DNA of 64,000 bases from positions 10,746,341-10,810,340 of the forward strand of contig NZ_KQ976354.1 in assembly GCF_000346485.2 (NCBI RefSeq). Reading direction: 5' to 3'. A program made the position numbers and the translations under genes. The DNA is from Scytonema hofmannii PCC 7110 (GTDB taxonomy: Bacteria; Cyanobacteriota; Cyanobacteriia; Cyanobacteriales; Nostocaceae). Shown piece after piece: positions 1 through 64,000 of the stretch. Positions within the stretch are counted from its first letter, which is position 1, and the number at the start of each line of letters is the position of its first letter. The notes under the pieces were generated by a model that worked only from the letters and a program-made list of their open reading frames with translations, was not told the origin of the DNA and made no database searches.

Positions 1-3000
1 GGTCACTGGTCACTGGTTGCCGAACTGGCACGCGGATGATAAACTCTGCTCCCTGTCCAAGTTCTGACTTACACAAAAGTGACCCCCCGTGTTTTTCCGT
101 CACAATTTGATAGCTAATCGATAAGCCCATACCCGTTCCTTTGCCCACAGGTTTTGTCGTGAAGAAGAGATCGAACAGGCGTTGTCGAACAGACTCTGGC
201 ATACCTGGTCCATTATCTGCAATGCGGATTTCAACTTGATAATTATCGACTTGTTCGGTGTGAATAGTAATGGTTGGGGTTGTCAAAAGTTTTTGATTGT
301 TCAATAATGACTGTTCTAAAGCATTGATTGTGCCGCTTGATTCCAAAGAATCAATCGCATTACTCAACACATTCATAAACACCTGATTCAATTGCCCTGC
401 ATAGCATTCGACTAAAGGCAAATTACCGTAGTGTTTGATCACTTCAATCCCAGGACGGTCTGACTTTGCTTTAAAGCGATATTGCAAAATCATTAAAGTA
501 CTCTCAATCCCTTCATGAAGATTAACGGTTTTCATCTCAGCTTCGTCCATGCGAGAGAAAGTCCGTAGAGAAGCAACAATTTTTTGAATTCGTTCTGCGC
601 CAATTCGCATGGAGGACAGTAACTTGGGTAGGTCTTGAAGTAGAAATTCAAGGTCGATGGCTTGTGCTTCTTCTTGAATCTCTGGGTCGGGAAATGGGTC
701 ATGTTTCTGATAAAGTTCCAGCAGTCTCAGCACATCTTGAGTGTATTCCTTGGCATGGGTCAAGTTGCCAAAGATAAAATTGACTGGATTGTTGATTTCA
801 TGGGCAACTCCTGCTACCAATTGCCCTAAGCTTGACATTTTCTCGGTCTGCACGAGTTGGGCTTGGGTTTGTTGCAGTTTGTGCAGAGATTGTTCGAGTT
901 GAGAGGCTTTTTCTCGCTCTCGCGTTTCGGATGCGTGCAAAGCTGTGTTTTTAGCTTCGAGTTCTTGTGAGTAATTTTGTAGATCGGTGTAGAGACGGGC
1001 GTTATCAATTGCTATGGAAATTTGTGCTGTCAATAAATTCAGCACGTTTACCCGTTCTGGGGTAAAAGCACCAGGAATAAGATTATTTTCTAGGTAAAGA
1101 ATACCAGTAAACTTGCCAGAATGAATGAGCGGTAAACACAAAATTGATTTAGATTGGCGATCGGTGATATAAGCATCAATTGCAAAACGGGCGTCTTTAA
1201 CAGCATTGTCTAAAACTAGATTTTCTCTGGTTCTTTCGATATAGTTGCATAAGGCAACTGGCAGTAAGAGTGAATCTGTTGATTTCTCCAAGTTAACAAC
1301 AACACTGATGTCTTTCCCTTTAACCATTCCCGCCGCTTCTAGCATCCATTGATGCTCGTGCTTGGCAATAAAGTAACCTTGGACAGCGCCAGCATTTTCG
1401 ATCGCAATTTTCATCATTTTTTCCAGCAGGCGACTCAGCACTATTTCTTCTGACAGCACCTGTGAAGCTTTCATCACCGTCATCATGTCAAGAATGTAAG
1501 AGCCTCCGGTAACCGTGGAGTTTGTCTGAGTCAGTTCCAAGTAATTCGTTTCTGGCTTTTTTGTGTTTAACGGCGTAATGAATTGTGGGTATTTTGATTC
1601 TAAATCTTTAACTTTAGCAATAGCCCCCCAATTGTTATAAGCATAGTAAGCATTGGTCATGTAGGTTCGGGCAATTGTTTCTTTACCCCATGATAGATAG
1701 AATTTGGCCGCGAGTTCGTGGGCGAGTGCTTCTTCGTTGATGTATTCATTTTCTTTAGCAAGAGCGATCGCTCGATCGTACATCTCTATTGCTTCTAGTT
1801 TTTGGTTTAAAACTCGATGCCGTTCTGCCTCTACTAGATAAAATTTGTGCAGATGATTCATTGGGGCATGATGCGCCCATTTGAGCATTTTTTCTTGATT
1901 AGCTTGTACGCGAGCGAGAATACCCTGCTGCTCAGACTCTAGTCGCTCGCCATACACCGCCAGATGTATTAAAGAATCGTAGAAATGGAAGATAACAAAA
2001 ACTACCTGCCCTGTAGCTGCACCCAAATAATTTTCTGCTTGATTGAGATTTTCCAGTGCTTGGGAGTAGTTTTCAAATCGGTAACAAAGCTCCAATTTGT
2101 GAAAGTAGAAAAATTGAATTGCGACTTGGTCATTAGTTGAGTGGTGTAGGGGTAGCATTTTCTGCTCGTCATAAGCTTCACCCCTTAAAATGCAGGGATT
2201 TTGGCTTTTGCCCATTATATTTAAGACAGCTTGCCAATGGATTTCCTGATAATGAAGCGCTGTTTCTTGCTTGATTTTACTAATGGCATTCCAGTAAGTT
2301 ACCATTTCTTTTTCAACGAAAGTTAGTTGCTTGCCAACCAAATATAGTTGATAGCAGTATTCAAATGCACCATAAGCAGCATATTCTAAATCTCCAGTTT
2401 CCAACCCTCTAGAGTAATTTGACCGCATTGGTTCTAAGGTATTCTTGACGTGTTCTTTCCAATGCCGAATCAATATATTTACTATTTGGTACGTTTTGGT
2501 GCTGACTTCTTTGGCATTTAATTTTGAAACCAAACTTAAAGCTAATTGACCGAACTGATAGCCCCGCTCAATGTCTCCCACAACTCCACACAGAAGAAAA
2601 CCATAAAGGGCGTATGTATAGGGAGACACGGAAGCATTACCATATTGGACACATAAATTGACTTGTTTACATACCACTAGGGGTACTATTTCCGGAGCGC
2701 CCAAGTAGGTGGCAATAAATAGACTTGACAGTAGCTTTAACGCTGCTAACCTATCGGGGTTGGTCATTTGAGGTAAGTAAAGCAAGTCCAAGGGTTCTTT
2801 CCCACTCAAAATGGATGCGGTTTCCTCTAATGCTTGCCCAATATCTGAAGGTTTCACTGTTTTAGGAAACTCCACCCCCAAAAGCTGTAAGACTTGTAGC
2901 GCCGTATTAATTGCTTCGAGTAATTTGTTCTGCGCCATATAAGCTTGAATCTGGACTTCATATACCTTCACTTTGTCCACTAGCGAGGTGGCGCGATTTT

Positions 3001-5518
3001 GCACTACCGCAACAAATCTCTGCATTTCATCAAAATCACCGCTTAAAAATGCTGTCTCTGCTGCTTGCTCATACAGCGCTAATGTCAGTTCATACTGGCT
3101 CTCCCAACTATCTACCGCTAGAACAGATAAACCAACTTGTAAATATTTGATCGCCGACTCATAAGCTGTAGCTGCTTTTGCTTTTTGACCTGCAATCAAG
3201 TTCAGTTCTGCTAACTCGGATTTTTCCGACTCAGATATCAGTAAGTCAGCCCCATAATTCAGTTGGTTAACCAGCGCGAAAACATTTTCTTTGCGTTGTT
3301 CAGGTGTTGTATTTTGCAAAAGCAATTGACCAATTTTGAGGTGCGTTTCTTTTTTCTGTTCATTGGGAATGAGAGAATATGCTGCTTGCTGTACGCGATC
3401 GTGTAAAAACTTGTAGTCAACTTTGACATCAGTTAAAGTAATACCACCATGTTCTTCCTGACTAAATACTAAAGGAATTTTATAGTCCTGAGTTAATGGC
3501 AGAATTAACCCAGCTTGAAGCGCAGACCACAATTTCGCCGCAGTCGTTAGAGAAGAGGTTTCGTTAACGATCGCCAAAACTTCTAAGTTAAAAGTGTTAC
3601 CAATACAAGCAGCTAACTTTAGTACTTTTTGTGTTTCTAGTGACAGTTTGCGAATGTTTCTTGCCGTCAGTTCAACAACATTCAGATCGGTGATGCCAAT
3701 TGCTTGAATATCTTGAATATCCCACTGCCATGCCCCAGATTGGAAGTTATACGTTAACAAGTCTTCTTGATGCAGAGTTTTCAGGAGTTGCGTTAAAAAG
3801 AAGGGGTTCCCTCCAGTTTTATGGAAGAGTAATTCTGCCAGTGGCTTGCTGCATTCTGTTTCATTCAACGTATCCCCAATTAACGCCAACACATCCGTTA
3901 ACTGCAACGGTGACAGGACGATGTTATTGACAACCGCAGCCGAGGACTGAATTTTGGACAAACTCAGCATGAGTGGATGGGTGGGCGAGACTTCGTTATC
4001 GCGGTACGCTCCGATCAATAATAAATAATTGCGATCGCGATCCGTCATCAATAGCTCAATTAAGTTCAGCGATGCTGAATCTGCCCACTGTAAGTCATCC
4101 AGAAAGACCACCAGGGGATGGTCTTGATTCGTAAATACCCCAATAAATTGTCCAAAGACGCGATGGAAGCGATTTTGAGATTCTGCTGCACCCAGTTGTG
4201 GCAAAGGTGGTTGCTTACCAATAATCAGTTCCACTTCCGGAATCACATCAATAATAACTTGCCCGTTTTCCCCTAATGCAGTTAACAGTTTTTCTTTCCA
4301 AGCTTCAATTTGGGCAACGTTTTCGGTAAGTAACTGCTGAATTAAAGATTGGAAAGCCTGAATCAATGATGCATAGGGAATATTACGCTTGAACTGGTCA
4401 AACTTGCCCGCAATAAAATAACCCCTCGCCCTGACAATCGGTTTATGAACTTCATTCACGACACTTGTTTTGCCAATCCCAGAATAACCAGAGACAAGCA
4501 TCAGTTCGCTGCTACCAGCTGCCACACGTTCAAAAGCCGCCATTAACCTTGTGACTTCGGCTTCCCGTCCGTAAAGCTTTTGCCCAATCAAAAATTGCCC
4601 GGATTTGTCCCTTCTTCCCGGTACAAAGTTTTCTATCTTTCCAGTCGCCTGAAATTGAAATAAACATTCCTCTAAATCTGCTTTCAGTCCCCAAGCACTT
4701 TGATACCGCTCTTCTGCTGTTTTCGCTAACAATTTCAAAATAATCGCACTCATCGCCTCTGGCACTTCTTCTGTAACGCGACAAACAGTTTCTTGACAGG
4801 GGGAAGGTGGTGTTTTGGCAATGTGACAGTGTATCAACTCCATCGGGTCGATAGCATGAAACGGCAAAGTACCCGTCAGCATTTCATACAAAGTCACACC
4901 CAACGAATAAAAGTCAGTCCGATAGTCGATCGCTCGGTTCATTCTACCCGTTTGTTCGGGCGACATATAAGCAAGAGTCCCTTCGAGCAAATTTGGATTG
5001 CTGAAGGTAGGATTTTCTTTATCGAGGCGCGAGGAGATACTGAAATCAATTAATTTGACTTCACAAGAGTCAGGGTTAATCAGAATATTGTGTGGTTTAA
5101 TATCTTTATGGATAATTCGTTGGACGTGCAGTTCCCCTAAAATCTGTGCCAGATTAATTGCTACCTTCAGGAAAGCTATCAAGCTTGTTGTTGGAGTCGC
5201 GATAAGCCGGGTACGGCTTGCGCCAAAGGCGATCGCATCAATGAGCGAGCAACCCGGAACGTCTTCCAAAACCAAAGCCAGACCGTGCTGATAATTCTTT
5301 AACTCGTAGGGTTTGACAATGCCAGGAATTTGCAGAGGCTGAAGAATTTGATATTCGTGGCGCAGTCGCGCAATTTCCTCCAAGGATGGATGTTCGCAGA
5401 GGAGAGTTTTGACAATAACCGACACATTATCAGTTTCTCTCCGTCCCCGATAAATGACGGTTTTACTGCCAGAGTGAACGGTTTCTTTGAGTTGATAACC
5501 TGATAAAGTAGCTGTCAT
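1..5518 (-). CDS. Ser/Thr kinase-ATPase-GAF-histidine kinase giant receptor (3' edge cut)
   Basis: The product, about 1,840 residues, joins several signalling modules; only its last codon or two lie beyond the window edge. Residues 8-270 are a Ser/Thr kinase fold with catalytic loop IIHKDIKPHN near 130 and LIDFS in place of DFG, both common in this cyanobacterial family. A P-loop ATPase (GYSGIGKT near 345) and a long helical, TPR-like region follow. Then come a GAF domain (about 1355-1505), a coiled coil and a full histidine kinase core: VAHEINNP with the phosphoacceptor His near 1573, NVLSNAID, DNGPGMPE and GTGMGLS. No membrane segment is seen, so it is probably cytosolic. The ATG at 5516-5518 opens MTATLSGYQL, the expected kinase start. 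The C-terminus reads VTSD from a heptamer array. A repeat-derived insert of about 14 residues lies in the kinase domain. The signal sensed and the partner regulator are unknown. Confidence 0.92.
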   Translation of the reverse strand, partial: MTATLSGYQLKETVHSGSKTVIYRGRRETDNVSVIVKTLLCEHPSLEEIARLRHEYQILQPLQIPGIVKPYELKNYQHGLALVLEDVPGCSLIDAIAFGASRTRLIATPTTSLIAFLKVAINLAQILGELHVQRIIHKDIKPHNILINPDSCEVKLIDFSISSRLDKENPTFSNPNLLEGTLAYMSPEQTGRMNRAIDYRTDFYSLGVTLYEMLTGTLPFHAIDPMELIHCHIAKTPPSPCQETVCRVTEEVPEAMSAIILKLLAKTAEERYQSAWGLKADLEECLFQFQATGKIENFVPGRRDKSGQFLIGQKLYGREAEVTRLMAAFERVAAGSSELMLVSGYSGIGKTSVVNEVHKPIVRARGYFIAGKFDQFKRNIPYASLIQAFQSLIQQLLTENVAQIEAWKEKLLTALGENGQVIIDVIPEVELIIGKQPPLPQLGAAESQNRFHRVFGQFIGVFTNQDHPLVVFLDDLQWADSASLNLIELLMTDRDRNYLLLIGAYRDNEVSPTHPLMLSLSKIQSSAAVVNNIVLSPLQLTDVLALIGDTLNETECSKPLAELLFHKTGGNPFFLTQLLKTLHQEDLLTYNFQSGAWQWDIQDIQAIGITDLNVVELTARNIRKLSLETQKVLKLAACIGNTFNLEVLAIVNETSSLTTAAKLWSALQAGLILPLTQDYKIPLVFSQEEHGGITLTDVKVDYKFLHDRVQQAAYSLIPNEQKKETHLKIGQLLLQNTTPEQRKENVFALVNQLNYGADLLISESEKSELAELNLIAGQKAKAATAYESAIKYLQVGLSVLAVDSWESQYELTLALYEQAAETAFLSGDFDEMQRFVAVVQNRATSLVDKVKVYEVQIQAYMAQNKLLEAINTALQVLQLLGVEFPKTVKPSDIGQALEETASILSGKEPLDLLYLPQMTNPDRLAALKLLSSLFIATYLGAPEIVPLVVCKQVNLCVQYGNASVSPYTYALYGFLLCGVVGDIERGYQFGQLALSLVSKLNAKEVSTKTYQIVNILIRHWKEHVKNTLEPMRSNYSRGLETGDLEYAAYGAFEYCYQLYLVGKQLTFVEKEMVTYWNAISKIKQETALHYQEIHWQAVLNIMGKSQNPCILRGEAYDEQKMLPLHHSTNDQVAIQFFYFHKLELCYRFENYSQALENLNQAENYLGAATGQVVFVIFHFYDSLIHLAVYGERLESEQQGILARVQANQEKMLKWAHHAPMNHLHKFYLVEAERHRVLNQKLEAIEMYDRAIALAKENEYINEEALAHELAAKFYLSWGKETIARTYMTNAYYAYNNWGAIAKVKDLESKYPQFITPLNTKKPETNYLELTQTNSTVTGGSYILDMMTVMKASQVLSEEIVLSRLLEKMMKIAIENAGAVQGYFIAKHEHQWMLEAAGMVKGKDISVVVNLEKSTDSLLLPVALCNYIERTRENLVLDNAVKDARFAIDAYITDRQSKSILCLPLIHSGKFTGILYLENNLIPGAFTPERVNVLNLLTAQISIAIDNARLYTDLQNYSQELEAKNTALHASETREREKASQLEQSLHKLQQTQAQLVQTEKMSSLGQLVAGVAHEINNPVNFIFGNLTHAKEYTQDVLRLLELYQKHDPFPDPEIQEEAQAIDLEFLLQDLPKLLSSMRIGAERIQKIVASLRTFSRMDEAEMKTVNLHEGIESTLMILQYRFKAKSDRPGIEVIKHYGNLPLVECYAGQLNQVFMNVLSNAIDSLESSGTINALEQSLLNNQKLLTTPTITIHTEQVDNYQVEIRIADNGPGMPESVRQRLFDLFFTTKPVGKGTGMGLSISYQIVTEKHGGSLLCKSELGQGAEFIIRVPVRQPVTSD

Positions 5519-5719
5519 TGTCTTTCTCGTGCAGTATAAACATTCTTACTATGCCCATATCGGTTCGTATTCGTAATGTACGAGACAAAAATATACATAT
5601 CATCACACGATTTTACTGAAGAAGGGAATGGGTGCCATACATTAAATAATCAAGGAACCGCAGATGAACGCAGATGAACACAGATAAATCTGTACTTTAT
5701 TCAAGTGAGAACCGCTATC
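5519..5719. repeat. intergenic spacer with ACCGCAGATGAACGCAGATG-type repeat
   Basis: No gene is seen here. At 5655-5690 a short degenerate tandem repeat of the ACCGCAGATGAACGCAGATG type occurs, related to the ACCGCAGAGG/ACCGCAAAGACGC units near 28400, 30590, 45305, 46410 and 47850. The stretch next to the kinase start is AT-rich and presumably carries its promoter, but no clear -35/-10 pair could be fixed. Confidence 0.5.
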
Positions 5720-5821
5720 TAGCAGTCCTAAATCATTTGTGAGAAACTAGATCCCCGACAACATATGCGAAGTTGGGGATCTAAGCCTTTCAATTCTTAC
5801 AAATTAGATAGGATTGCTATA
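5720..5821. mobile_element. MITE-like inverted-repeat element, copy A1
   Basis: This is a non-coding element of about 102 bp. Its right end reads GGATTGCTATA and its left end is a decayed version (TAGCAGTCCTAAATCATTTG). The core is a hairpin built on ATCCCCGAC...GTTGGGGAT. The ends match those of the next element and of the element nested in the transposase remnant at 47815-47918. It abuts the next copy and shares its TATA. Confidence 0.6.
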
Positions 5822-5938
5822 GAAATCATAAATGATTTGTGAAAAACTTTAAGTACCGTAGCAATGCCCACCAACTAAAGCTTGCGGTGGGCATTGCCCA
5901 CCCTACGGATATTTCAAAAATCAAATAGGATTGCTATA
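5818..5938. mobile_element. MITE-like inverted-repeat element, copy A2
   Basis: This 121-bp element runs from TATAGAAATCATAAATGATT to CAAATAGGATTGCTATA. Its core is a different hairpin from copy A1, with GCAATGCCCACC facing GGTGGGCATTGCCCACC. The right-hand end CAAAAATCAAATAGGATTGC closely matches CAAAAATCAAACCGGATTCC of the element at 47815-47918. The flanking dinucleotide is TA, as expected for IS630/mariner-type mobility. Confidence 0.6.
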
Positions 5939-5980
5939 TAACCATAAATATACAGATACTCCCGCAACATCGCTCAACAC

Positions 5981-7336
5981 TTACAGTAACCCTGCTGATT
6001 CATAAAGTCGTTTGAGCATAGCCGTAATCTTATTCCCGTACTCTAAATCTGCTGACCACCTTCCTGATAGCTGGTTAATCGTTGAAGCAATACCTCTTGT
6101 CACAAACTGAAATCGCGGATCTACGACTTCTTGTACTAGGGGTTCCAAACTTGCGTAGGCTTTCAAATGTTGGATATGCGCCCGGACACCAATTCTTGCA
6201 CTCTCAAATGAAGCGGCTTCTGTACCTCCCCCTATAGTACCCAACCCGGCAAAATTATTTTGTTCGGCTCTTATATCACCACCAAATTGTAAAAACTCAG
6301 TTTCCAAACACATTTGGCAAAAAGCAGTATCATAATTCACTCCTTCGAGCGCTGCTTCTTCCCTATAAAGTTTTGGTAAGTCGGGAAACTGCACGATGGC
6401 ATTGTCATTGTTATTTCTTAAAAATATTTGCAACTGCACTTCTGACGCATTACCATGTGACATAATTCTGTCGATTTGAGCGGGACAAATTTGCAAAATT
6501 GAGCGCAAGGATAAAGTGCGGCGGCTGGCTTCCCAAGAAATTGAAATACTAAACTCCCGCAGTTCAACAGCTTTTACATAAACAACTCGGCGATAAGTTA
6601 CACGACGGACATTGGGTGCTTTGGACAAATCAATTCGCAAACGATCAACTAAATCGATGGGAATGTAAGCATTACTATTGATGAGTATTCCTTGCTCTGA
6701 GTAATTTTGTCCGTTAATATTGATATTAATCGCTTGATAAGTCGCTGGTTCTTGTCCGGTGTCTGTACCAGAGTCAACTTCCCGACACCAAGAAACCAGC
6801 CCTTCAGCAATTCCTGCTGCAAAATCACGACGGCGAGTTTGCAGCAAAGTGCGATCGTCTGGACTAGAGAGAAAACCAACTTGGATCGATAAAGAAGGAA
6901 CAGATGTTTGCCGACAAAATGTCAAACTTCCCATGGACGACATTGCATCTGACTTGACTCCCCTGTTAGGCAATTGAGGAACGCGACGCAGTAGCCCTAC
7001 AAGCAATAATTCCGCATGACTCTTGCGGTCTTCATTATTAGTGATATAGAATACACTAGCCCCACGCACAGAGGGATTGCTAGCTGTATCGCAATGAATT
7101 TCTAAAGCAACATCTTTTTGACGAGCACGGGAATTGATCCAAGCGATCGTCTGTGGAGCACTCAAATCATCGGGAACTGTAAAAACTTCAAAATTACGTG
7201 CTCTTAGTTCCGAAACAATCAGATCTCGCAGGAGAATCATCTCCTTGGCTTCATTGGTACCCCCGGCGATTGAACCCGGATCGATACCGGATGCTTCTTT
7301 ACCGCCATGAGCTGCTGACAGAAAAATACGTCCCAT
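5981..7336 (-). CDS. N-acetylmuramoyl-L-alanine amidase with glucosaminidase domain
   Basis: The 451-residue protein is predicted to cut peptidoglycan at two bonds. Residues 1-190 match the Amidase_3 fold: zinc-site candidates are H10 (AAHGG), E29 (TNEAKE) and H81 (EIHCD). Residues about 325-451 resemble a glucosaminidase-type domain, with a candidate catalytic Glu in MCLETEFL and the downstream NNFAGLG motif. Between them lies a beta-rich linker of about 130 residues. No signal peptide is visible, so export would need another route. Family members usually have a catalytic Glu in a VEVGFLSN-like strand, but here it reads SIQVGFLSS (Q152). The gene ends about 40 bp from the repeats on one side and is divergent from dnaG across a heptamer array on the other. 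The function is clear at the fold level; amidase activity is uncertain. Confidence 0.85.
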   Translation of the reverse strand: MGRIFLSAAHGGKEASGIDPGSIAGGTNEAKEMILLRDLIVSELRARNFEVFTVPDDLSAPQTIAWINSRARQKDVALEIHCDTASNPSVRGASVFYITNNEDRKSHAELLLVGLLRRVPQLPNRGVKSDAMSSMGSLTFCRQTSVPSLSIQVGFLSSPDDRTLLQTRRRDFAAGIAEGLVSWCREVDSGTDTGQEPATYQAINININGQNYSEQGILINSNAYIPIDLVDRLRIDLSKAPNVRRVTYRRVVYVKAVELREFSISISWEASRRTLSLRSILQICPAQIDRIMSHGNASEVQLQIFLRNNNDNAIVQFPDLPKLYREEAALEGVNYDTAFCQMCLETEFLQFGGDIRAEQNNFAGLGTIGGGTEAASFESARIGVRAHIQHLKAYASLEPLVQEVVDPRFQFVTRGIASTINQLSGRWSADLEYGNKITAMLKRLYESAGLL

Positions 7337-7415
7337 AATTAGTTATTGTCCTATATAACGATATTTTCTTATTTGTACCAAGCGCAGTTCCGCACCAATG
7401 AATATAATATCGATC

Positions 7416-7492
7416 GTGACCAGTGACCAGTGACCAGTGACCAGTGACCAGTGACCAGTGACCAGTGACCAGTGACCAGTGACCAGTGACCA
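7416..7492. repeat. heptamer array (GTGACCA) x 11
   Basis: Eleven perfect tandem copies of GTGACCA lie between the divergent amidase and dnaG genes, ending 2 bp before the dnaG ATG. It belongs to the same family as the arrays at 1-17, 9741-9856, 36816-36840, 49836-49924 and 50349-50402. Being this close to the start codon, it also displaces any normal ribosome binding site for dnaG. Confidence 0.95.
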
Positions 7493-7494
7493 AT

Positions 7495-9453
7495 ATGCAC
7501 ATTCCCCGCTTGCACCCAGATACAATTGATGAAGTTAAGCACAGAGCTGATATCTATGATGTCGTATCAGAACACGTTGTCTTACGCAAGCGCGGGAAAG
7601 ACTATGTAGGTTTGTGTCCCTTCCACTCAGAAAAAAGCCCTAGCTTCACTGTCAGCCAAACGAAACAAATGTACTACTGTTTTGGTTGTCACGCGGGAGG
7701 AAATGCCATTAAGTTTCTGATGGACTTGGAAAAGCGCTCCTTTGCTGAAGTGGTGCTGGATTTAGCACGGCGTTACCAAGTCCCAGTCAAAACTCAAGAA
7801 CCCGAACAATGGCAAGAATTGCAACGTCAGGTTTCTCTGCGAGAGCAACTGTATGAAGTCCTTGCTGTAGCAGCACAATTCTATCAACACGCTCTCAAGC
7901 GCAGTGGAGAGAATGCAATGCACTATTTGCAATCCAAACGCCAACTGAGAGCAGAAACAATTCAACACTTTGGTTTTGGATACGCGCCTGCAGGTTGGGA
8001 AACTCTTCACCGTTATTTGGTCAACGATAAAAATTATCCCGTACCACTGGTAGAAAAAGCAGGTTTGATTAAACCTCGCAAGGAAGGAAATGGTTATTAT
8101 GACGTGTTTCGCGATCGCATCATGATTCCCATTTGCGATGTACTCGGGCGCGTCATTGGTTTTGGTGGTAGAACTTTAGGAGATGACCAACCAAAGTATT
8201 TAAATTCCCCAGAAACAGAAGTCTTTCTCAAAGGGAAAACTTTATTTGCTCTAGACAAAGCCAAAGCAGCCATTTCCCAACTAGATCGAGTTGTAGTCGT
8301 AGAGGGATATTTTGATGCGATCGCGCTTCATGCTGCAGGTATTACCAACGCTGTTGCTTCCCTCGGTACAGCCCTGAGTTTAGAACAAGTTCGCGCCTGC
8401 TTGCGTTATACAGAATCCAAACAATTAATACTGAATTTTGATGCTGATACTGCGGGGACAAATGCTGCAGAAAAAGCCATAGGAGAAATTGCAGCGTTAG
8501 CATACAGTGGCGAAGTTCAGTTAAGAATTCTCAACATACCTGATGGCAAAGACGCCGACGAATACTTACTCAAAAGTAGCCCGGAAGACTACAAACAACT
8601 CTTAGCCAATGCTCCTCTTTGGCTGGATTGGCAAATTCAGCAAATGACAAAAGACCGAGACTTAAAGAAAGCGACTGACTTTCAGCAAGTGTCGCAGCAG
8701 ATGGTAAAATTACTAAAAAATATTGGTAATACTGATACACTAAACCATTATGTCTCTTCTTGTGCAGAAATTCTAGCTCAAGGAGATGCCAGATTAGTAC
8801 CGCTAAGAGTAGAAAATCTACTGTCTCAAATTCCAGCTTTATCCAGAAAAAAAGCAGTAGCACCTAAATTATACAAACCGCAATACAAACAGACACAGCG
8901 ATCGCATCAACAAGAAAGTGCAGATACACAGGACAACGTCTCTATTGCTTTAACTCCAGAACAAATTCTTCTAGAACAAGCAGAAGCTTTGTTGCTTCAA
9001 ATATACTTGCACTATAAAGAATATCGTCAAGCGATCGTTGCAGCACTAGAAGAAAGGGATTTACAATTTAGCCTTTCCCATCACCGATTCCTATGGCAAC
9101 AAATTTTGGAAATTTCAGATGAAATGGAACCCGATTTATTATCAACTGTGCAAGATAGATGTCTGGAATTTCCTGAAGAAACAGAATTAGTAGCTCACTT
9201 ATTTCATTTAAATGAGAAAACTCAAAAAGAAATATTACTACGCCATGACAAATTGATTCAGGCTGCAACGGCGTCTATGGAAGCTGTGATGAGAGAGAAG
9301 CGCTATCGTTACTTCCGGGAACTTTTTGATCGAACCGATCCTAAAGTGGAACCAGAAAAATGGCAGTCATATTACCAAGCTTTTTATGCTGAAAAAATGC
9401 GGCTTCAAGAATTAGACCGCCAGCGTCAATTTTCCATATCAGATTTGTTGTGA
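7495..9453 (+). CDS. dnaG: DNA primase DnaG
   Basis: The protein makes RNA primers for chromosomal replication at the fork together with the DnaB helicase. The 652-residue product has the N-terminal zinc finger (CPFH near 41, CFGC near 61), the RNA-polymerase core, a TOPRIM domain with VVVEGYFDA near 270 and the metal-binding LNFDADTAG near 315, and a C-terminal helical region from about 490 expected to bind DnaB. Length is normal for cyanobacterial DnaG. I chose the ATG at 7495 (MHIPRLHPDTIDEV), which matches the family N-terminus. A GTG at 7486 inside the heptamer array would add three residues and cannot be excluded. No Shine-Dalgarno sequence is present because the array runs up to the start. 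Confidence 0.97.
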   Translation: MHIPRLHPDTIDEVKHRADIYDVVSEHVVLRKRGKDYVGLCPFHSEKSPSFTVSQTKQMYYCFGCHAGGNAIKFLMDLEKRSFAEVVLDLARRYQVPVKTQEPEQWQELQRQVSLREQLYEVLAVAAQFYQHALKRSGENAMHYLQSKRQLRAETIQHFGFGYAPAGWETLHRYLVNDKNYPVPLVEKAGLIKPRKEGNGYYDVFRDRIMIPICDVLGRVIGFGGRTLGDDQPKYLNSPETEVFLKGKTLFALDKAKAAISQLDRVVVVEGYFDAIALHAAGITNAVASLGTALSLEQVRACLRYTESKQLILNFDADTAGTNAAEKAIGEIAALAYSGEVQLRILNIPDGKDADEYLLKSSPEDYKQLLANAPLWLDWQIQQMTKDRDLKKATDFQQVSQQMVKLLKNIGNTDTLNHYVSSCAEILAQGDARLVPLRVENLLSQIPALSRKKAVAPKLYKPQYKQTQRSHQQESADTQDNVSIALTPEQILLEQAEALLLQIYLHYKEYRQAIVAALEERDLQFSLSHHRFLWQQILEISDEMEPDLLSTVQDRCLEFPEETELVAHLFHLNEKTQKEILLRHDKLIQAATASMEAVMREKRYRYFRELFDRTDPKVEPEKWQSYYQAFYAEKMRLQELDRQRQFSISDLL

Positions 9454-9636
9454 TTTGAGTTGAATTAGTGATAAAAATTCTGCTAGTTCAACTAATCCTT
9501 CTGCTTCTTGTTGTTCTGTCAAAGTCAATTCTTCACCTGCATCCTGGCGAGCCAAAAGATATTGAAGTCTCTGCTGAACAGCATCAGGTAGCTTAAAGCA
9601 AGTCAGTTCTGCGGGTATTGCAATCATTTCAGCCAT
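9439..9636 (-). CDS. small conserved hypothetical protein
   Basis: This 65-residue acidic protein (MAEMIAIPAEL...) has a short hydrophobic start followed by two helices rich in Leu, Glu and Gln, with LTLTEQQEAEGLVELAEFL in the middle. I recall similar small proteins in many cyanobacteria, sometimes beside nuclease or toxin genes, but I cannot assign a function. It converges on dnaG and overlaps its last 15 bases on the opposite strand. No partner toxin gene is adjacent. The codon pattern and clean ATG support it as a real gene rather than a shadow frame. Confidence 0.55.
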   Translation of the reverse strand: MAEMIAIPAELTCFKLPDAVQQRLQYLLARQDAGEELTLTEQQEAEGLVELAEFLSLIQLKSQQI

Positions 9637-9740
9637 ATTAAATCAGCCTTGAACCTAATATGAGAAGTTTCCTTAAATATAACCTTATTATGGAAAATTG
9701 ATTGTTTATTTAAACCCCCTACTTTCAACTATAAAAACTC

Positions 9741-9856
9741 ACTGGTCACTGATTACTGGTCACTGGTCACTGATTACTGGTCACTGATTACTGGTCACTG
9801 ATTACTGGTCACTGATTACTGGTCACTGGTCACTGATTACTGGTCACTGGTCACTG
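9741..9856. repeat. mixed heptamer array ACTGGTC/ACTGATT
   Basis: The array holds about sixteen heptamers of two variants, ACTGGTC and ACTGATT, mostly alternating. It overlaps the last codons of the histidine kinase gene on the minus strand, whose C-terminus VTSDQ and stop codon TGA are made of array sequence. The alternation suggests growth by a 14-bp higher-order unit. Confidence 0.93.
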
Positions 9857-11357
9857 CCAAATTGCTCAATTTCAAAGTAAAAGTTGTCCATCCATCAAAA
9901 CTTTCAACTTCAATAGTCCCTTGCAATTGTTCGATCAGCTTTTGTGCTAAAGCTAGCCCTAAACCAGTACCAGGTTGTCTTCTAAATTCGGGGCTGCGAA
10001 CCCGGTAGAACTTCTCAAAAATCTTTGCTAAGGCTGTGGGGGAAATTTCTGTTGAATTACTAATACTAATAATAGTACTGGACTGAGAAATATCGTTCCG
10101 AACACTGACAGCAATTTCACCACCAGTAGCAGTATATTTACAAGCATTATTCAATAATTCTCCCACAATTCTTGTTAAACAAGCGTTATCAGAAATTAAG
10201 GGTGGTATCTCAGAGGGAATGTTCAGCCGGAAAGTTTGCTGATGTTCCTGAATACGAGCGGAGAAACCATCAACAATGTTTGGCAACCAAGCTTGTAATT
10301 CTAATGGTTCGGGATTTAAATGACGATCTGTTCCTGATTCGGCTTTTTGCAAATCTAGCAAATCGTTGATTAAAGTCATCTCGCGATCGCACTCTGCTTT
10401 TAGAATATTGATATATTGCTGACCGTGCTCGGCAATACCCGTATTTTGCAGTAATTGAATTGCCATTCTAATATTAGATAGAGGCGCACGCAATTCGTGT
10501 GACACAATAGATAAAAATTCGTCTTTAATTTGATTAATTTCTGATAATTTCGCTAAGACTTGCTCTTGTTCGAGTTGCTTTTGGCTTGCAACACTTGCCA
10601 AATTACGCTCTGTCATATCTCGAAACACGACAATTGCGCCAATAATATTGCCTAGATCATTTTTTATTGATGCCGTACAATATTCAATTTGTATTTCTTG
10701 ACTATCTTGAGAAATTAGAACTGTTTCTTCCGATAAAACAGATTTTTCATCTTGGATAAATTTTGTTATCGTGGTGTTTAAATCGTGAGGTTTTGTCGGA
10801 ACAATTTTAAATATTTCTGATATTTTTTTCCCAAATGCTTCTTCCTGTTGCCATCCCGTAATTTTCTCTGCAATGGGATTGATAAACGTGATTAACTCTT
10901 GGCGATCGCAAACAATCACGCCATCACTTATCCTAGTTACAGCAGTCACTAGTCCTTTTTGATTTTCCTTTAGTTGCCTTTCTTTCTTATGCTTGCTCAG
11001 AGCTATTTCAATGGTCGTGTGTAATTCTTTTTCTTTAAAAGGTTTGAGTACATAACCAAATGGTTCTGTTAGACGTGCTCTTTCCAATGTGTTGTCGTCC
11101 GCATAAGCGGTAAGATAGATGATTGGAATATCAAGATGAGTTTGAATTTCTTTAGCTGCTTCAATGCCATCTATATTTCCTTTTAATCTAATATCCATTA
11201 ATATTAGATCGGGATTGATTTTTTCAGCTATTTGGATCGCTTCTTTTCCTGAAGAAGCAATAGCAGGTACATGATAGCTCAGTTTGACCAGACGTTTCTG
11301 TAAGTCTTTAGCAACTATACCCTCATCTTCCACAACTAAAATTGTTTTCATTGTCAT
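9837..11357 (-). CDS. hybrid response regulator-PAS-histidine kinase
   Basis: The 506-residue cytosolic protein starts with a receiver domain (TILVVEDEG; phosphoacceptor Asp in LILMDIRLKG near 50). A PAS domain follows (about 135-260), then a HisKA dimerisation helix with VSHELRAPLSN near 290 and a HATPase_c domain with ELLNNACKYT and TGLGLALAQKL. The ATG at 11355-11357 overlaps the stop codon of the upstream kinase gene (ATGA) and has GGAGA just ahead, so I prefer it to the TTG 12 bases upstream. The two genes are translationally coupled and probably form a phosphorelay in which the upstream kinase phosphorylates this receiver. The C-terminus VTSDQ and the stop come from the heptamer array. 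The signal is unknown. Confidence 0.92.
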   Translation of the reverse strand: MTMKTILVVEDEGIVAKDLQKRLVKLSYHVPAIASSGKEAIQIAEKINPDLILMDIRLKGNIDGIEAAKEIQTHLDIPIIYLTAYADDNTLERARLTEPFGYVLKPFKEKELHTTIEIALSKHKKERQLKENQKGLVTAVTRISDGVIVCDRQELITFINPIAEKITGWQQEEAFGKKISEIFKIVPTKPHDLNTTITKFIQDEKSVLSEETVLISQDSQEIQIEYCTASIKNDLGNIIGAIVVFRDMTERNLASVASQKQLEQEQVLAKLSEINQIKDEFLSIVSHELRAPLSNIRMAIQLLQNTGIAEHGQQYINILKAECDREMTLINDLLDLQKAESGTDRHLNPEPLELQAWLPNIVDGFSARIQEHQQTFRLNIPSEIPPLISDNACLTRIVGELLNNACKYTATGGEIAVSVRNDISQSSTIISISNSTEISPTALAKIFEKFYRVRSPEFRRQPGTGLGLALAQKLIEQLQGTIEVESFDGWTTFTLKLSNLAVTSDQ

Positions 11358-12814
11358 TTTTTTCTCCAATTTAAATTTTTATCCAACACAGGAAATGCAA
11401 TTTTTACCTCGACCCCATTAGTGTAATTTATTATAATATCACCTGATAACTGATTTGTTAAAGCGTCTACTAACTGCAATCCTAATGATGTTGTATTTTT
11501 TAAATCAAATTCTGAGGGTAACCCAATACCATTATCACTAACTCTCAAGTTCAACATATTATTATTTTCTGCCCGAAGTTCAATCGCAATTTCTCCCATT
11601 CTACCTTTAGGAAACGCGTATTTTAGGGAATTGGAAACAAGTTCCGTGATAATTAAGCCACAAGGGATCGCTGCATCTAAGCTTAATAAGACACGCTCGA
11701 CATTGACTGTGAGCGAAATCACATTTGTGTTCACTTCGTAAGAACTAAATAGACTTGCTACTAAATCTCGAATGTACTCACTAAAGTCAATTCTCGCAAG
11801 GTCTTGCGATTGGTACAATTTTTGGTGAATCAAAGCCATGGATTCAATTCGCATTTGGCTTTGTTGGAATATTTCTAAATCATCTTTATCCTTAATATAC
11901 TCTGATTGAAGATTAAGTAGACTGGAAATAACTTGTAAATTATTTTTAACTCTATGGTAAATTTCCTTTAAAAGAACTTCTTTTTCTAATAAAGATGCTT
12001 GGATCTGTTCTTCTGCCTGCTTGTGTTCGGTAATATCAACGCAAGAGCCAATATAGCCGACAAATGTGTTATTTTCAGTATATTGTGGGATACCTGTATC
12101 TAATATCCAACGGTACTCACCATCCATTCGTCTCAGGCGGTACTCCATTTTAAAGCTTTGCCGAGCATCAAAAGCTGTAGTACGGGTAAGAAAACAGCGC
12201 TCTTTATCCTCTGGATGAATTGATTCCAACCAGCCATGACCGATTTCTTGTTGAATTGTTCTTCCAGTGAACTCCAGCCAAACTTTATTGAAGTAATTGC
12301 AGAGCTGCTCGATATCAGAGACCCAAATCATCACAGGGGCTGTGTACGCTATGAGGCGAAACCGTGCTTCACTTTCCTGCAAAACTGCAACTTGCTGCTT
12401 GCATTCAGTAATTTCTGCCTGCAGCGATTTGTTAATTTCTGTTAAATCAGATTTTTGTTTTTGGAATCTTGTTTCTAGTTCATCACTGACTTCTTGCCAA
12501 GCAACATTCGCTGCTTCTAGTTGAGATGGATCGCAGGAAGTCTGGGGTTTAGGTAATATAGGACTTACGCAGAAACCGGGTTTCTCTAACAAAAAATTTC
12601 GTTTCAGCCATGAGCTTCTGCACAGAAACCAGGTTTCTGTCGTGTGAGTGCGTAAGCCTTGTAATAAAGAGACTAACCGTACAATCATAACAACTGAAAT
12701 GCTAGCAGTCAAGATTTTGAGAAAACTTGAGAGCCAAGAGCTAGGATGCCATAGTATCCATACTTCTATTAGATATGATGAACCAAAAGCGATCGTAAAC
12801 ATACCAAATTGCAC
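11354..12814 (-). CDS. PAS histidine kinase (HisKA_2) with truncated ETR1-like membrane domain
   Basis: The 486-residue protein begins with two hydrophobic helices. It has one PAS domain (about 155-280), then a HisKA_2 core with the phosphoacceptor in LKEIYHRVKNNLQ (near 300) and a HATPase_c domain (ELVSNSLKYAF, DNGIGLPSE, TSLGLQLV). The N-terminus resembles only the last part of the three-helix ethylene-receptor-like domain seen in related cyanobacterial kinases (FGSSYLIEVWILWHP against CGTTHFMEVWTLWHP), so the first two helices and the Cys/His ligands are missing. Upstream in this frame is a TAG at about 12832-12834. The GTG at 12814 follows AGGAG; an ATG at 12802 is an alternative. Residues about 51-85 are encoded by an inserted repeat. 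It is coupled to the downstream receiver-kinase by ATGA. Confidence 0.85.
   Translation of the reverse strand: MQFGMFTIAFGSSYLIEVWILWHPSSWLSSFLKILTASISVVMIVRLVSLLQGLRTHTTETWFLCRSSWLKRNFLLEKPGFCVSPILPKPQTSCDPSQLEAANVAWQEVSDELETRFQKQKSDLTEINKSLQAEITECKQQVAVLQESEARFRLIAYTAPVMIWVSDIEQLCNYFNKVWLEFTGRTIQQEIGHGWLESIHPEDKERCFLTRTTAFDARQSFKMEYRLRRMDGEYRWILDTGIPQYTENNTFVGYIGSCVDITEHKQAEEQIQASLLEKEVLLKEIYHRVKNNLQVISSLLNLQSEYIKDKDDLEIFQQSQMRIESMALIHQKLYQSQDLARIDFSEYIRDLVASLFSSYEVNTNVISLTVNVERVLLSLDAAIPCGLIITELVSNSLKYAFPKGRMGEIAIELRAENNNMLNLRVSDNGIGLPSEFDLKNTTSLGLQLVDALTNQLSGDIIINYTNGVEVKIAFPVLDKNLNWRKK
12557..12663. mobile_element. MITE-like element inserted in frame in a kinase gene
   Basis: The ends TATAGGACTTACGCA and TGCGTAAGCCTTGTA are inverted repeats of each other with three mismatches. 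The core carries AGAAACCGGGTTTCT and CAGAAACCAGGTTTCTG hairpins. The element has no stop codon in the host frame, so it adds about 35 residues between the membrane helices and the PAS domain. A free copy with 13-bp perfect ends lies at 30553-30645. Confidence 0.7.
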
Positions 12815-13075
12815 AGCCGAAACAAACTCCTAACTAAATGTAAAAACAGCATTAAGTTTAGAAACAAAGTGCTATAAATAAATGTTCGAGAATGGTAACC
12901 TATGAATTTTCATCTTTTCTTGGTCTCATGGAAAGCGTAAGAATACTGATACCAAAGCCTCGCCTTAAATCATGGCTAAGTTATCCTACGGTTACTGAAA
13001 TTAGGGAGTGAGGGAGTGAGGGAGCAGAGGCGATCGCTGATACCCAATGACAAATGACAAATGACAAAATTCTTT

Positions 13076-13906
13076 ATGAAATATTACTTAACAAGAATTG
13101 CTGCGATCGCGGTTTTATTACTAACTTCTGCTTGTGGTTCTTCTGTCAAATCTGGAGATTCATCTCATAGCGGACATTCAACGGAACAGACGCATCATGG
13201 AGAAAGCTCCACAACTCAGGCAAAATTAACGGCTCCTAAAAATCTGGCTCAGAATCAGTCTATTTCTTTAGCGATTGATGTTCAAGACTCTCAAGGAAAA
13301 GCCGTTACAAATTTTGACACTTTTCAAGAAAAAACCATGCACTTGATTGTAGTCAGGGATGACTTACAATCTTTCAATCATGTTCACCCCAAATATAAAG
13401 GAAATGGACGCTTCGAGGTTAATACAACTTTTCCCACAGCAGGTGAGTATAAGATTTTTAGTGATTACAAACCATCCGGACAAAAAGAACAAGTTTCCCT
13501 CATGACCCTGAACATTCCCGGTTCAGTTCCACTTCCCAAGGAATTAGAGAAGTTTAACACAACTAAAATCTTAAATGATACTAAAATAAATCTTAAATTA
13601 TCTGAACCTACTCCCAAGACTGGTCAAGAAGTGACCTTAACGTTTGATGTTAAGCAAGCTGCAAACAATCAACCAGTTCAGGGCTTACAACCGTATTTAG
13701 GAGAAAAAGGGCATTTAGTCATTTTAAAAAGTTCATACCCACTCACAACAACAGATTATATCCATGCTCATGCTCTCAAAGAGACTGGTGATGGACAGAT
13801 AGCTTTTAAGACAAGTTTTCCGCAGCCAGGAACATACAAACTTTGGGTTCAGTTTAATCGCAATGGCAAAGTTAATACTGCTGACTTTTGGGTGAATGTT
13901 TCATAA
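13076..13906 (+). CDS. periplasmic lipoprotein linked to multicopper oxidase
   Basis: The 276-residue protein has a lipoprotein signal: MKYYLTRIAAIAVLLLTSAC with lipobox LTSAC, cysteine at residue 20. A His-rich, flexible segment follows (HSGHSTEQTHHGE) that could bind metal, then two beta-sandwich-like repeats, each with a His-containing core (FNHVHPKYKG and DYIHAHALKE) and an ending of the AGEYKIF or PGTYKLWVQF type. The two-domain pattern suggests an internal duplication. The ATG at 13076 is preferred over the one at 13061, which lies in AATGACA heptamers. It converges with the multicopper oxidase gene. I infer a role in copper or other metal handling at the outer face of a membrane. A copy of its 3' end lies at 16211-16255. 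Confidence 0.75.
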   Translation: MKYYLTRIAAIAVLLLTSACGSSVKSGDSSHSGHSTEQTHHGESSTTQAKLTAPKNLAQNQSISLAIDVQDSQGKAVTNFDTFQEKTMHLIVVRDDLQSFNHVHPKYKGNGRFEVNTTFPTAGEYKIFSDYKPSGQKEQVSLMTLNIPGSVPLPKELEKFNTTKILNDTKINLKLSEPTPKTGQEVTLTFDVKQAANNQPVQGLQPYLGEKGHLVILKSSYPLTTTDYIHAHALKETGDGQIAFKTSFPQPGTYKLWVQFNRNGKVNTADFWVNVS

Positions 13907-13909
13907 AGA

Positions 13910-13956
13910 AGTATGAAGTGTAAAGGATAAACAATAAAACATTCATACTTCATCTT
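13910..13956. terminator. possible bidirectional terminator between convergent genes
   Basis: GAAGTATGAA and TTCATACTTC form a 10-bp stem around an AT-rich loop of about 25 bases, placed between the convergent lipoprotein and oxidase genes. The loop is long and there is no strong T run, so the assignment is tentative. Confidence 0.35.
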
Positions 13957-13973
13957 TATCCGACCTACTGAAT

Positions 13974-15467
13974 TTAAAGGGGTGGTGCGGGAAGCGGTTG
14001 CGCTGGGGCTGACATAGGATTTATCCCACCTTGTCCCACTTGAAATTGACTCATCATATCGTGGTCTTCGTGAACCATGTTGTGGCAGTGGTACATATAC
14101 TTACCTAGGTGAGGTCTAAATCTGCCAATGATTCGTACTGTTTCGTTTTCACCAACATAGAACACATCTTTCAAACCACGTTCGTAAGGAAAGGGTGCTT
14201 GACCATTGCGATCGAGAATTTGAGCATCAATGAGGTGAAGGTGAACTGGATGAAACCACAAACCTGAAGGATTATGCAGTCTCCAAATTTCCACCTCTTC
14301 TAGTTGTGGATTAGCATCAACTCTGTTTGAGTTCCAACCGTTCCCGTTGATAACCCACACACTATTCACATGGTCAAATGTGAAGTCGCGGCTTCGGACT
14401 GCTGAAGATTCTGACAGAAATTGAATATTGCGTAGCGTACTGGGAATTAAACTGTTATCACTTTCAGAACGCACCACATCAAAGCGCATGATGACATTCG
14501 TGTTTCCAAAATTATCGTTGTTGGGAAGCCCAAGATTTTGCAGTATAACCTGAGACCCAATGGGATATTTAGAAAAATCAATGACTATGTCATATCTTTC
14601 TGCCATTGCAAGACGCATATTCTGAGTATTTACTGGTGCTGTCATCAATCCAGCATCCGTACCAATGACAGTAAAGTCATCACCTGTACTCAGAGCAAGT
14701 CTGTAAGAACGAGAAATTGATGCGTTTAATACTCGAAAACGGTATTTATAGTTTGCAACTTCCATACGAGGCCAAGGGACTCCGTTGACTGTAATCACTT
14801 CTCCCATTAGGCTATGCTGTCCTTGGTCGTCAAAAATTAGCGAACCATCGGAGGCGAATTGTTTATCGTGAATAATCAGAGGAATATCGCGATCGCCTCT
14901 AGGGAGTGGCAAACTCAGCTCTTCATTATCTTGGACAATATACATTCCAGCCAAACCCATATAGACATTTCGAGAAGTTTGACCGAGGGCGTGGTCGTGG
15001 TACCACAAAATAGCAGAGCTAGGATTGGGATAGACATAATCCTTGTAGTACCCCGGAGGAATCAAATCTTCAGCATAACCATCGTACTGAGGTAACGATG
15101 GCATACCATGCAAGTGAACTGAGGTATCTACATCAAGATTGTTGATATACCTAATAATTGATTGTCGATTTCTACTTTGTCTAATTGTGGGACCGGGAAA
15201 CGTAGCGTTGTAACCCCAAATCTCTGTTGTTCTCCCTGGTAGGACTCCTACTTGAGCCTTCTGCATCGCAATTTGATAATAGTCAGTCGTAGAATCACTG
15301 CGTACAGGGTTTAAAACTGGTGGTGTACGGAAGGGAAGTGTAAACGGCTCAACCCTCTCATCAGTTCTTTGAGCATATCCCCGATACTGAAGCCCCACGG
15401 GAAGCAAAATAGAACCCCCCGCAAGCGCTGCAATCTTCAGCGCTTCACGCCTGCTTATTTTTTTCAT
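13974..15467 (-). CDS. Tat-exported multicopper oxidase
   Basis: The 497-residue protein has a twin-arginine signal (SRREALKIAALAGGSILLPVG), so it is exported folded to the periplasm. All four copper-binding motifs of the family are visible: HLHG near 117, WYHDHA near 156, HPVHLH near 406 and HCHNMVHEDHDMM near 461. The last contains the type 1 copper Cys and a Met axial ligand candidate. The overall plan fits laccase/CotA/bilirubin-oxidase-like three-domain enzymes. Likely substrates are phenolics, Cu(I) or Mn(II); the sequence does not decide. The Met-rich insert typical of CueO is not apparent. It converges on the lipoprotein gene, which may be a metal-handling partner. Start ATG at 15465-15467 precedes the Tat motif directly. 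Confidence 0.93.
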   Translation of the reverse strand: MKKISRREALKIAALAGGSILLPVGLQYRGYAQRTDERVEPFTLPFRTPPVLNPVRSDSTTDYYQIAMQKAQVGVLPGRTTEIWGYNATFPGPTIRQSRNRQSIIRYINNLDVDTSVHLHGMPSLPQYDGYAEDLIPPGYYKDYVYPNPSSAILWYHDHALGQTSRNVYMGLAGMYIVQDNEELSLPLPRGDRDIPLIIHDKQFASDGSLIFDDQGQHSLMGEVITVNGVPWPRMEVANYKYRFRVLNASISRSYRLALSTGDDFTVIGTDAGLMTAPVNTQNMRLAMAERYDIVIDFSKYPIGSQVILQNLGLPNNDNFGNTNVIMRFDVVRSESDNSLIPSTLRNIQFLSESSAVRSRDFTFDHVNSVWVINGNGWNSNRVDANPQLEEVEIWRLHNPSGLWFHPVHLHLIDAQILDRNGQAPFPYERGLKDVFYVGENETVRIIGRFRPHLGKYMYHCHNMVHEDHDMMSQFQVGQGGINPMSAPAQPLPAPPL

Positions 15468-16210
15468 GGTTAAATATTCCCTGGTTAATTCAAGGTTGTA
15501 TACTAAATGAGCGCTGGTTAGGAGGTGGTAACAATTTGCTCAACTAACAAGCGGTCAGAAATTTTGTGTAATGTAATTATTTCAGAAAAAATATAATCTT
15601 ATGCTTAAGTAAGTTTAAGTAATAGTTCTAAATATTACGTCTTACTTAAGAAATAATAAAGAGCAAATGTGAAGACAAGTAGGTTGGGTTGAGGAACGAA
15701 ACCCAACATTTGAATATGGACGCGAACGTTGAAAATGGTTTTCATAATTTTCATTCAATTTTCTCTTTTAATAAAAGAAATTTAAATTATATAAAGAATT
15801 ATTAGATGTACAATGTCTTTGATATTTTTACGTTTTATGAATTGTTTGTTGTCAATACAGCAATCCTAAATCAGCCGTGAAAAATTTTTCAACTTGTAAC
15901 AAACCCAGTTGCCAACACCTTGAATTGTTTTGATTTCTTTAACGGTTTTAGCAGTTGCAAAGTGTTGATGCAGTACGGTTGTCCCCTGAGTGTATCGCTC
16001 TCTAATGCAACTCAAAGAATTCCCCCTGATTTCACCAGTGGTCGAATTAGGTATAGTTCTCAAAGTCTGAGAAACTGCTATTCCATCAGTTGCTATGTGT
16101 CAAGCGCGCTCGCGTGACACATAGCAATGAAGAGCGATCGTAGAAAATGGCAAAGAAACCGGGTTTCTGAAGCCAAGAGAGCTGCAAAGGCTGCTTCTTA
16201 ACAGCCGTGC
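15468..16210. other. gene-poor spacer with repeat fragments
   Basis: No convincing gene is seen in this stretch of about 740 bases. It holds an AT-rich promoter region for the oxidase, a GTTGGGTT...AACCCAAC hairpin repeat at about 15682-15708, a left-end fragment of the TATAGCAATCC element family (CAATCCTAAATCAGCCGTG) at about 15858, and an inverted repeat TATGTGTCAAGCGCGC/GCGTGACACATA at 16095-16125. Short open frames across it are low-complexity or repeat-derived. Confidence 0.6.
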
Positions 16211-16255
16211 AATGGCAAAGTTACTACTGCTGATTTTTGGGTAAATATTTCCTAA
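16211..16255 (+). pseudogene. duplicated 3' end of the lipoprotein gene
   Basis: The last 14 codons of the lipoprotein gene recur here as NGKVTTADFWVNIS followed by TAA, against NGKVNTADFWVNVS in the intact gene. The similarity continues a little past the stop (GAATGAAGTAAG against GTATGAAGTGTAA). It is a remnant without a start. The two copies bracket the multicopper oxidase gene. Confidence 0.8.
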
Positions 16256-16327
16256 AAAAGAATGAAGTAAGAATTTTTAATGAAAATGAACATTTCACCA
16301 AGCTAAACGCTAACAGGTTCAAGGATT

Positions 16328-18292
16328 TTACTTGGGATGTTTAACCTCAAGCTCCATCTGAGCAAAGTGGTCTTGCAGCATTTTGTGAATAAAGCAATAG
16401 CGACCACCGACACGTTGGAGGAATGAGCGCTCTGTGCAGTAGTTGAGAAAACGAGCGTAGTTCCAGGGGCTGTAGCCGTTGCTATGAAGAATGAGGCGGA
16501 GGGTGAAGTGTTGGATGCAAGCTACACCACCAAAAATTAGCCCACCAAAAAATCCATAATAGACTTCATAATATAGCCATGAAATCAACGAATATCTATT
16601 GAATAGACCTCCAATGAACCATAAAAACCACCCTAGAATTAATCCGAGAATGACAGCATTTACTGCTGAAAACCAAATACCTTGATTGGGAATTTTTTTG
16701 GTTTCTATAGCTGGACTAATTTGCCCAATAATCAGCCCGAATATCACTCCCATACCTAAGCCAAAGAATAGCTCACCGAACAGCCCGCTAATTATCCCAA
16801 TAATTAGCCCATCTCTCAACCCGACTAACACTCCCATAACTAATCCAAAGATTAGCCCAATAAACAGACCCCATTTTAGCCAACTTTGAGCTTTTTTACT
16901 AGAAAACTTGAAAATTTCAACAGGTTTTATCTCTCTATACCTTCTAAAAATTAGCTCAAAAAACAGATTTTTGATTAGCCCATTACCCAGTCCAATGATT
17001 AGCGCTAAAATCCAATCATGATTCTGCCAAGCATCGAATACACCTATAATCAGCGCGAAACTCAATACAACGGTCGTCCTAAGAATCAATTTATACGTTT
17101 TTTGAGCACGATTTTTTAACCAGAATGGCTGTAGTCCTTCAATTAAAAATTCCTTTTGTGTTGTTCTTTTTAACTGCTGTGCTAACCAAATAAGCCACAA
17201 TTGAGTTTGTTGAGAATGAGGCGCTTTCTTCTTGCATATCCTACTGTGAATATCTCGTGTCAGCATTTGAAGTACATAAGCATTTAGCAAATACTGAATA
17301 CGGGATTCTGTAGAAGTCAGTTGTTGCCAACGCTCAATAGAGATTTCTGAAGCAGCTAGGACAGCAACATTAAGTAATAAAGGTGTTTTAACTAAGTCTA
17401 ATAAATCTGAGTCACGATTGATTGTTTCCCATAAATCGGCGTGATTAACTTCAACAAGATAATTATGAATTTGGTTATTCGTTAACAATTTTAAGTAAAT
17501 AGCTCCATTAAGAGCAAGGTTATTTGTATAGTTATCAGACTCTTCGCTCCGGCTACAAACCACCAGAGATTGAGGGCAAAATTCTCTTTCTAGCAGTTGA
17601 TTAATAGCATTAACACAAGGTTCTTGACGGTTTGATTCCACCTCGTCTAAGCCATCAAGTAAAGGTATAAGTAGCCGATTTTCTAACCATTTTTTCCCAA
17701 GCTTAACTGAAACACCGTATTTGAATTTGAGTTCAGTTATTAACCAATGAATTAATGGTTGACGCTCACCTTTCCAAGAGGATAGGTTAAACAACACAGG
17801 AATAGGATAATCAGGTTGTTCTTCCGCTCTTTGAATAAGAGATTGTGTCAATTCTAGCAGAGTAGTCGTCTTGCCACTCCCTGGCATTCCCGAAATTAAC
17901 AACCTACCTGCAATTTCTTCAGAATCAAAAACTGACAAAATGCTAGTATTTTCTGGAATAAGTTCAGCTGGCTTGGAACCAATTTTGACTTCTGCATCCC
18001 AAAGACGTTTCAGCTGTTGAGGTTGCGATTCTATCCCTGAAGTTACCAGCACCGCATTGTGTAGGGATTGTTGCAATCTTGACTCAACTTCCTGCTTGAC
18101 ATCTGCAAGCAGCAACCTTTGGTTATATTCTCGCGCTGGATTGCCTATTGGTGCTAGCTGCTCCCCAAAGAACAAATTCCAGATATCGCCTCTTATCTGT
18201 TGAGCGTTAGTTGTGTTAGCATTCACAACTCTACTTGCATCCTGGGAATTGCGTAAGTTGTTGTTGGTCACCTTTTTCGGGTTGGTTTGCAC
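16328..18292 (-). CDS. NACHT NTPase with C-terminal membrane domain
   Basis: The 654-residue protein has a NACHT/STAND NTPase core: Walker A GMPGSGKT at 135-142 and Walker B LLIPLLDGLDE at 207-217, with the small-residue pattern after the Asp typical of NACHT. From about residue 400 to 610 it becomes a membrane domain of several helices built on repeated glycine-spaced units (GLIFGLVMG, GLRDGLIIG, GLGMGVIFG). A cytosolic tail follows (SPWNYARFL...FIHKMLQDHFAQ), a C-terminal motif I recall from other cyanobacterial NACHT proteins. No recognisable effector nuclease or TPR/LRR sensor is present, so the membrane part may be the effector. NACHT proteins in bacteria include anti-phage sensors; that role here is inferred. 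It stands alone, with no obvious operon partner. Confidence 0.85.
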   Translation of the reverse strand: MQTNPKKVTNNNLRNSQDASRVVNANTTNAQQIRGDIWNLFFGEQLAPIGNPAREYNQRLLLADVKQEVESRLQQSLHNAVLVTSGIESQPQQLKRLWDAEVKIGSKPAELIPENTSILSVFDSEEIAGRLLISGMPGSGKTTTLLELTQSLIQRAEEQPDYPIPVLFNLSSWKGERQPLIHWLITELKFKYGVSVKLGKKWLENRLLIPLLDGLDEVESNRQEPCVNAINQLLEREFCPQSLVVCSRSEESDNYTNNLALNGAIYLKLLTNNQIHNYLVEVNHADLWETINRDSDLLDLVKTPLLLNVAVLAASEISIERWQQLTSTESRIQYLLNAYVLQMLTRDIHSRICKKKAPHSQQTQLWLIWLAQQLKRTTQKEFLIEGLQPFWLKNRAQKTYKLILRTTVVLSFALIIGVFDAWQNHDWILALIIGLGNGLIKNLFFELIFRRYREIKPVEIFKFSSKKAQSWLKWGLFIGLIFGLVMGVLVGLRDGLIIGIISGLFGELFFGLGMGVIFGLIIGQISPAIETKKIPNQGIWFSAVNAVILGLILGWFLWFIGGLFNRYSLISWLYYEVYYGFFGGLIFGGVACIQHFTLRLILHSNGYSPWNYARFLNYCTERSFLQRVGGRYCFIHKMLQDHFAQMELEVKHPK

Positions 18293-18375
18293 ACTAATAA
18301 TAATTTGGGTATTATATGAAAAAATAATGAAAAAAACATGAGATTCTTCTTATAAGGTATAAAAAAATTGCGGAG

Positions 18376-18506
18376 CTTAGTTAGCTCCACATAGGAGACG
18401 GAGCCTCTCAAGATGGCATTCCCAGGCGGAGCCACCGGATCGAGTTGAGCGGTCTGGTTTCTTACGAAACAGGGGAGTAGGGAATAGGGAGTAGGGAGTA
18501 GGGGAA
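18376..18506. repeat. dispersed GC-rich repeat plus GGGAGTA heptamers
   Basis: The stretch GGAGACGGAGCCTCTC...GGATCGAGTT has an inverted partner at about 45186-45235 (GATCCGGTGGCTCCACCTGG). It is followed at 18470-18503 by imperfect GGGAGTA/GGGAATA heptamers, the third heptamer family of this window. No gene is seen in the gap between the NACHT and nagB-like genes. Confidence 0.7.
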
Positions 18507-18518
18507 AGAGTGTTTCTT

Positions 18519-19322
18519 TCAGTCGTCGCGGGTGGTGCGCCGCCCGTGGGATGCTCCTAAAGCATCAGAATCTACATCCAAAAATAATGTTGCTCGATTG
18601 CACGTGCGAAGAATAGAAGCAGGACAATCATGTGTCACATCACCATACAACATCCGTTGCACGATTTTCTCTTTGCGTTTTCCTTGTGCAAGACAGATAA
18701 TTTTTTGAGCAGAACAAATCAACGGGATAGTTACGGTAAAAGCGTACTGAGGGACAGCTTCTAATTTTGAGAAATAACCCGTATTGACTTGTTGTTGGCG
18801 GTTTACATCATCTAGCTTCACAAGTTTTACGGCGTAAGAATCTTGAAAATCAGCGACTGCAGGATCGTTAAAAGCAAGATGTCCGTTTTCACCAACACCA
18901 AGACAGCACAAGTCTATGGGTTGTGCTTGCAGTAATTTGGTGTAGCGATCGCACTCTATCAAAGGTTGCATGGTATCACCTTCAATATAGTGAAATATTT
19001 TAGGATTCACTCGATTTTCAACACGTTCTTGTAAATAGTAGCGGAAACTAGCAGAATGGTCAGATGAAATACCCAAGTATTCATCTAAATGAAACAAGAT
19101 AATTCGCGACCAATCTATCCCACCATTCGCTATCAAAGCATCAAGAAATTTAAGTTGAGAGTTCCCTGTTGCTAATAACAAAGCAGCCGTTTCTTTCTCT
19201 AGGAGGATGTTTTGTAAATACTGTTGTGTTATTTCTGCAACATCCTGCGCCAGTTCGACTTCAGAGTTGTAAACCTGCACTTGTAAAGCATCGACACGAA
19301 AAGATTTTTTTGCGGTTGGCAT
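18519..19322 (-). CDS. nagB: glucosamine-6-phosphate deaminase / 6-phosphogluconolactonase family
   Basis: The 267-residue cytosolic enzyme belongs to the NagB/RpiA/CoA-transferase superfamily. Seen motifs are LLATGNSQ (phosphate loop), ILFHLDEYLG and CLGVGENGHLAFNDP, which carry the catalytic Asp, Glu and His of glucosamine-6-phosphate deaminase. The predicted reaction converts glucosamine 6-phosphate to fructose 6-phosphate and ammonia. The HLDEY and GENGH motifs favour NagB over the lactonase. The last 12 residues (GASHGRRTTRDD) do not look like family sequence and lie next to repeats, so the C-terminus may have been replaced. It is divergent from a HAD phosphatase gene, which hints at a shared role in sugar phosphate handling. 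Confidence 0.85.
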   Translation of the reverse strand: MPTAKKSFRVDALQVQVYNSEVELAQDVAEITQQYLQNILLEKETAALLLATGNSQLKFLDALIANGGIDWSRIILFHLDEYLGISSDHSASFRYYLQERVENRVNPKIFHYIEGDTMQPLIECDRYTKLLQAQPIDLCCLGVGENGHLAFNDPAVADFQDSYAVKLVKLDDVNRQQQVNTGYFSKLEAVPQYAFTVTIPLICSAQKIICLAQGKRKEKIVQRMLYGDVTHDCPASILRTCNRATLFLDVDSDALGASHGRRTTRDD

Positions 19323-19538
19323 TGGACTATACAGAAAATCTTGGACTTTAACTCAAGAAAAGGAAACGAGTAAGGGTATACTTACCGGACATCCCCTACT
19401 CGTATCTACCATAGGTTGTCAGAATTTGATGATTAATTATAGTTTTTTCTTCTCAATAAATGGTGTTAAATAACAAAGCTGGAAAAAAGAGTGTAAACTA
19501 TTTAAAGAAACTTTACAAGAGTTTACACGGTAAAAACC

Positions 19539-20216
19539 ATGCTGGCAGCAATTCTTTTTGACCTAGATGGAACTATTGCCAATACTGACCCGATACACTA
19601 CCAAGCGTGGCGGGAAATGCTTACAGATTATGGTATGGACATTGACGAAACATTTTATAAATCCCGAATAAGCGGGCGGACAAATCCACAAATTATCGAA
19701 GACTTGCTACCACAATTATCATCGAAAGAAAGTGCAAGGTTTGCAGACGAAAAAGAGGAACGTTTCCGGCAAAAAGCCAGAGAAATTCTAAAACCCATGA
19801 ATGGATTTGCAGAACTCATCGCATGGACAGATACACATAAACTCAAACGTGCTTTAGTCACGAATGCGCCAAAACTCAACGTACAATTTATGTTAGAAGT
19901 TTTGGATATTCAGTTCGTCTTTGATACAGTTGTCTTAGGAGAAGATTGCATAGCAGGCAAACCAGACCCTGCACCTTACCAAGTCTCGCTGGATCTGTTA
20001 GGTATCACAGCAGAACAAGCTATTGCTCTTGAAGACTCACCCTCTGGAATTCGTTCTGCTGTTGGTGCTAATATCCCTACTATTGGTGTGACTTCTACTC
20101 ACGATCCGAAGGTTCTCTTAGCAATTGGGGCATTTATGACAATTCCAGATTTTACCGATCTGCAGTTGTGGACGCATTTGAATTCACTGGTATCGTTAGT
20201 GGTTAATAGCTACTAA
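19539..20216 (+). CDS. HAD-family hydrolase, beta-phosphoglucomutase-like
   Basis: The 225-residue protein has the HAD nucleophile motif FDLDGTIANT at residues 8-17, a helical cap with HYQAWREML as in beta-phosphoglucomutase and related phosphatases, motif II (ALVTNAP), the Lys of motif III (AGKPDP) and motif IV EDSPSGIRSA. It probably dephosphorylates or isomerises a sugar phosphate in the cytosol. Start ATG at 19539 opens MLAAILFDLDGT. The stop TAA is the first base pair group of an ACTAACA-type heptamer stretch. It diverges from the nagB-like gene with about 215 bp between, enough for two promoters. Confidence 0.88.
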   Translation: MLAAILFDLDGTIANTDPIHYQAWREMLTDYGMDIDETFYKSRISGRTNPQIIEDLLPQLSSKESARFADEKEERFRQKAREILKPMNGFAELIAWTDTHKLKRALVTNAPKLNVQFMLEVLDIQFVFDTVVLGEDCIAGKPDPAPYQVSLDLLGITAEQAIALEDSPSGIRSAVGANIPTIGVTSTHDPKVLLAIGAFMTIPDFTDLQLWTHLNSLVSLVVNSY

Positions 20217-20283
20217 CAACTAACAACCAACAACTAATTTTGGCGTTGTTGAATCAAGGTATGAACCTAGTTAAACCTTTAAG

Positions 20284-20375
20284 ATTTACCCTCACCCTAG
20301 CCCTCTCCCAAAGGGAGAGGGGACAAGAATTCTAGCTCCCTTCTCCCAAGGGGAGAAGGGTTGGGGATGAGGGGA
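20284..20375. repeat. CCCTCACCCTAGCCCTCTCCC-type inverted repeat
   Basis: A pair of imperfect inverted arms (CCCTAGCCCTCTCCCAAAGG and AGGGGAGAAGGGTTGGGG) forms a long hairpin between the HAD gene and the binding-protein gene, which converge on it. This is a well-known kind of dispersed repeat in cyanobacteria. It may also act as a terminator, though no T run follows. Confidence 0.65.
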
Positions 20376-20400
20376 ATTCATACTGTTATTCAGCAACCCC

Positions 20401-21879
20401 CTAATTTTTTATCAAATCAAAACGGAGTTGAGCGTTGGGGTCACAACCCCTACCTGAAGTACAGGGTTCAACTCTGACTAGAAAAACTCCTCCCTCGCGA
20501 TCGCGAACACCATCTGGTGAAAACTTAATTCTTCCTGCTGCACCAAAAGCTACGAAGTTAGGTTGAGACAGTGTTTTTTGTAATCCCTCACGAGTACTGT
20601 CTTTTCTCAAGCCAGTAATAATTGCTTGAAGTGCGTCATACACGATCGCAGTGCGCGGGCTAACTTCGCCACCCCAGAGACGGGAAGCTTCTGTGGAGAA
20701 GGGATTGTCTGGATTTGCATCCCGATGCCAAGGTACCGCTAAAACCATTTTGTTTAGGTTCTCTCTTCCATACTTCAACATTCTGCTGTTGTACATATTT
20801 TGAGAACCGAACAGTGGTAGTTCCCCTTGTTTTTTATTTTCTCGTATGAACTCGAAAAACTTTGAATTTGGATTGTTAATTGAGCGGTAACTAGGGAATA
20901 ACAGCAAGCCTTCCGCTCCATCTGTTTTGGCTCGTCTTAAAATATCACTTATCGGAGTACTGTCACCAAAATCACAATTTGTATCAGTGACTTTACCTTC
21001 ATACTTACTACTTTTAATAGAGTCTTGGTGTAGCTTTATGAGGGTCTCTCTACTGACACTTGGCTCTCTCGATCTGTCCTGTGTTTGTTGTGCTGATGAA
21101 TCTTTACAAATAGCAATATTTTTTATGCCAGTTCTTTTAACTATATATTCAGCTAGCTTATCACTAAAAGTATCAGGACTGGGAGTCGCGTAAAATACAT
21201 AGTTTTGCCCCTGAAATGATTGTCTGGAATTTAAATTGCCAGTTGAAACCATCACCAACTGGCGATCGTTATAAATTGATGGATCGCGAGCAAACCCTAC
21301 TAAGGCTAAAATATTTGGATCGTCAATCAACTGACGATTTATATTTTCAATAGCCTGAGTGTCTCTAAAATTTGAAATGGCAGCAATTTGAAGTTGCAAC
21401 CAAGCCCCATTAATTTTGTCACGGCTGTTATTGAGTGCATCTTGAGCTTGAGCTAACCCGCGTAAAGTCTCTTCTGCTTGGTCTACTGTTCCTAGCGTCA
21501 AAATTACACCAACTTTGATGGGTTTTGTATTACTTTTATTTAATTCGGCGTTAGCGTTATTCAAATAAATTAATGTCTCAGGGTCGTTACGATTTTTGTT
21601 TAGAGATGCAGTAAATTGCTTGACAGCAGTTGCAAAATCGCCTTTAGCGAAGGCTTTACTCCCTTCTGCTTTCTCAGTAGACTTGTTCTTAGTAATAAAA
21701 ATTTCCTCACCCAAACTCATGTTGTCATTTGAGGATGCATTTATCGAGCCTGAATCTGGTAATTGATTGTTCGTTTGTTTTGGACTAACAAATCTACCCA
21801 ATGACCACAAAATACCTGCTATTAGCGCACCAGCTATCAAAAAAGAAGCAAGCAGCCTGATGTTTTCTTTCTCATTCAT
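20401..21879 (-). CDS. membrane-anchored periplasmic binding protein (type 1, amino-acid-like)
   Basis: The 492-residue protein has one N-terminal membrane helix (LLASFLIAGALIAGILWSLG), a short TPR-like helical pair (KAFAKGDFATAVKQFTASLNKN), and a type 1 periplasmic binding fold from about residue 120 (IKVGVILTLGTVDQAEETL) to the end, as in branched-chain amino acid receptors. No ABC permease or ATPase gene is nearby. The gene follows a membrane Ser/Thr kinase gene by about 60 bp on the same strand, so the pair may act as receptor and kinase rather than as a transporter. That link is inferred from order alone. Confidence 0.8.
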   Translation of the reverse strand: MNEKENIRLLASFLIAGALIAGILWSLGRFVSPKQTNNQLPDSGSINASSNDNMSLGEEIFITKNKSTEKAEGSKAFAKGDFATAVKQFTASLNKNRNDPETLIYLNNANAELNKSNTKPIKVGVILTLGTVDQAEETLRGLAQAQDALNNSRDKINGAWLQLQIAAISNFRDTQAIENINRQLIDDPNILALVGFARDPSIYNDRQLVMVSTGNLNSRQSFQGQNYVFYATPSPDTFSDKLAEYIVKRTGIKNIAICKDSSAQQTQDRSREPSVSRETLIKLHQDSIKSSKYEGKVTDTNCDFGDSTPISDILRRAKTDGAEGLLLFPSYRSINNPNSKFFEFIRENKKQGELPLFGSQNMYNSRMLKYGRENLNKMVLAVPWHRDANPDNPFSTEASRLWGGEVSPRTAIVYDALQAIITGLRKDSTREGLQKTLSQPNFVAFGAAGRIKFSPDGVRDREGGVFLVRVEPCTSGRGCDPNAQLRFDLIKN

Positions 21880-21940
21880 ATAATAAACCTAAACTAAAAT
21901 AAAATGGGGAGTAGGAAAGAGGGTTTTTCATATATTTAGT

Positions 21941-23314
21941 TTAAAAATAATTAGAAATCAATTTATTTAAAAGCTGTGACAAATTGATAAGAGCAAAAGA
22001 TAATAATCCAGCAAGAAGAACTAGCAGTACAAAAACTCCCAGTCCATTTAGACCAGATAGGATAAGATTGGGAACCGACAGGCTTTGGTAAACAAAGAAA
22101 ATAAATAACGTTGTAATTGCAGAAACAATAAATAAATAGGTCTTTTCTGAAATTGAGAGAGCTTGAAAAAAGATAATAGCTGCCAAAAGTAGCAACCAGA
22201 TTCCAGAACTCATCCAAACTGTTTCTAAAAAACTCAGAAGGATCAGAGCCAAAAATGAGCTTCCCGCTCCAGCAATAACTGCTGATGGCAATAGTTTCTT
22301 GAGAGGCAAAGATGGGTCTGGTGGTTGAGTGTATGAGGGGATTGTTGAGGGCTGGTGCCGTGATAGTATTGTTGAAAATGAGCTGACTTGTGATGTGGAA
22401 GAATATTGTTGTGGTAGTAGGTTAAAATTTAAATCTTGTAAAACAGCCTTTGCTGATTGATAACGCTCTTGGTGATGAACTTGCAACAACTTATCCAGAA
22501 TATGCGCTAATTCCTGACTGATGGGTTGTTGTACGTATTGTCGCCATCTAGAAACCCAGCCATAACCCTCTCTCAACCATAGGTCTATGGGATGAGCATT
22601 AGTTAACAGATGAAAGCAGGTACCTCCTAAGCTATAAAGATCGCTAGCTGGATAAGCCTCACCCTTTTGCATTTGCTCAAGCGGTGCATAACCAAAAGAA
22701 CCAATATATGTTCCCGGTTGATGGTTTGTGGTTGTTGTAATTGTCTTCTGCTTTGCTACCCCAAAATCAATCAGCACCAATCTACCATCACTTTCCCTGC
22801 GAAGGATATTTTCTGGTTTGATATCTCGGTGAATCACCTGTTGCTGATGTACTGCTGCTACAACTGGTAACAAATCATATAAAAAACCTCGGATTTTTAC
22901 TTCGTCAAACACCCCCTGCTGCTTTAACTCTTCCAACAGATTTTGCCCGTTGATAAACTGCTGCACTAAGTACAAGTAGTCATCTTGCTTGAAATAGGCA
23001 TATAGGTGAGGAATTTGAGGATGCTCTCCCAAATGTTGCAACCGTTTTGCTTCTTGCTGAAATAACTCTGTTGCTTTTTTCAGTGACCAGCTACCTTGAA
23101 CTTGTGGTGCTAGTTGTTTGACCACACAATGCTCATCCAGCTTATCTATATCCTCTGCAAGATAAGTACGAGCAAATCCGCCCCCTCCCAATGGCTTAAT
23201 AACGCGATAACGATTTCTCAGTAGAGACACCAATTCTGCTCCGCAATTGACGCAGAACTTTGTTCCATCTGGATTTATAGGCTGAGAGCACTCAGGGTTT
23301 AGGCAGCAAAGCAT
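21941..23314 (-). CDS. Ser/Thr protein kinase with zinc ribbon and C-terminal membrane helices
   Basis: The 457-residue protein starts with a zinc ribbon (CCLNPECSQPI...CVNCG, residues 3-25). A complete eukaryotic-type kinase domain follows, about 32-300: GGGGFARTY glycine loop, VVKQL lysine, HRDIKPENI catalytic loop, IDFGVAKQ and the APLEQM segment replacing APE. After a Pro/Ser-rich linker (about 310-350) there are four or five hydrophobic helices, so the kinase faces the cytosol and is anchored by its C-terminus. The first codon MLCCLNPECSQ matches many cyanobacterial kinases. The next gene on the strand codes for a membrane-anchored binding protein, a possible sensing partner. Confidence 0.93.
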   Translation of the reverse strand: MLCCLNPECSQPINPDGTKFCVNCGAELVSLLRNRYRVIKPLGGGGFARTYLAEDIDKLDEHCVVKQLAPQVQGSWSLKKATELFQQEAKRLQHLGEHPQIPHLYAYFKQDDYLYLVQQFINGQNLLEELKQQGVFDEVKIRGFLYDLLPVVAAVHQQQVIHRDIKPENILRRESDGRLVLIDFGVAKQKTITTTTNHQPGTYIGSFGYAPLEQMQKGEAYPASDLYSLGGTCFHLLTNAHPIDLWLREGYGWVSRWRQYVQQPISQELAHILDKLLQVHHQERYQSAKAVLQDLNFNLLPQQYSSTSQVSSFSTILSRHQPSTIPSYTQPPDPSLPLKKLLPSAVIAGAGSSFLALILLSFLETVWMSSGIWLLLLAAIIFFQALSISEKTYLFIVSAITTLFIFFVYQSLSVPNLILSGLNGLGVFVLLVLLAGLLSFALINLSQLLNKLISNYF

Positions 23315-23462
23315 ACTATAATATTAATTTTTATTACAGAATATACATGAGAGTGTCTTAAGTGTTATCTAAGTAGATGTAACAAATAATTGAGTCTATA
23401 AAACGGTAACTCTATTATAGACTGGCAAAAAAACAGTTTTTCTTCTTGAAATGATACCCATT

Positions 23463-23500
23463 GCCCCATTTTTCACAAATCATTTATGATTTCTATATGT
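23463..23500. repeat. fragment of the TATAGAAATC element family
   Basis: TTTTTCACAAATCATTTATGATTTCTATA is the inverted form of the left end of the element at 5818-5938. Only this end is present, followed by a piece of another repeat (GCGATAAGCCGGGTACAGC) that also occurs inside the kinase gene at about 5198-5220. Confidence 0.6.
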
Positions 23501-23546
23501 TAGCTCGCGATAAGCCGGGTACAGCTTGCCCTAAGAGCGCTCGTAC

Positions 23547-23930
23547 TTATGCTTGTATTTTCTCTATTTCCTTAAGTACATCAGCTAAAAAAGGAGCATC
23601 TGAGCTAACTACGTTATCCTCTCTGCCATCGTGTTTATGATGAGGAAAGGTAGGAAGATTTAGTTTTCGATGATGTTCGGTGTTGTCGTAGCGAAAAATT
23701 AAATTATTCTCAGCATCCATGTATTGATAACTATACATTTTTCTATCTATAGTGATTTCAAGATAGAGAAATTCTCGGAAATGCAGTAAGGAATCATCTT
23801 TGAAGTGAATAATTCCTCGGATAAAACCTTCATATAGTCCTCTTTTTTCGTATTCTAAATTAAATAATTTTACCATTTCAAAGGATTGAATTAAATTATG
23901 AATTTCTTGGACATAAAGTTCAATTAACAA
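23547..23930 (-). CDS. TumE-family (DUF6516) toxin-like protein
   Basis: The 127-residue protein has the layout I know from DUF6516/TumE toxins: an N-terminal helix, a central beta sheet with FIRGIIHFKDDSLLHFREFL and KMYSYQYMDAENNLIFRYDN, and a short His-rich stretch HHRKLNLPTFPHHKHDG. It follows an upstream small gene with an 11-base overlap, the arrangement of antitoxin before toxin. The predicted role is a growth-inhibiting partner of a toxin-antitoxin pair; the target is not established here. The ATG at 23928-23930 lies within the end of the partner gene. Confidence 0.7.
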   Translation of the reverse strand: MLIELYVQEIHNLIQSFEMVKLFNLEYEKRGLYEGFIRGIIHFKDDSLLHFREFLYLEITIDRKMYSYQYMDAENNLIFRYDNTEHHRKLNLPTFPHHKHDGREDNVVSSDAPFLADVLKEIEKIQA

Positions 23931-24210
23931 ACTTAACCTCCTCTATGGCTTCTTTTGTCTTTCGTAAATGTACCAACATTCGAGATTCCCCTATCCATTC
24001 ATCAAAGTCAAAACTGTGGGGGAATTCATCATTATTAAAGCGGATGATGAATTCTTCAGTAGCTAATTGATACTTGGCTTCAAATTCCTGAAGACGTGCT
24101 TCTGTTTGTTTAATCCCAGCTTCAATACTATGTAATCTTTCTGACAAAGCACTCTGAATAATTTGTCTGAGAGAGTCTGGATATTTTGAGCTTAGTTTTA
24201 GTTCAGCCAT
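23920..24210 (-). CDS. coiled-coil partner (antitoxin) of the TumE-like toxin
   Basis: The 96-residue protein is mostly helical, with a likely coiled coil (LHSIEAGIKQTEARLQEFEA) and an acidic C-terminal part. The ATG at 24208-24210 (MAELKLSSKY) is the probable start; a longer frame to 24312 lacks family-like sequence at its N-terminus. It overlaps the toxin-like gene by 11 bases, which points to translational coupling. I assign the antitoxin role from gene order and size only. Confidence 0.6.
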   Translation of the reverse strand: MAELKLSSKYPDSLRQIIQSALSERLHSIEAGIKQTEARLQEFEAKYQLATEEFIIRFNNDEFPHSFDFDEWIGESRMLVHLRKTKEAIEEVKFVN

Positions 24211-24366
24211 GGTTTTTTCTCGATAGTTTAAATATTTTCGGAATTTGTAGGTAAAATTGTAGCTGGCTGAGATTGTCATGTCCAGGGTAGGTTCAGGGTC
24301 AGCGGGTCTCAAACGCTATGCACGAAACTATTTCTGTTGAAATTTGTATGTTTGGGGGCGATCGCG

Positions 24367-25407
24367 ATGAAAGTAGAGAGGACTAATAACAAAAGAAAGT
24401 CACTTCCACCAAAGCTCATAATTAAGCTAGGGAAGTTTGTTTGGGTCACTCTCTGGCATATGATGATGTCAAAGCTTGCTCCCCGCAACACCTCAGGAGA
24501 ATACATTCGTCCAAGCAGTTATTTCCGGAAGTTTGTTCGCATAGAGGTTGACAGTCAATACCAAGCTGTAGCAAATCGCTACAGCTTGATAGTAGGAATG
24601 GGTTGTCCTTGGGCGCACCGTACTCTTGTTGTTCGAGCACTCAAAGGGCTGGAAAAAATTCTACAAGTGACTGTTGTTTCTCCTTCTCCAATAGAAGGGG
24701 GTTGGATCTTTAACCAGGATTATGTTGGTTGTCGCACGCTTGCTGAACTGTACCAGCTAGCTGAAGCGGGTTATACTGGACGGTGTACGGTTCCAGTTTT
24801 ATGGGATAACCAGACTAAAACCATCGTTAACAATGAGAGTGCAGAAGTGATCGTCATGCTGAACTCGGAGTTCAACGAGTTTGCACAAAATCCGACTTTA
24901 GATTTGTACCCAAAGGAACTCAAACAGAAAATTGATGACTGGAATGATTTGATTTATACAAGTGTTAATAATGGTGTCTATCGTTGCGGTTTTGCTCAAA
25001 CTCAGGAGGCTTACGATAAAGTTTGCAATGAACTCTTTACAACTTTAGATAAAATTGAGGATGTGCTTAGTTCAAATCGATACTTGTGTGGAAATACTGT
25101 AACATTGGCAGATGTCCGTCTGTTCACTACACTATTTCGTTTTGATAGTGTATACTACGGTCTTTTTAAGTGCAATCGTAGAAGAATTAAAGACTACCAA
25201 AATCTCAGCGCTTACCTGCGTGACTTGTATCAACTTCCTGGTGTTGCTGACACTTGTGATGTTGAAAGTGTAAAGCAGGATTACTACGGCAATCTTTTTC
25301 CCCTCAATCCGGGCGGTATTATACCATTAGGTCCTGATATGGCTTACCTTTATGAACCACACGATCGCGATCGCTCCTACACTAGAAGTGTAGGGCTATA
25401 CAAATAA
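24367..25407 (+). CDS. glutathionyl-hydroquinone reductase (ECM4/YqjG-type GST)
   Basis: The 346-residue cytosolic protein has the GST-like fold of glutathionyl-hydroquinone reductases. The catalytic Cys lies in GMGCPWAHRT near residue 90, followed by IVNNESAEVI, the glutathione-site ESAEI-type motif, and a C-terminal all-helical domain with NRYLCGNTVTLADVRLFTTL. It should use glutathione to reduce glutathionylated quinols, protecting against reactive quinones. I start it at the ATG 24367 (MKVERTNNK); a TTG at 24337 would add 10 residues partly coded by a HIP1 site. A GC-rich hairpin lies directly after the stop. Confidence 0.9.
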   Translation: MKVERTNNKRKSLPPKLIIKLGKFVWVTLWHMMMSKLAPRNTSGEYIRPSSYFRKFVRIEVDSQYQAVANRYSLIVGMGCPWAHRTLVVRALKGLEKILQVTVVSPSPIEGGWIFNQDYVGCRTLAELYQLAEAGYTGRCTVPVLWDNQTKTIVNNESAEVIVMLNSEFNEFAQNPTLDLYPKELKQKIDDWNDLIYTSVNNGVYRCGFAQTQEAYDKVCNELFTTLDKIEDVLSSNRYLCGNTVTLADVRLFTTLFRFDSVYYGLFKCNRRRIKDYQNLSAYLRDLYQLPGVADTCDVESVKQDYYGNLFPLNPGGIIPLGPDMAYLYEPHDRDRSYTRSVGLYK

Positions 25408-25425
25408 AGCCCGCCTGCGCGGGCT
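25408..25425 (+). terminator. GC-rich hairpin after the hydroquinone reductase gene
   Basis: AGCCCGC and GCGGGCT form a 7-bp stem with a four-base loop, starting at the stop codon. There is no T run after it, so it may stabilise the transcript end rather than terminate alone. Confidence 0.45.
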
Positions 25426-25471
25426 AGATTAAGTGAACTTCACCAGCATTTATTATAGGTAGGAGTGTTTG

Positions 25472-25563
25472 CAATACTGCTCGGATAAGCGAAAATTAGA
25501 ACCCCGGTTTCTTCAAGAAACCGGGGTTCTGGCACCTTGACTATCGTTAACCGAGTAGTATTG
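25472..25563. mobile_element. MITE-like element with CAATACTGCTCGG ends, copy C1
   Basis: This 92-bp element has ends CAATACTGCTCGGATAA and TTAACCGAGTAGTATTG, inverted repeats with two mismatches. Its core is a strong hairpin AGAACCCCGGTTTCTTCAAG and its complement. A second, inverted and more decayed copy lies at 51727-51814. It occupies the gap between the reductase gene and the PAP/fibrillin gene. Confidence 0.7.
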
Positions 25564-25574
25564 GGAGTGTTTTT

Positions 25575-26201
25575 TTACTGTTCGCGAATCCAAAGTGCTA
25601 ACCCACCTCCACGACCACGGGCTGCAATGAAGTTTTCTGTAACTAAGAAGAAGGCGAAAAAGGGTAGTTTAGCAATGGGTTGGTTGTAAAAATTTTCAGC
25701 CTGAACTTTACCACCTCTTACATTTCCACTGTAAATGGTTCGACCAAACAGTTGCAGTTGCACGCGAGTGAAATCAAATGCAAGCAGGTTCTTTTTTCCT
25801 AAGTACTGCGCCAATCCCTCAAATTTTAAGAATATTGGACTTAATTGAACGGAATTAGTAATTGCTCCTTTGCCTAAATTGCTGTCTTCTTGAGAAGCCG
25901 CACTAAAGGAAATATGGGCTGGAGTTAACTTAGGCATATAAAAGCCTTTACCCAAAACAATTCCTCCTCGCTTTCTCAATTTCTTTGTTCCAGTGGTAAA
26001 ACACAGCCGCCATTTACCTAAAAGCAGTTCAAATGCATAAGTCAGTCTTTGTTGTTTGGCAGTTTTTTCTGCTTGTAGCAATGCATCGACAACGGATTCA
26101 GCAGAAGGACGTTGGTTTGTTTGTCCTTGATAGAAAGCAACTGCTTCAGAAAGCACGCTCAGAAAATCTGGGGAAACTTTTGATGTTAAATCAGTGGTCA
26201 T
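25575..26201 (-). CDS. PAP/fibrillin family protein
   Basis: The 208-residue protein resembles cyanobacterial members of the plastid lipid-associated protein (fibrillin) family: an N-terminal helical segment, FELLLGKWRLCFTTGT, and a beta-barrel half ending NFIAARGRGGGLALWIRE. These proteins associate with thylakoids or lipid droplets and are linked to photoprotection in plants; the role in cyanobacteria is less clear. I prefer the ATG at 26199-26201 (MTTDLTSKVS) to one 30 bases upstream. No signal peptide or membrane helix is seen. Confidence 0.75.
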   Translation of the reverse strand: MTTDLTSKVSPDFLSVLSEAVAFYQGQTNQRPSAESVVDALLQAEKTAKQQRLTYAFELLLGKWRLCFTTGTKKLRKRGGIVLGKGFYMPKLTPAHISFSAASQEDSNLGKGAITNSVQLSPIFLKFEGLAQYLGKKNLLAFDFTRVQLQLFGRTIYSGNVRGGKVQAENFYNQPIAKLPFFAFFLVTENFIAARGRGGGLALWIREQ

Positions 26202-26465
26202 AAAAATTTTTACCTGTTTTCTTTTCAACAAAGCTGACCAGACAAATTAGTTGTAAGAAGGCTGGGTGAAGCATCTTATCTAACTAATAACTTACCTTGA
26301 CTAGATGCTGCTGATATATGTCTTTCTGTTTGTGGGTTCATGCGCGAACCCACACACATTGACATTGCCTGCATCCCCTCTTCCTGCAGGTCGGTTATCA
26401 GATGTACTTACTCAGCAAGATTTTAGAGCGCTAGAATAAAACTATTGCTATCGCTGGAATACTCT

Positions 26466-26732
26466 ATGCAAATCACGGTTGAAATTCCTGATGAAATTGC
26501 CAAGCGATTAGACCAAGCACGGGGCGGTCTTTCTCGTCGGCTGTTAGAAGTGATTGTCGCAGATGCTTACCGTTGCAGGGAAATTAGTACATCTGAAGTC
26601 CGACAAATACTCCAGTTAGGGTCTCGTTTAAAAACCCATGCCTTCTTGAAACGGATGGGTGTTTATCTTAATTATGATGAGACTGAATTAGAAAAAGATA
26701 TTCAAACCCTTAAAGAGTTCAGAGTGAAATGA
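26466..26732 (+). CDS. UPF0175 family antitoxin-like protein
   Basis: The 88-residue protein starts MQITVEIPDEIAKRL and matches the UPF0175 family, which usually lies directly upstream of a DUF3368 PIN-like gene and is taken to be the DNA-binding antitoxin. Its stop overlaps the start of that gene (ATGA at 26729-26732), so the two are translationally coupled. An upstream ATG at 26445 is less likely. A duplicate of its promoter region and first 10 codons lies at 27899-27972. Confidence 0.85.
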   Translation: MQITVEIPDEIAKRLDQARGGLSRRLLEVIVADAYRCREISTSEVRQILQLGSRLKTHAFLKRMGVYLNYDETELEKDIQTLKEFRVK

Positions 26733-27199
26733 TTATTGTCTCTGACACTTCACCAATTTGTTACTTGTTGCTAATCGACCATATCAACATATTGAAAGAA
26801 CTCTACTGTGTAGTCATAATTCCCCAAGTTGTAGCTGATGAGCTAAATGCTCCTGAGTCACCGCCTGTTGTCCGGAATTGGATTGCTAATCCTCCTGATT
26901 GGCTACAAATTCAGACTGTGGAAGCACGCAAAATTTTAGGATTGGAAAAACTTGACCCTGGTGAACGAGAAGCAATTTTATTAGCAGAGCAAATCAAAGC
27001 TGAATTGGTCATTTTAGATGACAAAGCAGCAAGACACATAGCTATGGAAAGAGGTTTAAAAATTATTGGACTGTTGGGTATTTTGAAGGATGCTGCTAGC
27101 TTTGGGCTGCTAGATTTAACAACTACTTTTGAAAGACTACAAGAAGCTGGCTTTTGGGTAGCACCAAATCTGCTTAAACAATTACTGAAGAAGGATTAA
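26729..27199 (+). CDS. DUF3368 PIN-like toxin
   Basis: The 156-residue protein has the PIN-like acidic residues: VSDTSP near 5, PGEREAILLA with a conserved Glu near 76, and LVILDDKAAR near 94. DUF3368 proteins pair with UPF0175 and are predicted RNases, acting as toxins of a type II system. It overlaps its antitoxin by four bases. Its 3' end overlaps, on the other strand, the cut-off end of a different PIN gene, so this pair seems to have landed inside an older toxin gene. Confidence 0.85.
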   Translation: MIIVSDTSPICYLLLIDHINILKELYCVVIIPQVVADELNAPESPPVVRNWIANPPDWLQIQTVEARKILGLEKLDPGEREAILLAEQIKAELVILDDKAARHIAMERGLKIIGLLGILKDAASFGLLDLTTTFERLQEAGFWVAPNLLKQLLKKD

Positions 27200-27352
27200 A
27201 GTTAGGTCCAACCAACCACGCATTTGTTCTTCAACTGTAATCACAGTTATAGCAATTGCCTCTGTTTTTACATTATTTACACGCTGTTTCACCAGAGAAT
27301 GTTGTTTTTGAAAAAGTGTAAGAGTATCTGTATCTAGTATCCACAAACTCAT
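27182..27352 (-). pseudogene. truncated VapC-type PIN toxin
   Basis: An open frame of 56 codons begins MSLWILDTDTLTLFQKQH and continues to ITVITVEEQMRGWLDL, which is the N-terminal half of a VapC PIN domain (first acidic motif LDTD and the Glu of VEEQ). It then runs into the end of the DUF3368 gene and stops at TAA 27182-27184. A normal VapC is about 130 residues, so the rest, with the other catalytic acids, is missing. Confidence 0.75.
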
Positions 27353-27489
27353 TAAATCTTATCCTCTGTACCCATTTCTGTATCAAGTTCGCGCCGGTAA
27401 GCTTCGATATTTAATACTACCTCATCAAAAAGAGAATTATCTTTATACATTCCGGCAAATTTCATCCAAGGATGTTCGGATTTTGGCAT
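27352..27489 (-). CDS. small antitoxin-like gene of the broken VapC
   Basis: The frame of 45 codons, MPKSEHPWMKFAGMYKDNSL through ELDTEMGTEDKI, lies just upstream of the truncated PIN gene with the overlap TAATG. Size, acidity and order fit the antitoxin of that pair. The ATG is at 27487-27489. It may still be expressed although its toxin is broken. Confidence 0.6.
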   Translation of the reverse strand: MPKSEHPWMKFAGMYKDNSLFDEVVLNIEAYRRELDTEMGTEDKI

Positions 27490-27621
27490 CCTTCAATCGA
27501 TTGCAGCATGAGCGAGCTTAATTCATATCATATAATTGTAAATGATTTTGCAACATTAGCATCATTTATCCACACTGCTTCCTATAATTAAGGAGATAGC
27601 AATAATCAAAGCAAGTTAAAG

Positions 27622-27858
27622 ATGTTTACCCAGAAGCTAACATTGGAAATTCCAGAATCACTATTTGAAGAGTTAAATCACCTGTCTGAGTTAACTGGTC
27701 AATCAGTACAATCCTTGGCATTGCAAAGTATCACGAGTAGCTTACCTCGCTTTCGTGACAAAGTACATAACTTAGATGAGCTACTATCACGGGTAACAAC
27801 GGATAATTTACATGGTGAAATTGATAGTGGAGAACCTGTAGGTCGTGAAGTCAACTGA
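27622..27858 (+). CDS. orphan antitoxin-like protein
   Basis: The 78-residue protein starts with a beta strand and helix as in ribbon-helix-helix proteins (LTLEIPESLFEELNHLSELT) and ends LHGEIDSGEPVGREVN, a tail I recall from cyanobacterial antitoxins. No toxin gene follows. Instead the next 100 bases contain a copied start of the UPF0175 gene, so the partner was probably lost. Start ATG at 27622 is preceded by an A-rich AAAG stretch only. Confidence 0.6.
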   Translation: MFTQKLTLEIPESLFEELNHLSELTGQSVQSLALQSITSSLPRFRDKVHNLDELLSRVTTDNLHGEIDSGEPVGREVN

Positions 27859-27898
27859 TTCTGAGTTATATATTACTAAGCAAGGCGACATCATTAAA

Positions 27899-27972
27899 AT
27901 AGAATAAAACTACTGCTATAGCTAGAATACTCTATGCAAATCACGGTTAAAATTCCTGATGAACTTCAGTAA
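27899..27972 (+). pseudogene. copied promoter and first codons of the UPF0175 gene
   Basis: Bases 27899-27963 repeat 26432-26498 almost exactly, including the leader and the start MQITVKIPDE. The frame then changes to LQ and TAA. It is a fragment of 12 codons. Confidence 0.85.
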
Positions 27973-28019
27973 TATCTACCTTTAAATCAGCTTATTGCAT
28001 TTTCCAAGACGCTTCATTC

Positions 28020-28052
28020 AGATCCCCGACTTCTTAGAGAAGTCGGGGATCT
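28020..28052. repeat. AGATCCCCGACTTCT hairpin
   Basis: AGATCCCCGACTTCT and AGAAGTCGGGGATCT form a perfect 15-bp stem. It lies just past the stop of the ROK gene and may end its transcript. The same hairpin type is the core of element A1 at 5720-5821. Confidence 0.75.
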
Positions 28053-28059
28053 AGGGAGT

Positions 28060-29022
28060 TTACAACCCCACCATAGCAAGCGCCACAGCCCCCCATAAAG
28101 GCGCATCATCCCCTAGCACAGCCGGAACAATCTCAAAATTTACCTCTGGTAAAGCAGTCTCCCGCGCCACCTTTTGCAAAACAGCCCAAAAATTCTCCCC
28201 AGCTTTCGTCACACCACCACCCAACACAAATCGCTGCGGATTCATCAAATTCGCCACATTCCCAATCCCTATACCCAAAGCCCAACTAGCCCTATACAAA
28301 AGTTCCCCAGCCAATTCATCCCCAGCCGTCGCCGCCTCACTTACCACCTTCCCCGTAATCAACTCCAAATTATCTCCCACCAACTCCCTCAAAATCTCTC
28401 CTCTGCGTCCTCTGCGACTCTGCGGTTCATTCAACAAAGCCTCCCTTGCATCCTGCGCCATATAAGGTCCCGACGCCAACCTTTCCACACACCCCCGCTT
28501 CCCACACAAACAAACTGGTCCAGAAGGATCTACAACCATGTGTCCAATTTCACCAGCCATCCCTTCCGCACCCCACCAGGGCTGACCTTTAATTATCCAA
28601 CCACCGCCCACACCAGTACTGACAGTCATATAAAACAAGCTATCGTATCCCTGACCCGCACCAAAGCGATACTCGCCCAAAGCCGCAACATTAGCATCAT
28701 TATCCACACTACACGGAACGCCAAATTCTTCCTCTAACAACGTCCTTAAAGGTATAGCCTCCCATCCAGGGACATGATGAGACAACCGCACTATCCCAGT
28801 TGTTGCATCCACTGGTCCCCCAAAGCTAACACTGATCGCATCCGGTTTTTTCCCTTGTAGCACCGAAGCAATGAGCGATCGCATAATCTTCAAATCGGTA
28901 TCAGCATTGGTATTTGTAGGTGACAAGCGGCGTTCATAACCCAACCATTCTTGAGAGCCTGCATTAACAGTCGCTGCTGCTAGCTTTGTACCACCAAAAT
29001 CAAGGGCTAAGATTAATGTCAT
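28060..29022 (-). CDS. ROK family sugar kinase (glucokinase-like)
   Basis: The 320-residue cytosolic protein has the ATP site LALDFGGTKLAAA, the catalytic DNDANVAALGE near 105, the GVGGGWIIKGQ loop, the zinc motif HMVVDPSG...CLCGKRGCVE, and ALGIGIGNVANLMNP. It probably phosphorylates glucose or a related sugar. ROK members may also be regulators, but no DNA-binding domain is present. About 12 residues (NEPQSRRGRRGE) near 198 are coded by an inserted ACCGCAGAG-type repeat and seem to be tolerated on the surface. The start ATG at 29020-29022 gives MTLILALDFGG. Confidence 0.9.
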   Translation of the reverse strand: MTLILALDFGGTKLAAATVNAGSQEWLGYERRLSPTNTNADTDLKIMRSLIASVLQGKKPDAISVSFGGPVDATTGIVRLSHHVPGWEAIPLRTLLEEEFGVPCSVDNDANVAALGEYRFGAGQGYDSLFYMTVSTGVGGGWIIKGQPWWGAEGMAGEIGHMVVDPSGPVCLCGKRGCVERLASGPYMAQDAREALLNEPQSRRGRRGEILRELVGDNLELITGKVVSEAATAGDELAGELLYRASWALGIGIGNVANLMNPQRFVLGGGVTKAGENFWAVLQKVARETALPEVNFEIVPAVLGDDAPLWGAVALAMVGL

Positions 29023-29026
29023 GGAT

Positions 29027-29096
29027 AGTGGATATTGGATAGTGGATAGTGGTTAGTGGTTAGTGGTTGGCAATTAACAACTAACCACTAACGATT
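29027..29096. repeat. GGATAGT/GGTTAGT heptamer stretch
   Basis: Imperfect heptamers of a second family (GGATAGT, GGTTAGT, AACTAAC, CACTAAC) fill the gap between the ROK and Mut7-C genes. The stop codon of the Mut7-C gene (TAG) is part of it. Related stretches lie at 20205-20237, 31751-31781, 34013-34090 and 49926-49960. Confidence 0.85.
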
Positions 29097-29831
29097 ATGA
29101 ATAACTGAATCAATAAACTGTTGCAATTTTTCATAATGAGACCCTTTCCAGTACACCTGTTTGCAGTTTTGACAGCGATAAAATTCGTTAACGTACAAAC
29201 GAATGCTTTCTGGCAATTGGTCAACAATCGCTTCCTTTGGGACAGGTTCAAGCAACCCATTACAGCGCAAACATCTTTGAAAGGGCGATACTAATTGATA
29301 CAAGTTAAAGCGTTGCATCACTTCCACAATTTGCTGCTGTGGATCGGTGTTTCTCACGTAATATCCATGTAACACAATGCGTCTCATCAACAAACCGCAA
29401 TCGCGAGTTAACAAAATCCGTTCTTGGGTACTGGAGATCTGAGCTAGTTCTTCGTCTGCGTAATCGTTGCGGTACAAAGTATCAAAGCCCAATAAGCGTA
29501 AATATGTTGCCAATTTACCTAAATGAATATCTAAAACAAACCGAATAACAGTTGGGAGTTGAGGTCTTGTTGAAATGTTGGATACAGTGGAACCTTTAGC
29601 AGAAATTGGATAGACACTAATTGTATCTCCATTTTGGACTATGTAGGAAAAATCTACATACATACCATTCACTTCAATACAGTCCACTTCTGGATGAGGG
29701 ACACCTAAAGCTTCAATCATATCTTTTATCGAGGCTCGTTCGGTGAAGGAATGTTCTATGCTAACCTCCCTTTTCTGGGTGGACAAGAAATCATTTAACT
29801 CTGCATAAAAGCGGAAAGAAGCTACAGCCAT
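29088..29831 (-). CDS. Mut7-C RNase domain protein with ubiquitin-like N-terminus
   Basis: The 247-residue protein has an N-terminal ubiquitin/MoaD-like fold (about 1-80; SFRFYAELNDFL...NGDTISVYPIS), a PIN-like Mut7-C RNase domain (FVLDIHLGKLATYLRLLGFD, LLTRDCGLLMRR) and a C-terminal zinc ribbon with CLRCNG and CQNCKQ. The acidic residues Asp104 region and TRD fit a metal-dependent RNase. The fusion of a ubiquitin-like part is a known family layout. The ATG at 29829-29831 (MAVASFRF) is preferred over one two codons upstream. Its stop is in a heptamer repeat. Confidence 0.85.
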   Translation of the reverse strand: MAVASFRFYAELNDFLSTQKREVSIEHSFTERASIKDMIEALGVPHPEVDCIEVNGMYVDFSYIVQNGDTISVYPISAKGSTVSNISTRPQLPTVIRFVLDIHLGKLATYLRLLGFDTLYRNDYADEELAQISSTQERILLTRDCGLLMRRIVLHGYYVRNTDPQQQIVEVMQRFNLYQLVSPFQRCLRCNGLLEPVPKEAIVDQLPESIRLYVNEFYRCQNCKQVYWKGSHYEKLQQFIDSVIHNR

Positions 29832-30089
29832 AAGCAATTTAAAGTCATTATTTTAAAATTACTGGGTTACCAACCTAGAGAGCCAGCCACTGACCGAGAG
29901 TCTTAGCTTTTTTATCCAAGCAGAGAATATTGAATATATTATATCCAAATAATAAAACTCGCTTTCAGTGGGCTTTTCAGCTAATCAATGCCAGTTCATA
30001 TTAGATTAACTTGTACGATTCCATTTAAAACTTAAGTAAAGATTAGAAAAATTAGCAAATACTTGCTTTTGTTATTAACTTCAGTTAGA
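29832..30089. other. promoter-side spacer, no gene seen
   Basis: This AT-rich stretch upstream of the Mut7-C gene contains no open frame of note. It leads into the structured region at 30090-30422. Confidence 0.5.
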
Positions 30090-30422
30090 GTCGTAGCAGA
30101 ACCACTGCTCTGACTGTTGAGATCATTTTCAGACAGTTAGATGGTGTGAAAAAATGACTGAGAGTGTCTCAGACAAAGTATGTCTCAGGATATTGCAATA
30201 TCTGCCTAACACCAGTCAGAAGGCAAAAGGTTTTGCCTTAAAATTAAGTCAATTATCCTGAAACCGCTAAGTAGAAGTACCTCTTCAGGCATTAAATGCT
30301 AATGCTGAAGAAACTGACATTAACGGTCAGTAGTTGCTATTATTTAGTATTAAGCATAGGAAGTGCGATAGTTAGCTAGGTAACCAGCTAACTAATAAAA
30401 GTTAGTGTTTTCTTTTTTTTGT
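30090..30422 (+). ncRNA. candidate structured RNA ending in an intrinsic terminator
   Basis: No gene is seen, but a run of strong hairpins is present on the plus strand: AAGGCAAAAGGTTTTGCCTT (30222-30241), CTTCAGGCATT/AATGCTGAAG (about 30284-30313), AACTGAC/GTCAGT (about 30313-30337) and GTTAGCTAGGTAACCAGCTAAC (30373-30394). A second possible stem CTAACT/AGTTAG (about 30390-30407) uses part of the previous one and is followed by TGTTTTCTTTTTTTT. The ending looks like a rho-independent terminator with a competing upstream stem. I recognise no known RNA family. It could be a free small RNA or a long leader of the gene at 30778. Confidence 0.4.
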
Positions 30423-30552
30423 CACACAATTGAGAATATTTAGCAATATGTACCTATTAACAGACAGACTAAAACCATTTTTTCTCAAACAATTTCTTAA
30501 AGAAAATTGTACAAAAAAAGCTATTTTTGACACTCGACAACTTGTTTTTCAG

Positions 30553-30645
30553 CAGGACTTACGCAAAAATTGCTAGAAACCTTGATTTATCGAACCGCCA
30601 AGACGCCAAGAGCGCCAAGAATTCGTAGAGCGTGCGTAAGTCCTG
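30553..30645. mobile_element. MITE-like element with CAGGACTTACGCA ends
   Basis: This 93-bp element has perfect 13-bp inverted ends (CAGGACTTACGCA / TGCGTAAGTCCTG). The core includes ACCGCCAAGACGCCAAGAGC, a variant of the ACCGCAAAGACGC repeat. The same ends border the insert in the kinase gene at 12557-12663, which has a different core. Confidence 0.8.
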
Positions 30646-30777
30646 TTCAGGAAGAATATGGGTATTTTTTGCAATCTCTCTGTTTAAAATATTTCAATTT
30701 AACCGTAAAAAACTTCCAATTTCAAAGCAAATACTAATATCCTTAGTCCGTTAAAACACATTAACTAGTAGAGGTAG

Positions 30778-31752
30778 ATGAATACTTTCTTTTGTTCTGA
30801 TAATTCACGAGAAGTGGGAGAAGATCTTATTGGTAGTGCTAGCAATTACCAAACTTATATATTGGTTGAATGTCCTCCTCCTTGGTCACCAGAAGCAGTA
30901 GATTCCAGATGGATTCCTGAGAGTTTACAGATGTTGATTAAGGATATAAAACGACAGAAGCTGCCAATTTCGTTTCTTTTAATTAGCAATAACTCATCAC
31001 ATAAAATTGAACAAACAACCCTTCTGATTTACCAAAAAAAGGAGGGGCTGAGCAATGGGTATCACAAGCAAGAATTTTGTTTGACAAATATTGAACAAGT
31101 TGCAACTGTTATCAAAAATTTGCTGAGCGGCAGTATCGATTATGAAGTAGAAACAAGTACAACTAGAGATATACTAATCTGTACCCATGGGAATCGCGAT
31201 CGCTGTTGTGCTCGATATGGAAATCCTTTTTACTTTCATGCAACAACCTCCGTTTTTAGCTTGGGATTGGACAACACTCGAATCTGGAAATCCAGCCACA
31301 TTGGCGGACATCGGTTTGCACCAACAGCTATAGACTTCCCTGAAGGAAGATACTATGGTGGTTTAGATCAAGAATCATTTAAGTCAATTTTGACACGTAG
31401 TGGTGATATTAATTCCTTGACAAAAGTCTACCGAGGCTGGGGAATTCTACCAAATGCAATTCAGGTTTTAGAGAGAGAACTCATCTTGCGTCACGGATGG
31501 GATTGGTTTGACTACAAAGTAACAGGTAAAATTATCCAGCAATATTCAGAGGGAAAAATGGTGCTGGGTGAGATAACTTTTGAAAAACCAGATGGCTCTG
31601 TGTGCTGTTATCAAGCTAAGCTTGTAAAAGATGAAACCAAAGCTGTAAAAATTAAAACTTCTTGTAGCTCTCCACAAGAAACAGTTGTTGTCAACTATGC
31701 AGTTGATAGTCTCTGGCTTGCTTCTACTAAGCTTGCAACTTGTAGTAAGTAG
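30778..31752 (+). CDS. sucrase/ferredoxin-like family protein
   Basis: The 324-residue protein matches the Suc_Fer-like family: an N-terminal part with ILVECPPPWSPEA, then the thioredoxin-like iron-sulfur region with CTHGNRDRCCARYG (near 142-155) and the HIGGHRFAPTAIDFPEGRYYG motif (near 178-198). These motifs resemble those that bind a [2Fe-2S] cluster in related ferredoxin-like proteins. The physiological partner in cyanobacteria is not known. The start ATG at 30778 follows AGAGGT. The stop TAG merges into TTAGTGG heptamers. Confidence 0.85.
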   Translation: MNTFFCSDNSREVGEDLIGSASNYQTYILVECPPPWSPEAVDSRWIPESLQMLIKDIKRQKLPISFLLISNNSSHKIEQTTLLIYQKKEGLSNGYHKQEFCLTNIEQVATVIKNLLSGSIDYEVETSTTRDILICTHGNRDRCCARYGNPFYFHATTSVFSLGLDNTRIWKSSHIGGHRFAPTAIDFPEGRYYGGLDQESFKSILTRSGDINSLTKVYRGWGILPNAIQVLERELILRHGWDWFDYKVTGKIIQQYSEGKMVLGEITFEKPDGSVCCYQAKLVKDETKAVKIKTSCSSPQETVVVNYAVDSLWLASTKLATCSK

Positions 31753-31840
31753 TTAGTGGTTAGTGGTTAGTGGTTAGTGGTTGTAGAGGTGCTTCAAACA
31801 ACACATCTGTACCACTAACTATTTAATTCTTACTAAGACA

Positions 31841-33991
31841 TTAAATTTCTAAAGCTTTGAAAAGTGGATGTTCCCGAATCGCATCAAATATTGGATCGGT
31901 TTTAGCCTCATTGAGAACTTCTTCTGAATTGAGATTGATAGCTTGTTGTAGGTTTTGAATTACCAGTGGTACATTACCCTCTAAAGCATAACAACAAGCT
32001 TTGTTATACCAAACATCATAGAGGTCAGATTTTAGTTGAATAGCTTTATCAAAAGCTGCGTGAGCTTCCTCGTAGCGTTGTAAATTCATTAAAGCAATAC
32101 CAAAACCCCCCCAAGCGCAGGGATAGTCAGATTTCAGTTCAATGGATTGCTCGTAAGCTAAAAGTGCATCTTCATACTGTTGTAATTTCTCAAGTACAGC
32201 GCCGCGCCAAAACCAAAAATTATAAAATTCCGAATAAATTGCAATTGCCTTGTTGAAGGACTCAAGTGCAGCTTCATACTGCTGTTGTAACACTAAAGCC
32301 CGCCCCTTCTGAAACCATGAATTGCAATCATCTGGTCTGATGTCAATAACCTTATCATAAGCTGCGATCGCTTCTTCATAATGCTGTAATTTTTCTAAAA
32401 TCATGCCTTGGTTATACCAAGCTTGATAAAAATCTGGTTCAATTTCAACCACCTTACCATAAGCAGATAGCGCCTCTTTATCCCGTTGCAGTTTTTCCAA
32501 CAAAACCCCTTTTTCATACCACGTGTTAGCGTCTTTTGGTTGGCGTTTTAGCAAGCGATCGTAGCAGATTATAGTTTGCTCAAATGAAGCCAAAGCCTCA
32601 TCTTGACGTTGCAATTTTTCTAAAATCAATCCGCGACGATACCAGATATTTGCATCTTCTGGTTGGTACTTAATTTTTTCGTTATAGACAGCCAGAACCT
32701 TTTCGTACTGCTGTAATTTATTTTCTAAGACTCTGACTTTGCTCATCCAAGCTGAAGAATTTGGTTGCAATTTTGTTGCTTGCTCATAAGCGCTAACGGC
32801 TTGTTCATAGCGATGCAATTTGACTAACACATCACCTTTACCTACCCAAGCATCTGCATAGGTTTTCTGATATTGGATTGCCATGTCAAAATCAGCAAGC
32901 GCTTCTTCATAGCGTTTTAAATCTGTTAAAATATAACCTCTATTACTTAAAGCTTCTGGAAAATCTGGGTTGAGTTGCACTGCTTCGGTATAGACAGCCA
33001 AAGCTTCTTCTATCTTTCCTAAATCCTTGAACACAATTCCTTGGTAATACCTAACATTCGCATTGTCGGGTTGGATTGCTGCTGCTTTATCGTAAGAATT
33101 GAGCGCTTCTTCATATTTTTGCATACAGTACAGTGCATATCCACGCAAAAACCAAGAATCAAAGTCCTTGGATTCCTTTTCAATAGCTTTATCAAAAGCT
33201 GCGACTGCCTCTTGATACCGATTGTTAGAAAGAAATTGTTTCCCTTTGTGATATAAATCTTTTTTCTTATCTCGAAATAGCCATAATATAAAGATTAATC
33301 CTAAGATAATAAAAAAGGAATATTGGCTAAATATTGCCCCTCCTTCCGATGCCAAATCTGGCGCAACACCAAGCAATCCACTAATTTTATGTGTGATATC
33401 CCATAAAAACTTATTAAACGGACGGGCGAACCATAGCAATCCAATCAAAATCCAAATACCATACTTGCCTACTCTGTTTAGTTCAACTTGAATGTTACGG
33501 GGTAACCAAGGTTCAATAATGCCATAACCATCAAGAGAGGGAATAGGCAATAAATTAATAAAAACAACATAGACATTCAGGACAATAACATAAGCCAAAC
33601 AGGTCATTAGATAAAACAAAGACCTGCTGTCATTTTGTAATAATTGAGTATGCCAACCCGAGAGAAAAGGCAGCGATAGTAATACCACAACAAACATATT
33701 GGCAATGGGACCCGCCGCCGAAACAGCACTTTGCCACCAACGATTGCGTAATCGATGGTGGTTAATGTAAACTGCACCGCCTGGGAGAGCAATACCACCA
33801 AGAAGGAGAAAAAAGAGTGGCATGACTAAGCTTAAACCCGGATCGGTATATTTGAGAGGATTAAGGGTGAGATATCCCTTTTCCTTGACTGAAGTATCTC
33901 CACCCCAATATGCCACTACTGCATGACCAAACTCGTGCAAACATAAAGACACCATCCAACAGAAACAGATGAAGACGGCAAACAGCCACAT
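31841..33991 (-). CDS. M50 (site-2 type) metalloprotease with TPR domain
   Basis: The 716-residue protein has an N-terminal membrane zinc protease: HEFGH at 19-23 in the first helix and LLPIPSLDGYG near 170 carrying the third zinc ligand Asp. After about five hydrophobic segments to residue 245, the rest is about 13 TPR units of 34 residues (for example YQEAVAAFDKAIEKE, YEEALADFDMAI). The protease part belongs to the soluble-loop-poor S2P class and should cut membrane proteins within the bilayer. The TPRs face the cytosol and may recruit substrate. No anti-sigma or sigma gene is nearby to name the pathway. Confidence 0.9.
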   Translation of the reverse strand: MWLFAVFICFCWMVSLCLHEFGHAVVAYWGGDTSVKEKGYLTLNPLKYTDPGLSLVMPLFFLLLGGIALPGGAVYINHHRLRNRWWQSAVSAAGPIANMFVVVLLSLPFLSGWHTQLLQNDSRSLFYLMTCLAYVIVLNVYVVFINLLPIPSLDGYGIIEPWLPRNIQVELNRVGKYGIWILIGLLWFARPFNKFLWDITHKISGLLGVAPDLASEGGAIFSQYSFFIILGLIFILWLFRDKKKDLYHKGKQFLSNNRYQEAVAAFDKAIEKESKDFDSWFLRGYALYCMQKYEEALNSYDKAAAIQPDNANVRYYQGIVFKDLGKIEEALAVYTEAVQLNPDFPEALSNRGYILTDLKRYEEALADFDMAIQYQKTYADAWVGKGDVLVKLHRYEQAVSAYEQATKLQPNSSAWMSKVRVLENKLQQYEKVLAVYNEKIKYQPEDANIWYRRGLILEKLQRQDEALASFEQTIICYDRLLKRQPKDANTWYEKGVLLEKLQRDKEALSAYGKVVEIEPDFYQAWYNQGMILEKLQHYEEAIAAYDKVIDIRPDDCNSWFQKGRALVLQQQYEAALESFNKAIAIYSEFYNFWFWRGAVLEKLQQYEDALLAYEQSIELKSDYPCAWGGFGIALMNLQRYEEAHAAFDKAIQLKSDLYDVWYNKACCYALEGNVPLVIQNLQQAINLNSEEVLNEAKTDPIFDAIREHPLFKALEI

Positions 33992-34012
33992 TGATTTTTC
34001 TCCAAAAGGGTT

Positions 34013-34090
34013 GGTTGTTGGTTGTTAGTTGTTAGTTGTTGGTTGTTAGTTGTTAGTTGTCAACCACTAACCACTAACCACTAACTATTA
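34013..34090. repeat. TTAGTTG/TTGGTTG and ACTAACC heptamers
   Basis: Two opposed blocks of heptamers (GGTTGTT/AGTTGTT, then AACCACT) lie between the ABC exporter and the M50 gene. The opposed blocks could form a long hairpin in RNA. Confidence 0.85.
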
Positions 34091-34096
34091 ACTAAC

Positions 34097-35971
34097 TCAA
34101 CTTCCCAACATTTGCAAATTATGGAGAGTTGCGTACATTCCTCCTTGACGCAGTAACTCTTCATGGCTTCCTTGTTCTATGAGTTCTCCTTGCTTCAGTA
34201 CAAAAATCCGATCCACATTGCGGATGGTAGACAGGCGGTGAGCAATGATAATGGCGGTACGTCCTGACAAAAGCTTGTGTAGCGCTTCCTGAACTAAAGC
34301 TTCTGTGACCACATCTAAACTCGCAGTGGCTTCGTCTAAAACCAAAACTTCTGGACTGCGAATTGCTGCACGGGCAAAAGCTAAGAGTTGTTTTTGACCA
34401 CTTGAAAGATTGGTGCCTCGTTCTCGCAGTTGGGTATCATATCCTTGAGGCAATTGCTCAATAAACGAGGCTACGTTTGTCTTTTCTGCTGCTTGCTGAA
34501 TTTCCTCAACACTGTAACTGTCTCCCAAGCTAATGTTGCTCTTAACATCACCAGCAAATAAAAAGCCATCTTGCAAAATGACTGCCATGTAACGTCGCAG
34601 ATCTGCTTGGGGTACTTCTCGAATATCTACACCGTCCACAAAAATACGCCCTTTACTAGGTTCGTAAAGACGACATAAAAGACGAATGATGGAACTTTTC
34701 CCCGCACCTGTCGGACCTACCAATGCAATTTTTTCTCCAGGATTGATGGTGAAGTCTAAATCTTTGATGACGTATTCATCATCTTTGTAGGCAAACCAAA
34801 CATGTTCAAAGCGGATTTCTCCTAGTTTAGGTTGCAAATTAGGAAATGCAAGTTGATCTGTGATTTCGTCAATGTACCCCAATCTGGAATCTAAAATAGA
34901 AAATCTGGGATTTGCGCGATCGCGAATTTCTATCGGTTCATTCAAAACTTCGCTGACACGTTCAACTGCAGTAAAACCAGCTTGAATGACAGTAAATTTT
35001 TCAGCAAATTGTTGTAGGGGTTGGAACAACCGTTCGGCATACAATATAAAAGCAGATAAAATCCCGAAAGTCAAGTTTTGCTGTAATAGCAAATAACTTC
35101 CTACCCATAAAACCACCCCAATGGCAATCAACGCAGTCCATTCAAGTGTTGCTGAAACAGCAGAATCGAAAAAGATACTGTTATCAACTTCACGAATGTA
35201 ACGGTTGTTTGTCGAGCGAAACAACTCTGCGTTAAATTTTTCCCGCCGAAACAGTTGCACGACATTGATACCAATAATATTTTCTTGTAGCTGAGAATTC
35301 AGTGCCGAAATTTCTTCCCTTGTTTTGTAATTGGCTTTCCGGTATTGCTGCTGAAAATAAATAATGACTCCTGATACTGGTACGAGCATCAACAGTAGCA
35401 ACAAAGCAAGCTGCCAATTGATAGAAAACATAAAACTAATAATCACAAGCATGGAAAATAAATCTGACACAATGCCAATTGCGCCAGTCGCAAATACATC
35501 TCCCAACACTTCCACATCGCTGGTGAGTCTGGTAATAATTTTACCTACAGGCGTCCGATCAAAAAAACGCACTGCTAAAGATGTTACGTGATGGAATAAG
35601 TCTTTTCGGATTTCTGCCGTGATTTTTTGTCCTACCGTCTGTACTAAATAACCCTGAAAACCAGTTAATGTCAGTCTGATAGCTACTGTTATCAGTAGCA
35701 CAACTTCGATAATCTGTAGCCCCTGTAACATAGGGCGATTTCTGAAAAACTCGTAGGTATTGGGTTCATTGCGAATGAGAGAAATTGCCTGTCCGATAAG
35801 CAGGGGTTGCAAAGCGTTGCTGAGGGCTATAGGTACGAGTAACAGCATTGACAGCGCTAGCAATTTTCCATGACGACGGGCATAAGGTACTAAACGCAAA
35901 AATAACCGCCAGTCATTTTCACGCCGACGGTACTTTGTATCAGAATTTGTTAGAGTTGTAGAATTATTCAT
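34097..35971 (-). CDS. ABC exporter (MsbA/multidrug type), fused membrane and ATPase
   Basis: The 624-residue protein has a six-helix type I exporter domain (about 20-345) and a nucleotide-binding domain with Walker A GPTGAGKSS near 415, signature LSSGQKQLL, Walker B VLVLDEATAS and H-loop IIAHRLSTI. It works as a dimer and pumps lipids, peptides or drugs outward; the substrate cannot be told. There is a short non-conserved segment (PRFSILDSRLGYIDEITDQ) between the two halves. A PEP-like or peptidase domain is absent. It is alone on its strand with no accessory membrane-fusion gene. Confidence 0.92.
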   Translation of the reverse strand: MNNSTTLTNSDTKYRRRENDWRLFLRLVPYARRHGKLLALSMLLLVPIALSNALQPLLIGQAISLIRNEPNTYEFFRNRPMLQGLQIIEVVLLITVAIRLTLTGFQGYLVQTVGQKITAEIRKDLFHHVTSLAVRFFDRTPVGKIITRLTSDVEVLGDVFATGAIGIVSDLFSMLVIISFMFSINWQLALLLLLMLVPVSGVIIYFQQQYRKANYKTREEISALNSQLQENIIGINVVQLFRREKFNAELFRSTNNRYIREVDNSIFFDSAVSATLEWTALIAIGVVLWVGSYLLLQQNLTFGILSAFILYAERLFQPLQQFAEKFTVIQAGFTAVERVSEVLNEPIEIRDRANPRFSILDSRLGYIDEITDQLAFPNLQPKLGEIRFEHVWFAYKDDEYVIKDLDFTINPGEKIALVGPTGAGKSSIIRLLCRLYEPSKGRIFVDGVDIREVPQADLRRYMAVILQDGFLFAGDVKSNISLGDSYSVEEIQQAAEKTNVASFIEQLPQGYDTQLRERGTNLSSGQKQLLAFARAAIRSPEVLVLDEATASLDVVTEALVQEALHKLLSGRTAIIIAHRLSTIRNVDRIFVLKQGELIEQGSHEELLRQGGMYATLHNLQMLGS

Positions 35972-36200
35972 AATATAGAGATTATATTAATTTTTACAAT
36001 AATAAAGGTAGTCCCTTATCAATGTAGTGTTTCCATTTCTACCTTGACACCATGCCAGAGATTGAGACCTTGGTTTTTGGTGAGTCCGCTCAGGCGGTGA
36101 CATCCTTAATAAGGCTGAGTGTTTTTTTACATTGAGGTTAAAGCCTTTGACTGAAAAGGGGAAAACTATTATTACCTATCCTGTCAGTCACAAACAAAAA

Positions 36201-36812
36201 ATGCTACAAAAATCTCTACCTAAGTTTTTAATATTACCTTTTTCCCTTATTTCCTGGTTTTCTTGCGGCATTATCTTTAATTCAACAGCTTCTGCTTTAC
36301 CAGGACAGTCTACAGAGAATGTTGCTGCTTGGATTAAAGCACATCCCACACTCCGCCCATCAAGCGCAGAGCGATTTTTTGTACAAAAGAGCGACACAGC
36401 TGCTCAAAGATTCTCTTTTCAAGCATCAGTGCTAGCAGCTGGGAAAGTGGGATTTACAAGAGACCGTAGTAAAATTCGCAACGAACGGATTGCAATGTTC
36501 GATGCTGTTAATGGCATGACATTCGATCGCCTTCAAGAATCTTTACGAGCCATTTATGGGTTAGAAATCTACCAAGACTTCAAAAATGCTCGCGTTGTGT
36601 ACGAATATCCCAATCAAAGTACAGTTAATGCTTCGCGCTTTGCAAAAACTCCAATCAAAGAAGCTTTGCAGGGACAGTTACGTGTAGGCGATCGCTATGC
36701 TTACTGGATAGAAGTCGCGCAACCCAGGGATGGGAAAGCATTTACAGGTCAAATGACCGTTTTACTGAAATCCGATTTAGATAAGTTAGAGTCAGAGTTA
36801 AAAGTTCGTTAG
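36201..36812 (+). CDS. secreted hypothetical protein
   Basis: The 203-residue protein has an N-terminal signal peptide (hydrophobic FLILPFSLISWFSCGIIFNS, cleavage likely after ASA near residue 33) and a mature part of about 170 residues that begins with Pro/Ser-rich sequence and ends in an amphipathic helix. I do not recognise the family, though it looks like a conserved cyanobacterial exported protein. The ATG at 36201 starts directly before the signal; the frame is open further upstream without a better start. No operon partner is evident. Confidence 0.7.
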   Translation: MLQKSLPKFLILPFSLISWFSCGIIFNSTASALPGQSTENVAAWIKAHPTLRPSSAERFFVQKSDTAAQRFSFQASVLAAGKVGFTRDRSKIRNERIAMFDAVNGMTFDRLQESLRAIYGLEIYQDFKNARVVYEYPNQSTVNASRFAKTPIKEALQGQLRVGDRYAYWIEVAQPRDGKAFTGQMTVLLKSDLDKLESELKVR

Positions 36813-36840
36813 TTCTGGTCACTGGTCATTGGTCACAGGT

Positions 36841-37188
36841 TTAATGTAAACTTTGCCACACACCTGAAAAAATACTTTCAGTTGCGATCGCAATTCTCAG
36901 CAAATCTTCCTTTAGCAGTGGCGGCCATTCAACCCCCGCTTTACGCCCTGCTGCAAATAATTGTTGAGTTTTAATAGCCAACTGGTACAAGGCATACACT
37001 ATCTCCCTGTCCATCATGGTGGCATCCTTCAGACCTTCAAACACCACCTTCATTGCCAGCAAAATTGAGGTGATTTGACCGGGTACTGGAGGCTTTCCCT
37101 GTTGGAGACGAGTCAACAGAGCATCTGGGCTATCCTCATTTGTTACCGTTTGGTCAATCAGGAATTTGCGAGCAGTTTCGTAATTCAT
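36841..37188 (-). CDS. conserved cyanobacterial hypothetical protein
   Basis: The 115-residue protein (MNYETARKFLIDQ...IATESIFSGVWQSLH) is all-helical with a fixed segment GKPPVPGQITSILLAMKVVFE. I recall close relatives in many cyanobacteria without a known function. It carries no motif for an enzyme, signal peptide or membrane segment. It is convergent with the secreted protein gene across a short heptamer remnant (36816-36840). Confidence 0.7.
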   Translation of the reverse strand: MNYETARKFLIDQTVTNEDSPDALLTRLQQGKPPVPGQITSILLAMKVVFEGLKDATMMDREIVYALYQLAIKTQQLFAAGRKAGVEWPPLLKEDLLRIAIATESIFSGVWQSLH

Positions 37189-37380
37189 TTCTTAGGATAT
37201 CCATTACACCTGTGCTGACCTGTTACTTAACCAAGTTTTTAAACCAGTATATAGTAGTGTACCTCACTCAAATCCTGTGGTCTTGCCATTTCAGCGATCG
37301 CATCTTAAATATGTCTGGTTTACTTACCTCAGAAACTGAGAGTGTTTAGGTGCTAACGCTTTTATATTTCTGTAGAAAAT

Positions 37381-38244
37381 CTATCTCAAAATTTCAGCTA
37401 TCATCCGGTTGGCTTGGGACGAGTAACTACCACCAAATAAAATGAAATGATTGAGGATGTGATACAAATTGTATAAAATTTTTCGCTTCTCGTATCCTTT
37501 ATCTAGAGACCATACTTCGTTATATCCTTTATAGAAAGCAGCAGGGAAACCGCCAAAAAGTTCCGTCATGGCAATATCGACTTCGCGATCGCCATAATAT
37601 GTTGCTGGATCGAAAATCACTGGTTCTCCCGATACAGTACACCCAGCATTCCCAGACCACAAATCGCCATGTACGAGTGAAGGTTGGGGTTTATAATTTG
37701 CCAATAACTCAGGAATCGCCTCAAGCAACTCTTTTTCTTGAGGAAAATGACCGTGTCGCCGCCGAGCCAATTGAAATTGATAACCCAAGCGATGCTGAGT
37801 ATAAAATTCTAACCAATCTGCTGTCCAAGTATTAATTTGAGGCGTAGAACCAATAGTATTGTTCATGTCCCAACCAAAACCTTGGTTACTGGTAGATTTA
37901 TGCATTGCTGCTAGTTTCCGTCCCATTTCTTCCCAAGATTTGGTATTCCCCGAATTCATTTCCAACCATTCCAACACCAAATAGCTGTGGTTTCCAGCGA
38001 CACCAGAGCATATTGGTTTGGGAACGCGGATTGTTGCTGTTTGATACATTTGCTGTAAGCCTAGGGACTCCGCCTGAAACATATCAAGTTTCAATGCTTG
38101 GTTGAGCTTAACAAAGTAGGTGCGCTTACCATCAGAGACTGCATAACCTTGGTTGATGCATCCGCCACTGATTGAGCGTTGCTGTGAAGACTTAAATTGT
38201 TCGCCTGTCGCTTGACTAATATAAGCATCTATTTCAGTCCACAT
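37381..38244 (-). CDS. fructosamine-3-kinase family protein
   Basis: The 287-residue cytosolic enzyme has the APH-like kinase fold: SISGGCINQGY for ATP binding, FVKLNQ with the Lys, LVHGDLWSGNAG as catalytic loop and VIFDPATYYGDREVD with the metal Asp. The family phosphorylates ketosamines or ribulosamines on glycated proteins so that they break down. Length is normal. It lies near a peptidase gene but no operon is clear. Confidence 0.9.
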   Translation of the reverse strand: MWTEIDAYISQATGEQFKSSQQRSISGGCINQGYAVSDGKRTYFVKLNQALKLDMFQAESLGLQQMYQTATIRVPKPICSGVAGNHSYLVLEWLEMNSGNTKSWEEMGRKLAAMHKSTSNQGFGWDMNNTIGSTPQINTWTADWLEFYTQHRLGYQFQLARRRHGHFPQEKELLEAIPELLANYKPQPSLVHGDLWSGNAGCTVSGEPVIFDPATYYGDREVDIAMTELFGGFPAAFYKGYNEVWSLDKGYEKRKILYNLYHILNHFILFGGSYSSQANRMIAEILR

Positions 38245-38247
38245 AAG

Positions 38248-38400
38248 AATGGGGAGTGGGGAGTGGGGAGTGGGGAATGGGGAAGGTGGGGCCCCCTCTG
38301 GGGATAAGGGGTAATGGGGGTTAAGGGTTAGAGGTTAGGAAAGAGTTTGTAATTTCTTTACTCTTATCCCTACTCCCTACTCCCTACTCCCTACTCCCTA
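38248..38400. repeat. GGGGAGT and CTACTCC heptamer blocks
   Basis: GGGGAGT units at 38250-38285 and opposed CTACTCC units at 38368-38398 bracket about 85 bases. Being inverted, they could pair as a long hairpin. The second block runs up to the stop of the M16 gene. Confidence 0.85.
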
Positions 38401-39702
38401 ATTTATCGGTTTAAGCACGACAACACCATAAGCATCTGGAGAAAGATAATCTTGGGAAGCTTGCATTAAGTCAGTTGCATCTAGGGTTTGAATGATATTG
38501 GGGTAATTAAATGCAGGCTCCAAGTCACCTACCATGGATTGGTAATAGCCGTATAAATTAGCGCGATCGCTTGGCGTTTCATTGCCAAAAATAAACCTGT
38601 TAGCAACTTTTGTCCGAATTCGGTCAATTTCCGCTTTTTTTACCATCTCCAATTGTAGATGGCGAATATGTTGGATGATTCCTACTTCTACATCTGGTAA
38701 ATTTTCTACCGGACAATGAGCCAAAATATAAAAAGTTCCTTGTAACTGTTGGGTAATATTGCTAACAGAAATATGAGAAACCAGTCCTCGTTCTTCTCGT
38801 AAATCTTGTACTAGTCTTGATGTCAAACCGTGTCCGAGAATCCCCGCCAAAACATCTAACGCATAAGTACGCTCTAGTTGAGCTAACCCTGGAACCCGCC
38901 AAACGATCGCCAATCGTGCTTGTTGAAGACTTTCATCAACAAATTCTCTACGAACAATGTCTGTAAATGGAGGTTCAGGGTTCAATAGGGAGTAGGGAGT
39001 AGGGAGTGGGGAGTGGGGTGTAGGGGCGCAATGCCTTGCGCCCGTATAGGAGGAGTATCCTTCAGCAACAATTGCGATTAACTCATCCACAGGCAAATTA
39101 CCAACAGCCACAGCAGCGATCGATCTTGGCTGATACCAAGTTTTATGAAAATCCCTCATTTGCTGGGGCTGAAGTTGCGAAATGACTGATTCCAGTCCCA
39201 AGACTGAACGTCGATAAGGTAGTTTATCAAACGCTGTCTCCATTGAGCGTTGAAAAGTGCGACGACGTGGATTATCTACGGATCGCCGAATTTCTTCTAA
39301 AACGACCAATCGCTCTCGTTCAAAGGCTGCATCAGGTATACTAGCATTGAGTACCACATCAATTTGCAGTGGTGCAAGCTCCGCAAAATCTTTCGGAGCA
39401 GTGGTTATGTAGTAGTGAGTGTAATCCTGGCTGGTAGCGGCGTTTGTCACAGCGCCTCGCTCTTCAATTCGGCGTTCAAACTCGCCGCTCACCAGTTGCT
39501 CGGTTCCCTTAAACACCATATGCTCTAGAAAGTGAGCCACACCATTAATTTCGTCAGATTCTATGGCTGAACCAACATTAATCCACAAGCTCAGGTTTAC
39601 AGCTTCAATTGGCATCTGCTCGGCAACTATTGTTAAACCGTTGGGCAATTGGTGCAGTTTGGGAGCGTTAAGGCGAGGAAACTTCAGCAGGGTTGATGTC
39701 AT
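38398..39702 (-). CDS. M16 family zinc peptidase
   Basis: The 434-residue protein has the inverted zinc motif HFLEHMVFKG near residue 57, with the third ligand Glu in the following helix, and the typical M16 second half including VSHISVSN. It has no signal peptide; cytosolic or thylakoid-lumen roles in peptide breakdown are both known in the family. An insert of about 22 residues (GARHCAPTPHSPLPTPYSLL) near 220 is coded by heptamers and a small hairpin repeat. A partner M16 gene, often found in tandem, is absent here. Confidence 0.9.
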   Translation of the reverse strand: MTSTLLKFPRLNAPKLHQLPNGLTIVAEQMPIEAVNLSLWINVGSAIESDEINGVAHFLEHMVFKGTEQLVSGEFERRIEERGAVTNAATSQDYTHYYITTAPKDFAELAPLQIDVVLNASIPDAAFERERLVVLEEIRRSVDNPRRRTFQRSMETAFDKLPYRRSVLGLESVISQLQPQQMRDFHKTWYQPRSIAAVAVGNLPVDELIAIVAEGYSSYTGARHCAPTPHSPLPTPYSLLNPEPPFTDIVRREFVDESLQQARLAIVWRVPGLAQLERTYALDVLAGILGHGLTSRLVQDLREERGLVSHISVSNITQQLQGTFYILAHCPVENLPDVEVGIIQHIRHLQLEMVKKAEIDRIRTKVANRFIFGNETPSDRANLYGYYQSMVGDLEPAFNYPNIIQTLDATDLMQASQDYLSPDAYGVVVLKPIN

Positions 39703-39819
39703 TGGGACTACTTAAGATGAGCCTGTACTCTTCTATCTTACTAGTCGTCAAATCTACTATTTTTGATACATATTTTATAGTTTATGATAGAAGTATTAAG
39801 AAATATGTAGCAGATATCA

Positions 39820-41340
39820 ATGCCCGGTCATATTGTGAGCAATAGCAAATCTCGTGTCGCAGTTATCGGAGCCGGAATAGGCGGGCTAACTGCTGGTGCA
39901 TTATTGGCACGCAAAGGGTACAGTGTTTTAATTCTGGATCAAGCCCTTGTCCCTGGGGGATGTGCTTCGACCTTCAAACGCAAAGGATTTACCTTTGATG
40001 TGGGAGCAACTCAGGTTGCTGGTTTAGAACCGGGAGGAATTCACCACCGCATTTTTTCAGAGTTAGAGATTGACTTACCAGAAGCAACACCCTGCGATCC
40101 GGCGTGTGCGGTGTACTTACCCGGTGAGAAAACGCCAATTAATGTTTGGCGCGATCGGTCGAAATGGATTGAAGAACGACAACGGCAATTTCCTGGTAGC
40201 GAACGGTTTTGGCAGTTGATGGCTACTTTGTTTAAAGCTAGCTGGAAATTTCAAGGGCGAGATCCAGTATTACCGCCGCGTAATTTATGGGATTTGTGGA
40301 ATTTGACTAAGGCAGTACGTCCCGATACACTTATAACCGTTCCTTACACGTTATTTACTGTAGGGGATGCTTTGTTTGCATATGGGCTGGGACATGACTA
40401 CCGATTGAGAACTTTTTTGGATTTGCAACTCAAGTTGTACTCTCAAGTTGATGCTCAAGAGACAGCTTTACTTTATGCAGCAACAGCGTTGAGTGTATCC
40501 CAAGAACCCCAAGGGCTTTACCATCTTCATGGAAGCATGCAGGTTTTGAGCGATCGCTTGGTAGAAGCTTTGGAAAGATATGGCGGTCAGTTGCTCATGC
40601 GCCACACCGTAGAGCATATTAAAGTCGAGAACGGCAAAGCAACTCATATCGTCATTCGCAATCAAAGAACTGGAGAGGTATGGACAGAACCCGTTGACCA
40701 TGTTGTTGCTAATGTGACAGTGCAAAACCTGGTGCAGTTGTTAGGAGAAAAAGCGCCCAAAGGATACAAACAACGAGTGGAAAAATTACTCCCTTCATCC
40801 GGTGCATTTGTAGTGTATTTGGGTGTTGATGAAAGTGCTATTCCCTCGGAATGTCCTCCCCATCTTCAGTTTTTATACGATTCTAACGGTCCTATTGGTG
40901 ACAATAATTCCCTATTTGTATCCGTAAGCCGTCCTGGAGATGGTCGCGCCCGAGAAGGACAAGCTACAATTATTGCTTCTTCTTTTGTCGATCCAGAGCA
41001 ATGGTGGCGTACTGAAGATTACGAAGGTTTAAAACAGCACTATACACGAGATGCGATCGCGCATCTTGCCAAATTCTTCTACTTAAAACCAGAAACGATC
41101 GTTCACGTAGAAGCAGCAACTCCTCGTACTTTTGCCCATTACACAGCGAGAGATAAAGGCATTGTTGGCGGTATCGGTCAAAGAATACCCACTTTCGGTC
41201 CTTTCGGTTTTGCCAATCGTACACCGATCGAGCATTTATGGCTTGTAGGCGACTCTACCCATCCAGGGGAAGGTACTGCTGGGGTGAGTTACTCGGCGTT
41301 AACTGTGGTAAGGCAAATTCTAGCAGAGTCATTAATATGA
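39820..41340 (+). CDS. crtD: carotenoid C-3',4' desaturase CrtD
   Basis: The 506-residue flavoprotein starts with the dinucleotide-binding motif VIGAGIGGLTAGALLA and continues LVPGGCASTFKRKGFTFDVGATQVAG, which fits CrtD better than carotene isomerase CrtH. The C-terminal FAD motif is present as LWLVGDSTHPGEGTAGVSYS. CrtD adds a double bond at the end of monocyclic carotenoids on the way to myxoxanthophyll-like glycosides at the membrane. No other carotenoid gene is in the window. The ATG at 39820 gives MPGHIVSNSKSRVAVIG; an internal start nearer to RVAVIG is possible. Confidence 0.8.
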   Translation: MPGHIVSNSKSRVAVIGAGIGGLTAGALLARKGYSVLILDQALVPGGCASTFKRKGFTFDVGATQVAGLEPGGIHHRIFSELEIDLPEATPCDPACAVYLPGEKTPINVWRDRSKWIEERQRQFPGSERFWQLMATLFKASWKFQGRDPVLPPRNLWDLWNLTKAVRPDTLITVPYTLFTVGDALFAYGLGHDYRLRTFLDLQLKLYSQVDAQETALLYAATALSVSQEPQGLYHLHGSMQVLSDRLVEALERYGGQLLMRHTVEHIKVENGKATHIVIRNQRTGEVWTEPVDHVVANVTVQNLVQLLGEKAPKGYKQRVEKLLPSSGAFVVYLGVDESAIPSECPPHLQFLYDSNGPIGDNNSLFVSVSRPGDGRAREGQATIIASSFVDPEQWWRTEDYEGLKQHYTRDAIAHLAKFFYLKPETIVHVEAATPRTFAHYTARDKGIVGGIGQRIPTFGPFGFANRTPIEHLWLVGDSTHPGEGTAGVSYSALTVVRQILAESLI

Positions 41341-41454
41341 GCAAGAAGTTTTAATTTGGATTGAGCAACTTTATCATCAAAAAACTTTAGCTTCTAACAA
41401 ACATAGATGGTAAAGCAAAGCCTAAGTTGAATATTTAGTTCTACGGAGATTAGT

Positions 41455-41589
41455 TATGAGAATAATACCCAGTAAATTTTTTGATGATTTTCAAACTTAC
41501 CAAAAACAAGAATGGACACCTTCAGATATTTCTGATGGATTTAGACCTCAAAGAGAACATGATTCCAGGGTGGCAATAATTTCGGTTTA
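41455..41589 (+). CDS. possible short gene or remnant
   Basis: A 44-codon frame (MRIIPSKFFDDFQTYQKQEW...) has a fair ribosome binding site (GGAGATTAGTT before ATG). I recognise no family. It may be the start of a lost gene; the rest of the gap to the MarR gene has no open frame. Confidence 0.3.
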
Positions 41590-41625
41590 GCCTACGATTT
41601 TTTCCGAATTCTGCATTCACTCGTG

Positions 41626-42138
41626 TTAAGTCAATTCACTGTAACGGTTACCCACTGGACAATTCAGACAGTTTGTTTCATCACATAAGCGGCAGATAGT
41701 TAAGGCGTTATCCTTCGTTTTTGTCAGGGAAAATAAGATTTGGTTACTGATGCGGCACAAATGTAGGCGGTCTTTTGAAGATAGAGAAGCGATCGCTTCC
41801 TCAATTGCCAAGAGCCGCGCTTGATGGATCTTACTCACCAGAGCTTCCCCTTCTGGGGTCAATTTCAACTCCACAGCTCTGCGATCAACAGAGCAACGTT
41901 CACGGAGCATCAATCCTTGTTTCTCCAGTCGCTCTACAAGCCTCACTGCACCTGGATGCGACATCCCAAGGGCGCGGCGCAATTGTTCAATTGGTATCCC
42001 AGGTGCATGTCTTACCAAGCAAAGAGCCTCAGCAGTCGGCCCTGCATCATCGATCATTCGCTCCGCTGACTGGGCAACCAAATCCGTCAAGGCAAGGGCT
42101 AAAGCCCCCACTAAATTCGCAAGGTTAGAGTTTTCCAT
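41626..42138 (-). CDS. MarR family transcriptional regulator
   Basis: The 170-residue protein has a winged helix-turn-helix (IPIEQLRRALGMSHPGAVRLVERLEKQGLMLRE, about 55-85) and the MarR wing with RCSVDRRAVELKLTPEG. A C-terminal Cys cluster follows (CRLCDETNCLNCPVG), which may hold zinc. It is divergent from a GNAT gene; two copies of a 15-bp palindrome lie between them, one near each start, so it probably represses both. The DNA-binding residues are intact. Confidence 0.88.
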   Translation of the reverse strand: MENSNLANLVGALALALTDLVAQSAERMIDDAGPTAEALCLVRHAPGIPIEQLRRALGMSHPGAVRLVERLEKQGLMLRERCSVDRRAVELKLTPEGEALVSKIHQARLLAIEEAIASLSSKDRLHLCRISNQILFSLTKTKDNALTICRLCDETNCLNCPVGNRYSELT

Positions 42139-42148
42139 AACTCAATTA

Positions 42149-42163
42149 TATGCGTCATGCATA
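42149..42163. promoter_or_regulatory. palindromic operator, copy 1 (TATGCGTCATGCATA)
   Basis: TATGC and GCATA form the arms of this 15-bp site, 11 bp upstream of the MarR start codon. An identical copy lies 44 bases away near the GNAT gene. Position and form fit a MarR dimer site. Confidence 0.65.
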
Positions 42164-42192
42164 TTGACATCAAGCAAATCTGATAGTTATTA

Positions 42193-42207
42193 TATGCGTC
42201 ATGCATA
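42193..42207. promoter_or_regulatory. palindromic operator, copy 2 (TATGCGTCATGCATA)
   Basis: An exact repeat of the first palindrome, 15 bp before the GNAT ATG at 42222. The 44-bp centre spacing is about four helical turns, so both sites face the same side of the DNA. An ATG at 42201 lies inside the site and is not a likely start. Confidence 0.65.
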
Positions 42208-42221
42208 CAATTAAGTTTTCC

Positions 42222-42692
42222 ATGATCCGACCTACAAAACCCGAAGATGCAGCGGCGCTGATTGCCGTAGCCAACACAATCGGTTTCGAGCCGAACGAAC
42301 TTGAGGAGCTCGGTAAAATGCTAGCTGACTACTTCGGTGGTAACACCGACAGCGATCCCTTCTGGATCACCGACTACGATGACAAAGACGGACCGGTGGG
42401 AGTCGCCTACTGTGAGCCTGAACGGATGACCGATCGGACATGGAATCTACAATTGATCGCCATTCGCCCCGATCACCAAGGACAAGGACGCGGTGGAAAA
42501 TTGGTGCGTTACGTTGAAGAAACTTTGAAGGCGCGTGGTGGACGAATGCTATTGGTGGAAACCTTAGCAAGCTTAGAGCGCACACGGACGTTCTACGCGA
42601 AGTGCGGCTACAAGGAGGAGGCTTGCATCCGGGACTTCTACACGGCCGGCGCTGATAAGATTGTGTTTCGTAAAGTCTTGAATGCGGACTAG
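42222..42692 (+). CDS. GNAT family N-acetyltransferase
   Basis: The 156-residue protein has the acetyl-CoA binding motif RPDHQGQGRGGKLVRYVE near 85 and the following beta-bulge strand MLLVETLA. It transfers an acetyl group to an unknown amine, perhaps an antibiotic or metabolite, since it is paired with a MarR regulator. I chose the ATG at 42222 (MIRPTKPEDA), where the GNAT fold starts. Its base composition is somewhat more GC-rich than its neighbours, which may mean it was acquired. Confidence 0.88.
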   Translation: MIRPTKPEDAAALIAVANTIGFEPNELEELGKMLADYFGGNTDSDPFWITDYDDKDGPVGVAYCEPERMTDRTWNLQLIAIRPDHQGQGRGGKLVRYVEETLKARGGRMLLVETLASLERTRTFYAKCGYKEEACIRDFYTAGADKIVFRKVLNAD

Positions 42693-42767
42693 ACTACAAT
42701 AAGCGGCTTACTATCTGGTTGGGAAATAAAGCCTGATGATTCTCATTCCACTATTTGTCCAATTATT

Positions 42768-42896
42768 GAAACTATAGTTAGTAAACAGTACGACCAGTTA
42801 GCTGCTGTTTACGATCTACGTTGGAAAAGTTATATAGCTAACACACTATCTTTCCTGAAAACCTGGGCAGAGATATCAACAAGCAAGCACAGTTGA
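42768..42896 (+). pseudogene. remnant of a SAM methyltransferase N-terminus
   Basis: The frame ETIVSKQYDQLAAVYDLRWK continues SYIANTLSFLKTWAEI, the start of a class I methyltransferase before its SAM motif. The rest is missing; the frame stops as the next remnant begins. Confidence 0.55.
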
Positions 42897-43128
42897 ACAA
42901 AGTTCAAATTTTATTGCTAACCTGCGATCGCATCGTTCAGTTACTCTGCGTCCCAGAATTCAAGGACAGATCAGTCAGATTTTTGTGAGATCCGGCGATG
43001 AGGTAAAAACAGGTACACCAATTTTGCAAATCGATGCGGAAGAACAAAAAGCAGCTGTTAGCAGTGTGGATGCAGCTGCAATGGCGGCGCGGTACTTTTC
43101 CATAATGTCATCAAAAATTGATATTTGA
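42886..43128 (+). pseudogene. remnant of an RND efflux periplasmic adaptor
   Basis: An 80-codon frame (SVTLRPRIQGQISQIFVRSG...KTGTPILQIDAEEQKAAVSS) matches the biotinyl-lipoyl-like hairpin region of HlyD/MFP adaptors. It lacks the signal peptide and about 80% of the protein. The remnant joins the methyltransferase fragment directly, so a deletion fused the two genes. Confidence 0.65.
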
Positions 43129-43825
43129 ACGACCATTTAGATACTAACAACGCTCCTCAAGAGTGCAAATGTCAGGATATGTTAACATACTGATCCCCAA
43201 ATGGCTGATAAATCCGTGGAAAACGTAAAAGTGTATAGTGAACCCCCTTGATCCCTACTGAGGTTTATTGGTTAATATTTACTTAACAAAGGTTCCTCTA
43301 CTCCCAAAGAAAAAAGTGCTAATTTTGGCACAATTAGGGAATTAAAAGGGAGTCTTTAGACCCTGGTCGAGAACCTTACGACTAAGGTCGGGGGCTAAGT
43401 GAAATCCTGAATCTGGCAAGCCTATCTCTTTGCAAGATTGTGTTTGAAAGGTGTAGAAATATGCCGCAACGTATCTGTGCATTCCGGGCTATTAAATCAG
43501 GTTTAGAGTAGCGTCAGAGCGAAAAGTAAAGCCCTAGAATTTTGGCACATTGCACTTAATTCTCATACAAGAGAAAAAGTGACAGTATCAACACTAGGGA
43601 AAAGAAGGATCCACCTTCTCCTTGTACTTTCCTTTCCACATACCAAGTGTGGGTTATCTGGGAAAAATTTTTGACCTGCAATTTAAAAAAACACTAAAAA
43701 AGTTAGAAAACTCGGCAAAACCAGGAGTCAAGAATAAGAAGTTCATCTGGATTTTGATGGCATAACACAGCCACGTATTAACCAGGGGATATTAAGAACC
43801 TTTCAAACGACTGGAGGCCAAATTC
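43129..43825 (+). other. long structured leader upstream of the DUF4912 gene
   Basis: No open frame of note exists in nearly 700 bases. On the plus strand several hairpins can be seen: GGGAGTCTTTAGACCC (43350-43365), ACCTTACGACTAAGGT (43373-43388) and GAAGGATCCACCTTC (43605-43619). CTGGAGG before the ATG at 43826 is a strong ribosome binding site. The region may be a long 5' leader or hold a small RNA gene; a promoter could not be fixed. Confidence 0.4.
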
Positions 43826-45082
43826 ATGGCAAAAGAACGCCCACCGCTAGAAGAGATGACATTGCGGCAGCTACGTAAGGTAGCTAGCGAGTATGGCATC
43901 TCTCGATATAGCAGAATGAGGAAATCGCAATTGCTGGCAGCGATTCAAGAAGTCCAGCGCAGTAAAGTTTCTCTCAGCCAATCTCGTTCATTGGAGGCAC
44001 AGGAAACCGTGGAAGCAGCAAAATTTGAGTTAGGTCAGGTAGATCGTACTGGTGGAACTCTCTCTGATGTTGATGAAGGACTCGCGGATCTGCCTGCAGG
44101 TTATGGAGACAGCCGGATTGTCCTCATGCCTCGCGATCCTCAGTGGGCTTACACCTACTGGGATGTCCCCAACGAGCACAAAGAAGAACTGCGTCGCCAA
44201 GGGGGACAACAACTGGCTCTGCGTATCTACGATGTCACTGATATCAACTTGGAATATCAAAGCCCTCACAGCATTCAAGAATATCCTAGTGATGAACTGG
44301 CAAGGGAATGGTATCTTCCAGTTCCTGTCAGCGATCGCGACTATGTCATCGACATCGGTTATCGTTGTGCTGATGGTCGTTGGTTAGTCCTAGCTCGTTC
44401 TGCGCCCGTCCATGTTCCTCCTGTGTATCCTTCTGACTGGATTGAGGATGTTTTCATCACTGTCAACTTTGAGGAAGAGCTGCGCGGCAAAACCCTTTAC
44501 GAACTCGTTCCTCCTGCCAAGAAAGTTGCTCCTGCTACTGCTAGTAGTACTACTAATGGCAACGCAATTTACGATCAAATATTTGGCATGGCAGAGTCTG
44601 CGGAAGCATTGCGGGTTGCTGGTTCTCTGTTTGGTTCCATGCAACACGTTCCCGGATCTGTGGTTCCACAGCAAGCCATCAGTTCCTACGTCTTCCCATC
44701 TGGTGTCGGTATGTGGGCAGTTCCCACTGTGTCCGGCTTGACAGAATCCGGTATCGGTATGTTTGCATCTGGTGCTGGCTTCTCTGGCGATGTACCCATG
44801 CGCCCACGCAAGTTCTGGTTAATTGCTGATGCCGAGTTGATTGTTTACGGTGCAACCGAACCCGATGCTACTGTAACAATTGGCGGTCGTCCAATTAAAC
44901 TGAATCCGGATGGGACTTTCCGCTTCCAGATGTCCTTCCAAGATGGTTTAATTGACTATCCAATCATGGCTGTCGCTGCTGATGGCGAGCAAACGCGATC
45001 GATTCACATGAAGTTTAATCGTGAAACCCCATCTCGCAATACCAATACTAAGGAAGAAGCTGTTTTAGAATGGCTCTCTTAA
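43826..45082 (+). CDS. DUF4912 domain protein with SAP-like N-terminus
   Basis: The 418-residue protein starts with a SAP/Rho-N-like helical domain (LEEMTLRQLRKVASEYGISRYSRMRKSQLLAAI, residues 8-40), which may bind nucleic acid. A DUF4912 beta-sandwich domain follows (about 90-215; LMPRDPQWAYTYWDVP). The middle is low-complexity, rich in Ser, Val and Gly, and the C-terminal part (about 325-400) is a second beta domain with KFWLIADAELIVYGATEPDA. The domain occurs widely in cyanobacteria with unknown function. It stands alone, with a strong terminator after it and a long leader before it. Confidence 0.88.
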   Translation: MAKERPPLEEMTLRQLRKVASEYGISRYSRMRKSQLLAAIQEVQRSKVSLSQSRSLEAQETVEAAKFELGQVDRTGGTLSDVDEGLADLPAGYGDSRIVLMPRDPQWAYTYWDVPNEHKEELRRQGGQQLALRIYDVTDINLEYQSPHSIQEYPSDELAREWYLPVPVSDRDYVIDIGYRCADGRWLVLARSAPVHVPPVYPSDWIEDVFITVNFEEELRGKTLYELVPPAKKVAPATASSTTNGNAIYDQIFGMAESAEALRVAGSLFGSMQHVPGSVVPQQAISSYVFPSGVGMWAVPTVSGLTESGIGMFASGAGFSGDVPMRPRKFWLIADAELIVYGATEPDATVTIGGRPIKLNPDGTFRFQMSFQDGLIDYPIMAVAADGEQTRSIHMKFNRETPSRNTNTKEEAVLEWLS

Positions 45083-45132
45083 TGCCTGGATTTTAGATTT
45101 TGGATTGACCGAAATCTTTGAAAAGTTGATTC

Positions 45133-45165
45133 TCCGCTACAATTGTGCTGTGGCGGAGTTTTTAT
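45133..45165 (+). terminator. rho-independent terminator of the DUF4912 gene
   Basis: CTCCGCTACA and TGTGGCGGAG form a 10-bp stem (one G-T pair) with loop ATTGTGC, followed at once by TTTTT. It is the clearest intrinsic terminator in the window. Confidence 0.85.
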
Positions 45166-45180
45166 AGTTTACTCCCACCT

Positions 45181-45350
45181 CGCAATCTCGATCCGGTGGC
45201 TCCACCTGGGAATGCTTTCTTTAGAGCTTAGGCTCCAAAAACTTCCTAATAAGTTTTACTGTGAGATACTTTACTCCTCTCCCGCGTGAAGATTACCTAT
45301 TTAAATGAACCGCAAAGACGCAAAGAGCAAGGGAGCAAAGAGGAGAAGAA
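45181..45350. repeat. dispersed repeats before the glycosidase gene
   Basis: 45186-45235 is the inverted copy of the GC-rich repeat at 18376-18447. 45304-45350 holds an ACCGCAAAGACGCAAAGAGC repeat, also found at 46408-46443. No gene is seen. Confidence 0.7.
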
Positions 45351-45402
45351 ATCAGTCATCTTATAGCACTGAAGAGAGTAATTATATAGTGTTTACTTTG
45401 TG

Positions 45403-46338
45403 ATGTCATATACCAAAAAATTCCCAAAAATCTTGATATTTTCTGTATTGATTATTATTTTGTGTAACTGTAAAATTTTAAATCAATCTTCCTCAAGAGC
45501 AGCTACAACCTGTATCGGTCAGGATAAAAGTTTTAGTATAAGTTTTTTCAAAACGAATAATCAAGGTAAGAAATATGAGAAAGGAATAAATCATATTATT
45601 ATATTTAATCCTAAAGCCAAAGAGCTAGATTTTAAAGTCAATGTCGGTCTATCTCATAAACTATATGCTAAGGATAGTAAAGGCAATATACGTCGAGACT
45701 ACGTACCAAAAGTTTTTCGTGAAATTATTGCTGATGAAAACTCCAAATTAAACGGACAAAAACCCATCTTAGCAATTAACGCTGACTACATAGATACTGA
45801 TGATCAACCTCAAGGCTTAAATGTTTCTCTTGGAGTGGAGTATTCAGGAGCATTTAAAAACAAACGTTCTTCCTTTGGAATTTCAGGTGGGAACTCAAGC
45901 CAACGTCAGGCTACTATCGGGGTAGGAAGGAGAACGAATAATATTCTGAATTACAACTTGGTAGGAGGTAATGGGAGATTTTATCGGAACGGCAAATTTA
46001 AAGATATTTGTAAAGATTTGGGAGAACTTGCTTGCAAACAAGCTACAAATCGCTCTATGGTGGCTGTTAGCGATCGCGGTTATGTCATTTTGTTAGTGAA
46101 TGATGCTAAAGCTAATTCAGAAATAGATTTGTCGCAAAGCAATCAAGAACTTTTGCCAAATATGTTTGATGATGTCCTTGAGGGTATTGCTCGAAATAGT
46201 TGCTTGGGGAAAATTCAAGAAGGAATGTTATTTGATGGTGGTATGTCTCCGGGGTTATACTACAACAACAAAATATATGTGGAGAACTTAGGACCAATTG
46301 GTTCAGTATTTTTGATATATAAAGCTTCTCAGAAGTAA
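45403..46338 (+). CDS. phosphodiester glycosidase (NAGPA domain) family, exported
   Basis: The 311-residue protein has an N-terminal hydrophobic segment (ILIFSVLIIILCNCKIL) that may be a lipoprotein signal, though LCNC is not a standard lipobox. The rest fits the NAGPA domain: GQKPILAINADYID near 125, SMVAVSDRGYVILLV near 220 and MLFDGGMSPGLYYN near 285. Related proteins remove GlcNAc from phosphodiesters or act on exopolysaccharide. The ATG at 45403 is used; a GTG three bases before is possible. Confidence 0.8.
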   Translation: MSYTKKFPKILIFSVLIIILCNCKILNQSSSRAATTCIGQDKSFSISFFKTNNQGKKYEKGINHIIIFNPKAKELDFKVNVGLSHKLYAKDSKGNIRRDYVPKVFREIIADENSKLNGQKPILAINADYIDTDDQPQGLNVSLGVEYSGAFKNKRSSFGISGGNSSQRQATIGVGRRTNNILNYNLVGGNGRFYRNGKFKDICKDLGELACKQATNRSMVAVSDRGYVILLVNDAKANSEIDLSQSNQELLPNMFDDVLEGIARNSCLGKIQEGMLFDGGMSPGLYYNNKIYVENLGPIGSVFLIYKASQK

Positions 46339-46533
46339 AAGCTTTATGTGGTGGACTTTAGCTCTACCTATGTATATAGTAGTCAGATTTGATAGATAAA
46401 AATTATTAACCGCAAAGACGCAAAGAGCGCAAAGAAAAGAGAGAAGAGAGAATTTTACAAATGCTCTAGGATGGCTATATTATCAGCTAAGATCGTAAGA
46501 CAATGATTGGGAGTACAAGAAAGGATTTGTGAA

Positions 46534-46887
46534 ATGACAGAGCAACGAATATCAGAACTGACAGTTGAAGAACTAAAAGACTTAGTGACTTCAGCGATTG
46601 ATGAACGGCTAAGTGCCATGAAAGCTAGCTTGTTGCAGGAAATAGCTAATTTAATTGAAAGCAAGGGGAAGAGCCAAACAGTAGCTATCAATGGACAAAG
46701 TAACTCAGACGTATTGCCTAAACTTACTGAGGCTGAAAGACAACAGAGATTAAAAGACTTGCAAGAAATGTTTCGCAGGTGGGACGAAGAGTATGATGAA
46801 GAGGAACAACGAGAAACTTTTGAATATTTGCAACAGGTTTTAGATGAAGATCGCCTTTCCAATAGACCCCTGTTTCCACACACATGA
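46534..46887 (+). CDS. antitoxin-like coiled-coil protein
   Basis: The 117-residue acidic protein (MTEQRISELTVEELKDLV...) is helical, with an N-terminal segment of the kind seen in small antitoxins and a Glu/Asp-rich tail. Its stop overlaps the PIN gene start (ATGA, 46884-46887). Its role as antitoxin is inferred from this coupling. The ATG at 46534 is favoured over an upstream one at 46507. Confidence 0.7.
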   Translation: MTEQRISELTVEELKDLVTSAIDERLSAMKASLLQEIANLIESKGKSQTVAINGQSNSDVLPKLTEAERQQRLKDLQEMFRRWDEEYDEEEQRETFEYLQQVLDEDRLSNRPLFPHT

Positions 46888-47330
46888 TAGTTGTATTAGA
46901 TTCTGGACCACTGGGAATTTTAACAAATCCTAAAGCTTCATCTTTCAACTTGGAGTGTCGAAGTTGGTTGTTGTCTTTACAGTCGAAGGGTTATGAAATT
47001 ATTTTGCCAGAGATTGTTGATTATGAAGTGCGTCGGGAGTTAATACGAGTCAATAAGCTGGCTGGTATCAAAAGACTTAACGACTTGAAAATGCAACTTA
47101 AATATTTGCCGATAGATACAGCAACGATGCTTCAAGCTGCTGAATTTTGGGCGGAAGCAAGACGCAGGGGAATTCCTACAGCAGATCCGAAGGCGCTGGA
47201 TGGAGATGTTATGTTGGCGGCGCAAGCTAAACAGATAGAAGTCAATGATGATATAGTAGTAATTGCTACAACTAATGTAAACCATTTATCTCAATTTGTA
47301 GATGCTCGTATATGGCAAGAAATTGAGTGA
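46884..47330 (+). CDS. PIN domain nuclease (VapC-like toxin)
   Basis: The 148-residue protein has the PIN acidic residues: VLDSGP with Asp5, EIVDYEVRREL near 42, and ALDGDVMLAAQA near 106, followed by VVIATTNVNHL. It should cut RNA and act as the toxin of the pair with the gene upstream. Length and motif order are normal, so it appears intact. Confidence 0.87.
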   Translation: MIVVLDSGPLGILTNPKASSFNLECRSWLLSLQSKGYEIILPEIVDYEVRRELIRVNKLAGIKRLNDLKMQLKYLPIDTATMLQAAEFWAEARRRGIPTADPKALDGDVMLAAQAKQIEVNDDIVVIATTNVNHLSQFVDARIWQEIE

Positions 47331-47602
47331 GATGGAGGTGAGCGATCGCGATCGTCAACACGACTACATTCTCATAGAGAATAATTACACAGCGTCTTTA
47401 TTGTCTAAAATAGCGGCAATCAACCTTCGTAGGATTGCTAGGTTATTATTGAAGAAAAGCTTTCTCTACCGTAGAAGGCACAGGGTAAATCATGAAGATA
47501 GACAAAATTCAATGAATCCGACAAATTATACCTTAAACGGTCATAAATTGAGCTTTATCAAAAGTCTGGAATCGCAGAGTAAGTAAAGAATTCAATTCTT
47601 TT
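47331..47602. other. spacer with no supported gene
   Basis: A 94-codon frame crosses this region but overlaps the PIN gene end, starts at a poor site and has no recognisable features. I see no RNA or repeat of note in it. Confidence 0.5.
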
Positions 47603-47962
47603 TTATGTGTTTGGTGTTGCTGTATTTGGAAAATTAGAAATGACTGCTTTAAATTCAGAAAACTCTGGATAATATTTTGAGTATAAACATTGTTTCTTAA
47701 CCAACTTCCACAATCGCTCTATCAAGTTCAAATTAGGAGAATAAGAAGGTAGATATAGTAATTCTATCTCCAGCATATCTGCTAATTCTTGCACTAATTT
47801 ACATTTTTGGTATCTATAGGAATCCTATCTGAATTCTGAAAATTTTAATGAACCGCAGAGGGCGCAGAGGGCGCAGAGGTAAGATATAGAATTTCAAAAA
47901 TCAAACCGGATTCCTATAGCATTATCACAAACTATTACTTTGGGTAAATTTTTGCATGAACC
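47603..47962 (-). pseudogene. IS630-family transposase remnant
   Basis: The C-terminal third of an IS630 transposase is visible. The first piece, CKNLPKVIVCDNA, has the second catalytic Asp; the second piece, CKLVQELADMLE through YLPSYSPNLNLIERLWKLVK, has the DDE Glu in LIERLW. Between them lies the MITE at 47815-47918. Removing it with one TA restores the frame as CDNARYQKCKLVQ. In-frame stops and loss of the N-terminus and C-terminus make it inactive. Confidence 0.85.
47815..47918. mobile_element. MITE nested in the IS630 transposase remnant
   Basis: This 104-bp element has perfect 11-bp inverted ends (TATAGGAATCC / GGATTCCTATA), extended imperfectly to about 30 bp. Its core is a ACCGCAGAGGGCGCAGAGG repeat. 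It sits at a TA in the transposase coding sequence and both flanks show TA. The ends match the elements at 5720-5938. Confidence 0.85.
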
Positions 47963-48184
47963 TTATGCACGATTTGGCACAGTATATGTAAACATTTTTG
48001 GTAGCCTTGCTATGTGTCAATTTAGTTTGACTGAACACGCAAGGCATTTTCTACAGCAATATATACGTAATTTTTGATGCTATTTTATAGATAGAGCACT
48101 GATATACAATTATCCTCTGCATCCAGTTTAAAACTCAATCAGGAAACTCATCGCTTTCAGCAATTATTTATACCTATCTATCTT

Positions 48185-48328
48185 TTATTGTCCATTTTTC
48201 TGGCTCGTACTCCGCGTAACTAATTGACTTAATATTTCTTCACAACGCCGATCTAATTCTAAAGCTTCTTCTTGACTTACATAACAGCATCTCAAAGAAA
48301 TTTCTACCCAAGGCGCGAGTTTCTGCTA
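48185..48328 (-). pseudogene. possible C-terminal remnant of a four-helix-bundle protein
   Basis: The minus-strand frame QKLAPWVEISLRCCYVSQEE, then LELDRRCEEILSQLV, resembles the end of small four-helix-bundle proteins common in cyanobacteria. The N-terminal two thirds are not visible upstream in any frame. The assignment is weak. Confidence 0.35.
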
Positions 48329-48397
48329 GCGACAAAGTAGGCACTATCGCTTACAATGAAGATGGAAGATGCAACGTCCCAAATCGGTGTTTTGCTC

Positions 48398-49003
48398 ATG
48401 CTTGCTACCCATGAACTTCCCCGCCTAACCCCACAGGAATATTTTGAGTGGGAAGCCCAGCAAGATCTACGCTATGAGTATTTTGATGGGCAAGTCTTCG
48501 CGATGACGGGTGGATCGTTGCCCCATGCTGACATTGCTCTGAACGTTGCCAGTGCCCTGCGGCAACCTCTACAAAGACGCTGCAAGGTGAGGAACTCAGA
48601 TGCAAAGGTTGGAATCACAGAGAAGGGTCCCTTTGTTTATCCTGATGTCAGCGTCACCTGCGACGATCGAGACCGCACTGCCCAACAATTCTCTCGTTAT
48701 CCCTGCTTGATTATTGAAGTCTTGTCTCCCAGCACTGAAGCCTATGATCGAGGAGCGAAATTTGCCCTCTACCGCCGTTTGCAGAGTTTGCAAGAGTATG
48801 TTCTGGTCGGATCTGAAACTAAGTCAGTGGATCTCTTTCGGCGGAGTCAATCGGGGGAATGGACGTTTATTCCCTATGCCGAAGGCGATGATATTGAGCT
48901 GACGAGCGTGGGTTTGACGATTTCGGTCAATCTGATCTATGAAGAGGTGTTGATGCTGCAACCCGAAAACTCAGCCAGTGCTCTACCAAATGATTCAGAG
49001 TAA
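48398..49003 (+). CDS. Uma2 family (DUF820) restriction-like protein
   Basis: The 201-residue protein has the PD-(D/E)XK-like core of the Uma2 family: LRYEYFDGQVFAMTGGS (acidic residue near 32), VYPDVSVTCDDRD near 88 and CLIIEVLSPSTEAYDRGAK near 107, which holds the E-x-K-like pair. Such genes are numerous in cyanobacteria; their target is unknown. The ATG at 48398 (MLATHELPRL) is typical of the family; a longer form from 48356 is possible. Confidence 0.88.
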   Translation: MLATHELPRLTPQEYFEWEAQQDLRYEYFDGQVFAMTGGSLPHADIALNVASALRQPLQRRCKVRNSDAKVGITEKGPFVYPDVSVTCDDRDRTAQQFSRYPCLIIEVLSPSTEAYDRGAKFALYRRLQSLQEYVLVGSETKSVDLFRRSQSGEWTFIPYAEGDDIELTSVGLTISVNLIYEEVLMLQPENSASALPNDSE

Positions 49004-49273
49004 CTGTAGATTCACGACCATTGCCTCGCTAGTATCGTTAACTGAAACGGTTGATCGAGCTACTTAGCAATGTATTAAAAATTCGATTTTCTGTCACTAA
49101 CAAAAAGATAAGTTGCGAACTCGACGATAGTAGTGGAGTCGGTAGTGTCTTACATCTTGGAATCAAGGAGGAACCGGATTGGGGGTCTAGCCGCACTGCG
49201 TGCAAAATGGCACACGATGCTACGATTGCTTTTAATTTATGTAATCAATTAAGCTGAAGATCAAAAAATCAAT
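49004..49273. other. spacer with no supported gene
   Basis: A 68-codon frame exists but has no start signal and no recognisable sequence. No repeats of note are seen. Confidence 0.5.
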
Positions 49274-49846
49274 ATGATACCTTCAGAAATCGCGGATACG
49301 CTCACGGAACTGTTTGGTACTGAAACTGTCGGCGCTATTGCACCCGGTTCCTGGCAAGTCGAAACTACAACTTTTCGCCTTCTTGTGATGCTTTCAGACG
49401 ATGAAAGTTGGTTGCGGGTGTTGTTGCCTATTATGCCCGCATCAGAAGCCCAACCTTTTTTAGAACAATTTTTGGAAGCAAATTTCGATGATACCCAAGA
49501 AGTTCGCTATGCCTTACAGCAAGGTGTCGTTTGGGGAGTCTTTCAGCACAGTTCTGGTAGCTTAACTGCGGAAGATCTTCGGGATGCGATCGCTCGACTC
49601 ATTTCTTTATATCAAACTGGTTTAGACAATGTCTTCAATCGGTTGATAGAAAGGCGCATCCGGCAAATTATCCAAGCGGCGAAACAGCAAGGACAATCTT
49701 TAGAAGCCACCATGCAAAACCTCGACCGTTTTTATGCCGAAGGATTGATGGGAGAGATCGACCAATCTGCACAAGCGCGAGAGGAAGTGCTCGCTGTATG
49801 GCGGTATCAGTTAGAAAGACTTTGGACTGAAATAGGTGACCAGTGA
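49274..49846 (+). CDS. conserved hypothetical protein
   Basis: The 190-residue protein has an N-terminal alpha/beta half (about 1-95; PGSWQVETTTFRLLVMLSDD) and a helical C-terminal half. The shape is like that of small chaperone-like or YbjN-type proteins but I cannot assign a family. It has no signal peptide. The last residues GDQ and the stop TGA come from the heptamer array that follows, so the original C-terminus may have been a little different. Confidence 0.7.
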   Translation: MIPSEIADTLTELFGTETVGAIAPGSWQVETTTFRLLVMLSDDESWLRVLLPIMPASEAQPFLEQFLEANFDDTQEVRYALQQGVVWGVFQHSSGSLTAEDLRDAIARLISLYQTGLDNVFNRLIERRIRQIIQAAKQQGQSLEATMQNLDRFYAEGLMGEIDQSAQAREEVLAVWRYQLERLWTEIGDQ

Positions 49847-49960
49847 CCAGTGACCAGTGACCAGTGAACAGTGACCAGTGACCAGTGAACAGTGACCAGT
49901 GACCAGTGACCAGTGACCAGTGACCACCAACAACTAACCACTAACCACTAACAACTAACT
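49836..49960. repeat. GTGACCA/GTGAACA array joined to ACTAACC heptamers
   Basis: About twelve GTGACCA units, some changed to GTGAACA, start inside the end of the upstream gene. They pass at 49926 into the second heptamer family (AACAACT, AACCACT), which ends at the start of the DUF2358 gene. Two families thus sit side by side. Confidence 0.92.
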
Positions 49961-49962
49961 AA

Positions 49963-50346
49963 ATGGAAATTATTCAAATTCTTCAACAGGACTATCAAAG
50001 ATTTCCAGTTAATCAAACATACGACATTTACGCTGAGGACGTTTATTTTCAAGACCCTCTCAATAAATTTCACGGTATTGAGCGATACAAGCAAATGATT
50101 AAATTCATGGGGACTTGGTTTTTAAACATAAAAATGGACTTGCACGCCATTTACCCTGTAGGAGACATAATCAAAACGGAGTGGACACTCAGCTGGAACA
50201 CACCCCTTCCCTGGAAACCTCGGATTGCTATTTCTGGCTGGAGTGAGTTGGGTCTCAATTCTCAAGGTTTGATTGCTTCCCACGTTGACTACTGGAAGTG
50301 TTCCCGACTGGATGTATTGAAACAGCATTTTTCTACTGGTCATTAG
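49963..50346 (+). CDS. DUF2358 (SnoaL-like fold) protein
   Basis: The 127-residue protein matches DUF2358: a cone-shaped alpha+beta fold with YAEDVYFQDPLNKFHG near 25 and WTLSWNTPLPWKPRIAISGWSE near 72. Homologues occur in cyanobacteria and plastids with unknown function. The C-terminus (FSTGH) and its TAG stop come from a TGGTCAT heptamer. The ATG at 49963 opens MEIIQILQQDY. Confidence 0.82.
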   Translation: MEIIQILQQDYQRFPVNQTYDIYAEDVYFQDPLNKFHGIERYKQMIKFMGTWFLNIKMDLHAIYPVGDIIKTEWTLSWNTPLPWKPRIAISGWSELGLNSQGLIASHVDYWKCSRLDVLKQHFSTGH

Positions 50347-50348
50347 TC

Positions 50349-50402
50349 ATTGGTCACTGGTCACTGGTCACTGGTCACTGGTCACTGGTCACTGGTCACT
50401 GT
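50349..50402. repeat. GGTCACT heptamer array
   Basis: About seven heptamers follow the DUF2358 stop and run towards the arsA-like gene. The strand orientation is opposite to the array at 49836. On the plus strand it has no stop in any frame and codes for repeats of VTGHWSL, which falsely lengthens the next open frame. Confidence 0.92.
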
Positions 50403-50448
50403 TAATGTAAATATATGTAAACATTTCTCAGCTAGGACAAAACTATCA

Positions 50449-51624
50449 ATGCGCGTAATTCTAATGACAGGTAAAGGAGGAGTGGGAAAAACTTCAGTAG
50501 CCGCCGCCACTGGACTCCGTTGTGCAGAACTAGGTTATCGCACATTAGTTTTGAGTACAGATCCTGCCCACTCACTAGCAGACAGTTTTGACTTAGAACT
50601 GGGACACGCACCAAAACAAATCCGCCCCAATTTGTGGGGTGCAGAACTGGATGCGCTACTAGAGTTGGAGGCAAATTGGGGTTCTGTGAAACGTTACATC
50701 ACCCAAGTCCTGCAAGCGCGGGGTTTAGACGGTGTGCAGGCAGAAGAATTGGCTATTCTACCAGGTATGGATGAGATTTTTGGCTTGGTGAGGATGAAGC
50801 GTCATTATGATGAAGGTGAGTATGATGTTTTGATTATTGACTCCGCCCCCACTGGCACTGCATTGCGCCTGTTAAGTTTACCAGAGGTTAGTGGCTGGTA
50901 TATGCGTCGCTTTTACAAACCGTTTCAAAATATTTCAGTGGCACTTCGACCTCTTGTTGAACCGATTTTTAAACCCATCGCGGGTTTCTCATTACCTGAT
51001 AAAGAGGTGATGGACGCACCTTACGAGTTTTATCAACAAATTGAAGCGTTGGAAAAAGTCCTGACTGATAACACCCAAACGTCAGTACGCCTTGTCACCA
51101 ATCCAGAAAAGATGGTGATTAAGGAGTCTCTTCGCGCTCATGCCTATCTCAGCTTGTATAATGTTGCCACTGACTTAGTCGTAGCTAACCGCATTATTCC
51201 GGAAGAAGTGCAAGATCCCTTTTTCCAACGTTGGAAAGAGAATCAAAAGCAGTATCGTCAGGAAATTCATGACAACTTCCACCCACTACCTGTCAAGGAA
51301 GTTCCTCTTTTCTCTGAAGAGATGTGTGGCTTAGATGCTTTGGAACGTCTAAAAAACACGCTTTACACGGATGAAGACCCCACTCAAGTGTATTATAAAG
51401 AAACCACAATCAAAGTTGTCCAAGAAAACAATCAATACAGTTTAGAATTGTATTTACCCGGTATTCCTAAAGATAAAATTCAATTGAGTAAATCTGGCGA
51501 TGAACTCAACATTACAATAGGTAATCATCGCCGAAATTTAGTGTTACCTCAGTCTTTGGCTGCACTCCAACCTGCAGGAGCAAAAATGGAAGAAGATTAT
51601 CTCAAAATCCGTTTTGCTGCTTGA
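50449..51624 (+). CDS. ArsA family ATPase with HSP20-like C-terminal domain
   Basis: The 391-residue protein starts with the deviant Walker [16 protein letters not shown] at 8-22, then switch I ([13 protein letters not shown]) and switch II ([15 protein letters not shown]) motifs of the ArsA/GET3 family. The C-terminal 80 residues form an HSP20-like domain ([26 protein letters not shown]). In GET3 such ATPases target tail-anchored proteins; in ArsA they drive arsenite export. No arsenical pump gene is near, so a targeting or chaperone role is more likely. I use the ATG at 50449 ([11 protein letters not shown]); the frame upstream is only heptamer repeat. Confidence 0.9.
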
Positions 51625-51726
51625 TGATTGTTATATAAAATTTACCGCTGGAGAAACCTGGTTTCTAGATTTTGGTCTGCCTATACCATTTCTCCAAATG
51701 TTGCCAACAGATGATCCCCCCTAGAG

Positions 51727-51814
51727 CAATACTGCTCGGTTAATGAGAATTGAGGTGTCAGAACTCCGGTTTCGCAAAAGTTACCGGGGTTCTAATTTGC
51801 GCTTATCCGAGTTG
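51727..51814. mobile_element. MITE-like element with CAATACTGCTCGG ends, copy C2
   Basis: Ends CAATACTGCTCGGTTAA and GCTTATCCGAGTTG match the element at 25472-25563, in opposite orientation and with more changes in the core (AACTCCGG...CCGGGGTTCT). Confidence 0.65.
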
Positions 51815-51818
51815 CCCT

Positions 51819-51945
51819 CTAGAGCGCCGATACAGAAATCAAAATTGGGCATAAAAAACCCAGTTTCTGTGCTTGAAAGTACTAGTTTTTCGTTGTCCCA
51901 ATTCAAAGAAACCGGGTTTATGGCATTACTGTACCGACGCTCTAG
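51819..51945. mobile_element. MITE-like element with CTAGAGCGCCGATACAG ends
   Basis: CTAGAGCGCCGATACAG and CTGTACCGACGCTCTAG are 17-bp inverted ends with two mismatches. The core carries CAGAAAT...CAGTTTCTG-type and GAAACCGGGTTT pieces. It lies directly beside copy C2, so two unrelated elements abut. Confidence 0.65.
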
Positions 51946-52027
51946 ATGGTAAACTTTACCATTGTAAGGAATTACACCGAGAGTTGATGCGGTAAATAAC
52001 CCCCTCTAATCGATCCATGTATTACAT

Positions 52028-52276
52028 GAGACAGTTGGTGTTAGCAATATTGGTCAAATAGACATTTCCAGTGATTATGGTTTATTTAAACTTGAAGAGA
52101 TTAGTTTTGGGACTGAACAGGCAGCTTTTGGTGCTTTTAGTGCTGCTATTACAACATTCCAAGGCACAATGATTTTAAATTTCATTTTTTATGAGCCCAA
52201 GTTGCTAGTACAAGACGTGTCCTTTTCTGAACTGTCTTATCTGTCCTTTATTTTTCTGTGCAAAGACGATAATTAG
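52028..52276 (+). pseudogene. remnant of a condensation-like acyltransferase C-terminus
   Basis: The frame TVGVSNIGQIDISSDYGLFK, followed by TTFQGTMILNFIFYEP, matches the end of the gene at 57371-58081 (VTVGVTNIGRVDIFSDYGRF, TTFEDTMILNFMFVEP). It has lost everything upstream, and its TAG stop is provided by the end of the MITE that follows. It lies 430 bp before the PKS gene. Confidence 0.8.
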
Positions 52277-52402
52277 GGACTTCCAAGAAATAAATTATCC
52301 ATCTTGTGGGATGGGCGTCCTCGCCCGTCCTATGCTAGTGGCGGGCGGGGACGCCCGCACCACAAGAAATTTTGGGAGATTTTTTTATTTGGAAGTCCCT
52401 TA
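52274..52402. mobile_element. MITE-like element with TAGGGACTTCC ends
   Basis: The ends TAGGGACTTCCAA and TTGGAAGTCCCTTA are inverted repeats, about 128 bp apart, with TA at each border. The core is a CTTGTGG...CCACAAG hairpin with GGGCGTCCTCGCCCGT and GCGGGCGGGGACGCCCGC. It cuts the preceding pseudogene. Confidence 0.7.
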
Positions 52403-52708
52403 GGTAAATTAAACCATTTGCTAACATCTATGCTCGGATATGGATCTATTAATTATCTTGGCTGTCAGCCAAGTCATCTTTGATCGGGATGTTACCTTGA
52501 GGACTGTTCGCGTAGGTTGTCCGTATCAGGTAAGATAAAGTACTAGTAAAAATACTGTTGAATATAGGAAGAAAATTTATTATAAAATAATAATTAAGTA
52601 AAATTACTAATAAACAGGGTGATGTCAACTACTGTATAGAACAGTAGGGACATTAAGATACAAATGCCATGTCAACCAATTTGAGTAATTAATACTACAT
52701 TTATTTCT
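52403..52708. other. putative control region of the PKS cluster
   Basis: No gene is seen. The region holds a palindrome (52457-52473) and an AT-rich stretch (52555-52615) that probably includes the cluster promoter. No clear -10 box could be fixed. Confidence 0.4.
52457..52473. promoter_or_regulatory. palindrome CTTGGCTGTCAGCCAAG
   Basis: This perfect 8-bp inverted repeat around a single T lies about 235 bp before the PKS start. It is not part of a repeat family seen elsewhere in the window, so it may be a regulator binding site. No regulator gene is present in the part of the cluster seen. Confidence 0.35.
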
Positions 52709-55700
52709 ATGGATGTTGAAGCCATTGCAATTATTGGGCTCGGATGCCGTTTTCCGGGAGCAATAAATCCAGAGGAATTTTGGCATCTCATCTGTAATCA
52801 GGTTGACGCGATCGCCCCCATTCCTTCTGCTCGTCAAAATCTACATTCCTGCTTTATTCCCGATTCCACTTCACCGAACCCGCAACTTATCCAGGGTGGT
52901 TTTCTAGAGCAGATCGATCAGTTCGATCCGCAATTCTTTGGCATTGCCCCTCAAGAAGCTGCCAGCATCGATCCTCAACAACGGCTGCTACTGGAAGTCA
53001 CTTGGGAAGCTTTGGAAGATGCTGGGTTAGTCCCTCAAAAACTCTCAGGAAGCGCAACGGGAGTTTTTGTTGGTATTACCGGCTCCGATTACTACGAAAT
53101 GATGGCAACAGAGCGCACGACAAATGGCTATGCAGTTACTGGCAACCTTAGCAGTGTGACTGCCAACCGCATTTCCTACATATTTAACTTTACAGGACCG
53201 AGTTTGGCAATTAATACGGCTTGTTCCTCCTCTCTAGTGGCGGTTCATCTTGCAATTCAGAGTTTGTGTCGCAAAGAATCTAGTTTAGCAATAGCTGCAG
53301 GCGTGAATATCATGCTGTTACCTGAGAACACAGCAAGCCTGAGAAATGCAGGGATGATCTCGACGACAGGACGTTGCAGAGCATTTGATGGTCAAGCCGA
53401 TGGCTTTGTTCGTGGTGAGGGAGTTGGTGTTGTAGTGCTGAAACTGCTGTCTCAAGCATTGGCAGACTGTGACCCCATTTATGCGGTCATTCGAGGTAGT
53501 GCAGTCAACCAGGATGGACGCAGTAATGGGCTAGCTGCTCCGAATCTACAAGCACAAGAGGCATTATTACGACAAGCTTATCAATATGCTGAAATTTCAC
53601 CAAGTTCAGTACAGTATGTTGAGGCACAAGGGACTGGAAGTTTGTTGGGGGATGCGATCGAACTCAAAGCCCTAGCAACTGTTTTAGGAGAAAATCGCTT
53701 TTTTGGAGATAAATGTCGTGTTGGTTCCGTCAAAACTAATATCGGACACTTAGAGGCAGCCAGTGGAATTGCCGGATTGATTAAAGTAGCGTTGTCTCTC
53801 AAGTATGGACAGATCCCGCCTTCCTTGCATTTTCAGCAGCCAAATCCGAATGTGGCATTAGATAAACTGCCTCTGCAAGTGCAGCAAAACTTGGAGGCTT
53901 GCAAGAGCGATCGCCCTTACATCGCAGGCGTGAGTGCGTTCGGCTTTGGCGGCACAAACGCTCATATAGTGATGGAAGCTTCCCCCGATTTAGTTGTGGA
54001 GTCTTCTGGGATTGAACGTCCCTTACATGTGCTGACTCTATCTGCCAAAACTGAAACAGCATTGCGAGCGCTAGCCCACCGTTATCACGAGTTTTTAGTT
54101 AATCATCCTGATGAGTCAATTGCCGATGTTTGTTTTAGTGCCAATACTGGCAGAACTCACTTTAACCATCGGCTAGCCGTGACTGGTGACTCTACAGCAC
54201 AATTTGCAGAACGTTTGGAGGCGTTTGCTGTAACTGGGCAATCGGCTGAGTTGGTAAGTGGCTTGGTAAAGCCAAAGAAGTTTCCAAAAATCGGATTTTT
54301 ATTCACTGGCTTGATTTACGACAAACTAGAACTGGATCGTCAACTGTACGAAACCCAGCCTGTCTTTCGCCAAGTTATCGATCGCTGTAATGCGATCGCC
54401 GAGCCGTTACTCGGAAAGTCTCTTATCGACATTCTTTATATCTCCGCAGCTGAGGAAACTGCCACTGCCAGCGATAGGGTTGGTAACTCAACGGCAGTAT
54501 TTGCCCTGCAAATAGCGCTTTGCGAGTTGTGGAAATCTTGGGGGCTCGAACCGTCGGTTGTGATGGGAGTAAGCTTAGGAGAATGGCCTGCTGCCTGTAT
54601 TGCTGGTATTTTGAGTCTGGAAGATGCGCTCAAGCTCTTAATCTCCGCACAGCGGCAAGTCCAATCTCAAAGCCAGAAGGGGAAGGTAAGCTTCGTATTT
54701 GCAGATGAAGAGCGAGTGGCAGCTGCAATTCAACCCTACGCTGACAAAGTTGTTATTGGTATGTTCGCAAGACCACTGCTGATGATCTCTGGTGAGCAAC
54801 AGGCAGTTGATGCAGTTATAGCTGCCCTGAAAGCAAAAGGAATCAAGACGATTCAGCCGGATGTTTCATACCCCTCTCATTCTCCTCTGATGAAATTGCT
54901 GGAAGCAGATTTTGCTTTTGCTCTTTCTTCTCCCCAAATCCCGATAATTTCTGGTATCACAGGGCAACTGTCTCCTGATGCAATGACCAACATTGAGTAT
55001 TGGAAGACTATCCTCCAAGAACCCGTGAGGTTTTCAACAGCGATGCAAACCATGCATTCGCTTGGAGTCACGATATTTGTCGAGATCGGACCAAAGTCCA
55101 ATCTATTGTCAATGGGTATCCGTTGCCTGCCTAAAGGAGTTGGGGTTTGGCTGCCCAGTTTGCGTGCAGGGCAATCCAGCTGGAAGCAGTTGTTGTCCAG
55201 TTTGGCACAACTTTATATTTTAGGAGCACCTGTTAATTGGTCAGGATTTGAGCAGGGCGATCGCCGCGATCGTCTACGACTACCCACTTATCCTTTTGAA
55301 CGACAACACTATTGGTTCAGCAGTAGTCGTTCGTCTCCACATGGCGATCTATCCCCACTACCTCACCGCTCTTTGATTTCTAGCTTACTTGACCGGGGAG
55401 ATTCGGCGGAACAGATTGTTCAACTTCTTGCCCAAACCGAATCATTTTCACGAGAAGAAGTGCAACTCCTACCAAAACTTATCACCGCTTTAGTTCGACA
55501 TCACCAGGAAACTGCATTCTCAACCGATGAACATGAATCTTCTTTGACCAACCCAACCACAAATCTAGACTTACGCATCCCTGAAGTTATTGCCCCTGAA
55601 TTGACTATTCCGTTAAGGCGATGGCAACTTGCGGCATCTGTAAAAGAACAGCAGCAACTGCTTGAAGAATATTTGAAACAACAGATTGCTAAAGTGTTGG

Positions 55701-57349
55701 GATTGGCTCCATATCAATTAGATGTTGAACAACCGCTTAATACCTTGGGGTTGGACTCGTTGATGTTAATTCAACTGGTAAACCGCATTAAAACAGACTT
55801 TGCTTTAGAGTTGTCAATAGAGGCGTTATTTGAAGATATGACCTCGATCGATCTGGTTCAACAATTACAAACCCAGTTGGGCTTGTTTAAAAGTGAATCT
55901 GATGATGCTCCCATGATGGCTACGAGGACAGGGGCTGTTGCTTTGCCTTTGTCTTTTGCTCAGGAGTCATTTTGGTCGCAACTAAAACTTGACCCAAGTA
56001 ATCCCTTTGCCAATCTACCCTTCATCCTGCACTTTACCGGTGAACTCGACATTCCAGCTTTAGAACGCAGTCTCAATGAGTTGGTGCATCGTCACGCTGC
56101 TCTGAGAACCACTTTTGATATTGCCGCAGAGCAACCCACTCAAATCATTCATCCGACCATGAATCTGCCGTTGTCGGTAGTGGATTTGCGATCGCGAAGC
56201 GGGCGATCTGCGCCATCGCGTAGTGTGTCCGTTCCCGGAGTTCCGACAGTAGAAGGACAATCGCTCTGTGAACCAGAACAGCAAATAGCAGTGCAACAGC
56301 TATCTCAACAAGAAGCTCAGCAACCATTTGATATTGTCCGGGGACCACTGGTGCGAACCACACTGCTGAACCTCTCGGAAAATCAACACATTCTGCTGAT
56401 TACCAAGCACCACCTGATTACAGATGGCACCTCTATGGTTATCTTTCTTCAGGAACTCGCGTGCCTCTACCAAGCATTTTCCCAAGGTCAACCCTCGCCC
56501 CTTCTGGAATTACCGATGCAGTATGCAGACTTTATTGTTTGGCAGCGTCAGTGGCTGCAAAAAGAGGTGCTGACGACACTGCAAAGCTACTGGCAGCAAA
56601 AACTTGCACCACATCTGGTCGTTCCTGAAATCAAAACAGATCTGCCTCGTCCTGCTATACCAAGATTGAAAGCAGCAATTTACCCCTTCCAAATATCTGA
56701 AGCCTTATCAGCACAACTCAAAGCACTTAGCAAACAGGAAGGGTGTACTTTATTCATGCTTTTATTAGCAGCTTTACAGATATTAGTGCATCACTATACA
56801 GGTCAGCTGAACTTCTGTATTGGCACTACCGTTGCCAATCGCAATCGAGCGGAGTTTGAAGCCTTGATTGGTTGCTTTATTAACCAGATTCCCATAAAAG
56901 CGAATTTAGAAGACAATCCCACATTCCGGCAAGTGCTTTATCTTGTTCGCAAAACTACTTTAGAAGCACATAGTTACAGCGCTCTTCCCTTGAAACATAT
57001 TTTGGAAACTGTACCTGTGTCTAAAACAGATAATATTCACTCATCTCCTTTACCAGTGCTTCTACTTTTCCACAATGAAATTCCCTTACTGACTGAGAAT
57101 GTCAAACTCTGCGATCGTCTTTATGTTCGGGTAGAAAATAGAAAATTCAGGGGAGCAAGACGGGATCTAACTTTGCATATGGGAGAAAGTAAAAAAGGCA
57201 TTTGGGGCGAGATGGAATACGATGTCGATCTGTTTTTTGAAAGTACAATTAATACAATTTTAGAAGATTTTATGATTTTACTTCAAAACATTGCCATTAA
57301 TCCAGATATCCAGATTTCAGAGGTACTGAGAAAACTGAGAAAAATTTAG
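52709..57349 (+). CDS. polyketide synthase-condensation hybrid (KS-AT-ACP-C)
   Basis: The 1,546-residue megasynthase has four domains. The KS (about 1-430) has the nucleophile Cys172 (NTACSSSL) and His347 (NIGHLEA), but the HGTGT His is replaced by Gln307 (EAQGTGS). The AT (about 525-850) keeps Ser622 in GVSLGEWP and an HSPLM His, but lacks the GQGSQ motif (FTGLIYDK) and has YPSH at the specificity position. An ACP (about 980-1060) carries Ser1017 (LGLDSLM). The condensation domain (about 1070-1540) has an intact HHLITDG (1234-1240). There is no KR, DH or TE. The enzyme is therefore likely to pass an acyl group from an ACP to an amine through the C domain, with a possibly non-elongating KS. 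Following genes on the same strand code for FAAL-ACP and P450s. A repeat-derived insert lies in the C domain near residue 1165. Confidence 0.92.
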   Translation: MDVEAIAIIGLGCRFPGAINPEEFWHLICNQVDAIAPIPSARQNLHSCFIPDSTSPNPQLIQGGFLEQIDQFDPQFFGIAPQEAASIDPQQRLLLEVTWEALEDAGLVPQKLSGSATGVFVGITGSDYYEMMATERTTNGYAVTGNLSSVTANRISYIFNFTGPSLAINTACSSSLVAVHLAIQSLCRKESSLAIAAGVNIMLLPENTASLRNAGMISTTGRCRAFDGQADGFVRGEGVGVVVLKLLSQALADCDPIYAVIRGSAVNQDGRSNGLAAPNLQAQEALLRQAYQYAEISPSSVQYVEAQGTGSLLGDAIELKALATVLGENRFFGDKCRVGSVKTNIGHLEAASGIAGLIKVALSLKYGQIPPSLHFQQPNPNVALDKLPLQVQQNLEACKSDRPYIAGVSAFGFGGTNAHIVMEASPDLVVESSGIERPLHVLTLSAKTETALRALAHRYHEFLVNHPDESIADVCFSANTGRTHFNHRLAVTGDSTAQFAERLEAFAVTGQSAELVSGLVKPKKFPKIGFLFTGLIYDKLELDRQLYETQPVFRQVIDRCNAIAEPLLGKSLIDILYISAAEETATASDRVGNSTAVFALQIALCELWKSWGLEPSVVMGVSLGEWPAACIAGILSLEDALKLLISAQRQVQSQSQKGKVSFVFADEERVAAAIQPYADKVVIGMFARPLLMISGEQQAVDAVIAALKAKGIKTIQPDVSYPSHSPLMKLLEADFAFALSSPQIPIISGITGQLSPDAMTNIEYWKTILQEPVRFSTAMQTMHSLGVTIFVEIGPKSNLLSMGIRCLPKGVGVWLPSLRAGQSSWKQLLSSLAQLYILGAPVNWSGFEQGDRRDRLRLPTYPFERQHYWFSSSRSSPHGDLSPLPHRSLISSLLDRGDSAEQIVQLLAQTESFSREEVQLLPKLITALVRHHQETAFSTDEHESSLTNPTTNLDLRIPEVIAPELTIPLRRWQLAASVKEQQQLLEEYLKQQIAKVLGLAPYQLDVEQPLNTLGLDSLMLIQLVNRIKTDFALELSIEALFEDMTSIDLVQQLQTQLGLFKSESDDAPMMATRTGAVALPLSFAQESFWSQLKLDPSNPFANLPFILHFTGELDIPALERSLNELVHRHAALRTTFDIAAEQPTQIIHPTMNLPLSVVDLRSRSGRSAPSRSVSVPGVPTVEGQSLCEPEQQIAVQQLSQQEAQQPFDIVRGPLVRTTLLNLSENQHILLITKHHLITDGTSMVIFLQELACLYQAFSQGQPSPLLELPMQYADFIVWQRQWLQKEVLTTLQSYWQQKLAPHLVVPEIKTDLPRPAIPRLKAAIYPFQISEALSAQLKALSKQEGCTLFMLLLAALQILVHHYTGQLNFCIGTTVANRNRAEFEALIGCFINQIPIKANLEDNPTFRQVLYLVRKTTLEAHSYSALPLKHILETVPVSKTDNIHSSPLPVLLLFHNEIPLLTENVKLCDRLYVRVENRKFRGARRDLTLHMGESKKGIWGEMEYDVDLFFESTINTILEDFMILLQNIAINPDIQISEVLRKLRKI

Positions 57350-57370
57350 ACTTTACAGCTAAAACTGAGC

Positions 57371-58081
57371 TTGTATCGTCCTAAAACTCTAAAGCTTGAA
57401 AAGTCTGTTTCTCTAGATTTACGTCGCTGTAATATGCTTCAAAAAAAGCTTAATAAAGAAATTACTGCACAATTTGTGAAACTTTGTCGAAAAGAAAGAA
57501 CAACGGTGCAGGGTGCTTTATGTGCAGCAATGATGTTGGCAGTAGCTAGACAACTTCAAAATAGAAATAAAGCAAATTTGCACCTTAGTTGCCGCTCTTT
57601 TGTTGATTTGAGAAAGCACCTCGAACCAGAAGTTCATCGAGAAAACTTAGGGACATTAGCTTCAGCTATCACTACATTACATAATATAGATATAAACACA
57701 TCTTTCTGGAATTTAGCGCGAGATGTTAGAGAACAATTAAAAGTAGGGTTACGAAAAGAATATCTCTTTAGTATAGTATTGATGTCGAAGAAAATTTTTG
57801 AGTGGCTTATGTATTTATCAAAGAAACCAATCGTCACAGTAGGTGTTACTAATATTGGTCGAGTAGACATTTTCAGCGATTATGGCAGATTTAAACTTGA
57901 AGAGATTAGTTTTGTACCTGCACAGGTATTTTTCAGTGGTAATTTTAATACGGCTGTTACAACATTTGAAGACACAATGATTTTAAACTTTATGTTTGTT
58001 GAACCTTCTATTAGTAAGGAAACAATCGAAACTTTAGTTAAGGATACAATCGATTGTATTATTAATGCTTGTAACGCATAG
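57371..58081 (+). CDS. condensation-like acyltransferase C-terminal half
   Basis: The frame codes for the C-terminal half of a condensation/alcohol-acyltransferase-like fold (TTVQGALCAAMMLAVARQL, VGVTNIGRVDIFSDYG, TMILNFMFVEPS). The N-terminal half with HHxxxDG is absent, so it cannot act alone. It is in the same frame as the PKS and separated from it by a single TAG (57347-57349); no stop lies between that TAG and this frame. It may be read through, translated from ATG 57434, or be a remnant. A shorter copy of the same end lies at 52028-52276. Confidence 0.6.
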   Translation: MYRPKTLKLEKSVSLDLRRCNMLQKKLNKEITAQFVKLCRKERTTVQGALCAAMMLAVARQLQNRNKANLHLSCRSFVDLRKHLEPEVHRENLGTLASAITTLHNIDINTSFWNLARDVREQLKVGLRKEYLFSIVLMSKKIFEWLMYLSKKPIVTVGVTNIGRVDIFSDYGRFKLEEISFVPAQVFFSGNFNTAVTTFEDTMILNFMFVEPSISKETIETLVKDTIDCIINACNA

Positions 58082-58172
58082 AATATACTTGAGTTTACTA
58101 GTATAATCCATATTCTAACAGACCTAGAACACTTATACCAATTTAATGTGAAGCTGCACATTATTTTTACCC

Positions 58173-58222
58173 CGCCTAACCTCCCCGATACCTTGGGGAG
58201 GTGCTGCAGGAGGTGGGGTTCT
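58173..58222. repeat. CCCCGCCTAACCTCCCC hairpin repeat
   Basis: ACCTCCCC and GGGGAGGT pair inside a longer imperfect stem (CCCCGCCT/AGGTGGGG). It lies in the gap before the FAAL gene and could end or process the upstream transcript. Confidence 0.6.
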
Positions 58223-58289
58223 TTCTATGCATCTTCATATGAAAACGGTATTAGAGTAAATTTGCAACGAGTTCAAGTACAAAACAGTA

Positions 58290-60422
58290 ATGCAGCACGA
58301 TTTTTTTTCAGTACATTCTCCCCAAGAAGCGACTTCAGTTAACCTGTTACGTTATCGAACGCTACAACAACCAAACCAAGTACCATATACCTTTTTGGTA
58401 GATGGAGAAACAGAAGAAGTTAGTTTCACTTATGAAACATTAGACCGAAAAGCACGCGCCATTGCAGCATTACTTCAAAGTATGAAAGCTTTTGGAGAAA
58501 GAGTGCTACTTCTCTACCCACCTGGACTGGAATTCATTGCTGCTTTTTTTGCGAGTTTGTATGCAGGTGTGACTGCTGTACCTGTGTATCCACCACGAGG
58601 TAAACAGCGGATGACAAGGTTGCAAGCTATTGCACAAGATGCACAGGCAACTAAAGCACTCACCACTTCATCTGTAATTACTAATTTGGCACAAAGCTTT
58701 AAAGAAGAACCAGAATTAGCAGCTTTGCAATGTATAGCAACTGATGAAATTGCCATAGATTTGGCAGATGATTGGTTTTTTCCTGAGATTGCTAACAACT
58801 CACTGGCACTTCTCCAGTACACGTCTGGTACGACAGGAAACCCCAAAGGGGTGATGGTGAATCATGACAATTTACTGTATAATTCCGCTTTAATTTATCA
58901 ATCTTTTGAGCATACACCTGACAGTCGAGGTGTCATTTGGCTTCCTCCTTACCACGATATGGGGTTGATTGGCGGAGTGCTACAGCCTTTATATGGTGGT
59001 TTCTCGGTTACGCTGATGTCGCCAGAGTCTTTCCTACAAAAACCCTTTCGCTGGCTAAAAGCTATTTCGGACTATCAGGCGACTACCACCGGCGGACCCA
59101 ATTTTGCTTACGATCTATGTGTTGACAAGATTACGGACGAACAACGCAAACACCTCGATTTAAGTAGTTGGGAGGTTGCTTTCAATGGTGCTGAACCTGT
59201 ACGGGCAGAAACTATTGAGAGGTTTTCAGTAACCTTTGCAGATTGTGGCTTTAGAAGAAGTGCTTTTTACCCCTGCTATGGAATGGCAGAAACGACTTTG
59301 ATTGTGTCTGGGGGTTGGAAAAAAGATCCACCAGTGATTCGCTTTGTGAAAGAGCAAGCTTTTAAGCAGAATCTGATTGTGACTACGAACAGCGAGTCAG
59401 AAAATGCTAGGGCGATTGTTGGTGTTGGTCATAGTAGCTTAGACCAAAAAATTGTGATCGCCAACCCAGAATCATTAACTCGCTGTCTGGATGGACAAAT
59501 CGGAGAAATTTGGGTTGCAGGATCAAGTGTGGCTGGTGGCTACTGGAAGAAACCCGAAGAGACACAACAGATTTTCAATGCACAACTGCAAGACACACAA
59601 GAAGGGCCATTTTTACGCACTGGAGATTTAGGATTTTTGCTTGATGGCGAACTATTTATCACGGGTCGCCTCAAAGATATGATGATTATTCGAGGGCAAA
59701 ATCATTATCCCCAGGATATTGAATTGACAGTTCAGAATAGTCATCCAGCGCTACGACCGAATTGTGGGGCAGCATTTTCTGTAGAGGTAGAAGGTGTTGA
59801 GCAGTTAGTTATTACTCAAGAGGTAGAGCGTACTTACTTACGTCAGTTGGATGTAGATGAAGTCGTTAAAGCCATTCGGCAGGCAGTGTCAGAGCAGCAC
59901 CAGTTACAAGTTTATGCCATTGTGCTACTGAAGACAGCGAGCATTCCGAAAACTTCTAGTGGTAAAATTCAGCGTCACGCTTGTCGAGTTGGGTTTCTAG
60001 ATGGAAGTTTGGATGTTGTCGGAGATTGGACAGCGAATCTTGAACAAACAGACTTACTGCAACTTCAAGCAGAAGTAAAAGACTTTTGGGAACAAGCGCA
60101 TTCTTCAGATGTTAATAAATCTGAGGTTGAGCAGAAATCGTTAAAGCCAACTTTTACAGAAAAAGAGATCCAAACCTGGTTGATTTCTCATCTTGCCTTG
60201 TACCTGAACATACCTCCTGATGAAATAGACATTCAAGAACCTTTTACTGCATATGGTTTAGATTCAGCAGTGGCAGTCAGCATGACAGGTGAATTAGGTC
60301 AATGGATTGGCTGTGAACTTGCAATTATTCTTTTCTGGGAATACCCTAGCATCGAAATACTAGCGCAGTATTTAGCAGAGGAATATAATTCATTGCCATC
60401 AATCCAATCTAATGTCAGTTAG
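58290..60422 (+). CDS. fatty acyl-AMP ligase fused to an acyl carrier protein
   Basis: The 710-residue protein starts with an adenylation domain of the FAAL class: YTSGTTGNPKGVMV near 177, LPPYHDMGLIGG near 220, FYPCYGMAETTL near 330 and the hinge TGRLKDMMIIRGQNHYPQD near 465. The last is typical of FAALs, which pass fatty acids to an ACP and not to CoA. The C-terminal ACP (about 625-700) has the phosphopantetheine Ser659 in YGLDSAVAV. It should activate a free fatty acid with ATP and load it on its own ACP to feed the PKS or the P450s. The P450 gene starts 34 bp after its stop, so an operon is likely. Confidence 0.93.
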   Translation: MQHDFFSVHSPQEATSVNLLRYRTLQQPNQVPYTFLVDGETEEVSFTYETLDRKARAIAALLQSMKAFGERVLLLYPPGLEFIAAFFASLYAGVTAVPVYPPRGKQRMTRLQAIAQDAQATKALTTSSVITNLAQSFKEEPELAALQCIATDEIAIDLADDWFFPEIANNSLALLQYTSGTTGNPKGVMVNHDNLLYNSALIYQSFEHTPDSRGVIWLPPYHDMGLIGGVLQPLYGGFSVTLMSPESFLQKPFRWLKAISDYQATTTGGPNFAYDLCVDKITDEQRKHLDLSSWEVAFNGAEPVRAETIERFSVTFADCGFRRSAFYPCYGMAETTLIVSGGWKKDPPVIRFVKEQAFKQNLIVTTNSESENARAIVGVGHSSLDQKIVIANPESLTRCLDGQIGEIWVAGSSVAGGYWKKPEETQQIFNAQLQDTQEGPFLRTGDLGFLLDGELFITGRLKDMMIIRGQNHYPQDIELTVQNSHPALRPNCGAAFSVEVEGVEQLVITQEVERTYLRQLDVDEVVKAIRQAVSEQHQLQVYAIVLLKTASIPKTSSGKIQRHACRVGFLDGSLDVVGDWTANLEQTDLLQLQAEVKDFWEQAHSSDVNKSEVEQKSLKPTFTEKEIQTWLISHLALYLNIPPDEIDIQEPFTAYGLDSAVAVSMTGELGQWIGCELAIILFWEYPSIEILAQYLAEEYNSLPSIQSNVS

Positions 60423-60456
60423 TGTTTGAAACCAATGAAATTGCCGAAACATAAAT

Positions 60457-61719
60457 ATGAACAAAAAAGCACTTAGTACTACAAATACCAAAAAAAAAGA
60501 GTCAGCAAAAGCATTCAAATTCAATCTTTTTGACCCTAAGTTTAACGCTAATCCTTATCCAACTTACCATCGCATCCGAGAAGAAGATCCGGTACATAGA
60601 TACTTTGTTGGAGGTGATTGGATCGTTACCCGCTATGCCGATGTCAAAGCAGTTTTAAAAAGTGGTTGTGTTCGTACTGATGATAGACCAAAATCAATAC
60701 AAGAAAGAAACAAATATCTCCAAGACAAGGAAAAGAATCTAAATACTCTTGCTTATACCACCAGCCGATTTTTATTTTATATGAATCCACCAGACCATAC
60801 TAGATTACGTGCATTGGTGGGCAAAGGTTTTTCTCCTGTAGTTGTTGAGCGTATGCGTCCCCATATTCAGGAAATTGTGGATGAATTGCTTGACAAAGTT
60901 CGACATAAGGGGAGTATGGACATTGTTGCCGATCTTGCCAGTCCACTGTCTGTTAGTGTAATTAGTAAGCTGTTGGGAATACCAAAAGAAGCTCAACAGC
61001 AGCTTCATCAGTGGGCTAATGTTTTGTCCCGTATTTTAGATCCACTGGTGTCACTAGAAGAATATCAAGCGATGAATAAAGCTACAGAAGAGATTCAGGA
61101 ATATTTACGTACTCTGATTGCCGAACGAGAAAAAACACCACAAGAAGATTTGATTAGTAATTTGATTGCAGCTCAAGAGCAAAACGATCGGTTAAGTCAA
61201 AAGGAAATATTAGCAGTTTGCACATTGTTATTCGCCGCTGGTGAAGAAACTACAGGTAATACAATAGGCAATGGAATGCTAGCATTGCTACAACACCCTC
61301 ACCAAATGGAACAGATCAAAAGAGAACCGACAATGATTCAAAGTGCTGTAGAAGAATTAATTCGCTACGATAGTGCAGTTCAGATGTTAACCCGTATTGC
61401 TACTGATAATTTAGAAATAGGCAACCAAACAATTAAAGCAGGCGAAAAGATAGTTCTTTGCTTAGGAGCAGCTAATCGAGATCCAGCGCAGTTTCCCGAA
61501 CCCGATCAATTAAATATTCATCGGAACCCGAATCACCACGTTGCTTTTGCTGATAGTATTCATTATTGCTTGGGAGCTGCACTAGCGCGGGTGGAGACTC
61601 AACTTGCTATTAACACATTGATGCAACAATTTCCTGATTTAAAGTTAGCTTCAAACCAACTGGAGTGGCGTCATAGCATCGTCTTGCGTGGCTTAAAAGC
61701 TCTACCTATAAGTTTTTAA
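60457..61719 (+). CDS. cytochrome P450, copy 1
   Basis: The 420-residue soluble P450 has the I-helix oxygen motif LLFAAGEETTGN near 260, the ExxR pair (EELIRYDS near 300) and the haem Cys371 in FADSIHYCLGAALA. The usual loop is FGxGxHxCxG; here both Gly residues before the Cys are replaced by Ala and Ser, while His, Cys and the last Gly remain. In FAAL clusters P450s often oxidise the ACP-bound fatty chain; that is likely here. Ferredoxin partner genes are not seen nearby. It is followed by a near-identical copy. Confidence 0.93.
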   Translation: MNKKALSTTNTKKKESAKAFKFNLFDPKFNANPYPTYHRIREEDPVHRYFVGGDWIVTRYADVKAVLKSGCVRTDDRPKSIQERNKYLQDKEKNLNTLAYTTSRFLFYMNPPDHTRLRALVGKGFSPVVVERMRPHIQEIVDELLDKVRHKGSMDIVADLASPLSVSVISKLLGIPKEAQQQLHQWANVLSRILDPLVSLEEYQAMNKATEEIQEYLRTLIAEREKTPQEDLISNLIAAQEQNDRLSQKEILAVCTLLFAAGEETTGNTIGNGMLALLQHPHQMEQIKREPTMIQSAVEELIRYDSAVQMLTRIATDNLEIGNQTIKAGEKIVLCLGAANRDPAQFPEPDQLNIHRNPNHHVAFADSIHYCLGAALARVETQLAINTLMQQFPDLKLASNQLEWRHSIVLRGLKALPISF

Positions 61720-61773
61720 AATTCATCTTTCTCAAGTAGTGTTTGAAACCAATGAAATTGCCGAAACATAAAT

Positions 61774-63054
61774 ATGAACAAAGAAGCACCTAGTACTACA
61801 AATACCAAAAAAATAGCGTCAGCAAAAGCATTCAAATTCAATCTTTTTGACTCTAAGTTTAACGCTAATCCTTATCCAACCTACCATCGCCTCCGAGAAG
61901 AAGATCCGGTACATAAATACTTTGTTGGAGGTGATTGGATCGTTACCCGCTATGCCGATGTCAAAGCAGTTTTAAAAAGTGGTTGTGTTCGTACTGATGA
62001 TAGACCAAAATCAATACAAGAAAGAAACAAATATCTCCAAGACAAGGAAAAGAATCTAAATACTCTTGCTTATACCACCAGCCGATTTTTATTTTATACG
62101 AATCCACCAGACCATACTAGATTACGTGCATTGGTGGGTAAAGGTTTTTCTCCTGTAGTTGTTGAGCGTATGCGTCCCCATATTCAGGAAATTGTGGATG
62201 AATTGCTTGACAAAATTCGGCACAAGGGGAGTATGGACATTGTTGCCGATCTTGCCAGTCCACTGTCTGTTAGTGTAATTAGTAAGCTGTTGGGAATACC
62301 AAAAGAAGCTCAACAGCAGCTTCATCAGTGGGCTAATGTTTTGTCCCGTATTTTAGATCCACTGGTGTCACTAGAAGAATATCAAGCGATGAATAAAGCT
62401 ACAGAAGAGATTCAGGAATATTTACGTACTCTGATTGCCGAACGAGAAAAAACACCACAAGAAGATTTGATTAGTAATTTGATTGCAGCTCAAGAGCAAA
62501 ACGATCGGTTAAGTCAAAAGGAAATATTAGCAGTTTGCACATTGTTATTCGCCGCTGGTGAAGAAACTACAGGTAATACAATAGGCAATGGAATGCTAGC
62601 ATTGCTACAACACCCTCACCAAATGGAACAGATCAAAAGAGAACCGACAATGATTCAAAGTGCTGTAGAAGAATTAATTCGCTACGATAGTGCAGTTCAG
62701 ATGTTAACCCGTATTGCTACTGATAATTTAGAAATAGGCAACCAAACAATTAAAGCAGGCGAAAAGATAGTTCTTTGCTTAGGAGCAGCTAATCGAGATC
62801 CAGCGCAGTTTCCCGAACCCGATCAATTAAATATTCATCGGAACCCGAATCACCACGTTGCTTTTGCTGATAGTATTCATTATTGCTTGGGAGCTGCACT
62901 AGCGCGGGTGGAGACTCAACTTGCTATTAACACATTGATGCAACAATTTCCTGATTTAAAGTTAGCTTCAAACCAACTGGAGTGGCGTCATAGCATCGTC
63001 TTGCGTGGCTTAAAGGCTCTCCCCGTTACCTTTAAATCATCAACGGCAACATAA
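61774..63054 (+). CDS. cytochrome P450, copy 2 (tandem duplicate)
   Basis: The 426-residue protein differs from copy 1 by about nine residues in the first 150, is identical from there to about residue 416 as far as I can see, and has a different end (VTFKSSTAT instead of ISF). It has the same FADSIHYCLG haem loop and AGEETT motif. The 5' leader (GTGTTTGAAACCAATGAAAT...) before both genes is also the same, with a period of 1,317 bp. This is a recent duplication or recent gene conversion. Confidence 0.93.
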   Translation: MNKEAPSTTNTKKIASAKAFKFNLFDSKFNANPYPTYHRLREEDPVHKYFVGGDWIVTRYADVKAVLKSGCVRTDDRPKSIQERNKYLQDKEKNLNTLAYTTSRFLFYTNPPDHTRLRALVGKGFSPVVVERMRPHIQEIVDELLDKIRHKGSMDIVADLASPLSVSVISKLLGIPKEAQQQLHQWANVLSRILDPLVSLEEYQAMNKATEEIQEYLRTLIAEREKTPQEDLISNLIAAQEQNDRLSQKEILAVCTLLFAAGEETTGNTIGNGMLALLQHPHQMEQIKREPTMIQSAVEELIRYDSAVQMLTRIATDNLEIGNQTIKAGEKIVLCLGAANRDPAQFPEPDQLNIHRNPNHHVAFADSIHYCLGAALARVETQLAINTLMQQFPDLKLASNQLEWRHSIVLRGLKALPVTFKSSTAT

Positions 63055-63128
63055 GGAATTCAAGGTTTTGCCTATGGTGGCAAGAATTAAACTTTTACAG
63101 TACCAGTTCATTATTAATAAGTCTAGAC

Positions 63129-64000
63129 ATGAGTAGTTGTATAACAGAGGATCAAAAAATACTCCTTCAAGTCGTTCAAATGATCCTAAATTACTTACAG
63201 GAACAGCAAATAGGCACGAAGGTAGTCGATTATCAAAGCCCTGATATACTTAAGAAAAAACTCGATTTAAGTTTACCAGAGGAGGGTGTTTCTTTATCAG
63301 AGCTATTCGGTGTGATTCAATCGTACCTCCAGTATAGTACCCGGACTAGTAGCTCGAATTTTTTCAATCTACTCTTCGCCGGTTTCCAGCCAGAAGGACT
63401 ACTGAGTGAAATGGTTACGAGCGTAACTAACAATACTATGCACACCTACGAGAGTTCGCCAGTTGCCACACTTATGGAGATGGCTTTGATTGATGCTCTC
63501 AATAGTATGGTAGGTTTCGACTCTGGTGAGGGTTTGATGGTTACAGGTGGCAGCAACGCAAATGCGATCGCGATGCTACTAGCGCGACATAAATTACTAC
63601 CTGAGACTAAACATACTGGGTTGGGCGGCTCAAAGCTTGTAGCGTTCATTTCAGAACAGGCGCATTATTCCTTTCTTAAAGCAGCAAATCTGTTAGGAAT
63701 TGGAATGGAAAATGTTGTCAAAGTAAAGACCGATCGCTTAGGCTGCATGATTCCACAGGAATTAGAAGCTGCAATTATCCAGAGCTTGAATGACGGGAAA
63801 ACGCCAATATTTGTTGGTGCCACTGCCGGGACGACTGTTCTTGGGGCTTTTGACCCTTTCCCATCTATTGCACAAATAACCCGTAAATACGAACTTTGGC
63901 TACATGTGGATGGTGCTTGGGGCTGTCCTGTCTTATTCAGTCGCAAGCACAAGCACTTGTTGGCGGGAAGTGAGCTAGCGGATTCTTTTACTTGGGACGC
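63129..64000 (+). CDS. group II PLP-dependent decarboxylase (3' cut by window)
   Basis: The first 290 residues of a PLP enzyme of the glutamate/aromatic/diaminobutyrate decarboxylase group are present: SSSNFFNLLFAGFQPEG near 75, MVTGGSNANAIAMLLAR near 137 and LWLHVDGAWG near 257, which holds the PLP-binding Asp. The sequence ends at DSFTWDA, just before the catalytic Lys. It probably makes an amine from an amino acid, for example diaminobutyrate, glutamate or aspartate, to be joined to the fatty acid by the cluster. The ATG at 63129 begins MSSCITEDQK. It follows the P450 by about 75 bp, so it may be in the same operon. Confidence 0.88.
   Translation, partial: MSSCITEDQKILLQVVQMILNYLQEQQIGTKVVDYQSPDILKKKLDLSLPEEGVSLSELFGVIQSYLQYSTRTSSSNFFNLLFAGFQPEGLLSEMVTSVTNNTMHTYESSPVATLMEMALIDALNSMVGFDSGEGLMVTGGSNANAIAMLLARHKLLPETKHTGLGGSKLVAFISEQAHYSFLKAANLLGIGMENVVKVKTDRLGCMIPQELEAAIIQSLNDGKTPIFVGATAGTTVLGAFDPFPSIAQITRKYELWLHVDGAWGCPVLFSRKHKHLLAGSELADSFTWD

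Follow-up and report, generated by a model that had tools for sequence, protein, structure and literature searches.

The window, a stretch of 64,000 nucleotides from Scytonema hofmannii PCC 7110, ends within a run of genes for a KS-AT-ACP-C protein, a fatty acyl-AMP ligase (FAAL) fused to an ACP, two cytochromes P450 and a group II decarboxylase. The question raised by this locus is whether its PKS protein extends a fatty acyl chain or only relays it, and which of the neighbouring genes belong to the core of the pathway. The domain set, as it had been read from the sequence alone, was confirmed by Pfam, and so was the placement of all these genes on the + strand with short gaps, which measure, gene by gene from the PKS to the decarboxylase, 21, 208, 34, 54 and 74 bp. 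The features are as follows:

52031..52204, + strand: remnant of a PapA acyltransferase (tblastn: residues 355-413 of a 437-aa relative, 73% identity)
52709..57349, + strand: KS0-AT0-ACP-C protein, 1546 aa (Pfam KS, AT, ACP and Condensation; motif alignments; tree; dN/dS)
57371..58081, + strand: C-terminal half of a PapA-type acyltransferase (PF16911; aligns to residues 196-434 of a 437-aa relative)
58290..60422, + strand: fatty acyl-AMP ligase fused to an ACP, 710 aa (Pfam AMP-binding and PP-binding; NCBIfam; ACP motif GLDS)
60457..61719, + strand: cytochrome P450a (Pfam P450; motifs AGEET, ExxR and heme Cys present)
61774..63054, + strand: tandem copy of P450a (Pfam P450; 97% aa, 98.3% nt)
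63129..64562, + strand: group II PLP decarboxylase of the GADL1/CSAD/GAD type, 477 aa (Pfam Pyridoxal_deC; the window ends at 64000)
64595-65272, beyond the window: broken threonine-synthase-like gene (NCBIfam PRK08197, score below cut-off)

The PKS, the FAAL, both P450s and the decarboxylase are full-length open frames ending at a stop. The lack of a TE, claimed earlier for the part then seen, holds for the cluster proteins, and reading on past 64000, as had been advised, gives a complete decarboxylase (477 aa, ending at 64562) and then the broken threonine-synthase-like gene; none of the four ORFs scanned beyond the cluster encodes a TE. Pfam found no A domain besides the FAAL in the cluster proteins scanned and no NRPS domain besides C in these proteins and the four downstream ORFs, and literature text searches returned no described cluster matching the locus. 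The PapA pieces, the P450 duplication and the broken threonine-synthase-like gene are absent from the sequence-only reading.

That reading overlooked the loss of extension residues from both the KS and the AT. The window protein belongs to a clade of nine sequences in which the first His of the KS triad (HGTG) is Gln throughout, the triad reading Cys-Gln-His with the Cys and the second His kept in all nine; loss of the HGTG His with retention of the Cys is the signature of a KS0. Gln at this position occurs in 9 of the 42 distinct KS domains of the compared loci, exactly the KS0 clade, whereas the other 33 all read Cys/His/His. The AT domains of all nine lack GQGSQ, the His of GHSxG and the Arg column, in contrast to the non-clade ATs, which keep the Arg in 32/32, the GHSxG His in 31/32 and an exact GQGSQ in 30/32; the Ser and His of the AT dyad are kept in all 41 ATs compared. 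This Arg is the residue thought to hold the malonyl carboxylate, and a literature search on it gave nothing usable. None of the nine therefore has the KS triad or the AT motifs (GQGSQ, GHSxG, Arg) of an elongating cis-AT module and, because the KS and AT residues needed for extension have been lost, the PKS protein is, to judge by its sequence, probably not an extension module but a relay. The Ser of its ACP is present in the window protein.

The clade was found in at least 8 of 217 family genomes, counts that are lower bounds as the best two or best four candidates per genome were scored; in an order sample of 243 genomes, with the best two candidates of each, no KS0 match exceeded 54% except that of the window. 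It is monophyletic (support 100/100, and 100% of 200 bootstrap trees) and stands apart from other KSs on a stem branch of 0.57 changes per column, the tree leaving its sister group unsettled.

Both PF00501 and PF00550 match the FAAL above cut-off, giving it the FAAL-like AMP-binding fold with an ACP by which the class is recognised; in NCBIfam its top match is PRK05691 (the N-terminal part of this NRPS/PKS model), followed by fatty-acid--AMP ligase, all below curated cut-offs. Relatives of the FAAL-ACP (75-88%) were found in 8 genomes and P450a orthologues (73-89%, one of them a partial match) in 8 other genomes. The two window P450s result from a recent tandem duplication (98.3% nt and 97% aa identity, dS 0.034, dN 0.011), and the second is not the P450b of the relatives, to which it has 49-55% identity and whose type was not found in the window stretch examined. 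The C domain is full length (PF00668, 5-444 of 456) with the motif HHLITDG, and HHLITDG[TS] was found in four of four C domains tested. The 1546-aa protein ends after this domain with no A domain or PCP behind it and is hence not an NRPS module. An earlier proposal that the FAAL loads, a P450 oxidises and the C domain joins the chain to a free nucleophile fits the HHxxxDG motif and the lack of an A domain or TE after C; the part of it that made the decarboxylase a core gene is not supported.

Elsewhere in the family the usual partners of KS0 are a FAAL-ACP and P450a, together with variable genes. Around the relatives, roughly 5-40 kb of sequence could be read, in several cases up to the end of a contig, so a gene that is not seen beside a cluster may still belong to its pathway. 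Six KS0 proteins bear a C domain, and those of G264, G267 and one of two G262 copies do not. The phosphoserine transaminase SerC lies in the cluster in four genomes, each with a C-bearing KS0 protein, and is missing beside two of the six C-bearing members, namely the window and G344; in a search of 10 genomes the cluster-type SerC was found only in those four clusters and not in the window genome. A full PapA occurs in two genomes (G264 and G344), with PapA_C above cut-off, HHAISDG in both and NCBIfam PapA5 scores of 76-77 against a curated cut-off of 396, and neither these nor the window remnants have SerC in the stretches examined. In G264 the full PapA accompanies a C-less KS0-AT0-ACP, and the 37 kb contig of G267 contains no C domain and no PapA, the P450b and hydroxylase there being remnants. 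G339 keeps the FAAL, P450a and P450b with no KS0 protein, so KS0 is dispensable in some versions.

On balance, the favoured reading takes the locus for a strain-specific variant of a Nostoc/Brasilonema cluster family, predicted from its domains and motifs to conjugate an oxidised fatty acyl chain that has not been elongated. As its family suggests, the FAAL would adenylate a free fatty acid and load its own ACP, on which P450a would oxidise the chain. The KS0, with its conserved His1-to-Gln change, would take up the acyl group and hand it on to the ACP within the same polypeptide with no decarboxylative condensation, and the AT0, with its Arg lost, would load no malonate and may be structural or transfer some other acyl group. 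The C domain would then release the chain onto a small amine, which in C-bearing relatives may be serine-derived (SerC in four genomes); in the window strain the acceptor side would have been rebuilt, the PapA having decayed and a decarboxylase having been acquired that may supply a decarboxylated amine. Because two relatives carry a PapA acyltransferase, an ester product is suggested for these. Of this picture, the gene content, the motif losses, the single clade, purifying selection and the turnover of neighbour genes are observed; the product and the activities are predicted.

A wider proposal can be put forward tentatively, as one that may well be wrong: a cis-AT module was converted once into an acyl relay (KS0-AT0-ACP, often with C) that links fatty acids oxidised by a P450 to small, exchangeable acceptors, a serine-derived amine with SerC, an alcohol with PapA and a decarboxylated amino acid here. 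Since the fullest cluster, G374, has SerC, an OlsE-like hydroxylase, a PF05118 hydroxylase and an HlyD/FtsX export pair, the lipid made there would be a hydroxylated aminolipid destined for export, assembled by PKS/NRPS parts and not by the OlsB/OlsA-type enzymes that assemble the aminolipid of the Ols pathway.

Several alternatives have to be weighed against this, of which the best surviving, although itself less likely than not to be right, is that the decarboxylase is the amine supplier and the product an N-acyl amine, for example an N-acyl beta-alanine, GABA or taurine-type lipid. The gene is intact, on the same strand and 74 bp from its neighbour, beside a C domain with HHxxxDG, and another PLP enzyme, SerC, is in the cluster of four relatives. 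The best PDB matches of the enzyme are GADL1, CSAD and GAD (E 3e-104 to 2e-100), and it keeps the PLP Lys and the substrate-site Arg. Nevertheless, it has Leu at the position of GADL1 Gln120, which is predicted to be essential for substrate binding, a nearby Tyr is His, and its motif is MHTYE where GADL1 and CSAD have YTYE (the Gln120 and Arg494 positions were counted from the Lys333 numbering on the PDB-match alignment), so the substrate class is not fixed. A substrate position is known to differ between these enzymes, being Ser in GAD, Tyr in GADL1 and Phe in CSAD (PMC7367687), and the available portions of two further papers (PMC5947694, PMC10594873) do not settle the substrate from residues. 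As to distribution, none of the eight related genomes with the P450/FAAL core, seven of which also have KS0, has an orthologue, the best matches there being 27-35%. Closer relatives (61-69%) occur at 11 loci and, in the four of these whose neighbours were scanned, lie beside unrelated genes, namely ATP-grasp (two), methyltransferase (one) and sulfotransferase (one) with no FAAL, NCBIfam giving nothing above cut-offs on the same neighbours except Cas6. The decarboxylase was rejected as a core gene on these two grounds and looks like a strain-specific add-on, surrounded as it is by the half PapA gene, the broken threonine-synthase-like gene and the duplicated P450; that it supplies the amine for the conjugate is possible.

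A taurine or cysteate route was considered separately, since the gene after the decarboxylase resembled a cysteate synthase, a paralogue of threonine synthase, at first sight; the gene was rejected as evidence for it. The downstream gene scores 244.9 bits against PRK08197 (cut-off 303) and 35.7 against cysteate synthase (cut-off 324.9), its middle is missing and its frame changed, and none of the 242 other order-sample genomes has a match to it at E 1e-40; the eight plasmid matches listed are from Azospirillum (46-49%), threonine synthase where annotated.

It is unlikely that the KS-AT is a non-catalytic scaffold left over from a lipopeptide starter module, with only the FAAL, the P450 and the C domain (or PapA) active. 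Its nearest canonical relatives by identity (53-56% over KS-AT) do include several FAAL-P450-PKS loci followed by NRPS-like ORFs, although the tree leaves the sister group unsettled, the replacement of GQGSQ varies between members, and dN/dS is raised in the AT0 (0.270 against 0.175 in canonical ATs), so that, the AT being less constrained, the protein may be slowly decaying. However, the KS0 ratio of 0.153 is near the canonical 0.128 (the C domain and FAAL giving 0.231 and 0.224), and the KS Cys, the second KS His and the AT Ser and His, residues for which a pure scaffold would have no use, are kept in 9/9. A PDB sequence search with the C, AT and KS domains returned PKS, NRPS and fatty acid synthase chains with no special relative, and an AlphaFold model of KS0-AT0 from a 7-row alignment (mean pLDDT 34) was uninformative.

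Equally doubtful is that the window cluster is a dying copy, formerly of the PapA type like that of G344 and now without product. The gene at 57371-58081 is probably inactive, as far as its sequence tells, because the half that holds HHxxxDG is missing; with the second PapA remnant and the broken threonine-synthase-like gene, such pieces mean that the cluster may be failing, and the lack of a cluster-type SerC and of the relatives' P450b type points the same way. Against this stand the five intact frames and the recency of the P450 duplication. Last, a KS0 that itself forms the bond by some gained chemistry, for instance by making an amide or ester directly, would suit the long stem followed by strong constraint and the C-less proteins of G264, G267 and one G262 copy, but is very improbable, as the full PapA of G264 could perform release and G267, for all its lack of C or PapA, has a P450b and hydroxylase that are remnants.

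If the relay reading is true, a product prediction that takes this protein for a normal extension module would go wrong, and a family of clusters in Brasilonema, Nostoc and related genera would be re-read as lipid-conjugate pathways. On the same reading, the nine KS0 sequences, with a single loss of extension that persisted, offer a natural set for studying the role of a non-extending KS/AT, and the swapping of SerC, PapA and decarboxylase around one acyl-relay core opens the identity of the acceptor to direct experiment. The accessible part of the Brasilonema CT11 paper gives 36 antiSMASH clusters, four at 100% and two above 75% similarity to known clusters.

Among known systems, the starter lines of laxaphycin/scytocyclamide and puwainaphycin, in the portions of those descriptions available, have a FAAL-ACP feeding a KS-AT-ACP step, as here, and the nearest KS-AT and P450 relatives by identity include FAAL-P450-PKS loci with NRPS-like ORFs. 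In laxaphycin, on the same partial basis, the PKS lengthens the chain and introduces an amino group, whereas the KS/AT here has no extension residues; the gene sets in the available parts of the nocuolin and laxaphycin papers differ from this one, and the part of a FAAL review that lists products has no cluster like it. The locus also falls outside the FAAL-P450-PKS-NRPS lipopeptide clusters, the proteins scanned containing neither an NRPS line nor a TE. The KS0s of trans-AT PKSs have the HGTG His replaced and the Cys kept, whereas the present KS0 sits in a cis-AT module with a degenerate AT, beside a FAAL and P450s. The available text of PMC4661987 takes a missing HGTGT His as the mark of a non-elongating KS; in the algal KS0s described there the Cys is shifted, in contrast to its retention here. 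The G264 and G344 acyltransferases resemble the PapA5 type in PapA_C and HHAISDG, at a PapA5 score far below cut-off, while the window retains only a C-terminal half and a smaller remnant, and its decarboxylase shares the PLP Lys and substrate Arg of GADL1, CSAD and GAD but differs at Gln120 (Leu) and in MHTYE for YTYE. For release, the closest parallel is the C domain that transfers glidonins onto free putrescine, documented in the accessible part of PMC10587159, together with VibH-like release: a terminal C domain with HHxxxDG and no acceptor-loading A domain, as here, except that in the glidonin case, as far as that text extends, further domains follow the C domain, and that the acyl donor here is a KS0-AT0-ACP protein.

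The sequence-only reading had placed a KS-AT-ACP-C protein, a FAAL-ACP, two P450s and a group II decarboxylase on one strand with short gaps, and Pfam bears out this domain make-up. All genes lie on the plus strand, with gaps of 21, 208, 34, 54 and 74 bp once a half gene for the acyltransferase PapA is included. The window occupies G000:C1:10746341-10810340 of the 12.3 Mb genome, and downstream gene content was read from 40 kb spanning and extending beyond its end. In window coordinates, the features are:

52031-52204: second PapA piece, upstream of the PKS
52709-57349, plus strand: KS-AT-ACP-C protein, 1546 aa (Pfam)
between PKS and FAAL, plus strand: half PapA gene, C-terminal half (Pfam)
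58290-60422, plus strand: FAAL-ACP (Pfam)
60457-61719, plus strand: P450, first copy (P450a; Pfam)
61774-63054, plus strand: P450, second copy (Pfam)
63129-64562, plus strand: group II decarboxylase, complete at 477 aa, running past the window end
64595-65272 (L003:1636-2313, L003 being the stretch at window +62959): broken threonine-synthase-like gene, starting 32 bp after the decarboxylase

Comparison of 42 distinct KS domains, taken from loci retrieved for their similarity to genes of the window, identified a Cys-Gln-His triad in place of Cys-His-His in nine of them, and these nine make up precisely the clade to which the window PKS belongs; the remaining 33 are canonical. The AT domains of all nine clade members also lack GQGSQ, and in them the GHSxG His and the arginine of the IAxR column are gone as well; we take this arginine to hold the malonyl carboxylate (FabD Arg117). 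Among the other ATs the IAxR Arg is retained in 32/32, the GHSxG His in 31/32 and an exact GQGSQ in 30/32. Over the clade and the other ATs together, the dyad of Ser and final His is kept in 41/41. In the KS tree the nine sequences form one clade with 100/100 support, whose stem measures 0.57 changes per column, and the tree does not settle which canonical group is its sister. The HGTGT His is required for decarboxylative condensation and its loss is read as marking a non-elongating KS, as stated in PMC4661987. Judged from these residues, the PKS of the window clade (KS0-AT0) probably cannot extend chains. Averaged across all 10 pairings, which are not independent, among five C-bearing members (the window, G344, G367, G244 and G374), dN/dS is 0.153 for KS, 0.270 for AT, 0.237 for ACP and 0.231 for C. 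Given that five canonical relatives have values of 0.128 for KS and 0.175 for AT, constraint on the KS is nearly normal despite the lost active-site His and that on the AT is somewhat looser.

Relatives were sought in 217 genomes of the family and in an order sample of 243 genomes; these searches score two to eight candidates per genome and the counts are lower bounds. P450a orthologues (73-89% identity) occur in at least eight other genomes of the family, one of them matching only in part where its contig ends, and KS-AT relatives at 76-84% in at least seven (eight including the window's), with two copies on two contigs in G262 (Brasilonema angustatum). Below this, among matches at E up to 1e-290, KS-AT identity falls to 53-56%, in at least 11 further genomes and at a second locus of G244 (Amazonocrinis nigriterrae), and no candidate scored in the order sample exceeds 54%, the window itself aside. 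The conserved core is FAAL-ACP and P450a, shared by the window and eight relatives, and KS0-AT0-ACP(-C) accompanies it in eight of nine genomes. The two G262 KS0 proteins (L079/L080 and L126) carry C on one contig and not the other; because both match only from residue 164, a repeat collapsed or broken in the assembly is suggested.

The genes around this core vary between relatives. Four of them, G374 (Nostoc sp. NMS7), G367, G244 and G262, have the phosphoserine transaminase SerC, and every one of these four has a C-bearing KS0 protein too. Against PRK12462, whose cut-off is 563, SerC reaches 581.7 bits in G374 and 574.5 in G244. A search of 10 genomes (E up to 1e-30) returned SerC of this type only in the four clusters, the window's genome having none. 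Full PapA genes with HHAISDG are found in G264 and G344, and PapA and SerC were not seen together in the stretches examined, within which several contigs end. The fullest cluster is that of G374, which reads, by transcription, SerC, KS0-AT0-ACP-C, an OlsE-like hydroxylase (PF04116; its score against the OlsE model, 195 bits, is under the cut-off of 475), FAAL-ACP, P450a, P450b, a PF05118 hydroxylase, HlyD and FtsX. G262 has the same kinds of gene, differently ordered and divided between two contigs. The OlsE-like gene of G367 is split across two frames, and G339 has the FAAL together with P450a, P450b and the PF05118 hydroxylase, with no KS0 protein within 40 kb. An HlyD and FtsX pair adjoins the cluster in two genomes (L085:4070-6534 and L126:6472-8875) and resembles DevB/DevC-type exporters.

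The two P450s of the window (60457-63054) are 98.3% identical in nucleotides over 1263 bp, with dS 0.034 and dN 0.011, and share about 37 bp of upstream sequence: this is a recent tandem duplication of P450a. As a duplicate of P450a, the second gene does not correspond to the separate P450b of the relatives, which is 49-55% identical to it. Elsewhere in the same genome, at G000:C1:2089697-2093778, a second P450 (51% to P450a) precedes a KS-AT protein (52%) that by identity falls outside the KS0 clade.

The sequence-only reading had also made the decarboxylase the source of an amine for an N-acyl amine or short lipopeptide. No orthologue of it was found in the eight relatives that share the P450/FAAL core, nor in one further genome of the same genus; seven of these nine have matches of 27-35% only and two have none at E 1e-30. 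At 1e-60 a match occurs in 15 of the 243 order-sample genomes, its own included. In the PDB its nearest matches by sequence, at E 3e-104 to 2e-100, are GADL1, CSAD and GAD67/65. Gln120 and Arg494 of GADL1 are named as substrate-binding in PMC7367687. These positions are Leu and Arg in the window enzyme (PDB-search alignment, counted by hand), so that its substrate class need not be aspartate, cysteine sulfinate or glutamate. Eleven loci with decarboxylases 61-69% identical divide by substrate-site residues into FFNQL/MYTYE (five loci; an ATP-grasp gene adjoins in the two scanned, L017 and L027) and FFNLL/MHTYD (six loci; of two scanned, L018 has a methyltransferase gene and L026 a sulfotransferase gene), and the window enzyme reads FFNLL/MHTYE. 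Both GAD-like groups of cyanobacteria may serve small-molecule pathways of their own. The adjoining threonine-synthase-like gene has lost its middle and changes frame, and in the order sample occurs in one of 243 genomes, its own; a GAF/PHY protein and then a GAF histidine kinase follow. Further on, at L003:7127-8933 (window coordinates 70086-71892), translations read by eye contain resolvase-like and TnpB-like ORFs overlapping out of frame, an arrangement as in IS607-type elements.

The window cluster looks like one of the G344 type, with C and PapA and no SerC, in which PapA has decayed, P450a has been duplicated and a decarboxylase has been gained. In the pathway we propose, a fatty acid would be activated, oxidised, relayed without extension and released onto a small acceptor by C or PapA; in this strain the decarboxylase is a putative supplier of the C domain. 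Text searches of the open PMC literature (FAAL/C/P450/decarboxylase, KS0, SerC-FAAL, Brasilonema products) showed no description of such a cluster among the papers listed. The C domain is present in six of nine clade members (the window, G344, G367, G244, G374 and contig C53 of G262) and missing in G264, G267 (Brasilonema sp. CT11) and the second G262 copy. All four C domains tested carry HHLITDG[TS], and Pfam places neither an A domain nor a TE after that of the window. In the glidonins, according to PMC10587159, a terminal C domain releases the product onto a free amine.
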